64,000 nucleotides of DNA, from contig CAMHLV010000001.1 in assembly GCA_946186115.1 (NCBI GenBank), positions 1 to 64,000 of the forward strand. The letters run 5' to 3'. Shown here piece by piece: positions 1-64,000 of the stretch. The first letter of the stretch is position 1. Each line of letters begins with the position of its first letter. This stretch comes from an uncultured Prevotella sp. (GTDB taxonomy: Bacteria; Bacteroidota; Bacteroidia; Bacteroidales; Bacteroidaceae). The notes beneath the pieces were generated by a model. The model searched no databases. It saw only the letters and a list, made by a program, of their open reading frames with translations, and was not told the DNA's origin. Position numbers and translations under genes: made by a program.

Positions 1-1077
1 GCCAACGAACATTTTATCGTCTTTTTTGAGAGGAATGTTCGTAACGAGGATATTACGGCTATTACCTACCTGCGCAAGAAATGTCACAACGTATATATTA
101 TTCTGATTACTGACAATATGTCACCAGAGGAGCGTGACATTTACATGAAGTGCGGAATCAACGACACTATTGTTAATGACGCTTCGATTACGGAGCTGAA
201 CAAAAAAATCCAGTTTATTTCTGACCGTGAGAGTATTCTCTTTGATGAGGAGAGGCCAAAACATAGAATTCTCAAATTCCAGATTCCTCTCTGGAAGAGA
301 CTCTTCGATATTATATTCTCCGGTATAGCAATCATTATTCTCTCGCCAGTCTTCATACTTACTGCCATTGCTATAAAACTTGAAAGCAAGGGTCCGGTAT
401 TGTTTAAGTCAAAGCGCGTAGGCACAAACTACACCATCTTTGATTTCCTCAAGTTCCGCAGTATGTATATGGATGCTGAGGATCGTTTGAAAGAACTCAG
501 CAAAGAACATAATCAATACGCAGAGACACGTGAAGAAGAAGAGCTTAAGACGGTTACGGCACCATTAGGCGAACAGGCAGAGCAGGACATGCTCGACATG
601 GGGATGGAATCTATGATGATGATTGGTGATGAAGAAATAATGCTCGTAGGAGATGATTTCGTGATGGCAGAAAGCGATTTCAGCAAAAAGAAAGAAGAAG
701 AAATAAACAACGCTTTCGTTAAGATTGAGAACGACCCGCGCATTACCAAGGTGGGAAGATTCATCAGAAAATATAGCATCGACGAACTGCCGCAACTGTT
801 TAATATCCTAAAAGGCGACATGTCGATTGTTGGCAACCGTCCACTTCCGCTTTACGAGGCAGAAAAACTCACGGTTGACAGTAGCATCGACCGATTCATG
901 GCACCGGCAGGACTAACAGGATTATGGCAGGTTGAAGAACGCGGAAAGGGTGGAAACATGTCGGCTGAGGAGCGCAAGCAACTTGACATCACTTACGGAC
1001 AAACATACAACTTCATGCTAGACATGAAAATTATTTTCCGCACACTAACAGCATTCATACAAAAAGAAAACGTGTAA
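1..1077 (+). CDS. Undecaprenyl-phosphate sugar phosphotransferase (bacterial sugar transferase) with N-terminal receiver-like region; 5' end outside window
   Basis: Frame is open from base 1 (ANEHFIVFFERNVRNEDITAITYLRKK...) into the listed ORF. Motifs FKSKRVG, FLKFRSMYMDAE, NDPRITKVGRFIRKYSIDELPQLFNILKGDMSIVGNRPLP are characteristic of the sugar transferase family. Confidence 0.93.
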   Translation, partial: ANEHFIVFFERNVRNEDITAITYLRKKCHNVYIILITDNMSPEERDIYMKCGINDTIVNDASITELNKKIQFISDRESILFDEERPKHRILKFQIPLWKRLFDIIFSGIAIIILSPVFILTAIAIKLESKGPVLFKSKRVGTNYTIFDFLKFRSMYMDAEDRLKELSKEHNQYAETREEEELKTVTAPLGEQAEQDMLDMGMESMMMIGDEEIMLVGDDFVMAESDFSKKKEEEINNAFVKIENDPRITKVGRFIRKYSIDELPQLFNILKGDMSIVGNRPLPLYEAEKLTVDSSIDRFMAPAGLTGLWQVEERGKGGNMSAEERKQLDITYGQTYNFMLDMKIIFRTLTAFIQKENV

Positions 1078-1104
1078 AAGACAGAACGTAACAAAGAGTA
1101 TTTA

Positions 1105-2067
1105 ATGACCATATTAAGACGTATCATCATCATCTTTGCGGCCGTAGCAGTAAAGTTAACGGCTTACGGTCAGTTTAACAATAGCGGTATCAGTGCGGGT
1201 TTTTTTGACTCAAGCAATCAAAACTCGATTAACTTTTCTGACTTCCATCTGCCGCCATTGGCTGTACTCTTTGAGAATGCAAAACAGAATCCCAGAATTC
1301 TTTCTCTTGAAATGGCTCAAGAAATGGCCAAGGCCGAAGTAGCCAAGCAGAAACGCCACATATTCTCATACATTAAAGGCCATGCAAGCTATAGTTATGG
1401 TAAAACTGATATGTGGGGGCAAAATTCATCTGACTACAGTCCTGTTTTGCAACAGTTTCAGGGTAGCGAGCAAAGCTACTGGAATATTGGTGTAAATGTT
1501 GCAGTACCACTTGAGGACATTCTCGACCTGGCCGGCTCTGTAAAGCGTAAGCGCATTGAAGTGGCTAAGGCCATGTATGAAAAAGACAAGGAGTATGAGA
1601 ATTTGAAAAAAGAAATAGCCACCCTTTTCATCAAGATAACAAACAGCCTGGTAACATTGAAGACGGCAAGTGAGGGTTCTGCAATCTACCAGGGAGCAGG
1701 TGCATTAAATCAAGAAGAATTCCATCAGGGCAATATGACGATTGAGGATTTTGCCTATACTAAATTGCATGAGTTGTCTGTGGTAAAGGAATATCAGGTC
1801 CTTCAAACAGAAATAACGACAGATATCATCACTCTGGAACTCCTGTCACACACACCCATTCTGACAAACACCACAACGGAAATCAACCTTGACGACAAGG
1901 AGCAGAAGACGGAGAAGCAGATAAGGAAAGAGAATAAGGCTATAGAAAGGCACATCAGAAAGACGGCTGCAGCTGAAGAAAGGAAGTTCCAGAAGATGGA
2001 GGATGCAGAGCGTAAGGCTCAACAAAAGGCAGCAAAGGAGGCATCAAAAGCCTATAGTAAAAAGTAG
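1105..2067 (+). CDS. Short TolC-like outer-membrane efflux family protein
   Basis: Signal-like N-terminus; long helical segments with NIGVNVAVPLEDILDLAGSVKRKRIEVAKAMYEKDKEYENLKKEIATLFIKI resembling TolC family; lies inside an EPS operon; highly charged C-terminal tail. Confidence 0.65.
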   Translation: MTILRRIIIIFAAVAVKLTAYGQFNNSGISAGFFDSSNQNSINFSDFHLPPLAVLFENAKQNPRILSLEMAQEMAKAEVAKQKRHIFSYIKGHASYSYGKTDMWGQNSSDYSPVLQQFQGSEQSYWNIGVNVAVPLEDILDLAGSVKRKRIEVAKAMYEKDKEYENLKKEIATLFIKITNSLVTLKTASEGSAIYQGAGALNQEEFHQGNMTIEDFAYTKLHELSVVKEYQVLQTEITTDIITLELLSHTPILTNTTTEINLDDKEQKTEKQIRKENKAIERHIRKTAAAEERKFQKMEDAERKAQQKAAKEASKAYSKK

Positions 2068-2093
2068 GAAATAAACCCCAAACATAGAATGCT

Positions 2094-4277
2094 ATGGATT
2101 TGTTCAGATATATAATACGATTCTTATTCAAGATCAGGTGGTATCTCGTCGTTCTTCCGATGATAGCCCTCATTGTGGCATGGTTTATGACTCGCCACAT
2201 GGAGCGTGTATACGATACTAATACTACTATATATACGGGTATGATTACCGGATACAACATCGAGGGTGGCGTGGGAGCTGCTGGTGGTAACGCTCAGACA
2301 AACATCACCAACTTGATGCTTATTATCACAACCGACAATACCATACATGAAGTGGCACTACGCTTGTTTGCTCGTTGCATGATGTATGGCAACGCAAATA
2401 AAGACAACAACTATATTTCAGCAGAGCACTACAGGATGTTAAGTGCATCTGTTCCTGCAGAAGTCAAAGCATTAATTAATCATAACAGCGAGTCGCAGAC
2501 GTATGCTAACCTAAAGGCATACGAAAAGCCATCTCAAGACAACTACCTGTTTGGAATACTCAATTTTCACGAATATTTCGGAATCAACAGTATCACTTCG
2601 CGTCTTAAGGTACTTCAGTTGGAAAGAAGTGATATCATCGACATAGCATATTCTGCCAATGATGCAGGAATAGCATACAATACCCTTGACATTCTTAACG
2701 AGGTGTTTGCTCGTCAATACCAACAATTACGCTTTGGTGAGACCAGTAATGTCATTAAGTATTTTGAGAAAGAAGTTGCCCGACTGTTCCGCATTCTCAC
2801 AAGCGCAGAGGACGACCTTATCCGCTACAACATTTCTAAGAAAATCATCAACTACGAGGAGCAGACCAAGCAGCTTACCGTACTTGAAGCACAACAGCAG
2901 AACTTCCGCAACGATCAGCTGATGAACTATACAACAGCTAAAGCTCTGCTTGACTATCTTGAGCATCAACTGGGAAACCGAGCTCAAGTAATACGCTCAA
3001 ATCAGGAGTTCACCAATCAGGTGCGCGAAATATCACGTCTGCAATCTCGTATCTCAAATCTTAGACTGATGAGTAGCGAAGGAGGTGGTCGCAACAATGA
3101 ATCCCAAGAAGAGCTTGCAAAGGCACAACGCGAACTTCAGGTTGCCACCAACCGCGTGACAGACCTTACAAAAGACATCGAAGCATCTACCTATAGTACA
3201 GAAACAGGAGTCAAAGCAAACGACATGCTCGGCAGATGGCTTGAACAGCTCTTGCTCCTTGAAAAGACGAAGGCAGAAATGACTGCCACCGACATAATGA
3301 AGGACGATCTGGAAAAACAATATCTATATTACGCACCTATTGGAGCTACACTGGATCGTAAAGACCGACACATCAGCTTCGTCGAAGGAAACTATATGGA
3401 GATGCTGAAAGCACTTAACTCTGCACGTATGCGCCAACGCAACCTTCAGATGACAACGGCTACCCTTCGGGTCCTTAATCCTCCTATGTTCCCGCTCAAT
3501 GCCCAACCCACTAATCGTATGATGGTACTATTGGGCGCTTTCATGCTGACATTCATTCTGACGGCAATGTGGTTCTTCATGATAGAACTTCTCGACCGCA
3601 CACTGCGCGACCGATTGCGCTCAGAACGCATAACAAAGGTGCCTGTTATTGGCTGCTATCCAAAAGAGAGCAATCTTCGCTATCGACGCTTCAACAAGAC
3701 TATTGCCGATATGGCAATGAAACAGTTGAGTAAGGCACTGCTTCCTCATTTCCAGGAAGGCCAGCAGAATGTGCTCAACCTAATATCCACCGACTCTGGC
3801 AACGGAAAGAGCTATCTTGCACAGGAACTGGAGAACTACTGGATATCTATCGGACTACAAGTTCGCCGTCTGACATACGATGAGGACTTTTTGGCAGAAG
3901 ACAGCCGGTTTATCTTGGCAAAGGATATTAAGGACCTGTGCTCTGATATCCTGCCCGACGAGATAGCAATTGTGGAATATCCAAATCTCGACGAAAACTC
4001 TATTTCCCCTGCCCTGTTAAACATAGGAACTGTTAACTTGATGGTGACTCGCGCAAACCGTACATGGAAGGATATTGACCAGAAAGCACTGAAAGAGGTT
4101 CAGACAATGCTTGACGAAGAGCACAAGAAGTCACTCTACATGTATCTGACCGAGGCTAGCCGCTATGCAGTAGAAGAGTTTGTCGGACAGTTACCGCCTT
4201 ATACAAAGTTCAACAACTTTGTCTACCGCATTTCACAACTTGGTTTGACGGCAACAGAGAACGAACATGGGAAATAG
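2094..4277 (+). CDS. Wzz/GumC-type polysaccharide chain-length determinant with degenerate BY-kinase-like C-terminal domain
   Basis: N-terminal TM (WYLVVLPMIALIVAWFMT), long coiled-coil, PxxP-like second TM segment (NPPMFPLNAQPTNRMMVLLGAFMLTFILTAMWFF), then P-loop-like STDSGNGKSYLA. Confidence 0.85.
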   Translation: MDLFRYIIRFLFKIRWYLVVLPMIALIVAWFMTRHMERVYDTNTTIYTGMITGYNIEGGVGAAGGNAQTNITNLMLIITTDNTIHEVALRLFARCMMYGNANKDNNYISAEHYRMLSASVPAEVKALINHNSESQTYANLKAYEKPSQDNYLFGILNFHEYFGINSITSRLKVLQLERSDIIDIAYSANDAGIAYNTLDILNEVFARQYQQLRFGETSNVIKYFEKEVARLFRILTSAEDDLIRYNISKKIINYEEQTKQLTVLEAQQQNFRNDQLMNYTTAKALLDYLEHQLGNRAQVIRSNQEFTNQVREISRLQSRISNLRLMSSEGGGRNNESQEELAKAQRELQVATNRVTDLTKDIEASTYSTETGVKANDMLGRWLEQLLLLEKTKAEMTATDIMKDDLEKQYLYYAPIGATLDRKDRHISFVEGNYMEMLKALNSARMRQRNLQMTTATLRVLNPPMFPLNAQPTNRMMVLLGAFMLTFILTAMWFFMIELLDRTLRDRLRSERITKVPVIGCYPKESNLRYRRFNKTIADMAMKQLSKALLPHFQEGQQNVLNLISTDSGNGKSYLAQELENYWISIGLQVRRLTYDEDFLAEDSRFILAKDIKDLCSDILPDEIAIVEYPNLDENSISPALLNIGTVNLMVTRANRTWKDIDQKALKEVQTMLDEEHKKSLYMYLTEASRYAVEEFVGQLPPYTKFNNFVYRISQLGLTATENEHGK

Positions 4278-4279
4278 TT

Positions 4280-5800
4280 ATGGCAAATACTGCGTTTAAG
4301 ACATTCGCACGAGACAACGGAGGAAGAGTATCACTACTCTTTCTCCTGTTTTTACTTGCCATATATTCATTCATTACTTCGGGATTTACCATCTTTGCCA
4401 TAATATGCATGCTTCCTGTCTTGGTGTTGGCAGTCATTACAACATTCCATTACAAGATGTTTTCCTTCTGGGCGCTCATCGTCATAAATTATATCATCCA
4501 GATGAAAAACATGAGCCTGCCTATTCCGACATCTGTTCCAAACGAGATGTTTGAAATAATATTGTTGGCATTGGCTGTAATTGATGTTCAAGAAACCAAG
4601 TTTGAACGTATCGGAAATCTCATGTTTTTATCACTGATAGTATGGTGTAGTTTCTGTACTTTAGAAGTTTTGAACGACACATGCAGTATCGGTATCGATG
4701 TGGGTGCTTGGTTTACCACGGCACGCTCTATCGCTTACCAGATAATGTATGCATTTCTGGTATTCTCAATATATATATCAAATCCCAAGATTCTGACAAA
4801 GTATCTCATTGTGTGGGGATGCTTAGCGCTGTTCTCTGTATTCTGGGTATGGAAGCAGAAGAATCTCGGTTTTACGGCTGCTGAGAGCAGTTTTATAAAC
4901 GGTCGTGGCCGTTTGACACACGTACTTCAGGGCGGTTCACTTATCAGATATTTTTCTATATATGGTGATGCTGCTAACTTTGGCATCGGTGTTGCATCTA
5001 CAGCCATTGCATTCCTCGTATTTGGCATTACTAGTAAAATCAAACGACACAGATGGTTTTTTCTCATCACTGGCCTGTGCTGCACGTGGGCTATTTTCCC
5101 GTCGGGAACGCGTACTGCTATTGTATGCCTTGGAGCAGGAATAATGGCCTATGTGTTCCTTTCTAAATCTGTTAAGATTGCTGTTCCTGTGACCCTCCTG
5201 TTTGGTATCATCTTTTTCATCCTTGCCTTTACCAAAATCGGCGACGGCAATTCACAGATTCGCCGTATGCGATCTGCTTTTGACAAGAACGATGCCTCTG
5301 CCAACCAGCGCTCCATAAATCAGGAAGCCATGAAAAAGTACTTAAAAGAGGCACCATGGGGTATAGGAATGGCCGTTGGATATAAAAATGTACCTGCCAA
5401 CAATAAGTTTACTTTTATGGCAACTGTTCCCCCTGACTCTGAATACGTATTCATTTGGATACATACAGGCATTATTGGAATAACTACTTTTCTCATCTGT
5501 GTTGCCATGATGCTGTCAGGCGCATGCTGGATTGTATTGTTTAAACTCAAGAGTTCATCCTTACGTGGAATTGGTGCAGGATTCTGTTGCGCCATGGTCT
5601 CACAACAATTAGGAGGCTATGGTAACCAAGTATTGATGCAGTTTCCTAATTGTTTAGTGTTCTTTGGAGGTTTAGCTATCGTCTATGTTCTTCCATACAT
5701 GGAAACCGAGTGGGAAGCCTACGAAAGCGAGCAAATAGCTAAAGAGGAAGAAAGGAAGCGCCTGAAACTTGAGAAGAAGAAAGCTTCGAGACCAGAGTGA
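4280..5800 (+). CDS. O-antigen polymerase/ligase-like (Wzy/WaaL) polytopic membrane protein
   Basis: About 10 or more hydrophobic segments, large loop near C-terminus, position in EPS locus. Confidence 0.7.
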   Translation: MANTAFKTFARDNGGRVSLLFLLFLLAIYSFITSGFTIFAIICMLPVLVLAVITTFHYKMFSFWALIVINYIIQMKNMSLPIPTSVPNEMFEIILLALAVIDVQETKFERIGNLMFLSLIVWCSFCTLEVLNDTCSIGIDVGAWFTTARSIAYQIMYAFLVFSIYISNPKILTKYLIVWGCLALFSVFWVWKQKNLGFTAAESSFINGRGRLTHVLQGGSLIRYFSIYGDAANFGIGVASTAIAFLVFGITSKIKRHRWFFLITGLCCTWAIFPSGTRTAIVCLGAGIMAYVFLSKSVKIAVPVTLLFGIIFFILAFTKIGDGNSQIRRMRSAFDKNDASANQRSINQEAMKKYLKEAPWGIGMAVGYKNVPANNKFTFMATVPPDSEYVFIWIHTGIIGITTFLICVAMMLSGACWIVLFKLKSSSLRGIGAGFCCAMVSQQLGGYGNQVLMQFPNCLVFFGGLAIVYVLPYMETEWEAYESEQIAKEEERKRLKLEKKKASRPE

Positions 5801-5806
5801 CTGTTC

Positions 5807-7042
5807 TCAGCGTATTATCTCCTCAAATTGATAACACCAGTGATTCTGAGAATCGCGGAGGTTACCACGAGGACCATGTAATCGTCCACTCTTACCGTTT
5901 ATACCATTCACCGCATAGCGCACCTTACAACCAGATACTGGCTGCGAACAAGTTACGACTACGACGCTATCAGAGAGACTGACCTCCTGTGCAATATTCT
6001 TTCCGGAGGGTGTTACTACACTAAAACCGTAACAATCAGCCTTTCGCACTGAAACGGTATCCAATTGCAATGGAGGATCTGAAACATTGAATGACATTCT
6101 TACCTGACTCCCATCTGCAAAAACCGACAAGGGTATTAGTCCACAATAAGGTTTGGTCTTTCTTATTACTTTCAAGGCCGATGCCGCAGCAAGAGCACCA
6201 ATAGCTTGCTGACCACTACCATCAATATGAATTGCTTCACGAACAAAATCATAAGGATAAGTAGGACCGCTTGAGACAAACATGGTATCACCCCTTAGAA
6301 GTTCAACAAAGGTTTGTGGAACTGTGATCTCTCGGCACTCATAACTGTTTTCACTAAAACCATCTGCACGTGTCACAGCATTCGGCTGATAGCATATCAT
6401 CCGTACTGGCTGATTCTGGCCGGTAATGGAACGAATATCACCTTCTATGTCTTTGCGCCATTGACACAATTTCTGCTTATAGTCATATTGGGCATATTCA
6501 GTAATGTCAGACTCGCCTTGCATCCAACAAATTGCTGGAACATAAAATTGCCAATTACGTTTCTTTGCACTTTCATAGGCAATACGAATATCATTGATAA
6601 ACTTCTGATAAGCATCACTATTACGATCCAAATGCCCAATCATCGTAGCACCTCTACCACCAGGGAATATACATATTAATGTATCTTCACCCAATTCGCT
6701 GACTAGACTTTGCGCCATGCTGTAGATTGACAATTCGTTTGAACGACGGCGATAGTGAACCATGCGTTTTATCCACTCCTTTGTTGAAGACAGATCAAAA
6801 TAGCCAAAATTATAATCCATCCTTTGAGTCACTATTCTTCCGCCATAGTCCTTTCGCAACTTACTGAAGTCTGTGAGTCTCTCTGCCTCTTCGCCAAGAG
6901 CCAGACTCTGTCCATATACAGGCACACAGACCACTACGCGTGAACCGCTCAGATTATTATGTGAATCTGAATAATTATTCCATACTGCCAAAAGCAGTAG
7001 AAAGAATAGTAACGCAAAAAAAATAATCTTCTTTCGTTTCAT
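5807..7042 (-). CDS. SGNH-type carbohydrate esterase (sialate O-acetylesterase-like)
   Basis: VCVPVYGQSLALGEEAERL (GQS block I) and ICWMQGESDITEY (WxQGExD) motifs. Start refined from 7225 to ATG at 7042 (MKRKKIIFFALLFFLLLL signal anchor). Confidence 0.75.
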   Translation of the reverse strand: MKRKKIIFFALLFFLLLLAVWNNYSDSHNNLSGSRVVVCVPVYGQSLALGEEAERLTDFSKLRKDYGGRIVTQRMDYNFGYFDLSSTKEWIKRMVHYRRRSNELSIYSMAQSLVSELGEDTLICIFPGGRGATMIGHLDRNSDAYQKFINDIRIAYESAKKRNWQFYVPAICWMQGESDITEYAQYDYKQKLCQWRKDIEGDIRSITGQNQPVRMICYQPNAVTRADGFSENSYECREITVPQTFVELLRGDTMFVSSGPTYPYDFVREAIHIDGSGQQAIGALAAASALKVIRKTKPYCGLIPLSVFADGSQVRMSFNVSDPPLQLDTVSVRKADCYGFSVVTPSGKNIAQEVSLSDSVVVVTCSQPVSGCKVRYAVNGINGKSGRLHGPRGNLRDSQNHWCYQFEEIIR

Positions 7043-7142
7043 TTTTTTATTTGGCAAATATAATAAGATTCTCTGATATTTCCAAATAAAAGCATAATTT
7101 CCTTTTGCATTTCTCACGTTTTTTCGTATCTCTGCCATCGAG

Positions 7143-7227
7143 TTGGCGAAGATACTGACACTCGGCATAAAAAAAGAATGAATTCTTTTTGTTCTGCACT
7201 CGTTTTTTCGTATCTTTGCACTCAAAT
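7143..7227 (+). repeat. ~85-bp promoter-bearing dispersed repeat, copy 1
   Basis: ttggcgaagatactgacactcggcataaaaaaagaatgaattctttttgttctgcactcgttttttcgtatctttgcactcaaat; near-identical to the minus-strand copy upstream of pfp. Confidence 0.85.
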
Positions 7228-7246
7228 ATCACTACAACAGAATCCA

Positions 7247-8155
7247 ATGGATATACGAGAAGCTTGTAAGCTGTCCATTATCACCATTAATTACAACGGT
7301 CTGAACGACACCTGTGGGTTGATAGACACGTTGCCTTTAGGGGATGAGTCCTTAGAGGTAATAGTGGTGGATAATGCCTCAAAGGAAGACGAGGCATCAG
7401 TAATAGAGCAACGCTATCCAAAGGTCAGGGTTGTGCGAAGCGACAGGAACCTCGGCTTTGCAGGCGGCAATAACTTGGGAATCAAGGCAGCACGCGGCAA
7501 GTATCTTTTCTTTATTAATAATGATACATTATTATATATAGGAAATGAAAACTATGCCACCCTTCGCACATTGATTAAGAGGTTGGAAACGTCTGAAAAG
7601 ATTGGCATTGTATGTCCGAAGATAAGGTTTACATGGGGAGACAATCCCATACAATACGTCGGATATACGCCACTCTCCAAGGTTACTTTACGCAATCGTT
7701 CCATAGGTTTTGGCGAAACAGACAGGGGACAATTCGATACAGCCCACCCCACTCCATACGCTCACGGTGCTGCCATGATGGTACGGCGCGAGGCAATCCA
7801 ACAGGGAGGACTTATGCCTGAATGCTACTTCCTCTATTACGAGGAACTCGACTGGTCGCTAATGATAAGGCATGCTGGATACGAGATATGGGTTGAACCT
7901 TCAGCAACTGTTTACCACAAAGAGAGTCAGTCTACCGGACAGCATAGTCCTCTTCGTACTTTCTATATCACCCGCAATCGTCTGTTGTTTGTCAGCAGGA
8001 ATGTAAGCCGTCCTTTAAGGTATGTTTCCTATCTCTACCTTATTGGAGCTGTTGCCGTTAAAGACTGCTTGAAATATATTATTCAAAGACGTCCTCAACT
8101 AGTTGGAGCAACTGTGAGAGGTGTACTTAACTTTATAAAACAATCGGTACAATGA
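7247..8155 (+). CDS. Glycosyltransferase family 2 (rhamnosyltransferase-like)
   Basis: LSIITINYNG...VIVVDNASKEDE...NLGFAGGNNLGI...FFINNDTLL; start refined to 7247. Confidence 0.9.
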   Translation: MDIREACKLSIITINYNGLNDTCGLIDTLPLGDESLEVIVVDNASKEDEASVIEQRYPKVRVVRSDRNLGFAGGNNLGIKAARGKYLFFINNDTLLYIGNENYATLRTLIKRLETSEKIGIVCPKIRFTWGDNPIQYVGYTPLSKVTLRNRSIGFGETDRGQFDTAHPTPYAHGAAMMVRREAIQQGGLMPECYFLYYEELDWSLMIRHAGYEIWVEPSATVYHKESQSTGQHSPLRTFYITRNRLLFVSRNVSRPLRYVSYLYLIGAVAVKDCLKYIIQRRPQLVGATVRGVLNFIKQSVQ

Positions 8156-9318
8156 TACTTCAGAATTTGTTTACTTACATAGACTGGTTATTGTTTGTCC
8201 TTGTGGCCTTGACGGTGCTGTATCTTGGCTTCTATGCTTTGGCATCGTTAATAGTAAGGCATAGCGATACTCCAAAGACGAAGAGAGAAAACCGCTTTAT
8301 CATTCTCATACCATCGTACAAGGGAGGAAAAAGTCTGGAACGTACGGTAAAATCCATCTTGGGACAATCATACCCGCAACGATTGTTTGACGTCACCGTT
8401 ATCGCTGACCATGAGGATGAAATGACGCTGTTCCATCTTGCCCAACAGCCTATCACCTTGCTCACGCCAAGCTTTGAGAAGAGTTCCACGACAAAGTCGC
8501 TTCAGTTGGCTATTAACAACCTTCCGCAGTTTAAGATTTATGATACGGTGTTAATTCTTGAGGCAGGAGATGTCGTTGAAAACGAATTCCTGGAATCGAT
8601 GAACGATGCATATGAGTCGGCAGGAACAAAAGCCATCCAGGCACATAAGTTGTCGCTGAACCGCGATACCACATCAGCACGACTTGAGGCTGTTTTCGAA
8701 GAGATAAACAACTCCATCTTCCGACGTGGACACATCACCATAGGACTTTCGTCGGCCCTTGCCAGTTCTGGTATGGTATTTGATTTCAATTGGTTCAAAG
8801 AGCACATACTTGCTGCCAATCTAACATGGGAAGATAAGATGCTCGAAGCACAGCTGTTACGCGAACACATATATGTTGACTATTTCGACAAGATTCATGT
8901 TTACAATGAGAAAGTACGTAAGGCAGAAGAATTCAACCGCCAGCACCGGAATTATATACTGACGCATATTCGCACCGTGTTACGCAACTTCCGACATATG
9001 CCGATAGCATTGTTCAATCGTCAATACGACCTGTTGGACAAAATCATCCAGTGGACGCTTCTACCTCGTATGGTTATGATGGCCATCATTATCTTCATGT
9101 CGGTAGTATGCCCTGCTATATCTATTGCAGCAGCATTCAAGTGGTGGGGGTTAATCGCTGTCATTCTGTTTATTTTCGCACTGGGTACACCCGACTATCT
9201 TGTTGACGATAAATGGGACAGCACATTTATGAAACTACCAGTAATAGTATTCAGTTCACTACTGGAAAAGTTTAAGATTGGAAGAATAATCAAGGAAAAA
9301 GTAAACATCAAGCAATAA
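8152..9318 (+). CDS. Membrane glycosyltransferase family 2 paralog with altered catalytic motifs
   Basis: GT2 fold signature IILIPSYKGGKSLERTVKSILGQSYP; C-terminal TM segments; DAD replaced by EAG, QxxRW replaced by QHRNY. Confidence 0.82.
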   Translation: MILQNLFTYIDWLLFVLVALTVLYLGFYALASLIVRHSDTPKTKRENRFIILIPSYKGGKSLERTVKSILGQSYPQRLFDVTVIADHEDEMTLFHLAQQPITLLTPSFEKSSTTKSLQLAINNLPQFKIYDTVLILEAGDVVENEFLESMNDAYESAGTKAIQAHKLSLNRDTTSARLEAVFEEINNSIFRRGHITIGLSSALASSGMVFDFNWFKEHILAANLTWEDKMLEAQLLREHIYVDYFDKIHVYNEKVRKAEEFNRQHRNYILTHIRTVLRNFRHMPIALFNRQYDLLDKIIQWTLLPRMVMMAIIIFMSVVCPAISIAAAFKWWGLIAVILFIFALGTPDYLVDDKWDSTFMKLPVIVFSSLLEKFKIGRIIKEKVNIKQ

Positions 9319-9321
9319 ACT

Positions 9322-10545
9322 ATGCTCTGGCACCTGATACATATTGTAGATATTCTATTGTGGCTGTTTATGGCCGCATCTGTTCTATACATTCTCTTCT
9401 TTGCTCTTGTGTCAACACTTTGGAAGAAGCGTGTATCGCCTCTTACTATGTTCCTTACAGGCAAAGCGTTGGCATTAAGAAAGAAAGAGTATTTTACATA
9501 TCTTATACTCTACCCCGCCTACAACGAAGACCGGGTAATAGTATCGTCAGTGCACAAATTCCTCGGACAATACTATCCTTATGAGTGCTTTCATGTGGTA
9601 GTAATATCCGACCATATGCAGCCTTCAACTAACCAGCAGTTGAGCGAATTACCCATAACCTTACTGCAACCACAGTTTCAGAAGAGCAGCAAGGCCAAGG
9701 CCATGCAGTATGCCATGGATTACATAAAGGAGCATGGTGTTGGCAAACAAGGGACAGAAGACTTTGATTTCGTAGTAATACTCGATGCCGACAATGTTGT
9801 AGAGCCTCACTTTCTGAGCCAGTTGAATGAAGATTGTGCTAAAGGCTACAAGGCTATACAGTGCCACCGTTGCGCAAAGAATAACGACAACGACATTGCT
9901 GTTCTTGATGGTGTCAGCGAAGAAATCAACAATACAATATTCCGCAAGGCCCACAACCGCATTGGTTTGTCGTCAGCACTTATCGGCTCGGGCATGTGTT
10001 TCGACTATAAATGGTTTAAGGAGAATGTTTACAATCTCACTACAGCAGGAGAAGACCGTGAACTTGAGGCATTATTGCTGAAGCAGAAAGTATATATTCA
10101 CTATGAGCCACATATTCATGTGTTCGACGAGAAAGTAAGTAATAAGGATAATTTCCAGAAACAGCGCCTACGCTGGATGACTGCACAGATACAGAGTCTT
10201 ATCTCTCTGCTGTCATATCTCCCAAAGGCTATTGTTACTCTCAATCTCGACTTTATTGACAAGACTATCCAGCAAGCACTTATACCCCGTTCCATCCTTG
10301 TTGTGGCCACATTCGGAATGTCCGTAGTCATGACAATCATTTCAATACCCTGGTGTATTAAATGGTGGATTCTATTTCTTGCGGTATGCATAGCATTGTA
10401 TGTTGCCACTCCAAAGCAGTTGCGAAGCCATTCCGTCTTCGGAAAGATTATGTCATTGCCAATGCTAGTATGGAAGATGATACTCAACATTCTGAAGATA
10501 GACCGCAAGAATACCGACTTCATCCATACGAGTCACGACAAATAG
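9322..10545 (+). CDS. Membrane glycosyltransferase family 2
   Basis: VVILDADNVVEPHFL (DxD), AGEDRELE (ED), QKQRLRWMTAQ (QxxRW), C-terminal TM helices. Confidence 0.9.
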   Translation: MLWHLIHIVDILLWLFMAASVLYILFFALVSTLWKKRVSPLTMFLTGKALALRKKEYFTYLILYPAYNEDRVIVSSVHKFLGQYYPYECFHVVVISDHMQPSTNQQLSELPITLLQPQFQKSSKAKAMQYAMDYIKEHGVGKQGTEDFDFVVILDADNVVEPHFLSQLNEDCAKGYKAIQCHRCAKNNDNDIAVLDGVSEEINNTIFRKAHNRIGLSSALIGSGMCFDYKWFKENVYNLTTAGEDRELEALLLKQKVYIHYEPHIHVFDEKVSNKDNFQKQRLRWMTAQIQSLISLLSYLPKAIVTLNLDFIDKTIQQALIPRSILVVATFGMSVVMTIISIPWCIKWWILFLAVCIALYVATPKQLRSHSVFGKIMSLPMLVWKMILNILKIDRKNTDFIHTSHDK

Positions 10546-10578
10546 CCAGCCTGTTTCTCACAACAATATTATTTACCA

Positions 10579-12132
10579 ATGGGCGAGAGGGTACATAGAA
10601 GCGTGATGAATGTAAAGGTAGGAATTGTGTTTTATGTCCTATCTTTGATACCAGCATTTTTCGCCCGCAAAGTGTTCCTCGACTGTCTCGGAGCAGAATT
10701 CATCGGTATGACGGGCATGCTGATGAATATTTTGTCATTCCTCTCAATTGCTGAATTAGGCATCGGCACCAGCATAGTGTATTTCCTTTACAAGCCCTTA
10801 CAGCAAGACGACCATGCTAAAGTATGCGAAGTAATGTCTATGCTTGCCTGGTTGTATCGCTGTATAGGTTTCATTATAGGAGGTTGCGGATTCGTGGTGA
10901 GCTTGTTCTTCCCGTGGTGGTTTGGTAACCTTTCCACAGGACTGCCTCTTGTTTACTTTGCCTTCTATTCATTTCTCGCCTCGTCAATGGCAGGCTATAT
11001 ATTCAATTACAAGCATCTGCTAGTTGGAGCCAATCAGAAACAATATCTGGTGAATGCCTACATGCAGTCAATTTCTATAGTACAAAGCATCACTCAGATT
11101 ATACTTGCATGGTACTATCGAAATCTCTGGCTATGGGTTGTCGTAGGATTGATATTCACCATTATTGGTATCACTATCTTCAATATTCGTATCAGGCAAC
11201 TATATCCCTGGCTACATGTCAATCTGAAAGAAGGGCGTCAGAATCTGAAGAAATACCCGGAAGTACTTCGCAAGACACGGCAGATTTTCGTGCAGCGTAT
11301 CAAGGACTTCATACTCTATCGAAGCGACGAGATTCTGGTTGGAATATTCGTCAACGTAGTTAAGGTGGCCTACTATGGCAACTACACTATCATAACTAGC
11401 AAACTCGTTTTCCTGGTCAATATCCTCAGCGACGGCATGAGTGCCGGAGTCGGAAACCTTGTTGCCGAGGGGAATATCAAGAACACGATGAAAGTATTCT
11501 GGGAACTAATGGCCTTGCGATTCGTAAATACCGGCATGGTGGTTTTCGCACTTCTGCTCTTGATACAACCATTCATCGGCTGCTGGTTCGGCAAACAGTA
11601 TATATTAGACGATGTAATATTATATCTGTTAACATTCAATCTTTTTATTTACATTTCGCGTGGTGTCGTTGATATGTACATTTCTGCCCACGGGCTATTC
11701 TCTGATGTATGGGCTGCATGGACCGAACTGTTCCTCAACCTTGCAATAACTATTAGCCTTGCACCATTCTTGGGTATCCCCGGTATTCTGTTAGGAAAAA
11801 TCCTGAGCGTATTCTTTATTGCTTTATTGTGGAAACCATACTTCCTGTTCTCGCGCGGTCTGAAGATAAGTTTTTACATATATTGGAAAGGCATGATGCC
11901 ATATTATCTAATCCTGGCAGTGTTTGCGGCTATCTCTTTGTTGCTTCGTACATACGTGGTAATACCTATATTCGACACACTGCCGCTTCTGGTATTATGC
12001 TTTTTCGTGATATACCTTCCCTTGATGATCTTGTATATGCTTACGCTACTTGCTGCAACGAATGGAATGAAATATTTTGTAGCCCGCAAGCCTGTTTTGG
12101 CAAAAAAGTTACATTTCTTCTTCGGGAAATGA
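10579..12132 (+). CDS. Polysaccharide biosynthesis protein / Wzx-like flippase
   Basis: About 12-14 TM segments, FLDCLGAEFIGMTGMLMNILSFLSIAELGIGTSIVYFLYKPL typical of Wzx-like proteins. Confidence 0.85.
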   Translation: MGERVHRSVMNVKVGIVFYVLSLIPAFFARKVFLDCLGAEFIGMTGMLMNILSFLSIAELGIGTSIVYFLYKPLQQDDHAKVCEVMSMLAWLYRCIGFIIGGCGFVVSLFFPWWFGNLSTGLPLVYFAFYSFLASSMAGYIFNYKHLLVGANQKQYLVNAYMQSISIVQSITQIILAWYYRNLWLWVVVGLIFTIIGITIFNIRIRQLYPWLHVNLKEGRQNLKKYPEVLRKTRQIFVQRIKDFILYRSDEILVGIFVNVVKVAYYGNYTIITSKLVFLVNILSDGMSAGVGNLVAEGNIKNTMKVFWELMALRFVNTGMVVFALLLLIQPFIGCWFGKQYILDDVILYLLTFNLFIYISRGVVDMYISAHGLFSDVWAAWTELFLNLAITISLAPFLGIPGILLGKILSVFFIALLWKPYFLFSRGLKISFYIYWKGMMPYYLILAVFAAISLLLRTYVVIPIFDTLPLLVLCFFVIYLPLMILYMLTLLAATNGMKYFVARKPVLAKKLHFFFGK

Positions 12133-12164
12133 GATAAACACTAACAAACACAAATATTAATACT

Positions 12165-13349
12165 ATGATGAAAGATTTTAATTTCTATGCCCCAACCCGA
12201 GTGGTTTTCGGAAGAAAGGCTGAAGAACAAATTGGCAATCTTGTGATTAACAATAAGGCTCATAAGGTTCTCATACACTATGGCGGCGGATCTGCAGATC
12301 GTTCTGGACTACTTACGGTTGTCAGGGAACAACTGAAATCTGCAGGACTTAAATATGTTGAGATGGGAGGCGTGGTCCCCAACCCACTGCTATCGAAAGT
12401 ATATGAAGGTATCGAATTATGCAGGAAAGAGCAGGTGGACTTCATCCTTGCCGTTGGCGGCGGAAGCGTTATCGATTCAGCAAAGGCTATAGGATACGGC
12501 GTTCCTTATGAAGGCGACGTATGGGATTTCTGGGCAGGACAAGCCACACCAATAGAGTGTTTGCCTATCGGTGTGGTGCTCACCATACCTGCTGCCGGGA
12601 GTGAAATGTCAAGCAGTTGCGTAATAACCAAAGACGAAGGACTCATTAAGCGTGGTATAAACAGCGACTTGTGCCGATGCCGCTTTGCAGTGATGAATCC
12701 CGAGCGAACGTTTACACTGCCTCCATACCAGACGGCTGCAGGTGCTACCGATATTATGATGCACACGATGGAACGGTATTTCTCTAAATACGAAGACATG
12801 AAACTTACTGACGCTATCAGCGAGGCACTCCTGCGTACGGTAAAGGACTCTGCCCTGGCTGTGATGGCAAATCCCCAGGACTATCGCAATCGTGCTCAGA
12901 TAATGTGGGCAGGATCTCTGGCTCATAACGATCTTACTGAATGCGGTACAGAGAAGGATTTTGCCACCCATAGACTGGAACATGAACTGAGTGCATTGTT
13001 CGGAGTAACTCATGGCGCAGGATTAGCAGCCCTGTGGCCTTGGTGGGCTCGCTATATTAAGGAGAAACACCTAAGCAGATTCGTTCAGTTTGCAGTAAAT
13101 GTCATGGGAGTAGAAAACGACTTCGCCCATCCCGATGAAACCGCAGAAAAAGGCATATGTGCCATCGAGGATTTCTACAGGAAAATCGGAATGCCTACAA
13201 ACATTCACGAACTGCTGGGGAGAGAGATTACTCCCGATGAAATCGAAATTATGGTGGATAAATGCTCTCGAGGAGGCACCATCACCTTGGGTGCAATAGA
13301 GGTTCTCGATGCCAATGACATGCGAAATATCTATAACATGGCAAGATAA
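12165..13349 (+). CDS. Iron-containing alcohol dehydrogenase (butanol dehydrogenase/YqhD-like)
   Basis: FNFYAPTRVVFGRKAEEQIG, AVGGGSVIDSAKAI, HxxE/H metal motifs (HRLEHELSALFGVTHGAGLAALWPWW). Confidence 0.92.
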   Translation: MMKDFNFYAPTRVVFGRKAEEQIGNLVINNKAHKVLIHYGGGSADRSGLLTVVREQLKSAGLKYVEMGGVVPNPLLSKVYEGIELCRKEQVDFILAVGGGSVIDSAKAIGYGVPYEGDVWDFWAGQATPIECLPIGVVLTIPAAGSEMSSSCVITKDEGLIKRGINSDLCRCRFAVMNPERTFTLPPYQTAAGATDIMMHTMERYFSKYEDMKLTDAISEALLRTVKDSALAVMANPQDYRNRAQIMWAGSLAHNDLTECGTEKDFATHRLEHELSALFGVTHGAGLAALWPWWARYIKEKHLSRFVQFAVNVMGVENDFAHPDETAEKGICAIEDFYRKIGMPTNIHELLGREITPDEIEIMVDKCSRGGTITLGAIEVLDANDMRNIYNMAR

Positions 13350-13390
13350 GCTTTCTTTGTAATGCTATCTGTCGATAGAGCGCCAATAGA

Positions 13391-14008
13391 TTATTCATCT
13401 TTTAATGTTGGCAACGACAGATGATAGCGAACAGCCAAGAAACGTATGAGACAAGTGACGGTAAACGATACTATTACCGTCACTTCAATTTGTGCATGAC
13501 AACAGTCTAACACCCAATAAGTTATACCACCAACAACAGCCGCCATGGCATATATCTCCCTATGGAATATCACCGGTTCGTTGTTTAACAGCACGTCACG
13601 GATAACACCGCCGGCTGAACCGGTGATGCATCCCATAATAATTGCCACCCAGTAAGGTTGTCCGAAAGCCAGCGATTTCTGAATGCCAGCTATTGTGAAC
13701 AAGGCAAGTCCCAACGTATCGAAAACAAACCATGTGTTGTTCAGTCGCTCCAGATTCTTGGCAAAAACAATAACAAATACCAAGGCGAGAGCCGTACAAA
13801 TCATGTAAAACGGGTTAGTCATCCAAAACGGAGTGGCCCCCAACATAACATCACGTATGGTTCCGCCGCCAATGGCAACAGCTATACCGCAAACATACCC
13901 GCCAAACCAGTCGAAGTGTTTGGCTGCAGCATGGCGGATACCAGAAATAGCAAAGGCAAAAGTGCCCATGAATTCGATTACCTGAGTAACAATCTCGTTG
14001 TATTCCAT
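13391..14008 (-). CDS. Trimeric intracellular cation (TRIC) channel family / UPF0126 protein
   Basis: Two repeated 3-TM units with GGGTIRDV and AGGVIRDVLL. Confidence 0.9.
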   Translation of the reverse strand: MEYNEIVTQVIEFMGTFAFAISGIRHAAAKHFDWFGGYVCGIAVAIGGGTIRDVMLGATPFWMTNPFYMICTALALVFVIVFAKNLERLNNTWFVFDTLGLALFTIAGIQKSLAFGQPYWVAIIMGCITGSAGGVIRDVLLNNEPVIFHREIYAMAAVVGGITYWVLDCCHAQIEVTVIVSFTVTCLIRFLAVRYHLSLPTLKDE

Positions 14009-14012
14009 CTTT

Positions 14013-15284
14013 TTATTCGTACCTTTTTCCCCAGTAGTTCACCATCCGCTCATACAGTTTCTCTTCAGACGGCGAATGTTGTCCCTGCCATATTCTTTCA
14101 CCGACGAGGGCATCAGGCAGATATTGTTGCGGAGTGAAATGTCCGGTAAAATCATGGGGATACTTATATCCGTCACTATAGCCCAAATCCTTCATCAACT
14201 TGGTAGGAGCATTGCGCAGATGAAGCGGAACGGGTTGATTTCCCGTCTGTCTGACTAATGCCAGGGCCTTGTCGATGGCCAAATATGCAGAATTGCTTTT
14301 GGGCGATGTGGCCAGATATACAGCACATTCTGCCAAAGGGATTCTTCCTTCGGGCCACCCTATCTTCATTACAGTGTCGAAAGCTGCATTTGCCAACAAC
14401 AGAGCATTCGGGTTTGCCAGTCCGATATCCTCTGCTGCCGAGATTACCAGTCGGCGGGCAATAAACTGCGGATCTTCCCCACCCTCTATCATCCGGGCCA
14501 TCCAGTAAAGGGCAGCATCAGGATCAGAGCCACGTATAGACTTGATAAATGCAGATATGATGTCATAGTGCATTTCGCCATCTTTATCATATGCGAGAGG
14601 ATTCTGCTGAAGCGTATTTTCCACCATTTCATCAGTAACAACAACTTCATCCGTTGCAGAAGCATCCACTACTAACTCCAAAATATTCAGCAACTTACGA
14701 GCATCACCGCCACTATATCGCAAGATAGCACCGTTCTCTTCCAATCGTATGTTACGCTCTTTGAGATAGACATCACGTTCAAGAGCCCTCTCTAGCAACA
14801 TTACGAGATCTTCTTTTTCAAGCGACTTCAGCACATAGAGCTGACATCGTGAGAGCAACGGACGGATAACCTCAAATGACGGATTCTCTGTCGTTGCACC
14901 TATAAGCGTTACCACACCTTTCTCCACAGCGCCAAGTAGCGAGTCTTGCTGTGATTTTGAGAAACGATGAATTTCATCTATAAACAATATGGGAGATGTC
15001 TCATTAAAGAAACGTCCTTTCTGCGCACGCTCAATCACCTCACGCACATCTTTCACGCCACTTGTAACTGCAGACAGAGTATAGAACGGAGTATCGAGCC
15101 GTTTTGCTATTATCTGGGCAAGAGTAGTCTTACCTACTCCCGGTGGCCCCCAGAGGATGAACGACGATATATGCCCCGACTCTATCATTTTGCGCAGCAC
15201 AGCATCCTTGCCTACCAGATGCTTCTGGCCAATATAGTCGTCGAGTGTGCGCGGACGCATTCTTTCTGCTAATGGTTCTGTCAT
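14013..15284 (-). CDS. rarA: Replication-associated recombination protein A (AAA+ ATPase)
   Basis: PLAERMRPRTLDDYIGQKHLVG, WGPPGVGKTTLAQIIA, LFIDEIHRFSKSQQDSLL; full-length family match. Confidence 0.94.
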   Translation of the reverse strand: MTEPLAERMRPRTLDDYIGQKHLVGKDAVLRKMIESGHISSFILWGPPGVGKTTLAQIIAKRLDTPFYTLSAVTSGVKDVREVIERAQKGRFFNETSPILFIDEIHRFSKSQQDSLLGAVEKGVVTLIGATTENPSFEVIRPLLSRCQLYVLKSLEKEDLVMLLERALERDVYLKERNIRLEENGAILRYSGGDARKLLNILELVVDASATDEVVVTDEMVENTLQQNPLAYDKDGEMHYDIISAFIKSIRGSDPDAALYWMARMIEGGEDPQFIARRLVISAAEDIGLANPNALLLANAAFDTVMKIGWPEGRIPLAECAVYLATSPKSNSAYLAIDKALALVRQTGNQPVPLHLRNAPTKLMKDLGYSDGYKYPHDFTGHFTPQQYLPDALVGERIWQGQHSPSEEKLYERMVNYWGKRYE

Positions 15285-15447
15285 TTTGTCCTTGATCCTT
15301 ACGGTTATTACACCCTACACCACGATTGGTTTCTGCAAAAGTAGTGTATTTTGGAGAAATTACAAAAAATATCGCAAAAAAACTTGTGAATAGCAAATAA
15401 AGTATGTATTTTTGCACATGAAATGTAAACATCATTAAGTATTATAT

Positions 15448-16242
15448 ATGAAAGAAGCTAAGACCAACAAGACAGTTAACCTCAAGACGCTGACAAAGAG
15501 CACCGTCTGGGATGTTCAGGAGAACGACATTTTCCGCATGCTCGAAGCAGGCGAGAAGGATGCAGAGCTGAAAGACAGCATGAAGAGATACATCGACATC
15601 ATCAAGACTGCATTTACAATTGAGGAACTTAAGGATGACGACAAACAGACAAAGCAGAAATATACCAAACTGGGGTACAAAGTGGGAGCCGTAAAGATTG
15701 CCGACGATGTACAGGTGATTATGGCAATCAAAAAGCGCCCCATTACCCGAGTCACCGACCTGACATACGAGAACATCCGCCACATCTCGGCAGCAAAGCT
15801 CATAGAAGTGCTCGACCGCAATTTCGGCGGAGGCTGGGACTCACTGTCGCAGTCGATACAGGATATTATAGAAAGTGGTTTCGACATTTCCACTACAACC
15901 CTTCCCAAAGACCGGCTCCACAAAAAGGGTGGCATGTATGAAAAAAAGGTTGCCGACGGGTACGAAGTACTGGAAGTGGCTAAAGGCAGTTGGGTAGAAG
16001 CCATTTTTGCCAAACTGAAGCCCGAGACCATTAAGCCGCGCATGACATTCGACGAGACTCATGAAGGAGACGAAGACGAGGAGATAGAAGACACCTACAA
16101 CCGTCCCGACGATGATGATGAAATCGTAGAAGAGCCAAACGATGACGACATCAACGAGGACAACTATCGCACTACATTTGCCATAGAGTCAGATCCCGAC
16201 GAGGATGCCGAGAGCTATTCCGACCTCATTGCAGACGAATAA
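15448..16242 (+). CDS. Conserved hypothetical protein with strongly acidic C-terminal tail
   Basis: Open frame with an upstream TAnnTTTG-like box (tatttttgca) and no better overlapping ORF; C-terminus is ~60 aa of D/E-rich sequence. Confidence 0.8.
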   Translation: MKEAKTNKTVNLKTLTKSTVWDVQENDIFRMLEAGEKDAELKDSMKRYIDIIKTAFTIEELKDDDKQTKQKYTKLGYKVGAVKIADDVQVIMAIKKRPITRVTDLTYENIRHISAAKLIEVLDRNFGGGWDSLSQSIQDIIESGFDISTTTLPKDRLHKKGGMYEKKVADGYEVLEVAKGSWVEAIFAKLKPETIKPRMTFDETHEGDEDEEIEDTYNRPDDDDEIVEEPNDDDINEDNYRTTFAIESDPDEDAESYSDLIADE

Positions 16243-16274
16243 CCCAAAACCATAAATAGAAAACTAAATTTAGT

Positions 16275-18464
16275 ATGATGATTCCATCCGCTTTCTGGCT
16301 TGTTCCCGTGGCCTCCGTGGCCGCTTTGGGAATGGCCTGGTTCTTCTTTTGTCAGATGATGAAAGAAGACGAGGGTACTCCTCGAATGAAGGAGATTGCC
16401 CTCTATGTTCGTAAGGGGGCTATGGCCTACCTCAAACAGCAGTACAAAGTAGTAGGTATTGTGTTTGCCGTTCTTTGCGTGCTCTTTGCATTCATGGCAT
16501 ATGTACTGCACGTTCAAAACCCCTGGGTGCCTTTTGCATTTCTTACAGGTGGTCTCTTCTCAGGATTAGCAGGATTCTTTGGCATGAAGACTGCCACTTA
16601 CGCCTCTGCCCGTACTGCCAATGCAGCACGCAAGAGTCTTGATGGCGGTTTGAAGGTTGCCTTCCGTTCTGGTGCTGTAATGGGTCTTACCGTCGTAGGA
16701 CTCGGACTGCTCGACATCGCACTGTGGTTTTTAGTTTTAAGTGGCGTCACCGACGACAATCTCATCACTATCACCACCACTATGCTGACCTTTGGTATGG
16801 GTGCTTCTACCCAGGCACTCTTTGCTCGTGTTGGTGGTGGTATATACACCAAAGCAGCCGACGTTGGTGCCGACATAGTGGGTAAGGTTGAAGCTGACAT
16901 TCCTGAAGACGACCCACGCAACCCTGCAACGATAGCCGATAATGTCGGCGACAATGTTGGCGACGTAGCCGGCATGGGTGCCGACCTCTACGAGAGTTAC
17001 TGTGGTTCGGTACTTTCTACTGCCGCCCTTGGAGCATCAGCATTTGCCGCAAGTCAGATAGAGGGCATGCAGCTAAAAGCTGTTCTGGCCCCAATGCTCA
17101 TAGCCGCCGTTGGCGTATTCTTGTCATTGTTCGGCATATTCCTTGTTCGCACAAAGGAAGGTGCAACAATGAAAGATCTTTTACGCTCATTGTCGCTCGG
17201 AACCAATGTCAGCGCAGTACTTATTGCCTTCGCAACATTCGGCATTCTTTACCTACTTGGTATAGAAAACTGGCTGGGACTCTCTTTCTCGGTTATCAGC
17301 GGACTGGCAGCTGGTGTCGTTATCGGACAGGCTACCGAATATTACACCTCACACTCGTATAAGCCCACTCAGAAAATCTCTGAGGCCGGACTAACAGGCT
17401 CTGCCACTGTTATAATAAAAGGTATAGGAACAGGGATGATATCTACATGCATACCTGTAATCACCATTGGTGTGGCCATCATCCTCAGCTACGGATTTGC
17501 CAACGGATTCGACCTTACCATGTCGGCAGCAAGCCTGTCACACGGTCTCTACGGCATAGGTATAGCTGCTGTAGGTATGCTCTCAACACTCGGTATCACA
17601 CTCGCTACTGATGCATACGGCCCAATAGCCGACAATGCTGGTGGTAACGCAGAGATGAGTGAACTTGGCGAGGAAGTGCGCCACCGCACTGATGCCCTCG
17701 ATGCACTTGGCAACACCACAGCCGCTACGGGTAAGGGCTTCGCCATCGGTTCTGCTGCTCTCACGGCACTAGCCTTGTTGGCCAGCTATATTGAAGAGAT
17801 CAAAATCGCCATGGAGCGTGCTGGAGTCATGATGGAGAACGTGAAGGGCGAGGTTATCACAGCTTCGCAAGCCACTATCCCCGACTTCATGAACTACTTC
17901 CAGGTGAATCTTATGAATCCTAAGGTGCTCGTCGGTGCTTTCATCGGTGCCATGGCAGCCTTCCTGTTCTGCGGACTCACTATGGAGGCTGTAGGTCGTG
18001 CAGCCCAGAAGATGGTTGAAGAGGTGCGCCGCCAGTTCCGTGAGATACCTGGTATTCTTGAAGGTAAAGGCACCCCCGACTATGGTTCGTGCGTTGAGAT
18101 TTCAACCCGTGCTGCACAGCGCGAAATGATATTCCCGTCACTATTGGCTATTGCAATCCCCATCGTAGTAGGTTGCGTGCTGGGAGTAGCTGGAGTATTA
18201 GGACTGCTTGTAGGCGGTTTGGCTGGAGGTTTCACTCTAGCAGTGTTTATGGCAAATGCCGGTGGAGCATGGGACAATGCCAAGAAGATGGTCGAGGAAG
18301 GCAATTTCGGCGGTAAAGGCTCCTTCGCCCACAAGGCAACCATCGTCGGCGATACAGTTGGCGACCCATTCAAGGATACATCTGGTCCATCGCTTAACAT
18401 TCTCATCAAACTTATGTCGATGGTAAGTATCGTAATGGCTGGTTTGACTATCCTCTTCATTTAG
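16275..18464 (+). CDS. hppA: Membrane-bound K+-stimulated pyrophosphatase (Na+/H+ pumping)
   Basis: DVGADIVGKVEADIPEDDPRNPATIADNVGDNVGDVAGMGADLYESY and GNTTAATGKGFAIGSAALTALAL; the Ala in GNTTAA matches the K+-dependent subfamily signature. Confidence 0.95.
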   Translation: MMIPSAFWLVPVASVAALGMAWFFFCQMMKEDEGTPRMKEIALYVRKGAMAYLKQQYKVVGIVFAVLCVLFAFMAYVLHVQNPWVPFAFLTGGLFSGLAGFFGMKTATYASARTANAARKSLDGGLKVAFRSGAVMGLTVVGLGLLDIALWFLVLSGVTDDNLITITTTMLTFGMGASTQALFARVGGGIYTKAADVGADIVGKVEADIPEDDPRNPATIADNVGDNVGDVAGMGADLYESYCGSVLSTAALGASAFAASQIEGMQLKAVLAPMLIAAVGVFLSLFGIFLVRTKEGATMKDLLRSLSLGTNVSAVLIAFATFGILYLLGIENWLGLSFSVISGLAAGVVIGQATEYYTSHSYKPTQKISEAGLTGSATVIIKGIGTGMISTCIPVITIGVAIILSYGFANGFDLTMSAASLSHGLYGIGIAAVGMLSTLGITLATDAYGPIADNAGGNAEMSELGEEVRHRTDALDALGNTTAATGKGFAIGSAALTALALLASYIEEIKIAMERAGVMMENVKGEVITASQATIPDFMNYFQVNLMNPKVLVGAFIGAMAAFLFCGLTMEAVGRAAQKMVEEVRRQFREIPGILEGKGTPDYGSCVEISTRAAQREMIFPSLLAIAIPIVVGCVLGVAGVLGLLVGGLAGGFTLAVFMANAGGAWDNAKKMVEEGNFGGKGSFAHKATIVGDTVGDPFKDTSGPSLNILIKLMSMVSIVMAGLTILFI

Positions 18465-18504
18465 ATTATGAACTGAGATTTTCTCTCACGATTATTTCCA
18501 CATA

Positions 18505-18539
18505 AAAGGCTCAACACTTTGGTGATTGAGCCCTTTTTT
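18505..18539 (+). terminator. Rho-independent terminator after hppA
   Basis: aaaggctcaa cactttggtga ttgagcccttttttat: GGCTCAA/TTGAGCC stem followed by a T-run. Confidence 0.85.
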
Positions 18540-18612
18540 ATGGCCTTTTTCTACCTGTCCATTACGATTCTTCCTTATTTTTTCAATTTTTCCAAAAAAA
18601 GTTGCGAAAAAG

Positions 18613-18644
18613 TTTGGAGGCTTCGGAAAAAGTTTGTACCTTTG
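18613..18644 (+). promoter_or_regulatory. Bacteroidetes-type promoter for tRNA-Lys
   Basis: TTTG (18613-18616) - N20 - TACCTTTG (18637-18644), matching the TTTG/TAnnTTTG consensus, ~20 bp upstream of the tRNA. Confidence 0.8.
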
Positions 18645-18665
18645 CACCCGCAAAACAAAAATGAT

Positions 18666-18738
18666 GCACCCGTAGCTCAGTTGGTAGAGCACCTGACTCT
18701 TAATCAGGGTGTCCAGGGTTCGAGCCCCTGCGGGTGTA
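18666..18738 (+). tRNA. tRNA-Lys (anticodon CTT)
   Basis: gcacccgtagctcagttggtagagcacctgactcttaatcagggtgtccagggttcgagcccctgcgggtgta folds as a cloverleaf: acceptor GCACCCG/CGGGTGT, anticodon stem CCTGA/TCAGG with loop CTCTTAA, T-stem CAGGG/CCCTG. Confidence 0.97.
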
Positions 18739-18810
18739 CAAAGAAAGAGAGAAGTTCACACGAGCTTCTCTCTTTCTTGTTACATGTTTGATACTTATTT
18801 AAGACTAATT

Positions 18811-19866
18811 TTATTCGTAGTGTCTTATTCTAACTTCAACACCATCTTCCTTCAGTTGATCTGAAACACCACTCAAGTTCGTCTGTCCATAATGGTAGGG
18901 AAACAAAATCTTTGGTTTCACGGTCTTTGCAGCTCTCACAAGTTGTTCTGGTGTCATTGTAAACGGCTGGTTGCATGGAAGAAAAGCAATGTCAATGTTC
19001 TTGATGGCCGACATTTCGGGAATATCTTCAGTATCTCCAGCAATGTATATCCTCAATCCGTCGATGGTCAGGATAAAGCCGTTGTCTCTTCCTTTGGGGT
19101 GAAACTTCTTATTTGCTTCGGTAGTGTTGTAGGCAGGTACTGCATCAACGGTGAAATCGTCTGCAATATGGAGACTATCACCATTTGCCATAATAGTCCC
19201 ATAGCGCAGCATATCGCCACATTGTTTGTTAGTGACAAGCATGGTATTTTCAACAGATAATTGTTTTATGGCTTCCTGGTCAAAGTGATCCTGGTGCTCA
19301 TGGGTCACAAAGATATAGTCTGCCTTAGGCATAGATGAGTAATCGATACTCTTATCACGCAATTTCAATACTGGGTCAATCTCAATCTCCTTGCCGTCAT
19401 ATTCAATCCTAATACTTGCGTGCATAAGAGCATGGAACTTTACTGTCTTTCCACTCTTTGTTTTAAAGACATCGACCTCATAGCTGACAGTTGTTACCGG
19501 CATATTGGCTTCTTTCCACGCTAGAACACCTCCCTTGAGATTAACAACCTTGTATCCTTCTGCCCCAAGCTCAGAAGCAGCATTGGCAGAGCGCCTTCCG
19601 CTCCGACAATACACAGCAATTCTCTTTTCCTTGGGTAGAACTGCTTTTGCCTTCTGCATAAAGTCACTTTGTTTCACGTCGATATTAATGGCGTTCTCAA
19701 TATGACCTTCTTCAAACTCTTCGGCAGTTCTCACGTCAAGTATTACCACATCGGGTTCTGCAATCAACTTGGCAAAACCTTCAGTATCCGTGTTCTCATA
19801 ATTCTGTTGGCAGCAGGCTGTAGTCAACCCAAATGTTGCCAGTAAGCAAGTTAATATCTTCTTCAT
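18811..19866 (-). CDS. Lipoprotein with rhodanese domain fused to UlaG/UPF0173-like metallo-beta-lactamase-fold domain
   Basis: Lipobox-like LTTACCQQ; rhodanese motifs VILDVRTAEEFEEGHIENAINID and VYCRSGRRS; MBL motif THEHQDHFD. Start refined to 19866. Confidence 0.88.
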   Translation of the reverse strand: MKKILTCLLATFGLTTACCQQNYENTDTEGFAKLIAEPDVVILDVRTAEEFEEGHIENAINIDVKQSDFMQKAKAVLPKEKRIAVYCRSGRRSANAASELGAEGYKVVNLKGGVLAWKEANMPVTTVSYEVDVFKTKSGKTVKFHALMHASIRIEYDGKEIEIDPVLKLRDKSIDYSSMPKADYIFVTHEHQDHFDQEAIKQLSVENTMLVTNKQCGDMLRYGTIMANGDSLHIADDFTVDAVPAYNTTEANKKFHPKGRDNGFILTIDGLRIYIAGDTEDIPEMSAIKNIDIAFLPCNQPFTMTPEQLVRAAKTVKPKILFPYHYGQTNLSGVSDQLKEDGVEVRIRHYE

Positions 19867-20014
19867 AGTATCTGCAAAAGTAACACATTTAATTTGAAGT
19901 ACAAAATATAATTGGAAAAAATTAGCTCCATTCTCGACGATGCAAGACATCGCGGATATGATGCCTAGAAGCTCATATGGGTGGAACAATAATTATAGAA
20001 AGCACAAACAAAAT

Positions 20015-20048
20015 CCCTCGACAAACAAAGAAATATGCCTGTCGAGGG
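20015..20048 (-). terminator. Probable terminator downstream of the TonB receptor
   Basis: CCCTCGACA...TGTCGAGGG inverted repeat; on the minus strand followed by attttg. Confidence 0.5.
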
Positions 20049-20119
20049 TAATAGTCTCAACTTGGTTGAGAGTTTTAGCTATTGACTCATAAATTTCTGT
20101 GCATTATCTCCTATGCCGT

Positions 20120-22372
20120 TCAAAGCGCGACGGGTACCAACACTTTAATGCCGAAGGAGCGTCCCATGTTACAGATGCCGGGACCATCGGCATATTTCAG
20201 TCGACTTAAATGAGATTGGTATGCGCGGTTGGTAAGGTTCTGCCCTGTCAGATAGATTGAAGCCACACGACGGCCGCGATAACGAATGTCGGTACCTGCA
20301 GTAAGGTTGAGCAGTGTGTATGACGGGGTGACGGTTTCTGTATCGTTGGCGGTATGGGCATGACTCTGTCGGAGATAGCACTCAAGCCCCAAAGACACAA
20401 ACAGATTATTCAGTAGCTGTCCGTCGCGAATAATGTCGTAACGAAGGTCGCTGGTCCAGCGCGGTGCTGGAGTAAACGGTAGCCAGCGGCTGTCTGCCGG
20501 TTGGTGAAGCTGGCGGGCATTGACATAGGAGAAGGTGTTTTCGAAGTGCAGGACCTCTACGGGGTGTATGTCGCACATCATTTCAAATCCCCACAGACGG
20601 GCGGTTCCCGACTGGTACTGATACTGGTTATCGTCGACCGACAGGCGCTGCAGGTAGATGTAGTTGGCGATGTTGTTGGCAAAGAGTGCCACCTGACCTG
20701 AGACAACTTCTGAGGAATAGTCCATGCCGAGGTCCAGCTGCCAGCTATGTTCGGCACTGAGCGACTGGTTGCCAAGTTCGTAGCGGAAGGTTCCCTCGTG
20801 CTCGCCGTTAGACCCCAGTTCGCTGAGGTTGGGAGCGCGAAATCCGTGAGAAAGGTTGACACGAGCATTAAGCCGGGACGTGAGGTTCCAGATGGCTCCG
20901 AGCGAACCCGTCAGTCCACTGAAGTGGCGCGAGAAGTCGGCAAAGCGCAGTACACCGTCGTCTTCAAGGGAATAGCTGTGCAGGTGGCGCAGGTCGTAGC
21001 GAAGTCCGCCGCTGACGATGAGATGTTCAAAACAGCGTGTCAGCGAGGCGAAGGCTCCGATATCAAACAGGCGGTATGCTGGAATAAGGTATTCGTCGCC
21101 AAGATTCTCGGAGTGCTGCCACATGCCCGAGAGACCTGTGGCGAACTTCCAGTCTTCGTCGGCAGCAGAAAGGTAGTGGGCGTCGTAGTTGACGGTATGC
21201 AGGCGGAAGTCGAGACCGGCCTCGTCGGCACTCTCAAACTCCTGGCGGCGATTCTGCTGATAGCCTATGACGGCCTTCAACGAGCCATCTCCCACAAGGA
21301 ATGAATTGTCGAGGACTGCCTTGTGGTGATGAATCTTCTGAAAGGCTTCCGAGGGCAGCAAAAGACCAGTATCCTCGTCGCGCTCTCCCTCCACCAGTCC
21401 CGGTTTCAGATAATAGTATGACAGTTTGAGGTGAGAGTAGCCCCAACTGCGATTTACACCCAGCATACCCGTCACGGCACGCTCGTGGAACTGTGAGCCG
21501 GGAACATGACCGTCAATCTTATTCTTATATTCTCCGGCATCCTTCTGGCTCCAGCGCCAGTTCCACACCCAGCCCTGTTGATTGCCGGCAAAATTGACGG
21601 TATAGTCGAAAAGGTTGCTGTTCGATTGGTACTCCGTGCCCAGATTGAGGGCCATCGTGCCCTGTGGCATGACGGGAGCCTCATGCATCACCAGCACGCC
21701 AGCCATAGCATCAGAGCCATACATAAGCGAAGCAGGCCCCTTGAGGATCTCAACCGAGTGGACGGTCTGTCCGTCAACCTCGATGCCATGTTCGTCGCCC
21801 CACTGCTGACCTTCCTGGCGGATGCCGTCGTTGACGGTGACTATGCGGTTATAGCCCAGACCGCGGATGACGGGTTTCGAGATGCCGCCTCCGGTGGTGA
21901 TCTGACTGACTCCTGGCTGATGAGCCACGGCATCGATGATGTTCGTGGAAGGAGTGGCCTCCAACACCCGTGGCGCTACTACTGACACGGGGGATGGAGA
22001 GTGGTCGGCTCGTGCCTCGCCCGTCAGTCCTGTCACCACGACCTCCTTCAGCAGGGCGTTGTTCTCTTCCATCACGAAATTGCGCTCGGTGGTCTGGCGA
22101 AGGTCGATGGTCTCAATAATTGTCAAGTGACCTACATAGCTCACCTGTATGGTTGTGCGCACGGCAGGCAGATTCCTGACCTCGTAGCGTCCCTCCTGGT
22201 CGGTTACAGTTCCCTGCTTCAACAGGGGGAAATAGATGCTGACACCAATGACGGGCTTTCCATCGACAGCGTCTGTGACATGACCACGCAATGTGGTCTT
22301 GCCGGCATTCACACCGGCTGTTGCTGTCAGGCACACGACCAACAGCAACAATACTGAATATAGTTTTTTCAT
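20120..22372 (-). CDS. TonB-dependent receptor with carboxypeptidase-D-like N-terminal domain, ZnuD-like
   Basis: TTLRGHVTDAVDGKPVIGVSIYFP..., plug VIRGLGYNRIVTVNDGIRQEGQQWGDEHGIEVDG...VEILKGPASLMYGSDAMAGV, C-terminal NMGRSFGIKVLVPVAL. Confidence 0.9.
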   Translation of the reverse strand: MKKLYSVLLLLVVCLTATAGVNAGKTTLRGHVTDAVDGKPVIGVSIYFPLLKQGTVTDQEGRYEVRNLPAVRTTIQVSYVGHLTIIETIDLRQTTERNFVMEENNALLKEVVVTGLTGEARADHSPSPVSVVAPRVLEATPSTNIIDAVAHQPGVSQITTGGGISKPVIRGLGYNRIVTVNDGIRQEGQQWGDEHGIEVDGQTVHSVEILKGPASLMYGSDAMAGVLVMHEAPVMPQGTMALNLGTEYQSNSNLFDYTVNFAGNQQGWVWNWRWSQKDAGEYKNKIDGHVPGSQFHERAVTGMLGVNRSWGYSHLKLSYYYLKPGLVEGERDEDTGLLLPSEAFQKIHHHKAVLDNSFLVGDGSLKAVIGYQQNRRQEFESADEAGLDFRLHTVNYDAHYLSAADEDWKFATGLSGMWQHSENLGDEYLIPAYRLFDIGAFASLTRCFEHLIVSGGLRYDLRHLHSYSLEDDGVLRFADFSRHFSGLTGSLGAIWNLTSRLNARVNLSHGFRAPNLSELGSNGEHEGTFRYELGNQSLSAEHSWQLDLGMDYSSEVVSGQVALFANNIANYIYLQRLSVDDNQYQYQSGTARLWGFEMMCDIHPVEVLHFENTFSYVNARQLHQPADSRWLPFTPAPRWTSDLRYDIIRDGQLLNNLFVSLGLECYLRQSHAHTANDTETVTPSYTLLNLTAGTDIRYRGRRVASIYLTGQNLTNRAYQSHLSRLKYADGPGICNMGRSFGIKVLVPVAL

Positions 22373-22420
22373 TATTTTCGTCTGAAATTTATAATACTTA
22401 TTAATGTAGTGGTTATAAAA

Positions 22421-22768
22421 TCAGACTGTGGGAGGAGCGCGTGGGATAAGTTGGCGTCCTGAAGCATTCTGAATGAAAATAGGACGCGAAGAAACAACAA
22501 ATGAAATATAAACGACGGCAATACTGATAGTGACAGCCACTGCAACGACAAACGGCAGTGTGGTGAACTGACAAAGTACGCAATCGTGAGAATAATCGGT
22601 ATTCAGCGAGAGATGACCCGTATGAGGCAGATGGTTGACACAATCCACACAAGTACATGCAGAGGATGCCTGCCCCTCATGAATATGAAACGACAAAACT
22701 ATCAGCATCGGTATAAATACCGATAGCAGGACCCATGCTGAGAAACGTCTTTTCGTCATTTTATTCAT
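22421..22768 (-). CDS. Small Cys/His-rich exported or membrane protein, probable operon partner of the downstream TonB receptor
   Basis: SACTCVDCVNHLPHTGHLSLNTDYSHDCVLCQF between two hydrophobic segments; 48-bp gap to receptor on same strand; -7 box TACCTTTG (minus strand, 22778-22785) just upstream. The ORF-track TTG start at 22780 lies in that box. Confidence 0.65.
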   Translation of the reverse strand: MNKMTKRRFSAWVLLSVFIPMLIVLSFHIHEGQASSACTCVDCVNHLPHTGHLSLNTDYSHDCVLCQFTTLPFVVAVAVTISIAVVYISFVVSSRPIFIQNASGRQLIPRAPPTV

Positions 22769-22858
22769 AATCGGGCGCAAAGGTACGAAGAAAATTGAAA
22801 ATTGGAAATCGAAAATTGAAAAATATTTCTTTTCTTTTGCTTTGCCGAAGTAATTTAT

Positions 22859-22866
22859 TAACTTTG
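22859..22866 (+). promoter_or_regulatory. -7 box for the ligase gene
   Basis: TAACTTTG followed by the ATG at 22885/22888. Confidence 0.6.
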
Positions 22867-22884
22867 CACGAAATTAATAGTATA

Positions 22885-24930
22885 ATGATGAGTGACGAAA
22901 AGACTTTGCGGATGCAACAGCTCATAAAAGAGCTGAACGATGCGAGCGATGCCTACTACAACGGAGAAGCCGAGCGCATGAGCGACTATGAATGGGACCA
23001 ACGCTTCGACGAACTGAAACGGCTTGAGGCAGAGACAGGCTCTGCCATGCCCGACTCTCCGACTCAGAAGGTAAGCGAAGATGCCATACAGGGAAAGAAG
23101 GAAGAGCATGAGTTTGCTGCTCTTTCGTTGGCGAAGACCAAGAAGGCCGAAGATTTGGTGAAGTGGGCCGAGGAGCGCCCCATCTGGATATCATGGAAAC
23201 TGGATGGTCTGACACTTGTGGTCACCTACGACGATGGACGACTGACAAAGGTAGTCACCCGAGGCAATGGTCACATAGGCACCAACATCACTCACCTGGC
23301 TGGATGTATCGGTGGAATACCACAGGCTATCAACGAAAAAGGGCATACCGTAATACGTGGAGAAGCGGTAATATCATACGAGGACTTTAACCGGTTCCTC
23401 ATTGAGAGCGGCGAAGACTATGCCAACCCGCGTAACTTGGCATCGGGCTCGCTGACACTAAAAGACCCTGCCGAGGTAAAACAACGACATATCAACTGGA
23501 TTCCCTTTACGCTGGTATATACCGACAACAACATCAACAGCTGGGGTGAACGCATGGACTGGCTCGATGCGCAGGGATTTAATACCGTGGAGCGCCGGAG
23601 GATAGATACGCCTAATATGGATTATGTGGAAAAATGTATCGCAGCGTTCACCCTAGAAGTCACATCAAGACAAAACCCCTACCCTGTTGACGGCCTAGTA
23701 GTATGCTACGACGATACTGAATATGCACAGACGGGCAGCGTCACCGGACACCATGCCACACGAGCAGGACTGGCATTCAAATGGCAGGACGAGGCGGCAG
23801 AAACCATCCTGAAAGACATTGAGTGGTCATGTGCAGCAAGCACCATCTCGCCCGTCGCCATCTTCGAGCCCGTGGAACTGGAGGGTACTACCGTGAAACG
23901 TGCCTCGCTGTGCAACATCAGCGAGTGTGAGCGTCTGGGCATCGGCGGTCCCGGCACTCAGCTCAGCGTGATCAAGGCCAACAAGATTATTCCTAAGGTT
24001 ATCAGTGTCAACCAGTGTATTGGTGTGTTTACCGTCCCAAGTGAATGCCCTGTATGTAAGGCCAAGGCTGAAATTCATGTAAGTGAAGTCAGTGGCACAA
24101 AGACCTTGCACTGTACCAATGCCTCATGCCCTGCCAAGGAACTGAAGAAGTTTGCACGTTTTGTGTCGAAAGAAGGTATGAACATTGACGGCATATCTGA
24201 GCAGACTCTTGCAAAGTTCATCAATCTAGGATGGGTATCTGAGTATGCAGATATCTACCGATTGCGCGACCATATCCGCGAACTGGCAAACATGGAGGGC
24301 TTCGGCGAGAAGTCGGCATCAAACATTATGCGTTCTATCGACAAGAGTCGCAATGTAGAAGCACACCGATTGCTATATGCTCTAAATATTCCACTTTGTG
24401 GACTGGATGTCTGCAAACGGCTGCTAGCGGCATATCCGCTTGACGAACTTGTTGCCATGACACAACCAAAAGAAAATGGTTCGCCCAACTTGTTCCAGGA
24501 TTTATTTGACGCCCAACCGCAAGAGCCTCAGGAGGTTTTTGCCCATGTGTCTGGCATAGGACCAGAGAAGTCGGCAAAGTTCGTTCTTTGGTTCCGCGAT
24601 TCAAGAAATTTATCTAGATATCAGCGACTTATGGATTACGTAACAGTTACCGCTATCGATGTTTCTCCATTGGGCAATAAGTGTGAAGGGCTGACCTTCG
24701 TCATCACCGGTGATGTACACCATTATAAAAACCGAAACGAACTAAAGGCTTACATAGAACAGCAAGGCGGCAAAGTAGCATCGGCTGTCAGCGCCTCGAC
24801 CTCGTATCTTATCAACAACGACGTCAACTCAACATCAGGCAAGAACAAAAAAGCCCAGCAATTGGGAATCCCTATCATCTCTGAGAAGGAATTCATAAGC
24901 AAATACGTAGAAGAAAGCGAGGATGCATAA
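22885..24930 (+). CDS. NAD-dependent DNA ligase (divergent LigA-type, with BRCT domain)
   Basis: YYNGEAERMSDYEWDQRFDELKRLE, KxDG motif in ISWKLDGLTLVVTY, CPVC...CTNASCP zinc finger, HhH region, C-terminal BRCT (GLTFVITGDVHHYKNRNELKAYIEQQGGKV). Start refined to 22885/22888. Confidence 0.9.
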   Translation: MMSDEKTLRMQQLIKELNDASDAYYNGEAERMSDYEWDQRFDELKRLEAETGSAMPDSPTQKVSEDAIQGKKEEHEFAALSLAKTKKAEDLVKWAEERPIWISWKLDGLTLVVTYDDGRLTKVVTRGNGHIGTNITHLAGCIGGIPQAINEKGHTVIRGEAVISYEDFNRFLIESGEDYANPRNLASGSLTLKDPAEVKQRHINWIPFTLVYTDNNINSWGERMDWLDAQGFNTVERRRIDTPNMDYVEKCIAAFTLEVTSRQNPYPVDGLVVCYDDTEYAQTGSVTGHHATRAGLAFKWQDEAAETILKDIEWSCAASTISPVAIFEPVELEGTTVKRASLCNISECERLGIGGPGTQLSVIKANKIIPKVISVNQCIGVFTVPSECPVCKAKAEIHVSEVSGTKTLHCTNASCPAKELKKFARFVSKEGMNIDGISEQTLAKFINLGWVSEYADIYRLRDHIRELANMEGFGEKSASNIMRSIDKSRNVEAHRLLYALNIPLCGLDVCKRLLAAYPLDELVAMTQPKENGSPNLFQDLFDAQPQEPQEVFAHVSGIGPEKSAKFVLWFRDSRNLSRYQRLMDYVTVTAIDVSPLGNKCEGLTFVITGDVHHYKNRNELKAYIEQQGGKVASAVSASTSYLINNDVNSTSGKNKKAQQLGIPIISEKEFISKYVEESEDA

Positions 24931-25396
24931 TCCACTGACGATATTTCCGCTGATACTACGTGTCAGACGCCCCAGCCGACAACAAGACATGAAAGCAGTC
25001 AGTTGCCCATTCTGGATAAGAAAGGGCTATGAGGCCATGACATTCTTCGGTCATATTATCACTCATAGCAAAGATGAGGCTGAACATATAAACAGTCATT
25101 TTGATGCGTTGAAACAGCATGAAATGATTCATCTATACCAAGCTCGCAGCACACGCGACTCGTGGATGTGTTTCTACTGGAAGTACTTTCGTTTCTGGCT
25201 TCAGGGCTGCCGATACAGGAAGAAACTGCCAAATGCAGGATATAGGCTGAATCCTTTTGAAATGGAGGCATATATGCACATGTACGACAAAGACTATCTG
25301 AAGTCAGGAGGCAAAGCCGAAGGGTGGAAAAAATATGCAGCCATGACGCCGGCACAGCGGTTGGAAGAATACATCAGAGTTTATCGACATCGATAG
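24923..25396 (+). CDS. Conserved hypothetical protein with HExxH motif (putative metallopeptidase-like)
   Basis: FDALKQHEMIHLYQARS (HEMIH) plus downstream NPFEMEAYMH; overlaps the ligase stop by 8 bp. Confidence 0.7.
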   Translation: MHNPLTIFPLILRVRRPSRQQDMKAVSCPFWIRKGYEAMTFFGHIITHSKDEAEHINSHFDALKQHEMIHLYQARSTRDSWMCFYWKYFRFWLQGCRYRKKLPNAGYRLNPFEMEAYMHMYDKDYLKSGGKAEGWKKYAAMTPAQRLEEYIRVYRHR

Positions 25397-27347
25397 ACAG
25401 ACCAATCTGAAGGTTGGCACCATCAGTGATAGGGGCATTAAGATAATAGTATTCTGGACGATAGTTGAAAACATTGTCAACTGCTAGCGTCAGTGTGACG
25501 GCATTGCCAATCCTGTGGGATGTGGATAGTTTCCAAATGGTATAAGCAGGATATTTCACATGCTGTGTACCCCGTGAAATATCGTAATAGTCAACGTATT
25601 CAACATTATCCACCGACGATAGCAGACGGCCATGCAAGACGACATTGAGTCCATAATGGCGATTCAACTGACGATCCCACTCGAAGCGGGCGGTTAGAGA
25701 GTGCTCGCGAGCCGGGATATACTGATTGTTGATTGTATTGCCGTCGGCATCATTAGGCAGAGTTTCTTTGGTGAATGCATACGACAGACGAGCTCCCCAG
25801 CCCCCGTTCCATCTGGCCTGCATAGTGGCTTCAATACCATATACGGAATAGTTCTCGAGATTAATATAGTCAAGGTATAATTGTGAAGCGGAAGCAACTG
25901 GCATAGAATATGGTACTCCTGTGGCAATTTTATTGCTGACGTGGTGATAGTAGGTGTTGGCTGTAAGATTGTAGTGTCCATGGGTCCACTCTACTGATGC
26001 ATCCACATTATGGCTGGTTTCCGGCTTCAAAGCTGGATTACCGTTTACAATCCAGATGCCTGACATGTCGAACTCATAATATTTCTCTTTCAAAGATGGA
26101 GCCCTGAATCCCATGCCGTAACTCATGCGCAGAGTGACATTTCTACCAGCTGTATAACGAGCAGAGAACTTAGGAGTAACTCGTGAATAGTGACTGTCGC
26201 TGAAATAATCGTAACGAAATGCGCCAACTAGTTCAAGGCGTGGTGCGGCAAACCAGTCCATCTGGGAAAAGACGTCGAAGCAATCCTGGTTGCAGGCATT
26301 TCCACTGAGATTGGTATTAAACAGATAGTCATGTAGGAAATCTGTTCCGACAGTGAGAATACCTGTTTTGCCCATAGAGTGGTTCCATACTGCACGAAGA
26401 GAATTCTGCACATTGCTATAGTCACGTATGTCGAGATGCCTAATACGCTGATAGTCAGACTTGTCGTACTCATCAAAACTATATGCCACATCGATATTGT
26501 CATTATGGTTGACATCCCATAATGCTCGCAATCCGCCGCTGAAATCACGGTAGCGTTCGGGAATGTAGGCAGTACGTGTGAGTGTACGGAAGAAATATCC
26601 GGCACGGGCAGTCAGCCGGAGACCATCACAAGGACGCAACGCAAAGTGTTCCTTTACATGATAGGTTTTATCGCCATATACAGTAGAGAATACACGTGCC
26701 GAAGGATTGCTGCCATTATTGACATTGAAGTTGTCGGTACCACTACAGCTGAAGTCGAGGGTGTTGTTGAAGGCCTTACGGTTGATACTGAACAAACCGC
26801 CATAGCGCTGATGGTTGTGGCGGGCCATACGACCATTGACGTTAAGTGACCACGGGCGTTTACTTTCTTTGGTAATGAGATTAATGACACCACCGCCAGC
26901 ATTACTGCCATAGAGCGCACTGCTGGCTCCACGCACAATCTCGATACGCTCTATGCCAGACATAGTAAGGCGCTGGAAGTCGATATCGTCCATTGTCTCG
27001 CCTGCCATACGCTCACCATCAACGAGGAACAACACACTCTGTCCGCCAAAGCCTGCAAAATTAAGGTGAGTCTGCTGATTCATGGCATACGAGAACTCCA
27101 CGCCTGGCATCTCTGTCTGCAATAGGTCCTGCACGTTAGTAGCATCTGCCTTACCAATATCGCTACTGCTGATAAGTCGGGTGAGTATCGGGGCATCCTT
27201 CAACAACTTAGGAGTACGTGTGCCTGTCACCACCAGTTCATGCAGGTTGAATGTAGTATCAACCTTTTCTTCCTTTTGTGCCATAATTGGCAACGGCAGC
27301 ATACTAAGACACATCATCAGAAGCTGATATATGGAATTTCTCTTCAC
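25374..27347 (-). CDS. TonB-dependent heme receptor, HmuR-like
   Basis: Plug domain LHELVVTGTRTPKLLKDAPILTRLIS...VEIVRGASSALYGSNAGGGVINLIT; FRAP (GFRAPSLKEKYY) and NPxL (GNPALKPE) boxes; immediately downstream of an HmuY-like gene. Confidence 0.85.
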   Translation of the reverse strand: MKRNSIYQLLMMCLSMLPLPIMAQKEEKVDTTFNLHELVVTGTRTPKLLKDAPILTRLISSSDIGKADATNVQDLLQTEMPGVEFSYAMNQQTHLNFAGFGGQSVLFLVDGERMAGETMDDIDFQRLTMSGIERIEIVRGASSALYGSNAGGGVINLITKESKRPWSLNVNGRMARHNHQRYGGLFSINRKAFNNTLDFSCSGTDNFNVNNGSNPSARVFSTVYGDKTYHVKEHFALRPCDGLRLTARAGYFFRTLTRTAYIPERYRDFSGGLRALWDVNHNDNIDVAYSFDEYDKSDYQRIRHLDIRDYSNVQNSLRAVWNHSMGKTGILTVGTDFLHDYLFNTNLSGNACNQDCFDVFSQMDWFAAPRLELVGAFRYDYFSDSHYSRVTPKFSARYTAGRNVTLRMSYGMGFRAPSLKEKYYEFDMSGIWIVNGNPALKPETSHNVDASVEWTHGHYNLTANTYYHHVSNKIATGVPYSMPVASASQLYLDYINLENYSVYGIEATMQARWNGGWGARLSYAFTKETLPNDADGNTINNQYIPAREHSLTARFEWDRQLNRHYGLNVVLHGRLLSSVDNVEYVDYYDISRGTQHVKYPAYTIWKLSTSHRIGNAVTLTLAVDNVFNYRPEYYYLNAPITDGANLQIGLSIDVDKL

Positions 27348-27351
27348 TTTA

Positions 27352-28170
27352 TTATATGGGGTATTTGTAGTTGATGGTCAGGAAGCACTTTGTTCCAGAA
27401 GGACTAAGATAGTTGGCCAGTTGTAATGCAGCATAAGTACCATCGCTGAGCCGTAGTACAAAGATGTGGTTGTTGTGGGTGAAAGCTGGTGGTATGGGAG
27501 GAAGGTCAACTGTCAGCCATGACGACAATACATTATTGATTCGTATTCCCTGACTGCCGATATAGCAGTTGAGCATCTGCGACTGGTCTGCCCACACGGC
27601 ATTCTCTGTCCACTCGTCTTCTGTGAATGTAAGTAGCGACAGTTCTTCAGTAGTCATAGAGAAGTTGTCTATATCGGTCTGGCTGGTTTCTGCTACAGCT
27701 CCGCCATTGGTTCGCACATTGTTACGATGAACTGCCAGCGTCCATTCTTCCGGTTCTGGCTGACTATCAGCAGGGACGAACGAGCTGAACTCATTGACTT
27801 TGATACCCTGTCCCCAAACGTCGTACCAGTAGATATAGATTCCAGTAACGCCATCATCTACTCCGCTTAACGACATCGGAATGGCATATGGCTTAGAAGT
27901 AAGCTCGACAGCCTTCTGCCTGGTGGTAGAATCTGCCAAAGCTTTCAAGTCGATATAATACCAGTCGGTCCAACTTGTTGCGTCGATATACAAAGAACCG
28001 CTTTGGGTGAGTATATGCGGATTATCATCTGGTTCGTCGTATAAGTTGCCAAACATGCCTGTACATGCAGAGAGCAATAGTAACACTATTGCCCCTTGTA
28101 TGATTTGAGTGGCTTGTCTGTATAAGACTTTCACAGTGTGGAAAAAATACAGGCTGTTATTCTTTAACAA
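27352..28170 (-). CDS. HmuY-family heme-binding lipoprotein-like protein
   Basis: LLSACTG lipobox; WTLAVHRNNVRTNGGAVAET; C-terminal RLSDGTYAALQLANYLSPSGTKCFLTINYKYPI resembling HmuY family. Confidence 0.78.
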   Translation of the reverse strand: MLKNNSLYFFHTVKVLYRQATQIIQGAIVLLLLSACTGMFGNLYDEPDDNPHILTQSGSLYIDATSWTDWYYIDLKALADSTTRQKAVELTSKPYAIPMSLSGVDDGVTGIYIYWYDVWGQGIKVNEFSSFVPADSQPEPEEWTLAVHRNNVRTNGGAVAETSQTDIDNFSMTTEELSLLTFTEDEWTENAVWADQSQMLNCYIGSQGIRINNVLSSWLTVDLPPIPPAFTHNNHIFVLRLSDGTYAALQLANYLSPSGTKCFLTINYKYPI

Positions 28171-28705
28171 ATGTAGTGTTAACAGACATTGGCATTGAGC
28201 CAGGTCTGAAATTGTTATTGATTGTCAATACATTGTCGGTTTTCTTAACCTCTATGTCACCTTTTACTACATAGTCCTTATCAATACTACTTGTCTTGAA
28301 GTGGAAAATGATATTATCGTCAGTATAGTCACGATAGAAAGCAGACTTAGACTCGTTGTAGGCAATGTTCTTTACGGTATAGGAACCAACGGCCATGTCA
28401 CCCATAGGAGTATTATTAAGAGTATATTCAGGCACAACGACATCGATAGTTCCGTCATCATTGGCTGTTATGACGTACGTTACAGTATTGGTGGTATAGG
28501 TCATCATGCCTACTGTCACATCTATCTTTCCACTGTGATTTCCACTGACGAGTTGATTTTGCGGTATGATGAAAGAAATCTCATCGATTTCGGCAACGGG
28601 ATAAGTCACAACCTTGTCACCCATCTTAATCTGCAACATCTCCTGCTGTGCCGATGCTGCTGTTGTACAAACTACTGCAATGAGCATGAATAAATATTTC
28701 TTCAT
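28157..28705 (-). CDS. Secreted calycin-like domain protein
   Basis: MKKYLFMLIAVVCTTAASAQ signal peptide; lipocalin-like run of beta strands (GKIDVTVGMMTYTTNTVTYVITANDDGTIDVVVPEY); overlaps HmuY-like gene by 14 bp. Confidence 0.65.
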   Translation of the reverse strand: MKKYLFMLIAVVCTTAASAQQEMLQIKMGDKVVTYPVAEIDEISFIIPQNQLVSGNHSGKIDVTVGMMTYTTNTVTYVITANDDGTIDVVVPEYTLNNTPMGDMAVGSYTVKNIAYNESKSAFYRDYTDDNIIFHFKTSSIDKDYVVKGDIEVKKTDNVLTINNNFRPGSMPMSVNTTFVKE

Positions 28706-28731
28706 AATTCTATTACTTAGTTATATATTAT

Positions 28732-29169
28732 TTACCTTTTTATCTTTATCACCTGATTACCCGTCTTGACCACATACACACCGCTGGGTTCACTGGCAAG
28801 CGAGACTATGGAGGTACCGCTGTGAATAAGTCTTCCGTCGAGTGAATAAACTTCGATAGTGCTGCCAGATGTGCGGACTGTTGCGTCACGATACTCAAAA
28901 GTGTTGTGCACTTGAGGAACTACATCAATGGCTGTAGGAGCCGGAGCTTCAACGAAAGAGAAATCCTTAACTTCAGAACGCACGTAAGAGGTCGAAACAT
29001 CGGAAGTTACTATCTGCATCATGTTTCCATCGAACGACACCTTGGGCTGCTCGCTGAGAACGTATTCTGCTGTATTTCCGTTGTTGAATGTAATAAGCAA
29101 TGCACTGCCTCCTGCAAATGCCATTGTCTGACACAACATCAGAAGCAGAATAATAATAATTTTTCTCAT
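28732..29169 (-). CDS. Small secreted protein with T9SS-like C-terminal sorting domain
   Basis: Signal peptide MRKIIIILLLMLCQTMAFA; C-terminus IEVYSLDGRLIHSGTSIVSLASEPSGVYVVKTGNQVIKIKR. Start refined to 29169. Confidence 0.65.
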   Translation of the reverse strand: MRKIIIILLLMLCQTMAFAGGSALLITFNNGNTAEYVLSEQPKVSFDGNMMQIVTSDVSTSYVRSEVKDFSFVEAPAPTAIDVVPQVHNTFEYRDATVRTSGSTIEVYSLDGRLIHSGTSIVSLASEPSGVYVVKTGNQVIKIKR

Positions 29170-29388
29170 AATCTGTATCGTAAATATACTGTCTCTTTTC
29201 TTTTCGGGTGCAAAATTACTACTTTTTTTTGAAACCATCTCTACTTATTTATGAGGATTTTCTTGCATCGGCCACTAATAATAAACGAGAAATGCTAAAT
29301 TCTGCTAAGAGATAATCAAACTTGCAAGGATTTTTCTTGTTTTATTATAGAAAATATGTATCTTTGTGCAGATATTCTTGAAAAGTAC

Positions 29389-30459
29389 ATGACAAAGAAA
29401 GACACAGCATTGGATTTGTCGAGAGATTTGCAAAGCAAGGTATTGCTTATATATACCGGAGGAACTATCGGTATGAACTGCAACCCGCAGACGGGAGCAC
29501 TCGAACCGTTTGACTTTGAGCACTTGCTGCTCAATGTGCCTGAACTGCGGCAGTTTAATATGCAGATAGACACTTACCAGTTCCAGCCGCCAATAGACTC
29601 CAGTGATATGTCACCAAGGCTTTGGACAGAGCTGTCGCATGTTATTGCCGATCATTATAACGATTACGATGGTTTTGTTGTACTGCATGGCACAGACACA
29701 ATGGCATATACCGCATCGGCATTGTCGTACATGCTGGAAAACCTAACCAAGCCCATAATCTTCACTGGTTCACAACTGCCAATAGGACAGCTACGCACTG
29801 ACGGAAAGGAGAATCTGATTACCAGCATAGAGATTGCAGCAGCTAAGGATGCTGACGGCAGGGCTATGGTTCCTGAAGTGGGTATATACTTCAACAGCCG
29901 ACTGCTGCGTGGCAACCGTACAACCAAACAGAGTGCCGACGAGTTTAATGCGTTTGAATCATTCAACTATCCACATCTAGTGGATGCTGGTGTAAATATC
30001 ACATACCACCGTGACCGTATGTTGAAGCCGGATTTCACAAAGCCTATGAAGCCTCATTTCCGACTAGACAACAACATTATTATCTTCTCGCTATTCCCAG
30101 GGATACGCGAAGACTTAATACGCCATATAATACATACACCCAACTTGAAGTCGATAGTGATGCGCACCTTCGGATCTGGCAATGCACCTCAGAGTCCATG
30201 GTTGCTGAATGCACTTCGCGAGGGTACACGCAATGGCAAAGTAATCGTAAACATCAGCCAGTGCATGCAGGGAGCTGTAGAGATGGGACGGTACGATACT
30301 GGTTACCGTCTGAAGGAGGCAGGAGTGGTAAGTGGATACGACCAGACCGTTGAGTCGGCAGTCACTAAACTCATGTTTCTGCAAAGTCACTATAAAGACG
30401 ACCCTCAGACAATACGTCAGTTGATGACACAGAACCTGCGCGGAGAGATTTCTGTCTGA
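29389..30459 (+). CDS. ansA: Type I L-asparaginase
   Basis: LLIYTGGTIGM, FVVLHGTDTMAYTASALSYML, FTGSQLPIGQLRTDGKEN. Start refined to 29389, downstream of -7 box TATCTTTG (29359-29366). Confidence 0.93.
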   Translation: MTKKDTALDLSRDLQSKVLLIYTGGTIGMNCNPQTGALEPFDFEHLLLNVPELRQFNMQIDTYQFQPPIDSSDMSPRLWTELSHVIADHYNDYDGFVVLHGTDTMAYTASALSYMLENLTKPIIFTGSQLPIGQLRTDGKENLITSIEIAAAKDADGRAMVPEVGIYFNSRLLRGNRTTKQSADEFNAFESFNYPHLVDAGVNITYHRDRMLKPDFTKPMKPHFRLDNNIIIFSLFPGIREDLIRHIIHTPNLKSIVMRTFGSGNAPQSPWLLNALREGTRNGKVIVNISQCMQGAVEMGRYDTGYRLKEAGVVSGYDQTVESAVTKLMFLQSHYKDDPQTIRQLMTQNLRGEISV

Positions 30460-30511
30460 CAAACAAAGGAAATTACTTATATAATTCATCACTTTATTAA
30501 ACACCAATCTT

Positions 30512-31054
30512 ATGAAAGAATTAAAAGGAACAAAGACTGAGAAGAACCTGCAGGAAGCATTTGCAGGAGAGTCAATGGCACGTAACAAGTATTCCTACTG
30601 GGCATCAAAGGCCAAGAAGGATGGTTACGTACAAATAGCAGCCATCTTCGAGGAGACTGCTGCTAATGAGAAGGAACATGCCAAGATGTGGTTTAAACTG
30701 CTTGAAGGAGGTGCCATCAAAGATACTGCTTCTAACCTGGAGGAGGCTGCTGGTGGTGAAAACTTTGAGTGGACCGACATGTATGCCCGTATGGCACGCG
30801 AAGCTTTCGAAGAAGGATTCCCCGAGATTGCAGAGAAATTTGAAGGCGTAGCAGCAATCGAGAAAGCCCATGAAGAGCGCTATCGCAAACTGCTCGACAA
30901 TGTTCGCAAGGAGAAAGTATTCTCAAAGGATGGTGATGTCATCTGGCAGTGTGCTAATTGCGGTCACATCGTCATTGGACGTAAGGCTCCCGACGAATGC
31001 CCCGTCTGCAATCATCCTCAATCTTACTTCCAGGTAAAGGCAGAAAACTACTAA
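30512..31054 (+). CDS. Rubrerythrin
   Basis: ExxH di-iron motifs ([15 protein letters not shown]) and C-terminal rubredoxin [27 protein letters not shown]. Confidence 0.96.
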
Positions 31055-31060
31055 CAAAAC

Positions 31061-31095
31061 AAAAGCGGGAGCATTAAAAACTCCCGCTTTTTTAT
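31061..31095. terminator. Bidirectional rho-independent terminator between rubrerythrin and DPP4
   Basis: AAAAGCGGGAG - cattaaaaa - CTCCCGCTTTTTT between convergent genes; A-run on one side, T-run on the other. Confidence 0.93.
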
Positions 31096-33293
31096 TTCAG
31101 TTTCTCATTAAAGAAATCGATACACTGTCGGAAAAGGTGATTCCTAGTGTTTCCACCATAGATACTGTGGTTGCGGTTGGTATATACCAACTGGCGGAAG
31201 TCTTTATCAGCCTGCACTAATGCTTCAGTATATTCTGCAGTGTTGCGGAAATGGACATTGTCATCAGCCAAACCATGACACAGCAACAAGGCACCATGCA
31301 ACTTTTCAGCACGATTGATGGGATTGTCATAATATCCTAACGGATTCTCCTTGGGAGTACGCATAAAGCGTTCTGAATATACTGTATCGTAGTATTTCCA
31401 AGATGTAGGAGGAGCGATGGCAATGCCGCAGCAGAATGCATTACTGCCGTCAGACATCGACATAAGCGTATTGAATCCACCGTATGACCATCCCCATATT
31501 CCAATATGTTCTTTGTCAACCCAAGGCTGGCGAGACAGCCATTGTGCCGTCTCAACCTGATCTTTTGCTTCCAGTTGTCCTAACTTCTGATAGGTACATT
31601 TTTCAAATGCTGCTCCACGACCTCCTGTGCCTCGTCCGTCAACACACACACATACAAACCCCTGCTGACTAAGCATTTGTTCGACAATGGCACCTTGTCC
31701 CGAAATGCCTATGTTCCATTTGTTGGCCACCTGCTGATTTCCGGGTCCGCCATACTGATACATCACCACAGGATAACGCTTGGAGGCATCGAAGTTGGCA
31801 GGTTTAAGCATCCAGCCGTTGAGCACAATGCCCTCAGAAGTAGTAAACTGGAAGAATTCTGTGGTACCTAAAGTATATTCAGCCAATTTAGAACGCAGAT
31901 TACTGTTGTCGATAAGCGTTGTCAGAGTCTTTCCCTTAGCGTCGCACAAGGCATAAACTGGCGGGGTATCAATATTGCTCCATGTATGAATGAAGTATTG
32001 GAAATTTCGGCTGAATGTTGCAGAGTTCCATCCGGCCTTAGGCGTAAGACACTCCTTCCGTCCGTTCTCGTGAACCACATAGACACGCTGGTCAGTAGCG
32101 CCGTTCTCATGAGAAGCAAAATAGGTGTTACCCGTAGCTTCATCATAACCATATACAGCACTAACTTCATAGTCGCCATTGTCTATCTGACGAAGCATCT
32201 GTCCGTTGAGGTTATACAAATAAAGATGCATCCAACCCGAGCGGTCGCTGGGTACAAGAATATGGCGGTCAGTAATCCGTATTCCGTCCATAGCCTCTTC
32301 GCGGATATATTTGTCAACCTTCTCTTCAACAACCTGTTTGCATACTGTTGACAGCGGATTACAAAGGAAGATACGCAGGCAGTCTTGATGGCGGTTAAGC
32401 GTATATACAGCCACTTGAGTAGGGTCATTGAGCATTATTAGACGTGGAATATATCCGTCGGCATCAACAGGAACTTGTAGCTGGCGTGTTTGTCGTGACG
32501 CTATATCAAAGCTCCACACGCTAACGGTTGAATTCTGCTCTCCTGCTATAGGATATTTGTATGAGTATTCACCAGGATATTCAGCATACTCAGTACGTTC
32601 GGGATTGAGGCCCTTGAACATTGTCATAGAGTACTGCCTAACCTTCGACTCGTCATAACGTACCCAAACCAATTGTTTGCTGTCGGCTGTGAAAACCATA
32701 GAACGGGCATTACCAAACTCCTCTTCATTCACCCAATCGGGAATACCATTGATAATAGCATTGTGACTGCCGTCTTTTGTAATCTGCACCTCAGCATTAT
32801 CATAGAGCAACTTTACGATGAAGATATTGTTGTCACGTACAAAAGCTATCTGTAATCCGTCTGGCGAGAAGAGCGGTGTCTGCTGAGGTCCCCCCTCAGA
32901 GAGAGGTACAAGACGATTATTGCGCACCGTATATATATAATAGGTGGCACAGAAAGAGTGGCGATAGATGCGTTGGGTATTAGTTTGTATAAGTATGCGC
33001 TGACCATCGGCACTCATAATATATCCGTCGATACCATCAAGTTGTGCACCCTTGGCAGTCTGTGTGTCGAAGAGTACAGAAACTTCCTTGCCGGTCTTGA
33101 ACGAATACTGAACAATGCGATGCCCATCACTACTCAGTTGAGCATAAGTCTCACCGTCTGCGAGAGCCTTGACGGCAGAAATCGTCTCACCGCGGAATGC
33201 ACCGCTTGTAATATCCTTTAGATCAAGACTGTTGCCTGCCGATATCGCTATAGACAAACAGAGTCCTAATAATAGCAATAATGTCTTTTTCAT
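31092..33293 (-). CDS. S9 family prolyl oligopeptidase, dipeptidyl-peptidase IV
   Basis: GIWGWSYGGFNTLMSMS (GxSxGG), HGLADDNVHFRN, NHSIYGG; signal peptide. Confidence 0.93.
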   Translation of the reverse strand: MKKTLLLLLGLCLSIAISAGNSLDLKDITSGAFRGETISAVKALADGETYAQLSSDGHRIVQYSFKTGKEVSVLFDTQTAKGAQLDGIDGYIMSADGQRILIQTNTQRIYRHSFCATYYIYTVRNNRLVPLSEGGPQQTPLFSPDGLQIAFVRDNNIFIVKLLYDNAEVQITKDGSHNAIINGIPDWVNEEEFGNARSMVFTADSKQLVWVRYDESKVRQYSMTMFKGLNPERTEYAEYPGEYSYKYPIAGEQNSTVSVWSFDIASRQTRQLQVPVDADGYIPRLIMLNDPTQVAVYTLNRHQDCLRIFLCNPLSTVCKQVVEEKVDKYIREEAMDGIRITDRHILVPSDRSGWMHLYLYNLNGQMLRQIDNGDYEVSAVYGYDEATGNTYFASHENGATDQRVYVVHENGRKECLTPKAGWNSATFSRNFQYFIHTWSNIDTPPVYALCDAKGKTLTTLIDNSNLRSKLAEYTLGTTEFFQFTTSEGIVLNGWMLKPANFDASKRYPVVMYQYGGPGNQQVANKWNIGISGQGAIVEQMLSQQGFVCVCVDGRGTGGRGAAFEKCTYQKLGQLEAKDQVETAQWLSRQPWVDKEHIGIWGWSYGGFNTLMSMSDGSNAFCCGIAIAPPTSWKYYDTVYSERFMRTPKENPLGYYDNPINRAEKLHGALLLCHGLADDNVHFRNTAEYTEALVQADKDFRQLVYTNRNHSIYGGNTRNHLFRQCIDFFNEKLK

Positions 33294-33301
33294 TTTATGA
33301 A

Positions 33302-34504
33302 TTATTTCTTACGCTTTCTCTTCAGTTCCAATTTCGGAATCTTGATAATCTGACCTTCCTTGATTGTGGGATTCGACGGCAGATTATTATATACTTCCAC
33401 GTAACACTCCATGTCAGGACCGAGGTTGCCGCGACAAATACTATAGAAGGTCTGACCTGCCATCACCTTCACCTCGTGATCAAGACCTACTATGCGATAG
33501 GCTCCCAAACGAACACGGGCATCTTTCTGAGCATAAATATCAACAGCCTCTTCCTTCTTGACAATAGTACTTTCAGGCTTCGCAGCTGGCTTTTCTGCTT
33601 TTTCCTCTGGCTTCACAGCTTCCTCAGCTGGCTTATCTTCCTGTTTCAGTGCTACTTCCTCAGTTGTCTTATCTATTTGTTCGGCAGAGATCACTGAAGA
33701 ATTATCAGACTTTACAGCCTGTGCATCTTTGTTACTAACGGAATCTCTGACGTAGATAGTATCAGGGACAACATCGGGCAATGGCTTATTGTTACCATAA
33801 TAATAGCCGCAATATGCAGATAGTGCCATTAGAGCTAAAACGCCTAATACCTTTAATAACTTAGAGATGACGGAAGGTTTCTTCTTCTCCTCCTGTTCGT
33901 CGTCATAGTCACGTTGTGTAGCCTTATTCTCTGTATGAAGAAACTGAGGAGTGATTACTACAGGTTCCTCAACTACAGGTACAGTCTCAACAGCAGATAC
34001 ATCTGCAATCGGCTCAGACTCTATTTGTGATTCTGCAGAAGACGGTTCCTCTGCTACGGGTTCCTCTGCTACGGGTTCTTCTGCTACGGGTTCCTCTGCT
34101 ACGGGTTCCTCTACTACGGGTTCCTCTACTACAGGCTCTTCCACAGCAGTAGGCTCTAGTTCCTGGACATCGTCAAACTCCACTCCTTCGTTCAGAACAA
34201 CAGTCTCGAACTGGGAGAAAGGCTTGTTGACAAGTTCCTTCATGGTTGAATCAGGAGTGAACGACAGTTTAGAGTGGCCGTCAATGACAACTCTCTCTCC
34301 TGTTCGTACGCTGACGCTCTCACGGGCTTCTACACCGATAATCTTGAATGTTCCCAATCCCTTCACTTTCACTGGTTCTCCTTGCCCCAGTTTCTCCATG
34401 ATGATGGAAAACATCTCGTTAACAAAGCGACTGGCATCTTTTGCTTCAAAGTGATTCTTCTCGATGAGTACTTTGGCAATTTCCTGTATAGTGACCTTTC
34501 CCAT
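33302..34504 (-). CDS. HU-like DNA-binding domain - Pro/Glu/Val linker - transmembrane helix - LysM domain protein
   Basis: N-terminus MGKVTIQEIAKVLIEKNHFEAKDASRFVNEMFSIIMEKLGQGEPVKVKGLGTFKII (HU fold); VVEEP/VAEEP repeats; TM LLKVLGVLALMALSAYCGYYYG; C-terminal LysM DHEVKVMAGQTFYSICRGNLGPDMECYVEVYNNLPSNPTIKEGQIIKIPKL. Start refined to 34504. Confidence 0.88.
   Translation of the reverse strand: MGKVTIQEIAKVLIEKNHFEAKDASRFVNEMFSIIMEKLGQGEPVKVKGLGTFKIIGVEARESVSVRTGERVVIDGHSKLSFTPDSTMKELVNKPFSQFETVVLNEGVEFDDVQELEPTAVEEPVVEEPVVEEPVAEEPVAEEPVAEEPVAEEPSSAESQIESEPIADVSAVETVPVVEEPVVITPQFLHTENKATQRDYDDEQEEKKKPSVISKLLKVLGVLALMALSAYCGYYYGNNKPLPDVVPDTIYVRDSVSNKDAQAVKSDNSSVISAEQIDKTTEEVALKQEDKPAEEAVKPEEKAEKPAAKPESTIVKKEEAVDIYAQKDARVRLGAYRIVGLDHEVKVMAGQTFYSICRGNLGPDMECYVEVYNNLPSNPTIKEGQIIKIPKLELKRKRKK
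34046..34135 (-). repeat. Six tandem copies of a 15-bp coding repeat (V[AV]EEP)
   Basis: ttcctctgctacggg with 0-2 mismatches per copy, in frame with the HU/LysM fusion ORF. Confidence 0.95.
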
Positions 34505-34506
34505 GA

Positions 34507-34791
34507 CTATTTTCCTCCCAACTTTAATTGAGCCTTCCACGTCTGACTTGGCTTAAAGTTGAGTACCAACTTTGGCGGCACCAACATGCGTTGCCCACTG
34601 GCGGGGTTGACTATGATACGTTCCAGTTTCTTCTTAGTCTCGAAGGTTCCGAAATTAGGAACCAACACCGACGTATCCTCAAGAAAAGTATCACCCATGG
34701 CATTGATGATATCTTGAACAAGAGTCTGGGTATTCTTTACACTATAACCTGTGCGTTCAGCCAGTTCGGTAATAAATTCCTTGTTATTCAT
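34507..34791 (-). CDS. HU family DNA-binding protein
   Basis: MNNKEFITELAERTGYSVKNTQTLVQDIINAMGDTFLEDTSVLVPNFGTFETKKKLERIIVNPASGQRMLVPPKLVLNFKPS; overlaps rimO stop by 4 bp. Confidence 0.9.
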   Translation of the reverse strand: MNNKEFITELAERTGYSVKNTQTLVQDIINAMGDTFLEDTSVLVPNFGTFETKKKLERIIVNPASGQRMLVPPKLVLNFKPSQTWKAQLKLGGK

Positions 34792-36092
34792 ATTGTAGTA
34801 GCGTATAAATCAAATTCTTCAGCATCAGTAATACGAGCGTTGTAGAACTCTCCTATAGTAAGATCCTCTTTCGCAGGAATTAGTACTTCTGGGTCAACTT
34901 CGGGAGAGCAGAATTCTGTACGCCCGACATACCAATCACCTTCTTGACGGTCTATGATGACGCGCAAAGTCTGTCCCACCTTTGCTCCCTCTACCTCGGC
35001 ACTAATGCCTTGCTGTATGCGCATCAGCTTGTCGAGGCGTTGCTGTTTCACCTCCTGTGAAACATCGTCAGTATAGTGTTTAGCCGAATAGGTACCTTCC
35101 TCTTCGGAATATGCAAAGGCCCCCATACGCTCGAAACGAGCCCAACGGGTAAACTCAATGAGTTGCTTGAAGTCTTCATCAGTTTCACCAGGGAAGCCTA
35201 CCATAAGTGTAGTGCGCAGGTGAATACCCGGCACTTCTTCGCGAATTCTTTTTATCAATTCGTAAGTTTCCTCTTTCGTGACATGCCGTTGCATTCGTGT
35301 CAGCATATTGTCAGAAATGTGCTGCAGGGCTATGTCGAGATACTTACAAACATTAGGATATTCCCTCATGACACGCAACAGGTCCCACGGGAAATGTGTA
35401 GGATAAGCATAGTGGAGTCTAATCCATTCCACTCCCTCTATGCGAGCCATCTGCTCAACGAGTTCGGCGATATGTTGTTTGCCGTCGATATCAACACCGT
35501 AATATGTCAGTTCCTGAGCAATAACCTGCAGTTCCTTGACACCCTGACTGACCAGCCACCTCACTTCGTCGAGAATTTCCTGCATCGGCCTGCTTTTATG
35601 ACGTCCTGTTATAATTGGTATTGCACAGTAGGCACAATGGCGATCACAGCCTTCTGATATTTTCAGGTAGGCATAGTGCGACGGTGTGGTGATATGTCGG
35701 AGTGGGAAAGTCCCATCCTTGAATTCCAAGTGAGCTTCTTCCAAATCCTTAATTAATTCTTTAAAATTGAACTTGCCATACCATCCGTCAACTTCGGGAA
35801 TCTCGGCTTCGAGGTCTGCAAGGTATCTTTCCGACAGGCAGCCCATAACATAGAGCATCTTGAGATGGCCTCGACTCTTGGCTTCGGCAAATTCTAGTAT
35901 AGTATCGATACTCTCCTGCTTGGCATCTTCGATGAAACCGCATGTATTGATAACAGCTATCTCTCCCTGCGGCGAATCAGAGTCATGGGTAACATGATAA
36001 CCGTGAGCCTCGAAGAGTGCCATCAGGCTCTCGCTGTCAACGAGATTCTTCGAGCATCCCAGCGTGATGATATCTATTGTAGGCTTATTCAT
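34788..36092 (-). CDS. rimO: Ribosomal protein S12 methylthiotransferase
   Basis: TLGCSKNLVDSESLM, radical SAM CxxxCxxC (EGCDRHCAYCAIP), C-terminal TRAM-like domain. Confidence 0.95.
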   Translation of the reverse strand: MNKPTIDIITLGCSKNLVDSESLMALFEAHGYHVTHDSDSPQGEIAVINTCGFIEDAKQESIDTILEFAEAKSRGHLKMLYVMGCLSERYLADLEAEIPEVDGWYGKFNFKELIKDLEEAHLEFKDGTFPLRHITTPSHYAYLKISEGCDRHCAYCAIPIITGRHKSRPMQEILDEVRWLVSQGVKELQVIAQELTYYGVDIDGKQHIAELVEQMARIEGVEWIRLHYAYPTHFPWDLLRVMREYPNVCKYLDIALQHISDNMLTRMQRHVTKEETYELIKRIREEVPGIHLRTTLMVGFPGETDEDFKQLIEFTRWARFERMGAFAYSEEEGTYSAKHYTDDVSQEVKQQRLDKLMRIQQGISAEVEGAKVGQTLRVIIDRQEGDWYVGRTEFCSPEVDPEVLIPAKEDLTIGEFYNARITDAEEFDLYATTI

Positions 36093-37041
36093 GCTTGAAG
36101 AGAGAATCTACAAACTGTTTCTTGTTGAAGAGCTGAAGGTCTTTCATTCCTTCACCCAATCCAATATATTTTACGGGCACCTTAAGCTGATCGCTGATAC
36201 CGATTACCACACCTCCCTTAGCAGTACCATCGAGTTTGGTGATGGCAAGACTGGTAATCTGAGTTACTGCGGCAAACTGTCTTGCCTGCTCAAATGCATT
36301 CTGACCAGTAGAACCGTCGAGAACCAGCAGAACCTCATCGGGGGCCTCGGGAATTACCTTCTTCATCACATCCTTGATTTTCTTAAGCTCGTTCATAAGT
36401 CCTACCTTGTTGTGCAAACGTCCTGCTGTGTCGATGAGCACGACATCAGCACCATTGGCTTTGGCACTCTGTAAAGTGTCGAAAGCCACTGAGGCAGGAT
36501 CGGAACCCATCTGCTGCTTTACAACGGGTACTCCAACACGTTCACCCCAAATGCAGAGTTGCTCAACAGCAGCGGCACGGAAAGTATCGGCAGCACCCAA
36601 ATACACTTTCTTTCCGGCTTCCTTGAACTGCCATGCCAGTTTTCCAATAGTAGTGGTCTTCCCCACTCCATTAACTCCAACAACAAGAATCACGTAAGGC
36701 TTGTGGTCGGTAGGCAGTTCCCAGTTGTCGTTGTCTTCAGAATTGTTTTCAGCCAAAAGGGCTGCAATCTCTTCGCGCAGGATGGCATTTAACTCACTGG
36801 TACTGACATATTTGTCGCGAGCAACACGCTGTTCGATGCGCTCAATAATCTTAAGTGTTGTCTCAACTCCCACATCAGAAGTAATCAATACTTCCTCCAG
36901 GTTGTCGAGTACGTCGTCATCCACCTTCGACTTACCGGCAACAGCTCGTGCCAGTTTATCGAACACGCTGTTCTTGGTTTTCTCCAAACCTTTATCAAGC
37001 GTCTCTTTCTTATCCTTATTAAAGAACCCAAATATACCCAT
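36085..37041 (-). CDS. ftsY: Signal recognition particle receptor
   Basis: GVNGVGKTTTIGKLA, DTFRAAAVEQL, VLIDTAGRLHNK, TKLDGTAKGGV. Confidence 0.96.
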   Translation of the reverse strand: MGIFGFFNKDKKETLDKGLEKTKNSVFDKLARAVAGKSKVDDDVLDNLEEVLITSDVGVETTLKIIERIEQRVARDKYVSTSELNAILREEIAALLAENNSEDNDNWELPTDHKPYVILVVGVNGVGKTTTIGKLAWQFKEAGKKVYLGAADTFRAAAVEQLCIWGERVGVPVVKQQMGSDPASVAFDTLQSAKANGADVVLIDTAGRLHNKVGLMNELKKIKDVMKKVIPEAPDEVLLVLDGSTGQNAFEQARQFAAVTQITSLAITKLDGTAKGGVVIGISDQLKVPVKYIGLGEGMKDLQLFNKKQFVDSLFKHE

Positions 37042-37044
37042 AAC

Positions 37045-37914
37045 TTATTTTCGCTTTGATTTCTTATTCTTGCACTTCTTATCTGTTTGGCAAGAGGTTT
37101 CCTGCTTATGATATTTCTTCAACAATGGTATCTCTTCACAAAGAGCCTCAGATAGCAGACGCGCTACCTCGTGAGCTCCGTAGATGTTGTAGTGGGTGTT
37201 GTCTTGCTTACCCTTGGGCTCACTTGGCTCCTGTCCGGGCAGATACCACATGTGCAACTTTTTTGAACCTTCTACTCCCAGCGACTGCTCCAGATTGTGA
37301 GTGATACGGTTGGCATCCACGAAGAAACAGTTCATACGAAGTGCAACGTCACGGGGAGCAACGGCATAAAGTCCGTGAGTATCAACCAGGGAGTCACCTT
37401 CTACCAGTTTCGGAGCATCGCTGAATGTCTGAGTGCGCAGAGCTTCGTCATCATCGTTTTTAGCAGGGACCTTAGTAAAGTTGCGGCGCACTACAGAATT
37501 CATAAGTACCGGAATACCACCCTTTTCCCGAGTTTCGCGAACGAATTTTGCGAGATTGTAGTCGAATGTAGAACCAGGGTCAGTATGTCGGTCGGCCTTA
37601 GGCTTCTCGTCGTTATGTCCGAACTGAATTATTACATAGTCGCCTGGTTTGATGAGCGACAGCACTTTGTCCCAGCGCTTCTCATTGATAAATGACAGCG
37701 ACGACCTTCCGTTGACAGCATGATTGTCAACACGGATATACTGTTCGTCGAAGAAGTCCTGCAAGGCCATGGCCCATCCCCGTTCCTGCTTGCCTCCTGT
37801 GGTATCCTTATTGGCTGCCGTAGAGTCACCGATGACAAAAATGGTGGTCTGCTTTTGCTCAGTCATAGAGCATAGCGCGAGCACTACCAGGGCTGCAATG
37901 ATTAATTTCTTCAT
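37045..37914 (-). CDS. SGNH/GDSL hydrolase, rhamnogalacturonan acetylesterase-like (CE12)
   Basis: FVIGDSTAANKD, NHAVNGRSS, IIQFGHNDEK, DNTHYNIYGAHEVARL; lysine-rich C-terminal tail. Confidence 0.87.
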   Translation of the reverse strand: MKKLIIAALVVLALCSMTEQKQTTIFVIGDSTAANKDTTGGKQERGWAMALQDFFDEQYIRVDNHAVNGRSSLSFINEKRWDKVLSLIKPGDYVIIQFGHNDEKPKADRHTDPGSTFDYNLAKFVRETREKGGIPVLMNSVVRRNFTKVPAKNDDDEALRTQTFSDAPKLVEGDSLVDTHGLYAVAPRDVALRMNCFFVDANRITHNLEQSLGVEGSKKLHMWYLPGQEPSEPKGKQDNTHYNIYGAHEVARLLSEALCEEIPLLKKYHKQETSCQTDKKCKNKKSKRK

Positions 37915-37939
37915 AAACGGTCTAGTTATACCTATCTTA

Positions 37940-39346
37940 TTATTTTAATTTTTCGATGAGTTCGTCGGGTGTCAAGAGCATCTGTTCTCCAGTCTCCATA
38001 TTCTTCAGCGTGAGCTTGTTTTGGCTGATCTCATTGTCGCCAGCCAGTGCTACAAACGGAATCTGCTTAACATTGGCATAACTGAGCTGCTTTTTCATTT
38101 TAGCAGAGTCGGGGAACATCTCGGTACTGATACCAGCCTGACGCGCCTTGGCAACAACGGGCAGACAATAAGCCGTTTCGCGCTCACCAAAGTTGATGAA
38201 CAACAGTTGTGTACCCTTGGTGGCATCCTTGGGATAGCAGTCTAGTTGGTTGAGAACATCGTAGATCCTATCGACACCAAAGCTGATACCTACTCCCGAG
38301 ATACCTGGCATGCCAAAGATGCCGGTGAGATTGTCATAGCGTCCTCCGCCAGTGATAGAACCAATCTGCACGTCGAGTGCCTTCACTTCGAAGATGGCTC
38401 CCGTATAGTAGTTCAGTCCTCGGGCGAGTGTCAAGTCAAGCTGCAACTCATTCTTCAAGACTGAGGCAGCAACAGAGTTTTTTTCTGAAGAAGAAGCAGA
38501 ACCATTAGCTGCTCCTAATGCAGCAAGGATAAAGCGCAGTTCTTCGACTCCCTTGAGACCAGTCTCGCTGTCTTTCAGCACATCGGCAATAACATTGAGT
38601 TTCTCGTCGTTTGTGCCAGTGAGCTGTATGATTGGCTGCAACTTTGTAATCTGCTCTTCCGTCAGTCCACCATCGCGCAGCTCCTGATTGACATTCTCAA
38701 GTCCTATCTTGTCGAGTTTGTCAATGGCAACGGTGATGTCAACAATCTTGTCGGCAGCGCCAATCACCTCGGCTATTCCAGACAGTATCTTGCGGTTGTT
38801 GATTTTTATCTGTACACGCACTCCGAACTTCTGGAACACGGTATCTACGATTTGCATCAGTTCAACCTCGTTGAGCAAAGAGTCGGAACCCACAATATCG
38901 CCATCGAACTGCCAGAACTCGCGGTAGCGTCCTTTTTGCGGACGATCGGCACGCCAAACAGGCTGCATCTGATAGCGTTTGAAGGGCAGCTGCAGTTCTT
39001 CGCGGTGCATGACGACATAACGTGCAAAGGGTACCGTAAGGTCGTAGCGCAGTCCTTTCTCACACATCTTTGCAGCCAGGTGTAGGCTGTTACGCTCTCT
39101 TAGTTCCTCGTCGGTGACTTTCGACAGACAGTCGCCGCTGTTGAGAACTTTGAAAAGCAGTTTGTCGCCTTCCTCGCCATACTTTCCCATCAGTGTACCG
39201 AGGGTCTCCATAGCAGGAGTCTCGATCTGCTGGAATCCGTAAAGCTGATACACCTGTCGGATGGTATCGAAGATATAGTTGCGCTTGGCCATCTCTGAAG
39301 GGCCAAAATCACGTGTACCTTTTGGAATACTTGGTTTCTGTGCCAT
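37940..39346 (-). CDS. hisS: Histidyl-tRNA synthetase
   Basis: [54 protein letters not shown]. Confidence 0.96.
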
Positions 39347-39366
39347 TTAGTCTTATTACCTTTCTT

Positions 39367-40638
39367 TTACTTTCTTACAATAGTTTGAGCTCTGTCTGGG
39401 CCAATACTGATAATTTTGATGGGTGTCTCGAGCTCACGCTCCAGGAAACTTATGTAGTTTCTGAATGCCTCGGGGAATTGCTCTTCGCTGGTAAACTGCG
39501 TCATATCAGTCTGCCATCCGGGCAGTTCTTCATAAACGGGTTCTATGTCCTTCTCGATGTCGTAGGGGAAATCGCGCGTAAGAGTACCCTTCACTTTATA
39601 TGCCGTGCATGCTTTGATTGTGGGGAATCCGTCGAGCACGTCGCTCTTCATCATGATAAGCTGTGTTACGCCGTTCACCATGATACTGTAGCGTAGTGCT
39701 ACAAGGTCTATCCAACCGCAGCGGCGCTCACGTCCTGTTACTGCTCCATACTCATGGCCGAGATCGCGAATGCGTTTGCCTGTCTCGTCGAAGAGTTCTG
39801 TGGGGAACGGGCCTGCTCCTACACGAGTGCAATATGCCTTCATAATGCCATATACCTCGCCGATTTTGTTTGGACCGATACCAAGACCGGTGCATGCTCC
39901 GGCACATATGGTATTGCTTGATGTAACGAAAGGATACGAGCCAAAGTCAACGTCAAGCATAGTGCCCTGAGCTCCTTCGCAAAGAATGCTACGACCAGAG
40001 CGGAGTACCTGGTTGATTTCATGCTCAGAGTCAACTAGATGGAATTGGCGAAGGTATTCAATACCCTTGAGCCACTTCTGCTCAACCTCGTCGATGTTGT
40101 AATCAAAGTTGAGTGACTTGAGTATTGCCTCGTGGCGTGCCTTATGGGCTGCATACTTAGCCTCGAAATTGTCAAGTATGTCACCAACACGCAGTCCGTT
40201 GCGGCTCACCTTGTCGGTATATGTCGGACCTATGCCCTTTCCGGTGGTGCCAACCTTGTCTTTACCTTTCTGCGCCTCGTAGGCTGCATCAAGTACACGG
40301 TGTGTAGGCATAATAAGATGTGCCTTCTTAGAAATATGGAGGCGCTCCTTCAGCTGGTGCCCGCTGGCTTCAAGTGCCATTGCTTCATCCATGAAGAGAT
40401 CGGGAGCAAGCACCACGCCGTTGCCGATGATGTTTACCTTGCCGCCCTGGAAGATACCTGAAGGGATAGAGCGCAGCACGTATTTTTGCCCTTCAAACTC
40501 GAGCGTGTGACCGGCATTCGGACCGCCCTGGAATCGAGCTATCACGTCGTACTGCGGTGTCAGAACATCCACCACCTTGCCTTTTCCTTCATCGCCCCAC
40601 TGCAATCCGAGCAGGACGTCAACTTTACCTTGATTCAT
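39367..40638 (-). CDS. purA: Adenylosuccinate synthetase
   Basis: VLLGLQWGDEGKGKVVD, RFQGGPNAGHT, GTTGKGIGPTYTDK, GRERRCGWIDLVALR. Confidence 0.96.
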   Translation of the reverse strand: MNQGKVDVLLGLQWGDEGKGKVVDVLTPQYDVIARFQGGPNAGHTLEFEGQKYVLRSIPSGIFQGGKVNIIGNGVVLAPDLFMDEAMALEASGHQLKERLHISKKAHLIMPTHRVLDAAYEAQKGKDKVGTTGKGIGPTYTDKVSRNGLRVGDILDNFEAKYAAHKARHEAILKSLNFDYNIDEVEQKWLKGIEYLRQFHLVDSEHEINQVLRSGRSILCEGAQGTMLDVDFGSYPFVTSSNTICAGACTGLGIGPNKIGEVYGIMKAYCTRVGAGPFPTELFDETGKRIRDLGHEYGAVTGRERRCGWIDLVALRYSIMVNGVTQLIMMKSDVLDGFPTIKACTAYKVKGTLTRDFPYDIEKDIEPVYEELPGWQTDMTQFTSEEQFPEAFRNYISFLERELETPIKIISIGPDRAQTIVRK

Positions 40639-40656
40639 AATTGTCTTGTCTGTTTA

Positions 40657-41139
40657 TTACGTTTTTGATAATTTTCGTTTAGTCGCCTGTCTTGTTAGCT
40701 TGGCCTGACAACTGCTGCAGATGCCATAGACATAGAGCGAGAAGCCATCTTTGCGGAAGCGTCGCAGATGCAGAGCATCGATAGAATCGATTACTTTCTG
40801 TGACTTAAACTCCGAAACCTTGCCGCAGACCGTGCAAATCTGATGGCTGTGGCTGTTGTTGTCGTAGCAGGCCTCATACTTTGTGGAACCCTGAAAACGG
40901 TGGCGGATGACGAGGCGCAATGCCATGAAGAGCCTCAGTGTGTTGTATAGCGTGGCTCTACTCACCGGAAACCGGTCTTCAGTATTCAGTTTGTCGCCCA
41001 GTTCGTCGAGCGTGAAATGCCCATTGATGCTATATACTGCATCGAGTATGGCAAAGCGCTCTGGCGTCTTTCGCAGATTGTTCTGTTCCAAGTAACTGGT
41101 AAGGATATTCCTCACCGTAACTCTTACGTTTTCTTTCAT
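40657..41139 (-). CDS. Fur family transcriptional regulator
   Basis: LRKTPERFAILDAVYSINGHFTLDEL, VSRATLYNTLRLFMAL, HSHQICTVCGKVSEF, CSSCQAKL. Confidence 0.92.
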   Translation of the reverse strand: MKENVRVTVRNILTSYLEQNNLRKTPERFAILDAVYSINGHFTLDELGDKLNTEDRFPVSRATLYNTLRLFMALRLVIRHRFQGSTKYEACYDNNSHSHQICTVCGKVSEFKSQKVIDSIDALHLRRFRKDGFSLYVYGICSSCQAKLTRQATKRKLSKT

Positions 41140-41208
41140 TTTATGTGGTTAAATGGTTAAAAACCGCACAAAATTACGAAATTTTCTTCAGATACAGACA
41201 AAAATAAA

Positions 41209-41826
41209 TTATAAAAGTTCTAAATTAATGCTTTTCATCCCGCTTTTTGCCAATCGCTCATACAATATGCCAAGTTCCGAAAAGCGTAATATACTCTGCA
41301 TGGCTGCCTTACGAACAGAAAGGAAGGGGCCTTGAAGTGCTACGAGAGCCTGGTCAAGAAACTCATTAATACCCCGCTCGTTAGGTTCCATACCGCGCAT
41401 AAAAAGCCGCGTCAGAATATGAAAGCCACACAACTGATAGTATTCCTTGTCTGTAGCAATCCATTGATATGCTTTCTCAGCGGCGTAAGGCAGGTGCTGC
41501 CATAAGTTGAAAGCAACCTGTTCTGCGATTTCCTGAGTCGATACCTGTTCCATCCAAATATCACACACCCCTGGCAACATGGATTCGGCAGGCATTATTA
41601 GCGTGGCAAGTATCTTGCACTCACGGATATCTTCCTTCCATAACGCTATGGCGAGGTCGTAGTTTTTGCCGTATTCATCGGCCATCTCGTGAAGCCGAGG
41701 CAAAGTTGCGCCCCAATTTAAATGATATTCTGCTCCCTTGTCACGCATGGAATGAGCAACATGTCCATCCATTATTTGTCGGAAAGACTGCTTTATCTCC
41801 TTAACTTTTTCTTGTATTGCACCCAA
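41209..41826 (-). CDS. DNA alkylation repair/HEAT-repeat (AlkD-like) protein
   Basis: All-helical HEAT-like pattern; LAIALWKEDIRECKILATLIM resembles AlkD-family core. Confidence 0.6.
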   Translation of the reverse strand: MGAIQEKVKEIKQSFRQIMDGHVAHSMRDKGAEYHLNWGATLPRLHEMADEYGKNYDLAIALWKEDIRECKILATLIMPAESMLPGVCDIWMEQVSTQEIAEQVAFNLWQHLPYAAEKAYQWIATDKEYYQLCGFHILTRLFMRGMEPNERGINEFLDQALVALQGPFLSVRKAAMQSILRFSELGILYERLAKSGMKSINLELL

Positions 41827-41868
41827 TGTTCTTAGTATTTCCTATTAAAAACTGTCATTTGTCATCTG

Positions 41869-43815
41869 TCATACCAAAGTGGCATATTCGCTGCTATATC
41901 TTAACATCTGGTGGGCATAGCTCTCGCAGTAGTTTACCTGTATATCGCAAATATCTCCATTGTCATCGGTAACCGGCAGCAGTTGAGGGTTGATGAAACC
42001 CTTATAGGGAGCCAGATTCAGATGCTTGTAACGTTCAAGAACCTCGTTGTGTAGTTCAGAGTCGATATCCACGGCATATTGTTCAACAAGCTGTCGTGCT
42101 GCCTCATAGTCGCCTTCACTCTTTATGCGCTGTATCTCAGCCAGCAACTGCGCGAAGAGCTGCCGCAGCAAGACATAATCGCTAATGCTAACGAATGTTT
42201 TGCCGTCGTGTTGCTCCAACTTAATGGTGTCAGTGCTGTGGCTGTAACACCAACGGGCAATAAGGGCCCTGTTGCGCATGTGAGCTTCCTCAATCTTTGC
42301 CCCTGGCTGAATACGAATAAGCTGCGTCATGAGGCCATTCATAATATACGAATAATACTCAGCCTTATATGCCTCGCTGTTTGGCAGAAGGTCCAATTCC
42401 ACCAGTTTCTCGTCGGCAATATAATACAATGCAAACAAGTCGGCACGAGCCTCTTCAATGGTATTGCCATAAGCCTTCAATGCATCAGGGTCTGTACCGG
42501 GCAGCAACTGTCCGCTACCATGTCCTAAGCACTCATGCAGGTCGGTATGTAAATCGTCACATGCATCTCCGTAACGTTCTATCATTGAAAGTATTTCAGA
42601 GTCTTTTATAAACTCTTCCTTAAAGCCGTTTCCGTGGGCAGCCTTGTTGTATGCATCGGTGATGTTTGATATGGTAATGCTCTTCGAACCGTATTGAGCT
42701 CTTATCCAGTCGGCATTGGGAAGATTAATGCCTATGGCTGTAGATGGGTACTCGTCACCGCCGAGCATTGCTGCACAGATTGCATTGGCTGTGACACCCT
42801 TCACCTTGGCTTTGCGAAATCTGGGGTCAACTGGAGAATGGTCTTCAAACCACTGCGCATTACGGCTTATTGTCTGAGTGCGCTTGGTGGCTTCCAGATC
42901 TTTGTATTCTACAATACCTTCCCATGAGCCCTTCAGCGCCAACGGGTCGCCATAAACCTCGATGAAACCGTTTACAAAGTCTATCCTGCCATCGTGTTCC
43001 CCGACCCACTCTATGCAGTAATCGTTGAAAAGGCGAAGGTCGCCCGTTATATAATAGTCGATAAGGAGCGTTATAACCTTGTGCTGATGCTCATTCTCGG
43101 CCACTGTCAGCGCTTTCTTCAACCAATATACTATATGATTTATAGCGTTGGCGTAGCGCCCTTTGGCCGACCACACCTCCTCGTGGATTTCACCATCGCG
43201 CTTCACCAGTGTAGAGTTCAATCCGTAAGAAACAGGTTCCTTATCGTCACCTGCAGCATCCTTCAGATTCTGGTAGTAGCTTTCTGCCTCCTGCTGGGTA
43301 ACACCATCGTAGAAGTTGCATGCTGATGTAAGCAGTAGGTCTTCACCGTCAGCCTTGTTTACACGCTTCGGAAGCACTGTCGAGTCGAAAATCACAGGGA
43401 ACAGTTCCTTACACATCTGCTCCACAGTCTCTCCTGAGCGTAGCGGCAGACGACAGGGGGCAACAGTCTCTATCATCTTCGTAAGATACTGCTGGTTAAA
43501 CCCTGGGACGAATTTCTCGCAGCCGTAATGATGGTAGATTCCATTTGAGAACCAGATACGCTTAAGATACACCTCAAGGGCACGGAAGTCTTCGCTCTCT
43601 CGGTCGATAGTCATATCTGTATATACAGCCTCCAGCATCTTGCGAATCCGGAGGTTGTAACGTCCAAACTGATCGAAGGTAATGTCGCGCCCGTAAAGGG
43701 TTGCCTTCGAAAGATAATAGATAAGGGTTTTCTGTGACAACGACAATTGCTCAAATCCGTTTAACCGGTATCTGAGCAATTGTAAGTCCGCAAAGCGTTC
43801 GTCTGAATAGTTCAT
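41869..43815 (-). CDS. Dipeptidyl-peptidase III (M49)
   Basis: HECLGHGSGQLLPG (HExxGH) and EEARADLFALYY metal-ligand region. Confidence 0.92.
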   Translation of the reverse strand: MNYSDERFADLQLLRYRLNGFEQLSLSQKTLIYYLSKATLYGRDITFDQFGRYNLRIRKMLEAVYTDMTIDRESEDFRALEVYLKRIWFSNGIYHHYGCEKFVPGFNQQYLTKMIETVAPCRLPLRSGETVEQMCKELFPVIFDSTVLPKRVNKADGEDLLLTSACNFYDGVTQQEAESYYQNLKDAAGDDKEPVSYGLNSTLVKRDGEIHEEVWSAKGRYANAINHIVYWLKKALTVAENEHQHKVITLLIDYYITGDLRLFNDYCIEWVGEHDGRIDFVNGFIEVYGDPLALKGSWEGIVEYKDLEATKRTQTISRNAQWFEDHSPVDPRFRKAKVKGVTANAICAAMLGGDEYPSTAIGINLPNADWIRAQYGSKSITISNITDAYNKAAHGNGFKEEFIKDSEILSMIERYGDACDDLHTDLHECLGHGSGQLLPGTDPDALKAYGNTIEEARADLFALYYIADEKLVELDLLPNSEAYKAEYYSYIMNGLMTQLIRIQPGAKIEEAHMRNRALIARWCYSHSTDTIKLEQHDGKTFVSISDYVLLRQLFAQLLAEIQRIKSEGDYEAARQLVEQYAVDIDSELHNEVLERYKHLNLAPYKGFINPQLLPVTDDNGDICDIQVNYCESYAHQMLRYSSEYATLV

Positions 43816-44285
43816 GGCTTAGCTCTCTTCCTGCCGTTTTTCCGATGACCCCTCATATCCTCTGCTGGGTGCTGTTGAAGCTGCTGGGCACGGTATTCGC
43901 GCGGAGTCATATTCATAATTCTGTAGAAGGAGGCATAGAACGACTGCCTGTTGGCAAAGCCGACCATGTCACTAACATCCTCCATACGCATGTCCTGATA
44001 CCTCCTGTCAACAAGAATTGCCCTGGCCTCCTCAATGCGATAACTGTTAACCAGCGAAGTGTAGTTCATGTGGAACCTCACATTTACCACCGCAGAGATG
44101 TAGCGCGTGTTAGTGCCGAGGTCTTCAGCAAGCTTCTTGGCAGAATAGTTCTTGTCTTTGTACTTCTTCTCCATGACGAGGATACGAAGAATCTTTTCCT
44201 TCATCTCATCCATGAGTCTCGGACTCACCAGGGTGCGATAAACGGCCTCTTTTTCTTTTTTCTCAATGATGTTGTACTTTGCCAT
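43812..44285 (-). CDS. AraC-type helix-turn-helix regulator
   Basis: SAKKLAEDLGTNTRYISAVVN...EDVSDMVGFANRQSFYASFYRIMNMTPREYRAQ. Start refined to 44285; overlaps DPP III start by 4 bp. Confidence 0.85.
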   Translation of the reverse strand: MAKYNIIEKKEKEAVYRTLVSPRLMDEMKEKILRILVMEKKYKDKNYSAKKLAEDLGTNTRYISAVVNVRFHMNYTSLVNSYRIEEARAILVDRRYQDMRMEDVSDMVGFANRQSFYASFYRIMNMTPREYRAQQLQQHPAEDMRGHRKNGRKRAKP

Positions 44286-44715
44286 AGCATCGATTAATTT
44301 ATTTTTTATTCTCGGTTGCAAATATACAAAAAAAATTCGACAAATCAAACTTTTTTTCAAAAATTCTTTTAAACTCTTCGATTTTTCTCTTTTTTTAGGA
44401 TTCTTTTTTAATAAAAAAGGACAACAGCACAAATGTCAAGACCCCTTTTTATGTGCAATTTCATTCATTTCATCAAATTAAAGAATCTTTAATCTTTTGC
44501 ATGTTGCTTCATTATCATATCGACTTGTCTAAATAATATAATGTTTATACATATTATAAATAAATATAGTACTTGCGAAGAAGGTACGGATATTTTTTTA
44601 ACCATCATCTGTCATAGGCATTAGTATGAAACATAGAAAAAATAACAAGAGAAAAATTTTGCTCTTTGCCTGCTTCTTTGTACCTTTGCAGGCGATTTAC
44701 GTAAATTAGACTAAG

Positions 44716-45918
44716 ATGCCGGAAATTTCAATTCGCGGACTGGAGATGCCTGAGTCGCCTATCAGGAAACTTGCGCCACTGGCCGCAGCAGCAAAAAAGC
44801 GTGGTACTAAAGTGTACCACCTGAACATCGGACAGCCTGACCTGCCAACGCCACAGGTAGGACTGGATGCTCTGAAACAAATCGACCGAGAGATTCTGGA
44901 GTATTCACCATCGCAGGGCTACCTTAGCTACCGCGAGAAGTTGGTTGACTACTACGCGAAATATAATATCAATGTAACTGCAGATGACATCATCATTACT
45001 TCGGGAGGTTCCGAAGCGGTGTTGTTTGCTTTCCTGTCGTGCCTTAATCCAGGCGACGAAATAATCGTGCCAGAACCTGCCTATGCCAACTACATGGCGT
45101 TTGCAATATCGGCTGGTGCAAAGATACGCACAATAGCAACTACCATAGAAGAGGGCTTCTCGCTGCCGAAGGTGGAGAAATTTGAAGAACTCATAAACGA
45201 CCGTACCCGGGCTATCATGATATGCAACCCGAACAATCCAACAGGATATCTTTATACACGCCGCGAGATGCAGCAGATTCGGGATATGGTAAAGAAATAC
45301 GATCTTTATCTATTCTCCGACGAAGTGTATCGCGAGTATATCTATACGGGGTCGCCATATATCTCGGCATGTCATTTAGAAGGCATCGAGCAGAATGTAA
45401 TACTGATTGACTCGGTGTCGAAACGATACTCTGAATGCGGCATCCGTGTGGGTGCATTGATAACGAAGAATGCCGAGGTGCGCAAGGCCGTGATGAAATT
45501 CTGTCAAGCCCGCCTTTCCCCACCCCTCATCGGACAGATTGTGGCCGAGGCTTCGCTCGATGCTCCCGAGGAATATCTTCGTGATGTATATGATGAGTAC
45601 GTGGAGCGCCGTAAGTGTCTCATTGACGGTTTGAACCGCATTCCTGGCGTATATTCACCTATCCCCATGGGTGCTTTCTATACGGTTGCCAAACTGCCTG
45701 TTGACGATGCAGAGAAGTTCTGTCGCTGGTGTCTGGCAGACTTTGAGTATGAGGGTGAGACGGTGATGATGGCTCCTGCCGCAGGTTTCTACACTACTCC
45801 AGGGGCAGGCATCAATCAGGTGCGCATAGCCTATGTGCTGAAGAAGAAAGACCTTGAGCGGGCTCTCATCGTATTGCGCAAGGCACTGGAGGCTTATCCC
45901 GGCAGAAAAGACGATTGA
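44716..45918 (+). CDS. Class I pyridoxal-phosphate aminotransferase (aspartate aminotransferase-like)
   Basis: LNIGQPDLPTP, GGSEAVLFAFLSCLNPGDEIIVPEPAYANY, CNPNNPTGYLYT, SVSKRYSECGIRVG. Confidence 0.94.
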   Translation: MPEISIRGLEMPESPIRKLAPLAAAAKKRGTKVYHLNIGQPDLPTPQVGLDALKQIDREILEYSPSQGYLSYREKLVDYYAKYNINVTADDIIITSGGSEAVLFAFLSCLNPGDEIIVPEPAYANYMAFAISAGAKIRTIATTIEEGFSLPKVEKFEELINDRTRAIMICNPNNPTGYLYTRREMQQIRDMVKKYDLYLFSDEVYREYIYTGSPYISACHLEGIEQNVILIDSVSKRYSECGIRVGALITKNAEVRKAVMKFCQARLSPPLIGQIVAEASLDAPEEYLRDVYDEYVERRKCLIDGLNRIPGVYSPIPMGAFYTVAKLPVDDAEKFCRWCLADFEYEGETVMMAPAAGFYTTPGAGINQVRIAYVLKKKDLERALIVLRKALEAYPGRKDD

Positions 45919-45971
45919 TAGAGTTTTGAGTTTATAGGTTCATATTATTATATAGGTATATAGTTTAAGAG

Positions 45972-47219
45972 TTGAATCTTCCTCTATTCATAGCTCGAAA
46001 GATATATGGGGCCGATGGCAACCGTCGTGAGGTAAGCCGTCCGGCCATACGCATAGCCACCATAGGCATTGCCATAGGTATTGCCGTGATGATTATCACC
46101 GTAAGTGTTGTGTTTGGGTTTAAGCATAGCATTCGCGACAAAGTGGCTGGCTTCGGCAGTCATATTCAAGTGATGAACTTTCTCTCTGCCGACGAAGCGA
46201 TACCTGCCCCCATCTGCATCAGCGATTCGCTGATGAAAGAGATCAAGAGCATACCTGGTGTAAAACATGCCGAGCGTTACACAGCTGCCCACGGCATACT
46301 GAAGACCGATGCCGACTTTTTGGGCGTGGCTTTTAAGGGCATTGGCGAAGACTATGACACAAATTTCCTGAAAGCCAACCTGGTTGATGGAGAAACACCT
46401 CATTTCTCAACAACTAATTCCGATTACCACCTGCTTGTTTCGCGCATGATTGCCGACAAGTTAGGCTTAAAGGTTGGTGACCGTGTGTTTGCCTATTTCA
46501 TTGGCAACGACGACGTCAGAGCACGCAAATTCACAGTCAATGGCATTTACCAGACCAACATGACACAGTTTGACGAAACGCTGTGCTTTACCGACTATAC
46601 TATTCCCATAAAGCTAAACGGTTGGGAAGCAGACCAATGCTCAGGAGTAGAAGTACTGGTAGAAGATTTCGATAAAATCAACGAGACGGCCCTGCATTTC
46701 ACAAACCGCATAAGCCGTAATGTTGACAAGTATGGCGAAACTATCATATCACAAACTATTTACGAAGGTTATCCGCAAATATTCTCATGGCTATCGTTGC
46801 TCGACATCAATGTATGGATAATACTGATACTGATGGTTTGTGTGGCCGGTTTTACGATGATTAGCGGACTGCTCATTATCATACTGGAACGCACACAGAT
46901 GATAGGAGTGCTGAAAGCGCTCGGCATGCGAAACAGTATGGTGCGCCACACCTTCCTGTGGTTTGCCGTATTCATTATAGGACGAGGGCTGGTTGTGGGC
47001 AACATACTCGGCATAGGTCTTGTACTGCTGCAGCAACACTTCGGGATAGTACACCTCGACCCTGCCAACTACTACGTTGACACTGCTCCTGTAGAGCTGA
47101 ACATACTAGTGGTGGTGGCTCTGAATATTGCAACCCTTATAATCTCTGTCTTTGTACTCATAGCGCCAAGTTTCCTCATATCACACATACATCCGGCACG
47201 GTCGATGAGATACGAATAA
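45972..47219 (+). CDS. ABC transporter permease, LolC/E-FtsX family (TTG start)
   Basis: NLPLFIARKIYG N-terminus, MacB-like periplasmic region, C-terminal TM helices with ILERTQMIGVLKALGMRNSMVRHTFLWFA. Confidence 0.88.
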   Translation: MNLPLFIARKIYGADGNRREVSRPAIRIATIGIAIGIAVMIITVSVVFGFKHSIRDKVAGFGSHIQVMNFLSADEAIPAPICISDSLMKEIKSIPGVKHAERYTAAHGILKTDADFLGVAFKGIGEDYDTNFLKANLVDGETPHFSTTNSDYHLLVSRMIADKLGLKVGDRVFAYFIGNDDVRARKFTVNGIYQTNMTQFDETLCFTDYTIPIKLNGWEADQCSGVEVLVEDFDKINETALHFTNRISRNVDKYGETIISQTIYEGYPQIFSWLSLLDINVWIILILMVCVAGFTMISGLLIIILERTQMIGVLKALGMRNSMVRHTFLWFAVFIIGRGLVVGNILGIGLVLLQQHFGIVHLDPANYYVDTAPVELNILVVVALNIATLIISVFVLIAPSFLISHIHPARSMRYE

Positions 47220-47259
47220 CGAAACAGAAAAGACATTTCACCTATTAAATCATAATAAT

Positions 47260-48846
47260 ATGAAACTGAATGACATACTGGGAGGACAGTTAAATCCTGC
47301 TGAATGGGAGGCCAAAGGATACGAGCTTCCCAAGTTTGATATTGAGAAAATCAGAGAGAAGACAGCAAAGGAGCCTACATGGGTTCACTTTGGCGGAGGA
47401 AACATCTTCCGTGCTTTTCCTGCTGCTATCCTCAATGATGCACTGAACACTGGCAAGTATGACAGAGGTGTCATCGTTGCCGAAACCTTTGACTACGAAG
47501 TGGTTGACAAGGCTTATGCGCCTTATAACAACCTCTCGCTTCTTGTCAGCCTGCAGAGCACAGGTACAATAGAGAAAAAAGTTATTGCCAGCGTTACCGA
47601 GGCGCTGAAGGCCGACCCACAGTTTCCTGACTGGCAGCGACTGACAGAAATATTCCGTAATCCTTCACTTCAGATGATTTCATTCACCATCACTGAAAAA
47701 GGATATACATACAATGATGCCGATCTGGCACGCGGACTGAGTCCTGTATTTGCAATGGGTAAAGTTTGCGCCCTGCTGTTAGAGAGATACAAGGCAGGCG
47801 AGTTGCCACTCACAGTGCAGTCTATGGACAACTGTTCACACAATGGCGACAAGGTAAAAGCCGGTGTGATGGCATACGCAGAGCGATGGGTAAGCGACGG
47901 ATTGGTTCCAGCATCTTTCCTCGACTACCTTAAGAACGAGAAGAAGATTACATTCCCTTGGTCGATGATCGACAAGATAACCCCCCGCCCACACGTCAAG
48001 GTAAAGGAACTTCTTGCCAACGACGGCTTCGAGGATAATGATTATATAGAGACCGAGAAGCACACATTTACTGCTCCATTTGTAAATGCCGAAGAGGTGC
48101 AGTATCTTGTCATCGAAGATAACTACACCAATGGCCGTCCCCCACTCGACCTTGGTGGAGCACTCTATACTACACGCGAAACAGTTGACAAGGTGGAGAC
48201 GATGAAAGTCACCACATGCTTGAATCCCCTTCACACTGCGATGAGTATCTTCGGATGCATGTTGGGATACACCCTCATCAGCGCAGAAATGGCCGACGAA
48301 GACTTACGCCCATTCATACAAAAGATAGGTTACATTGAGGCTATGCCTGTGGTAACCGACCCTGGCGTACTCAATCCATACGAGTTCATCGGTGCCGTCA
48401 TCAACCGCCGTCTGCCAAATCCCTTCATGCCTGACGCACCACAGCGAATAGCAATGGATACCAGTCAGAAATTACCTATTCGCTTCGGTGAGACTATTAA
48501 GAAGTATTTGGCTCGCGGCCTCGACATGTCGAACCTGATACTCATACCGCTTACCCTAGCTGGATATGCACGCTATCTGAAAGGTATCAAGGATGATGGC
48601 ACAACTTTCGAACCATCCCCTGACCCAATGCTCAGCGAACTGCAGGCCATTGTTGCTCCTCTTGAAATCGGCAAGGCAGAACAAGACTGGAGTTGTCTGA
48701 AGAAGCTTTACTCACGTAAGGATGTCTTTGGACTTGATCTTTACGAGGCAGGACTTGGCGAACAGATAGAGGGTATGGTCAAGGAATTATATGCCGGAAC
48801 GGGTGCAGTACGTGCAACATTGCATCATTACGTACATGCAAGATAA
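47260..48846 (+). CDS. Mannitol dehydrogenase family protein (fructuronate reductase-like)
   Basis: WVHFGGGNIFRAFPAAILNDALN, SFTITEKGY, MDNCSHNGDKV, FPWSMIDKITPRP. Confidence 0.88.
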   Translation: MKLNDILGGQLNPAEWEAKGYELPKFDIEKIREKTAKEPTWVHFGGGNIFRAFPAAILNDALNTGKYDRGVIVAETFDYEVVDKAYAPYNNLSLLVSLQSTGTIEKKVIASVTEALKADPQFPDWQRLTEIFRNPSLQMISFTITEKGYTYNDADLARGLSPVFAMGKVCALLLERYKAGELPLTVQSMDNCSHNGDKVKAGVMAYAERWVSDGLVPASFLDYLKNEKKITFPWSMIDKITPRPHVKVKELLANDGFEDNDYIETEKHTFTAPFVNAEEVQYLVIEDNYTNGRPPLDLGGALYTTRETVDKVETMKVTTCLNPLHTAMSIFGCMLGYTLISAEMADEDLRPFIQKIGYIEAMPVVTDPGVLNPYEFIGAVINRRLPNPFMPDAPQRIAMDTSQKLPIRFGETIKKYLARGLDMSNLILIPLTLAGYARYLKGIKDDGTTFEPSPDPMLSELQAIVAPLEIGKAEQDWSCLKKLYSRKDVFGLDLYEAGLGEQIEGMVKELYAGTGAVRATLHHYVHAR

Positions 48847-48880
48847 CAAAGAATCGTCATTAATAGCAAATAATAAACTA

Positions 48881-48914
48881 AAGACTGACAAAATAGTTAA
48901 TTTTGTCAGTCTTT
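48881..48914 (+). terminator. Rho-independent terminator
   Basis: AAGACTGACAAAAT-agttaa-TTTTGTCAGTCTTTTC. Confidence 0.85.
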
Positions 48915-48987
48915 TCACATTTCAACCGTTAAATTCTAACAGCCGTTAAGCATTAGGGTGAAAGTGTTAAATTGCGACAAATATTTA

Positions 48988-49000
48988 TGACATTTTGTCA
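48988..49000. promoter_or_regulatory. Candidate operator TGACAtttTGTCA upstream of htrA-type gene
   Basis: Perfect 5-bp inverted repeat, ~20 bp upstream of the -7 box TATATTTG (49020-49027). Confidence 0.45.
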
Positions 49001-49082
49001 GTATTCCGATTTTTGCCCCTATATTTGCACTCGATTTAAGCAAACAGCATAATATTAACATTAAAAAAAATAGTAAGAAATT

Positions 49083-50555
49083 ATGAGAAAGATTGCAAAC
49101 ACCCTAATGCCCGGTATTCTGATGTTGGTTGTAGCCTTTTCGGCAGCATCATGCAACAAGACACAAGCCGCTCCTGCAGCAGCCGCAGCAGCACCGGGAC
49201 AACCCGTTGATCTGACCTACGCAGCAGAGAAAGCTCTGCCATCAGTAGTTTACATCAAGTCAGTGACCAATTCCAAGACTCAGACAGTGGAGTATAGCGA
49301 CCCGTTTGAGGACTTCTTCTCAGACCCATTCGGAGGTTTCTTCGGACGTGGACAGGGCAACAACAATGGCAAGCGCCAGCGCCAGGTTCAGACTCCTAAG
49401 CGTGCCGCAGCAGGCTCTGGTGTCATTATCTCGGCCGACGGATACATTGTCACCAACAATCACGTGGTGGACGGAGCTGATGAACTGACCGTTACGCTGA
49501 ATGAGAACTCAAAAGAATATTCTGCCCGTATCATCGGTGCAGATGCCACCACCGACCTGGCTCTTATCAAGATTGACGCCAAGAATCTGCCTGCTATAGC
49601 TATCGCCAACTCGGATGATGCTAAGGTAGGTGAATGGGTACTGGCTATCGGCAATCCGCTCGGACTGAATAATACCGTAACAGCAGGTATTGTCTCGGCT
49701 AAGGCCCGCTCTATGGGTCAGGGCGTAAGTTCGATGATTCAGACCGACGCAGCCATCAACCAAGGAAACTCAGGAGGTGCATTGGTCAATACCCGTGGTG
49801 AGCTTATCGGAATCAATGCAATGCTGGCATCTCCCACTGGCTCTAATATCGGTTATGGCTTTGCCATCCCAACTGCTATTATGAATAAGGCTGTTGAAGA
49901 CTTCAAGAAGTATGGCAGTTACCAGCGCGCCATGATTGGTATTCAGGGTGGCAGCGTGAAGGACTATGTCGACGCTATGAAGGATCAGGATAAGGAAGTT
50001 AAAGACTTCGGAACTATGGAAGGTGTGCGTATCGACAAGGTCGTTGACGACGGCGCCGCTGCCGATGCTGACATGCAGTCAGACGACGTAATCACCGAGG
50101 TTGACGGCAAGAAAGTGAAGACCATGGGCGACCTGCAGGCTATCATTGCTCAGAAGCGTCCTGGCGATAAAGTCAACGTGAAGTTCATGCGCAACAAGAA
50201 AGAGAAGAGCGCTACTCTGACTCTGAAGAATGCACAGGGCAACACCAAGGTTGTGAAAGATGCAGACCTTGACGTACTGGGAGGCCAGTTCCGCCAGATT
50301 ACAGACTCTCAGAAGAAGGAATTACAGATAGCCTACGGACTCCAAGTGCTGAAGGTGAGTGGAGGTAAGCTGAAAGAGGCCGGTATTCCTCAAGGCTTCA
50401 TCATCCAGCGTGTCAACGACGAAGCCATCAAGACTATCGACGACCTTGCATCTGCTGTAAAGAAGGCATCGACATCTAAGGAGCCCGTACTCTATATCCA
50501 GGGTATCTTCCCGACAGGAAAGAAAGCATACTACGCTGTTGCCCTTCAAGACTGA
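49083..50555 (+). CDS. Do/HtrA-family periplasmic serine protease with two PDZ domains
   Basis: GSGVIISADGYIVTNNHVVDGADELTV, TDLALIKID, QTDAAINQGNSGGALVN; two C-terminal PDZ-like regions. Confidence 0.93.
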   Translation: MRKIANTLMPGILMLVVAFSAASCNKTQAAPAAAAAAPGQPVDLTYAAEKALPSVVYIKSVTNSKTQTVEYSDPFEDFFSDPFGGFFGRGQGNNNGKRQRQVQTPKRAAAGSGVIISADGYIVTNNHVVDGADELTVTLNENSKEYSARIIGADATTDLALIKIDAKNLPAIAIANSDDAKVGEWVLAIGNPLGLNNTVTAGIVSAKARSMGQGVSSMIQTDAAINQGNSGGALVNTRGELIGINAMLASPTGSNIGYGFAIPTAIMNKAVEDFKKYGSYQRAMIGIQGGSVKDYVDAMKDQDKEVKDFGTMEGVRIDKVVDDGAAADADMQSDDVITEVDGKKVKTMGDLQAIIAQKRPGDKVNVKFMRNKKEKSATLTLKNAQGNTKVVKDADLDVLGGQFRQITDSQKKELQIAYGLQVLKVSGGKLKEAGIPQGFIIQRVNDEAIKTIDDLASAVKKASTSKEPVLYIQGIFPTGKKAYYAVALQD

Positions 50556-50585
50556 TAACAGCCCAGTCGAAAGCATAAACTAAAT

Positions 50586-50628
50586 ACAGGCAGTCACTTC
50601 TGATAATCAAAAGAAAGTGTCTGCCTGT
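50586..50628 (+). terminator. Probable terminator
   Basis: ACAGGCAGtCACTT...AAGTGtCTGCCTGT hairpin between convergent genes; weak T tract. Confidence 0.6.
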
Positions 50629-50661
50629 ATTCTTTGTATAGAGTTGAGATAACTTACAGAT

Positions 50662-51558
50662 TTAATCTGAATAGGCATCTTCACCTATCAACTCGCGAGC
50701 ACCGATGGTCATCTTACGGAGGTCGTAATAAGAACCGTTATATATGTTTAAGTCAACGTAACCCTTAATACCCGGAAGACGGCCAAGGTCTGTATGCTGC
50801 CAGAATTTCCAAGGACCTTTATACTCCACTTTCTCTACATAGTAGTGGGCTATCCAGTAAGGATATTCATCGAAGCATGGGTCGCTGAGATAACGCATCT
50901 TAAACTTGTAGTAAGTATAGATGATAGGTTTCACACCATAATGGCGCTCTACTGTCTTCAGCCATTCCAGAACGCTGTTTTTGAAGTCCTCGTCCGACTG
51001 TGTCTTTGGCTTTTGCTCTACATCGAGTACGGGAGGCAGGTCTCCGTTTTCAAGCTTGACATGACTGATATAGAATGCCGCCTGAGATTTTGCAGTAGAA
51101 CGCATTCCGTAGAAATGATAGGCACCGCGAGTGAAACCATATTCACGGGCTTGGTGGAAATTATCTTCAAAGTTCTCGTCGATTCTCGTTGCTCCCTCCG
51201 TAGCCTTTATCATGACAAAACGGATGGGGAAATCATCTATGGAACCGTTCTCTCGCAATTCCTGCCAGTTGATATCACCCTGATGGTGACTGATGTCAAT
51301 ACCATGAATCTCGTAACCCTGGGGATAGCTGATGTCGCCATATAGCGCCCGGAAGCGGAAACCGAACGGACTGACAAAGAAATAATAGAAAAACCAAACG
51401 TAAGCAGCCACAATAAGTATGCCGCCCAACCACCATGCCCAACTGGGCAAATGCTGGAGCAGGCGAACAAAAACACTCGGACGCCGGCGAGGCACTGGGC
51501 TTGTCCGACGTCCGGATGTTTTTTTATTATGAGTGCGTCGTCGGTTTGCCGGCATCAC
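50662..51558 (-). CDS. Membrane-anchored glycoside hydrolase family 25 (lysozyme)
   Basis: Type II anchor [67 protein letters not shown]. Confidence 0.9.
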
Positions 51559-53192
51559 TTAGCTTGCTCGAGAGCCAACGTCTTGGTGGGCTGGTCACAC
51601 ACCTCTGTCGGTCCCCAATACTGAATTGGACCGGGATAGACATAAGCTGTCTCGCGGGCCCAGCGGTCACGCTCCTTGGCGAAAGCCTTGAAGGGGGCAC
51701 CATCAAGCTCGACAAGGGCCTTGCGGATAACAGGCTTCATCTCGCCGTTACGACGTTCCATGTTCATCATCATCGTGATGGGTACACCACCGGCAATCCA
51801 CTGGTCGGCAGGAGCCGTCGTATTCTTGACGATAGCCATGTAGCCAGTCTTGCCGTTGGCAATAAGCTGGGCTGCAGAGGTACCAAGGGCATAGCAGTAG
51901 TCAGCATCGTAATTTGAAGGAGCAGCGCAGCGTCCCTCGTAGCCGAAGAAGTGGTGCAGGGCAGCGAACTTGCCGCTGTACTTACCAACCTTCTTGCGGC
52001 GCTCCAGTTTCTGGGCAACCATCGTAGAGAGCAGCTTCTCGGTCTCGATGAGCGATACCTGCACATTTCCGTGGGGGTCACGGTCCAGGGCCAGCTGACG
52101 GGCTACGTTAGTGGGCAGAGAATTGAACACTTCAAGGTTGCTGTCGCTCAAGTGGCTCTTGGCAAAGTCTATCATCTCGTGACGACCCAGATTCTTGGCC
52201 TCGGGCTGTGCCAGCACGTCGTTCAGCTGAGCTATGAGCTTCTTGATGGCGGGAATAAACTCGATAAGTCCCTCTGGGATAATAATGGTACCGAAGTTGT
52301 TGCCGTCCAATGCACGCTGGCAGACCACATTGGCAATATATGTCACGATGTCGTCAAGGCTTTGGTTCTTGGCCTCCACCTCCTCGCTGACGAGGCAGAT
52401 ATTGGGTTGTGTCTGCAGAGCGCACTCCAGGGCGATATGGCTAGCCGAGCGGCCCATCACCTTGATGAAGTGCCAGTATTTGCGGGCAGAGTTACAGTCG
52501 CGCTCAATGTTACCAATCAGTTCTGAATAGGTCTTACATGCAGTATCAAAACCGAACGAAGTCTCGATCTGTTCGTTCTTCAAGTCGCCGTCGATGGTCT
52601 TGGGGCAACCAATCACCTGAACGCCGTAGTTCTTGGCGGCATAGTACTCAGCCAGCACACAGGCATTGGTATTCGAGTCGTCACCACCAATGATAACGAT
52701 GGCCTTGATGTCGAGCTTGCGGATAATTTCCAGACCCTTCTCAAACTGCTCCACCTTCTCCAGTTTCGTACGGCCAGAGCCAATCATATCGAAGCCACCA
52801 GTATTGCGGTACTCGTCGATAATCTCAGGAGTCAGTTCCATGTAGTTGTGGTCAACAAGTCCGCCAGGACCGAGAATGAAGCCGTAGAGACGGTTCTCAG
52901 GATTCAGCTTCTTAATTTGGTCGAACAGACCGGTAATGACATTGTGACCACCAGGAGCCTGACCACCGCTGAGGATGATACCAACGTTCATCTTCGACGT
53001 GTTGGCCTCAGTAGCAGGTTCAAACTCTACCACGGGCATACCGTAGGTGTTGGGGAACAACTTTTTGATTTCCTCTTGATCGCCTACACTCTGAGTGGCG
53101 GCACATTCCTTGACTTTGACTGCAGCCTGAAGAGCTTTTGGCAACTTAGGCTGATAAGCAGCTCTTGCTTTCTGCAATGCACTTTTTTCCAT
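51555..53192 (-). CDS. pfp: Diphosphate--fructose-6-phosphate 1-phosphotransferase (PPi-PFK)
   Basis: [59 protein letters not shown]. Start refined to 53192. Confidence 0.94.
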
Positions 53193-53225
53193 TGTTTTTA
53201 AACTTATTATTTGATGAATAATTGA

Positions 53226-53310
53226 ATTTGGATGCAAAGTTACAAAAAAATGAGCGCAGAACAAAAAGAATTAATTCTTTTTTTATGCCGAATGCAAGTA
53301 ACTTCGCCAT
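53226..53310 (-). repeat. ~85-bp promoter-bearing dispersed repeat, copy 2
   Basis: Minus strand: atggcgaagttacttgcattcggcataaaaaaagaattaattctttttgttctgcgctcatttttttgtaactttgcatccaaat; ends in -7 box TAACTTTG. Confidence 0.85.
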
Positions 53311-53583
53311 TTCTATGGCAAAGTGACAAAAAAATGAGAGAAAATCCAATTATATTTGGGCTTTTCCGAATTCAAAGTAACTTCGGCGAAGCTTAAGTCA
53401 TTGTAAAGCCCTTTGTTCTTTTAATTAAAAAATCTCAAGACTAAATATCTTCCTATAACTATTTCCAAGCAAGAAATGTACTTTTTAAGATTTTTTGTAT
53501 CGAAAGTTATTGCAGTATGAAATAAAATGCTTATCTTTGACGATTGAAACGTATAAACTTATTAAAAACAAGGAGGACTATTT

Positions 53584-53853
53584 ATGGCAAACAAGAGAAC
53601 ATTGAAGAAAAGTATCAACCTGATTTGTGAGGAACTTTTTGCAAACTGTGTGGCAGCATCACTCTATGGCAACAATGTGAATGATGAAAATGCAGATGCA
53701 CTGCTCTATAGCATTGTTAAGATGCAGAGCGACTATACATCCCGTATATGTCATCCCGAACCAGGAATGCCTGCATCACTGTATTTCCGTGACCTGCGTG
53801 AGCAGTTTACTGCACAGGTAAGCGAGATAATCGACCAGATATGCAATATGTGA
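53584..53853 (+). CDS. Small conserved hypothetical protein (89 aa)
   Basis: ORF preceded by AAGGAGG (53570-53576) and a -7 box tatctttg; no larger overlapping ORF. Confidence 0.75.
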   Translation: MANKRTLKKSINLICEELFANCVAASLYGNNVNDENADALLYSIVKMQSDYTSRICHPEPGMPASLYFRDLREQFTAQVSEIIDQICNM

Positions 53854-53890
53854 TATTTGAAGATTTAGTTTATTGAATAGAATTAATGAT

Positions 53891-54445
53891 ATGTTGAAAA
53901 AATTAGCCCGTTGGCTGTTATACAAACAAATGGGGTGGACGATAGAAGTGACTGAAGACCACCCCGACAAATTTATTATCTGTCTGGCTCCACACACCAG
54001 CAACTGGGATTTTCTGATAGGACAACTTTACAGCAAGGCAGAGGGGCTCAAGAGTAACTTCTTGATGAAAAAGGAATGGTTTTTCTGGCCGCTTGGCCCC
54101 ATATTCCGCAATATGGGTGGTATTCCCGTATGGCGTAGCAAACATACAAGCATGACCGACAATCTGGCTGAGACAGCACGTAAGCAACAGACCTTCATGC
54201 TGTGCATCACTCCCGAGGGCACTCGCTCGGCCAACCCAGAGTGGAAAAAGGGTTTCTACTTTATTGCACAAAAAGCCGGCATCCCTATCCTACTCTATGG
54301 AATAGACTATGAGAAGCGGTTAATAAGATGCACAAAAACCATCATACCCAACGGGGATGTGGATAGTCAGATACGAGAAATAAAAATGTATTTCAAGGAT
54401 TTCAAGGGAAAGAAGCCCGCGAATTTCACAATAGGCGAAATATAA
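53891..54445 (+). CDS. Lysophospholipid acyltransferase family protein
   Basis: ICLAPHTSNWDFLIG (HxxxxD-like), GGIPVWRSKH, CITPEGTRSANPEWKKGFYFIA. Confidence 0.88.
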   Translation: MLKKLARWLLYKQMGWTIEVTEDHPDKFIICLAPHTSNWDFLIGQLYSKAEGLKSNFLMKKEWFFWPLGPIFRNMGGIPVWRSKHTSMTDNLAETARKQQTFMLCITPEGTRSANPEWKKGFYFIAQKAGIPILLYGIDYEKRLIRCTKTIIPNGDVDSQIREIKMYFKDFKGKKPANFTIGEI

Positions 54446-54451
54446 GAAAAG

Positions 54452-57349
54452 ATGCGACGCTTCATCCTGATATTTATTCTATCCTTCTTCACAATCTGCT
54501 CTACCGGCTCCTTTGCCCAGACGGCCAAGGACGAGAAGAAAATGGTGGAACAGCTACAGAAGTACTTTAATAAATACAAGCCAAAAGGGACACGCCTTAC
54601 TCAGCAGCCCCAAATGCTTTCGTATAGGTTAGACAATACCAAACGCACTCTGGTAATAACTGCCGACGAGTTCTTCGCTGCTCAGGAATTCACACCTGAG
54701 ATAACCGCTCATATATATAAAAAGGTTAAAGGAGAGCTGCCTAAGGTATATCGTGACTATCAGATAACTATTATGACCAATGGTATGGCCATCGACGAGT
54801 TGATACCTAATCGTCTGTCGCAGAACGCAGACAAATCAAGGCTTTGGGGCGACATTGACTATGATGGTGAGCCGTGGGTGAAAAACATTTCAAATCCAGC
54901 AAAGGTCACACACGGCCTGCAAAACAGACATCTGGCTCTTTGGGCCAGTCACGGACGATACTATGACCAGAAAAAAGGATACTGGCAATGGCAGCGTCCT
55001 AATCTCTTCGGTACTACCGAGGACCTGTTTACACAGACTATTGTCGTACCCTATCTTATCCCTATGCTGGAAAATGCCGGCGCCGTAGTCTTCACCCCAC
55101 GTGAACGAGACTGGCAGACGGAAGAGATAATAGTTGATAATGACGGTTCAAAACGAAACTATATTGAGGTGACTTCTCACGGAAAGTGGCAGAGAGCTCC
55201 TCATCCAGGCTTTGCAATGCATGGTGGCCCATATAAAGACAATGAGAATCCCTTTGAGGCCGGCACTGTGAGAATGGTTAAGACCACTGGCAGCAAATCA
55301 CGCTACTCACTTGCCACATATCAGCCTGACTTCCGTAAGGCGGGGAGATATGCCGTCTATGTCAGCTATCAGACCCTGCCCAACAGCATCGACGATGCGT
55401 TATACACGGTATGGCACCGTGGCGAACGCACACAATTCAGAGTAAACCAGCAGATGGGCGGAGGAACATGGGTATATCTTGGTACTTTCGACTTCGATGC
55501 AGGATATAGCGAGTTCAACCGCGTTACTCTGTCAAACCAAAGCAGTAACAGCGGTGTAGTTACTACTGATGCCGTCAGATTCGGAGGAGGCATTGGAAAC
55601 ATTCAGCGCTTCGGACAAACAAGCGGAATGCCAAGAGCAATAGAGGGAGCAAGATACTATGCACAGTGGGCTGGCATGCCATACTTTGTATATAGCAGCA
55701 AGGACGGTAAAGATGACTATGGCGATGATATCAATGCACGCTCTAACATGGTTAACCTGCTGGGAGGGGGCTCGTGCTTTATGCCCAACATTGAAGGTAG
55801 AAAGGTGCCTATAGAATTATCATTGGCAATACACAGCGATGCCGGTTATGCAAAAGACGGAGTAGGACTTATCGGATCATTGGCAATATGTACTACCAAT
55901 ACCAACGGCGGAAAACTCAATAGTGGCATTTCAAGAATGGCATCACGCGATTTGGCTGATGCTCTGCTATCAAATGAGATTCTCGACGTAAAATACAAAT
56001 ACGGTAAATGGAACCGTCGTGAACTGTTCGACCGCAACTACTCTGAGACCCGACTGCCTGAAGTTCCGAGTGCTATACTTGAGACCATGTCTCATCAGAA
56101 TTTCCCTGATATGCGCTATGGACAAGACCCCAACTTCAGATTCACGCTTGCACGTTCGATATACAAAACAATATTGCGATACGTCAACGACCAGCATGGC
56201 ACACCATATATCGTGAGCCCAATGACTCCTAACAACCTACGAATTGAGTTTATCGACAAGAATAAGGTGCGATTTAGCTGGAATGCCGTTAACGACCCAC
56301 AGGAACCCACATCAAAGCCTACAGGCTATGTACTATATACCGCTATCGGCGATGCAGACTTCGACAACGGCACATATATTCGCTCCAAGAACAACTGCGA
56401 TATTGAGCTGGAGCCTGGACTGCTGTATCATTTTAAGGTGGCAGCAGTTAACAGAGGTGGCAGCAGTTTCCCGTCAGAAGTGATGTCGGCACTCTACACC
56501 CCTAATGCCACCAAGACAATTCTTGTGGTCAATGGTTTTCATAGGGTATCATCGCCAGCCATCAGAAACACTGTCAACGAACAGGGATTCGACCTTGACG
56601 AAGACCCCGGAGTAACACATGGTCCGACACTCGGATGGGCTGGACGTCAGACCAACTTCGACCGCAAGCAGATGGGTATCGAAGGAGGCGGACTTGGTTA
56701 TTGCGGCGACGAACTTGCCGGCCATCTGATTGCAGGCAATGACTTCGACTATGTAATGACTCACGCCAAAGCTATTATGACAGCAGGCAAATACAATTTG
56801 GTAAGCTGCTCGTCAGAGGCACTGGAGACAGCCAAGTCAAGTCTGTCACGCTATGCAATGATAGACCTCATCCTCGGCTTGGAGCGCGACGATGGTCACA
56901 GCCTTAATTACTACAAGACATTCACATCGACAATGCAGCATATACTGCAGGCATATACTATGAGGGGCGGAGCATTGATGGTGAGCGGTGCATATACTGG
57001 CAGCGACATGATGGCAGAAGCCGAGCAGCGCTTTCTGGCTAACGTCCTGAAGTGCCGATTTGCCGGCAAGAGTATGACTACAAGCAACATTGTGACAGGA
57101 ATGGGCACTAACATGCAATATTGGAAACAACTGAACAGCAGCCACTATGCTGCCACTTCTTCAGATATACTACAGCCGGTAAAACCTGCTTACACCGCTA
57201 TGCAGTATGCCGACGGACAAGATGCTGCCATCGCCTGCAAGGCTTCTGGTGCCCGACTGTTTATCATGGGATTCCCCTTTGAATGCATTCAAGGAGAGCA
57301 AAAGCAGGGGGCTATTATGCGCGGAATATTAAATTACCTTTTATATTAA
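54452..57349 (+). CDS. Secreted amidase_3-like/golvesin/FN3 multidomain protein (often annotated xanthan lyase)
   Basis: Golvesin-like AGRYAVYVSYQTLPNSIDDALYTVWHRGERTQFRVNQQMGGGTWVYLGTFDFDAG, then ELSLAIHSDAGY and AILETMSHQNFPDMRYGQDPNFRF, then FN3-like region. Confidence 0.8.
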   Translation: MRRFILIFILSFFTICSTGSFAQTAKDEKKMVEQLQKYFNKYKPKGTRLTQQPQMLSYRLDNTKRTLVITADEFFAAQEFTPEITAHIYKKVKGELPKVYRDYQITIMTNGMAIDELIPNRLSQNADKSRLWGDIDYDGEPWVKNISNPAKVTHGLQNRHLALWASHGRYYDQKKGYWQWQRPNLFGTTEDLFTQTIVVPYLIPMLENAGAVVFTPRERDWQTEEIIVDNDGSKRNYIEVTSHGKWQRAPHPGFAMHGGPYKDNENPFEAGTVRMVKTTGSKSRYSLATYQPDFRKAGRYAVYVSYQTLPNSIDDALYTVWHRGERTQFRVNQQMGGGTWVYLGTFDFDAGYSEFNRVTLSNQSSNSGVVTTDAVRFGGGIGNIQRFGQTSGMPRAIEGARYYAQWAGMPYFVYSSKDGKDDYGDDINARSNMVNLLGGGSCFMPNIEGRKVPIELSLAIHSDAGYAKDGVGLIGSLAICTTNTNGGKLNSGISRMASRDLADALLSNEILDVKYKYGKWNRRELFDRNYSETRLPEVPSAILETMSHQNFPDMRYGQDPNFRFTLARSIYKTILRYVNDQHGTPYIVSPMTPNNLRIEFIDKNKVRFSWNAVNDPQEPTSKPTGYVLYTAIGDADFDNGTYIRSKNNCDIELEPGLLYHFKVAAVNRGGSSFPSEVMSALYTPNATKTILVVNGFHRVSSPAIRNTVNEQGFDLDEDPGVTHGPTLGWAGRQTNFDRKQMGIEGGGLGYCGDELAGHLIAGNDFDYVMTHAKAIMTAGKYNLVSCSSEALETAKSSLSRYAMIDLILGLERDDGHSLNYYKTFTSTMQHILQAYTMRGGALMVSGAYTGSDMMAEAEQRFLANVLKCRFAGKSMTTSNIVTGMGTNMQYWKQLNSSHYAATSSDILQPVKPAYTAMQYADGQDAAIACKASGARLFIMGFPFECIQGEQKQGAIMRGILNYLLY

Positions 57350-57361
57350 ATCCTTAAAACT

Positions 57362-57709
57362 ATGTACAGAATTCAAACTAATTCCAGCGGTACAAGAAGT
57401 ATCGAAATCAGCGAAGAACACCTTCAAACCATTGAAGACTACAAATTCTTCCGTGACCTTATTGACTCTAACGGCTACGTTGACGAGCAGGTGCTCGACA
57501 AGCTGAAGCTAAACATCCGTTCTATGCTTGAATCTGAGGCAGGCAAGGACAAGAGACTACTCGACCTGTGCCTCGATGTCATCTATCATCCAAACATGAA
57601 GGCATACGGACTGCAACAGCTTGTATTGCTCTACATCAATTGGAAGAGCAAAGGCAACGATAATCTTGGTATGACCTCACGGGCTTATCAAGGAACACCG
57701 TTCAATTAA
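57362..57709 (+). CDS. Conserved hypothetical protein (115 aa)
   Basis: Clean ORF between adjacent plus-strand genes; 12-bp gap to the upstream gene. Confidence 0.7.
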   Translation: MYRIQTNSSGTRSIEISEEHLQTIEDYKFFRDLIDSNGYVDEQVLDKLKLNIRSMLESEAGKDKRLLDLCLDVIYHPNMKAYGLQQLVLLYINWKSKGNDNLGMTSRAYQGTPFN

Positions 57710-57731
57710 TGAAATCATGAATTAGGAACTT

Positions 57732-59678
57732 ATGGTGGAATACAGACTGACGGATTTTTTGCCAACCACCAAGAAGGAAATGGAATTGCGCGGCTGGGAA
57801 GAGGTGGATGTTATCCTCTTCTCGGCTGACGCTTACGTTGACCATCCTTCGTTTGGAGCCGCAGTCATTGGACGCACTCTTGAGGCCGCTGGATACCGTG
57901 TGGCCATTGTGCCACAACCTGACTGGCACGGTGATTTCCGCGATTTCAAAAAACTGGGGCGTCCAAGGCTGTTCTTTGGCATAGCACCTGGTTGCATGGA
58001 CTCGATGGTCAACAAATATACTGCCAATCGACGACTGCGGTCAGAGGATGCTTATTCACCTGATGGCCGTCACGACATGCGCCCTGAGTATCCCACCATC
58101 GTTTATTCAAGAATACTTCGCCAACTTTACCCTGATGTTCCCATCATCCTTGGCGGTATAGAGGCTTCACTGCGAAGACTTACTCATTACGACTATTGGC
58201 AAGACTCTTTGCGTCCCTGCATTCTATGTGATGCACAAGCCGACCTTATAATCTACGGTATGGGCGAAAAACCAATTCTCGAACTGGCCCGCCGTCTCTC
58301 ACATGAGGTCCAGAAAGCAAATACGGCTAATGAGCCCCATCGTTCTGATGCCACTGTAGTTGTCGATTTCGTCGCCAACACCTGCCACGACATCCCTCAG
58401 ACGGTTTATCTGTCATCAACCGTCACGCCACAGGATGGCGACATCATACTCCACAGCCATGAGGAATGCCTAAAAGACAAACGTTCGCAAGCAGAGAATT
58501 TCCGCCACATAGAAGAGCAGTCGAACATGATGCATGCCCATCGTATCATACAACAGGTAGGCAAGCAGTATGTTGTGGCCAATCCGCCCTACCCTCCTAT
58601 GACAACAGAAGAGCTGGATGCCTCTTTTGATCTTCCATACACTCGCGTTCCTCATCCAAAATACAAAAACAAGCGTATTCCAGCCTACGAGATGATACGT
58701 CACTCCGTGAATATCCATCGTGGCTGCTTCGGAGGATGTGCTTTTTGCACAATATCTGCTCATCAAGGTAAATTCATCACATGCCGTTCGAAAGAGAGCA
58801 TTCTAAGAGAGGTCAAGCAGGTTACTCAGATGAACGACTACAAGGGGTACTTGAGCGATTTGGGCGGACCTTCTGCCAATATGTACGGCATGCACGGACG
58901 CAATATCTCTATCTGTGAAAAGTGTAAACGTCCTAGTTGTATCCATCCGCAAATATGTCCGAATCTGGATACCGACCACTCGAAATTATTGGAGATATAC
59001 CATGCTGTTGATGCGATGCCGGAAGTGAAGAAGAGCTTTATAGGCAGTGGTGTACGATACGACCTCCTGCTCTATCGCAGCAAAGACGAGACAGCAAACA
59101 AGGCAGCACGTGAATACACTCGTGAGCTCATCATGCGCCATGTCAGTGGCAGACTTAAAGTGGCTCCCGAGCACACCAGCGACAAAGTATTGCACCTAAT
59201 GCGCAAGCCTTCCTTCCAACAGTTCTATGAGTTTAAACGCCAGTTTGACCGTATCAATAGAGAGGAAGGTCTGAAACAACAGATAATACCATATTTCATC
59301 TCAAGCCACCCTGGATGTACTGAAGCAGACATGGCCGAGCTGGCAGTTCTTACCAAGCGTCTCGACTTCCAGTTAGAACAGGTTCAGGATTTCACTCCTA
59401 CGCCAATGACGGTGAGCACAGAAATGTGGTACACAGGATTCGACCCATACACTCTTGAACCTGTTAAGAGTGCCAAAAGTCAGAAAGAGAAACTTGCCCA
59501 GCGTCAGTTTTTCTTCTGGTATAAACCCGAGGAACGTCGCAACATAGAACAGAGTCTTCGACGCATTGGACGTACCGACCTCATACAAGAATTATGCCCC
59601 TATGCAAATCATAGAACAAGCCCTCGTGCCCAAGAATCCTCGAAAGAAAAGCGAGGACGGCATCGTCGTCACACCTGA
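57732..59678 (+). CDS. YgiQ family radical SAM protein
   Basis: NIHRGCFGGCAFCTISAHQGKFI; LFFGIAPGCMDSMVNKYTANRRLRSEDAYSP; VAPEHTSDKVLHLMRKP. Confidence 0.94.
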   Translation: MVEYRLTDFLPTTKKEMELRGWEEVDVILFSADAYVDHPSFGAAVIGRTLEAAGYRVAIVPQPDWHGDFRDFKKLGRPRLFFGIAPGCMDSMVNKYTANRRLRSEDAYSPDGRHDMRPEYPTIVYSRILRQLYPDVPIILGGIEASLRRLTHYDYWQDSLRPCILCDAQADLIIYGMGEKPILELARRLSHEVQKANTANEPHRSDATVVVDFVANTCHDIPQTVYLSSTVTPQDGDIILHSHEECLKDKRSQAENFRHIEEQSNMMHAHRIIQQVGKQYVVANPPYPPMTTEELDASFDLPYTRVPHPKYKNKRIPAYEMIRHSVNIHRGCFGGCAFCTISAHQGKFITCRSKESILREVKQVTQMNDYKGYLSDLGGPSANMYGMHGRNISICEKCKRPSCIHPQICPNLDTDHSKLLEIYHAVDAMPEVKKSFIGSGVRYDLLLYRSKDETANKAAREYTRELIMRHVSGRLKVAPEHTSDKVLHLMRKPSFQQFYEFKRQFDRINREEGLKQQIIPYFISSHPGCTEADMAELAVLTKRLDFQLEQVQDFTPTPMTVSTEMWYTGFDPYTLEPVKSAKSQKEKLAQRQFFFWYKPEERRNIEQSLRRIGRTDLIQELCPYANHRTSPRAQESSKEKRGRHRRHT

Positions 59679-60447
59679 CTTTATTGCTGTAATCGACGGT
59701 AGTACTTCAAAGTCAGAATATATGCATAGCTTGCGATCCCCCATTCAAGCCATGCTTGCTCATTCATTCAGGTGTGAGAACGGACGTTATGCCATGCAGC
59801 TTGTCAGCCGATACATCAGTCGAATGCCCAAAACCACAACATGCGAGCAGTTTCTTAGAGGAGTGACGTCATATATCTTCAAGCACTATAGTAAGTCAAT
59901 GCTGAAGAGGTTGTCTGAACATCCCGAAGATCGCATGACGTGCTCTGCTGTAGTCTATAGCCGTGTATCAAGAGAAATATGGATGGTGGGCGACTGTCAT
60001 TGCCTGATAGGAGACAACTATTTCGATAATCCCAAGCCCTACGAAGCCGAACTGGCTGCCATGCGGGCAGAAGAAGTGAAACGGTTGCTTTCGGAAGGCA
60101 AAACCCAGGATGAACTGCTTCGCAACGATACTGCACGTCAGGTAATAATACCACGAATGCTACAAACCATGCAGCAACAGAACATAGGCTACAGCGTCAT
60201 TGACGGATTCCACATTCCTCGTCAGCATGTACGCATACTACCTATCGACTTCAATCCCTGGGAAATAGTACTGGCATCCGACGGATATCCCTTTCTCTGC
60301 TCTACACTCGAAGAAAGCGAAAGCCGGCTTCGACAACAACGCGAAACCGACCCTCTGAATATTGGTCCTATGTTTCAGGCCACTAAAGCCTTCAATCCTG
60401 ATTTCAACTCATTCGACGACCGGGCCTATATCCGATTCTCTGTCTGA
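59602..60447 (+). CDS. PP2C-like serine/threonine phosphatase-fold protein
   Basis: Metal-site-like motifs AVIDGSTS, MVGDCHCLIGD, VLASDGYPFL and SFDDRAYIRF in PP2C order. ATG at 59602 preferred over 59566. Confidence 0.6.
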   Translation: MQIIEQALVPKNPRKKSEDGIVVTPDFIAVIDGSTSKSEYMHSLRSPIQAMLAHSFRCENGRYAMQLVSRYISRMPKTTTCEQFLRGVTSYIFKHYSKSMLKRLSEHPEDRMTCSAVVYSRVSREIWMVGDCHCLIGDNYFDNPKPYEAELAAMRAEEVKRLLSEGKTQDELLRNDTARQVIIPRMLQTMQQQNIGYSVIDGFHIPRQHVRILPIDFNPWEIVLASDGYPFLCSTLEESESRLRQQRETDPLNIGPMFQATKAFNPDFNSFDDRAYIRFSV

Positions 60448-61508
60448 GCAGAACACAAGGCCTGGACTATACGCTCTGCTGTGCGCCCATCCCATCTGTC
60501 GGGTAGAGAACTCTGCTTCCAATTACCAGACATTAACTGGTTCATAGCTTCACTTAACTTGCCTGCATCCTCACCCACAAGCACATTAGTGCCTACCTTT
60601 ACTGTCTCGATATGTTCTGTGTAGCTGTTTAGCGTAATACACGGAACACCATTAAATGTGGCTTCCTCAGCAACATTACCCGAATCGGTAATAATGCCAA
60701 GAGCGTGAGAAGTAAGATAGCCGAATTCGAGGTACGACAGTGGGGATATGGTAATAAAACCTGGAGCAAGAGTCTCGACAGCCTCACGGGCTTTACCACG
60801 GACAGGAGCTATAACAGGTATGTTACCAGCTGTATCGCTTACGGCCTGAAGCATGCGCTGCAGATTGTCACGGTCAGCCAACAGAGCCTTTCGGTTAAGC
60901 GTGAAGACTATGTATTGACCATCGTCAATGCCATCAAGACACGAAGGACGTTGCCAGCGATTCTGCTGACTACGCAGAGAATCCATGAGAATGTTGCCTA
61001 CCATGAATATTTTGTGCATCTCAGCACCCTCGCGAGTCACAATACTGCTGGAGCCTATTCCTGCAGTAAAAAGCATGTCGCTCAGACCATCAATAACCAG
61101 TCGGTTTATCTCCTTTGGCATACGAATATCGAACGAACGTGTACCTGCAACAAGATGAGCAAGTCTGAGACCGCGTTTCTTGGCAACAATTGCAGCAGCC
61201 ATAGTGGATGCAAGGTCGTCAACAACCAATACAGTGTCTGTTTTGTGATTGTCGAGATAACTGTCGAAAGTAGCCATCACGCGACCCGTAAGTTCATTCA
61301 GATTCTCACAGTCAACGTCAAGGAATACGTGGGGATGAGGAATCTGAAGGTCGTCAAAGAGTGTTTGTTCCAGCGCGGGGTCATCCTCACGACCAGCATA
61401 TACCAGCTTATAGCTGATACCTTCTGTGCGTTCTATGGCACGAATGATAGGAGCTACCTTGACAAAATTAGGCCTTGCTCCCGTAAAGATGCATACTTTC
61501 TGTTCCAT
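60426..61508 (-). CDS. UDP-N-acetylglucosamine 2-epimerase family protein (atypical active site)
   Basis: IFTGARPNFVKVAPIIRAIE, AHLVAGTRSFDIRMPKEINRLVID, MVGNILMDSL, ITDSGNVAEEATFNGVPCITLN. Start refined to 61508. Confidence 0.85.
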   Translation of the reverse strand: MEQKVCIFTGARPNFVKVAPIIRAIERTEGISYKLVYAGREDDPALEQTLFDDLQIPHPHVFLDVDCENLNELTGRVMATFDSYLDNHKTDTVLVVDDLASTMAAAIVAKKRGLRLAHLVAGTRSFDIRMPKEINRLVIDGLSDMLFTAGIGSSSIVTREGAEMHKIFMVGNILMDSLRSQQNRWQRPSCLDGIDDGQYIVFTLNRKALLADRDNLQRMLQAVSDTAGNIPVIAPVRGKAREAVETLAPGFITISPLSYLEFGYLTSHALGIITDSGNVAEEATFNGVPCITLNSYTEHIETVKVGTNVLVGEDAGKLSEAMNQLMSGNWKQSSLPDRWDGRTAERIVQALCSAQTENRI

Positions 61509-61549
61509 GGGTGCAAAGATAATATTTCGACAGCAAACAACCAAATAGT

Positions 61550-62740
61550 TTAGCGGTTTTTATTTCTCAGAAACCATGAGTGGGTATAAAGGTGATACAT
61601 CAGCAGACTGGCAATAGTCAGCACCATTGTTGTATATAGCAGAGTATCAATTTTCTTAAAGAACAGCCAATAGCCGATTCCCATACCAAGAGCAAGTCCG
61701 GTCTCCCACCCCAGGAAATAAGTGCTTTGTGAAGTACCTCGTTTGCAATGGCGACTAAGTTTTATGAAGAAAAGCAGAAAACGCGAACTGCATATTCCCA
61801 AGCCCAATCCTGCCAACACCGGTGCTACTGGAGAATCGAAATGAACTATCAGGACGAGCTGTGCTGCACCTAATAATATCAACCCTGAGATTACCTCGCT
61901 CTTTAACTCAGCATTGCGGAACACAAAGCGTTGAGCCAACAAAGCGAGGAAGAAGCCTACCATCACCAAAGCATAAAACAATATTGACACTGGCAACGAC
62001 ATAAGCAAGCCGAATACAATAGCCACGAGCAGCAGATTGGAAAACAGCACCATACCCTCTGGCAGTATAAACCGGTCGAGTGAAGCCTTATGAACATTAT
62101 CCTCAGGTGCTCTGAATGGAAACGAAACCAATTTTATCAGAAGCATCGAAATAATAGCCATCGCTATCGAGACAAGGAATACACTGCCAAAATCATACAA
62201 GTCGTAGATTACCAATCCGACCAGAGGTCCTAACGACAATGCGAAGCGAGAAAACCATGCTGCACTATGATTGGCCTCTGTGCGCTGGTATGATTCACAG
62301 GTATCTATTATCAATGTCGATGACAGTACCATCTGTGCAAGGCCAAATGATGCTCCGAGCAGTAATCTTTGAAGCAATATAAGTCCGAGGTCGGCATACT
62401 CCAACTGCTTCTCATCAATATACCACAACAATGCCATACTGAGGGCCTGGGCAACAACAGCCCACATGTAAACCACGTTACGTCTGTATCGCTGTACAAG
62501 CCATGAACAATGCCAGCCTAACAAGTAAAGTCCAAGAGCAAAGGCGCCTATTGAGAGGCCTGTCTCCATAGGCGATAGTCCTTCTGTCTGCATCAACCAC
62601 TGCGGCAAAACGGGAATCAGTATATATACTGACATCGTCAGCAGCAGGTTGGCCACCAGCAACATCCAAAAGTCACGGTGCCACAGTTTAATATGAACAG
62701 GAGTGTTCTGAGTATTCAAAATACGGAGTTCAAAGTTCAA
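61550..62740 (-). CDS. MFS transporter
   Basis: 12 TM segments; [35 protein letters not shown] cytoplasmic loop pattern. Confidence 0.85.
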
Positions 62741-63558
62741 TACGATTCACTTTCATTGGGGAAGTCGCCCGACTTTACGTCAGACACATAGCGACCTACA
62801 GCATCAGTGATTATCGAATTCAAGTCGGCATAACGGCGCAGAAAGCGCGGCGAGAAGCCCTGTGTCATACCAAGCATGTCGGCATACACAAGAATTTGTC
62901 CGTCACAATTGTTACCAGCCCCGATACCGATAGTCGGGCATTTCACGGCTTTTGTGACCTCTGCTGCGAGATTGGCGGGAACCTTTTCAAGAGTTATTCC
63001 AAAGCAACCAGCCTTATCGAGTGCTATAGCATCCGACATCAGTTTCTCTGCTTCAGCCTCTTCTTTTGCACGAACGGCGTATGTACCAAACTTGTTGATA
63101 CTCTGAGGAGTCAATCCAAGATGAGCCATCACAGGGATTCCAGCATCCAGAATACGTTTTACGGTATCAAGAATCTCAACGCCTCCTTCCATCTTCAGGG
63201 CATCGCATCCACTCTCCTTCATTATGCGTATGGCATTAGTAACGCCTTCGGCGGCATTCACCTGATACGATCCAAAAGGCATATCGCATACCACCAGTGC
63301 GCGCTGAACGGCACGGGCCACACTTTTGGCATGGTATATCATCTGGTCAACAGTAATGGGCAAGGTGGTCTGGTTGCCGGCCATAACATTTGATACCGAG
63401 TCACCTATCAATATTGCGTCAATACCTGCTTTGTCAACGATACCGGCAGTGGTAAAGTCATACGAGGTGAGCATTGAGATCTTCTCGCCCTTTTGCTTCA
63501 TCTCAAGGAAGCGCTGGGTAGTTACTTTGCGATTGTCGCTTACTAAATATCCTGCCAT
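62737..63558 (-). CDS. panB: 3-methyl-2-oxobutanoate hydroxymethyltransferase
   Basis: [87 protein letters not shown]. Confidence 0.96.
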
Positions 63559-63586
63559 TTCTTTTTTAATAAATAATATGTAATAT

Positions 63587-64000
63587 CTACTTAATTAAAT
63601 TAATCTCTGTGTAGTCGTTTACCACATAGTGGCACAATGGGCGTATGCTATCTGCTGAATTAGTGGTTGCCAACCCTACAACAGTCATTCCTGCTGCGCG
63701 TCCTGATTTCAGCCCATTGAAAGAATCCTCAAACACATAGCACTGAGTCGGCTCAACACCGAAACGTGATGCAGCAGTAAGATAACAGTCTGGGGCGGGT
63801 TTCGAAGCCGTAAAGTCTTCTGATGTAAGAATAGCATCAAAAAGTGACTTGAATTCAGGATGATGGTGATATACAGCTTCCATCTTCGGCCGGTTGGAAC
63901 TGGTTACCACTGCAGTATAGATGCCTTTATTTCTGAGCATGGCTATAAAATCTTCGAAGCCTTTCACATAGTCGTAGGCCATGTGTTGTTCGAAGTCGTT
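63587..64000 (-). CDS. HAD-superfamily hydrolase (phosphoglucomutase-like), 5' end outside window
   Basis: [79 protein letters not shown]; frame open to the window edge ([11 protein letters not shown]). Confidence 0.9.

Follow-up and report, generated by a model that had tools for sequence, protein, structure and literature searches.

A conserved pair of HU-family genes in Bacteroidota, one encoding a predicted membrane protein with a LysM domain

The window analysed here, a stretch of 64,000 nucleotides from an uncultured Prevotella sp., carries a gene for a 400-residue protein predicted to combine an N-terminal HU/IHF-type domain, a single transmembrane (TM) helix and a C-terminal LysM domain, and this gene lies directly behind that of a stand-alone HU protein (HU1), with which it forms a conserved two-gene unit newly recognised in this analysis. 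Sequence comparison and structure models establish the architecture, show it to be conserved, and show that the two genes form a conserved pair. The best explanation that we can offer, with about an even chance of being right, is a membrane-anchored, IHF-like HU heterodimer connecting DNA to peptidoglycan. The HU-TM-LysM protein is apparently a widely conserved and unstudied protein of gut bacteria and, to our knowledge, little is known about how chromosomes are positioned and segregated relative to the envelope in Bacteroidota. The two-gene module, found in Prevotella-type gut bacteria, in several further families of their order and in a second class of the phylum, is a testable candidate for chromosome-envelope attachment and offers a test of HU as a membrane-fixed heterodimer versus a soluble packaging protein.

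Domain architecture of the membrane protein

The features of the gene run and of the encoded membrane protein are the following:

36085-37041, minus strand: ftsY, upstream in the run (open reading frame and neighbourhood; 8-base overlap with rimO)
34788-36092, minus strand: rimO, upstream in the run (open reading frame and neighbourhood; 4-base overlap with HU1)
34507-34791, minus strand: HU1, the stand-alone partner HU, 94 aa, arm VNPASG (PF00216, 3.7e-21)
33302-34504, minus strand: HU-TM-LysM open reading frame, 400 aa, ATG at 34504
34214..34504, minus strand: HU/IHF-type domain of the membrane protein, residues 1-97 (Pfam, profile, fold)
34169..34213, minus strand: conserved extension after HU helix 3, residues 98-112, the end of the stretch NKPFSQFETVVLNEGVEF (conservation)
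33875..34168, minus strand: acidic, Pro/Glu-rich, predicted cytoplasmic linker, residues 113-210 (low pLDDT)
33791..33871, minus strand: predicted transmembrane helix, residues 212-238 (AlphaFold2 helix, hydrophobic peak, K/R excess on the HU side)
33539..33790, minus strand: second disordered linker, predicted periplasmic, residues 239-322 (low pLDDT)
33305..33538, minus strand: LysM domain with conserved lead strand RVRxGAYRIVG and a Lys/Arg tail, residues 323-400 (profile, relatives, fold, shuffles)

An alternative GTG start of the membrane gene is possible 36 bases upstream of the ATG. The HU/IHF-like nature of the N-terminus, claimed in the original prediction, was borne out by Pfam, where residues 5-93 matched PF00216 (Bac_DNA_binding; E=1.6e-18, 67.2 bits against a cut-off of 22.4), as did the membrane HU of all 30 first relatives, and by a profile built from the HU regions of 30 relatives, which retrieved single-chain IHF among PDB sequences (E=2e-21). 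In the AlphaFold2 model built from 30 sequences, the HU fold and a beta-alpha-alpha-beta C-terminus were predicted with confidence and the linkers were disordered; when compared to the PDB the model matched HU/IHF from E 3e-8, and its matches at E <= 0.001 were HU/IHF-type proteins. Around the extension that follows HU helix 3, residues N93, P95, F96 and F99 were invariant among the 30 relatives. The arm tip of the membrane HU in the window, ESVSVRTGE, is without the HU/IHF proline; this is no bar to PF00216 membership, since the proline of the RNPxTG motif is usual and not universal in HU/IHF and members without it are known (TF1 has Phe). The HU-TM-LysM architecture was read in 30/30 first relatives, and the same open frame in all of them and in further ones rules out a two-gene fusion created by frame or assembly error.

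The single membrane span that had been proposed finds support in the sequence, the predicted structure and the charge bias: exactly one hydrophobic segment above threshold was found in 134 of 141 distinct relatives (none in the other 7), and lysine and arginine were commoner on the HU side of the helix in 92 of the 112 untied cases. Because of this K/R excess, and because the HU domain is N-terminal (and without a signal peptide), the protein is strongly predicted to adopt an N-in/C-out topology with HU in the cytoplasm and LysM in the periplasm, as had also been proposed. The linker length differs between relatives of the membrane protein, and in the window a 15-base tandem repeat of 5.9 copies at 34044-34132 encodes the EEPVA repeats of the first linker. 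These repeats can be dismissed as a source of false domain calls, given that HU and LysM lie outside 34044-34132 and survive the profile and shuffle controls.

Assignment of the C-terminus as LysM, also part of the original prediction, depended on the family as a whole. The window sequence alone fell below the threshold of Pfam LysM (PF01476; E 0.069, 13.6 vs 20.9 bits), whereas 19 of 29 relatives matched it (best E 6.9e-8) and the family profile retrieved the LysM structure 4uz2 of T. thermophilus (E=3e-4). The isolated domain was modelled with a pLDDT of 93, and the PDB matches listed for it were almost all LysM-bearing chains, coming (among the matches listed) from bacteria, plants, fungi and phage baseplates, with a probability of ~1.0 for the best matches and E-values only in the range 0.03-0.2 because the domain is small. 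Moreover, against a profile built without the window protein and its two closest relatives, the real C-terminus scored 108 bits vs 8 bits for the best of 2000 shuffles. Taken together, these sequence and model data lead us to accept the domain as LysM. Kbp, a K+ binder, was also among the PDB matches of the C-terminal domain model, and LysM domains can bind ligands other than peptidoglycan.

A conserved gene pair and its distribution

The coordinates of the open reading frames agree with the earlier statement that the membrane gene sits behind a stand-alone HU gene and ftsY/rimO in one run of genes, HU1 and the membrane gene being 2 bases apart in the window. A stand-alone HU gene was found directly upstream of the membrane gene in 153 of 154 loci (a count into which a few genomes enter twice via overlapping loci), usually with overlapping ends or a gap within 15 bases, and this frequency rules out chance adjacency. 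The sole exception, L096, carries an in-frame HU1 remnant (L096:3835-3998) with an internal deletion and without the first helices and strands, which could be an assembly error or a real loss. The original prediction had treated the stand-alone HU as a mere neighbour; that it adjoins stands, but the comparison makes it one member of a conserved pair, so that a heterodimer becomes a likelier mechanism than a single tether protein.

The order ftsY-rimO-HU1-HU/LysM, whose synteny across Bacteroidales had been put forward as a check, was usual there, with the simple form in 67 of 80 loci and extra partial matches in most of the others. The pair of HU1 and membrane gene is kept without ftsY and rimO beside it in the other class and in L173/L174, which weakens the case for ftsY-rimO as functional partners. 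An S9/DPP4-type peptidase gene (31092-33293, same strand) starts 8 bases past the membrane gene in the window; it was rejected as a partner, being without adjacency to the membrane gene in relatives. A promoter and terminator scan gave counts no higher than in shuffles.

A single-sequence search found a match in 36 of 60 relatives, and the four same-genus genomes without a match were all at most 79% complete. With the family profile, clear members were found in about 21 of 149 near-complete genomes from the order, spread over roughly a dozen families, so that the HU-TM-LysM protein is not universal in the order; this count was drawn from E-values and open frames, and the architecture was read in other families too. 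Among the named hosts are Prevotella, Segatella, Hoylesella and Xylanibacter, and the architecture recurs through Prevotellaceae. In another class of the phylum, one family (f48) commonly carries a second subtype, whose C-termini are LysM-like. Proteins of that class, for example those at L162:6430-7917 and L166:6396-7838, carry an extra conserved, helical-looking tail after the LysM-like part (e.g. YLWAVGVFSPDLLDQ), a type of tail that is absent from the window protein. Two loci of the order of the window, L195 (frame-broken in the linker) and L202, resemble this subtype in keeping the arm proline and an extra conserved tail after the LysM region.

Divergence of the two HU domains and the proposed tether

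Phylogenetic analysis of the HU domains grouped the membrane HU sequences (45/45, plus L195; support 0.98) and the HU1 sequences (45/45; support 0.92) in separate clades, and because each of them spans two classes, the pair appears either to predate the class split or to have moved between classes as a pair. Two co-conserved, divergent subunits, as expected of an IHF-like system, are present (153/154 loci; two clades of 45/45). The intercalating arm proline occurs in HU1 at 153/153 loci, while at the corresponding arm-tip position (the proline of RNPxTG) the membrane HU has Val or Ile in all 110 Prevotellaceae loci, no proline in the 10 other Bacteroidales loci, and proline in all 34 loci of the other class. 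Among Prevotellaceae, HU1 carries basic residues at IHF-alpha positions 55, 57, 60, 76, 82 and 88; in the membrane HU, K45, K/R47 and R60 are invariant and position 88 is mostly basic, whereas 57, 76 and 82 are mostly non-basic. Such complementary residues form the pattern expected of an asymmetric heterodimer. Since the two proteins form two clades and, in the lineage of the window, the membrane HU has lost a proline and several basic residues that HU1 keeps, an obligate IHF-like heterodimer is the likeliest form of HU1 and the membrane HU.

A cytoplasmic HU domain, an external LysM domain and an adjacent HU partner suggest that the protein may tie DNA to the wall. From these sequences we infer heterodimer formation, DNA binding, wall binding and a tethering role, in the following manner: HU1 would pair with the HU domain of the membrane protein at the cytoplasmic face and would contribute most of the DNA-bending contacts of the IHF-like heterodimer, while the membrane protein would cross the inner membrane once and its LysM domain would grip periplasmic peptidoglycan. 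The resulting link between nucleoid DNA and wall could serve nucleoid positioning, segregation, or the coordination of DNA with growth and division.

The nucleoid-to-wall link of the original prediction survives in part, as the simplest reading of the anatomy, and is called into question by a membrane HU with neither the intercalating proline nor a complete basic saddle. The main doubt concerns DNA binding by the HU part. In relatives, the membrane HU domain carries hardly any net charge (mean +1.2) and the linker behind it about -36, which could repel DNA, and in Bacteroidales the arm proline and several basic residues of the saddle are lost. The main rival to the tether builds on the same observations: the HU domain may have turned into a protein-interaction domain that organises wall synthesis or division, with HU1 as its cytoplasmic protein partner, by analogy with RodZ, which shares the layout of a DNA-binding-type domain, a TM helix and a periplasmic part and whose HTH binds MreB, not DNA (PMC6946637). 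The missing proline, the near neutrality and the acidic linker all suit this explanation, which we regard as rather unlikely in view of the arm proline of HU1 at every locus, the invariant K45 and R60 of the membrane HU and the proline retained by the membrane HU throughout the other class.

The heterodimeric tether also has to be weighed against two proposals that give LysM another task. An anchor that only sequesters or localises HU1, for instance near FtsY/SRP or the division site, would use LysM for positioning with no load-bearing attachment to the wall; the landmark proteins HubP and FimV, with their periplasmic LysM, TM helix and acidic cytoplasmic region (PMC12918733), lend it plausibility, but the membrane subunit carries an HU domain and not TPR or acidic docking repeats, and we hold such an anchor to be improbable, even though sequence alone separates it poorly from the tether. 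As a sensor of the envelope or wall, the protein would read the state of peptidoglycan through LysM and the HU pair would alter transcription of nearby or global genes. IHF-type proteins are known as transcription cofactors, and here a single protein joins the periplasm to a DNA-bending-type domain; nevertheless, a signalling domain is absent, both linkers are long and disordered, and a conserved regulated gene is absent beyond the ftsY-rimO run, itself conserved only in part of the order, making a sensor quite improbable.

Comparison with known systems

RodZ resembles the window protein in its N-terminal DNA-binding-type domain, one TM helix and periplasmic C-terminus, and differs from it in having HTH in the place of HU and no LysM. 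HubP/FimV/TspA share a periplasmic LysM, one TM helix and an acidic cytoplasmic region with the window protein, but in the opposite orientation (LysM N-terminal) and without an HU domain, so that DNA is reached only via partners; Vibrio HubP acts with ParA in chromosome segregation. The window protein was rejected as a member of HubP/FimV, in which LysM and a TM helix precede a C-terminal FimV TPR domain, because its domain order is reversed and it had no TPR/FimV match. The IHF alpha/beta heterodimer and HU (PF00216) share their fold with the window pair, and IHF likewise consists of two conserved, divergent subunits, whereas in the window pair a TM helix and LysM are joined to one of the two, the genes are adjacent in one run, and the membrane subunit is without the arm proline of IHF/HU in Bacteroidales.

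The idea of joining HU, a TM helix and a wall domain is already known in Bacteroidota from the HU-CCDC81/SPOR proteins (PF18174/PF18175/PF05036) present in Pfam and in this genome, and these HU-TM-SPOR proteins are the nearest precedent for the HU-TM-LysM protein. The same genome encodes a protein of 388 aa with HU-CCDC81_bac_1, HU-CCDC81_bac_2 and SPOR (L176:869-2035, minus strand; G000:C54), and most relatives have one. Burroughs et al. 2017 are said to have linked this family to chromosome partitioning, as a predicted role; that work lay outside the scope of our keyword literature search for a protein with HU and LysM, which found nothing relevant. Both systems have N-terminal HU-superfamily domain(s) and a C-terminal domain of peptidoglycan-binding type, but in the window protein there is a single HU domain of the classic PF00216 kind, LysM takes the place of SPOR, and the adjacent HU gene is conserved. 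Membership of the HU-CCDC81/SPOR family itself was rejected, with PF18175 at 15.6 bits against a cut-off of 35, no PF18174 and no SPOR. Overall, our fullest reading, to which we give slightly less than an even chance, is that of a nucleoid-associated protein anchored to the wall, in which a soluble subunit and a subunit attached to peptidoglycan across the inner membrane would make up an obligate HU heterodimer of ancient standing in Bacteroidota (two classes); if true, it would provide direct attachment of the chromosome to the wall in this phylum, alongside the HU-SPOR system.
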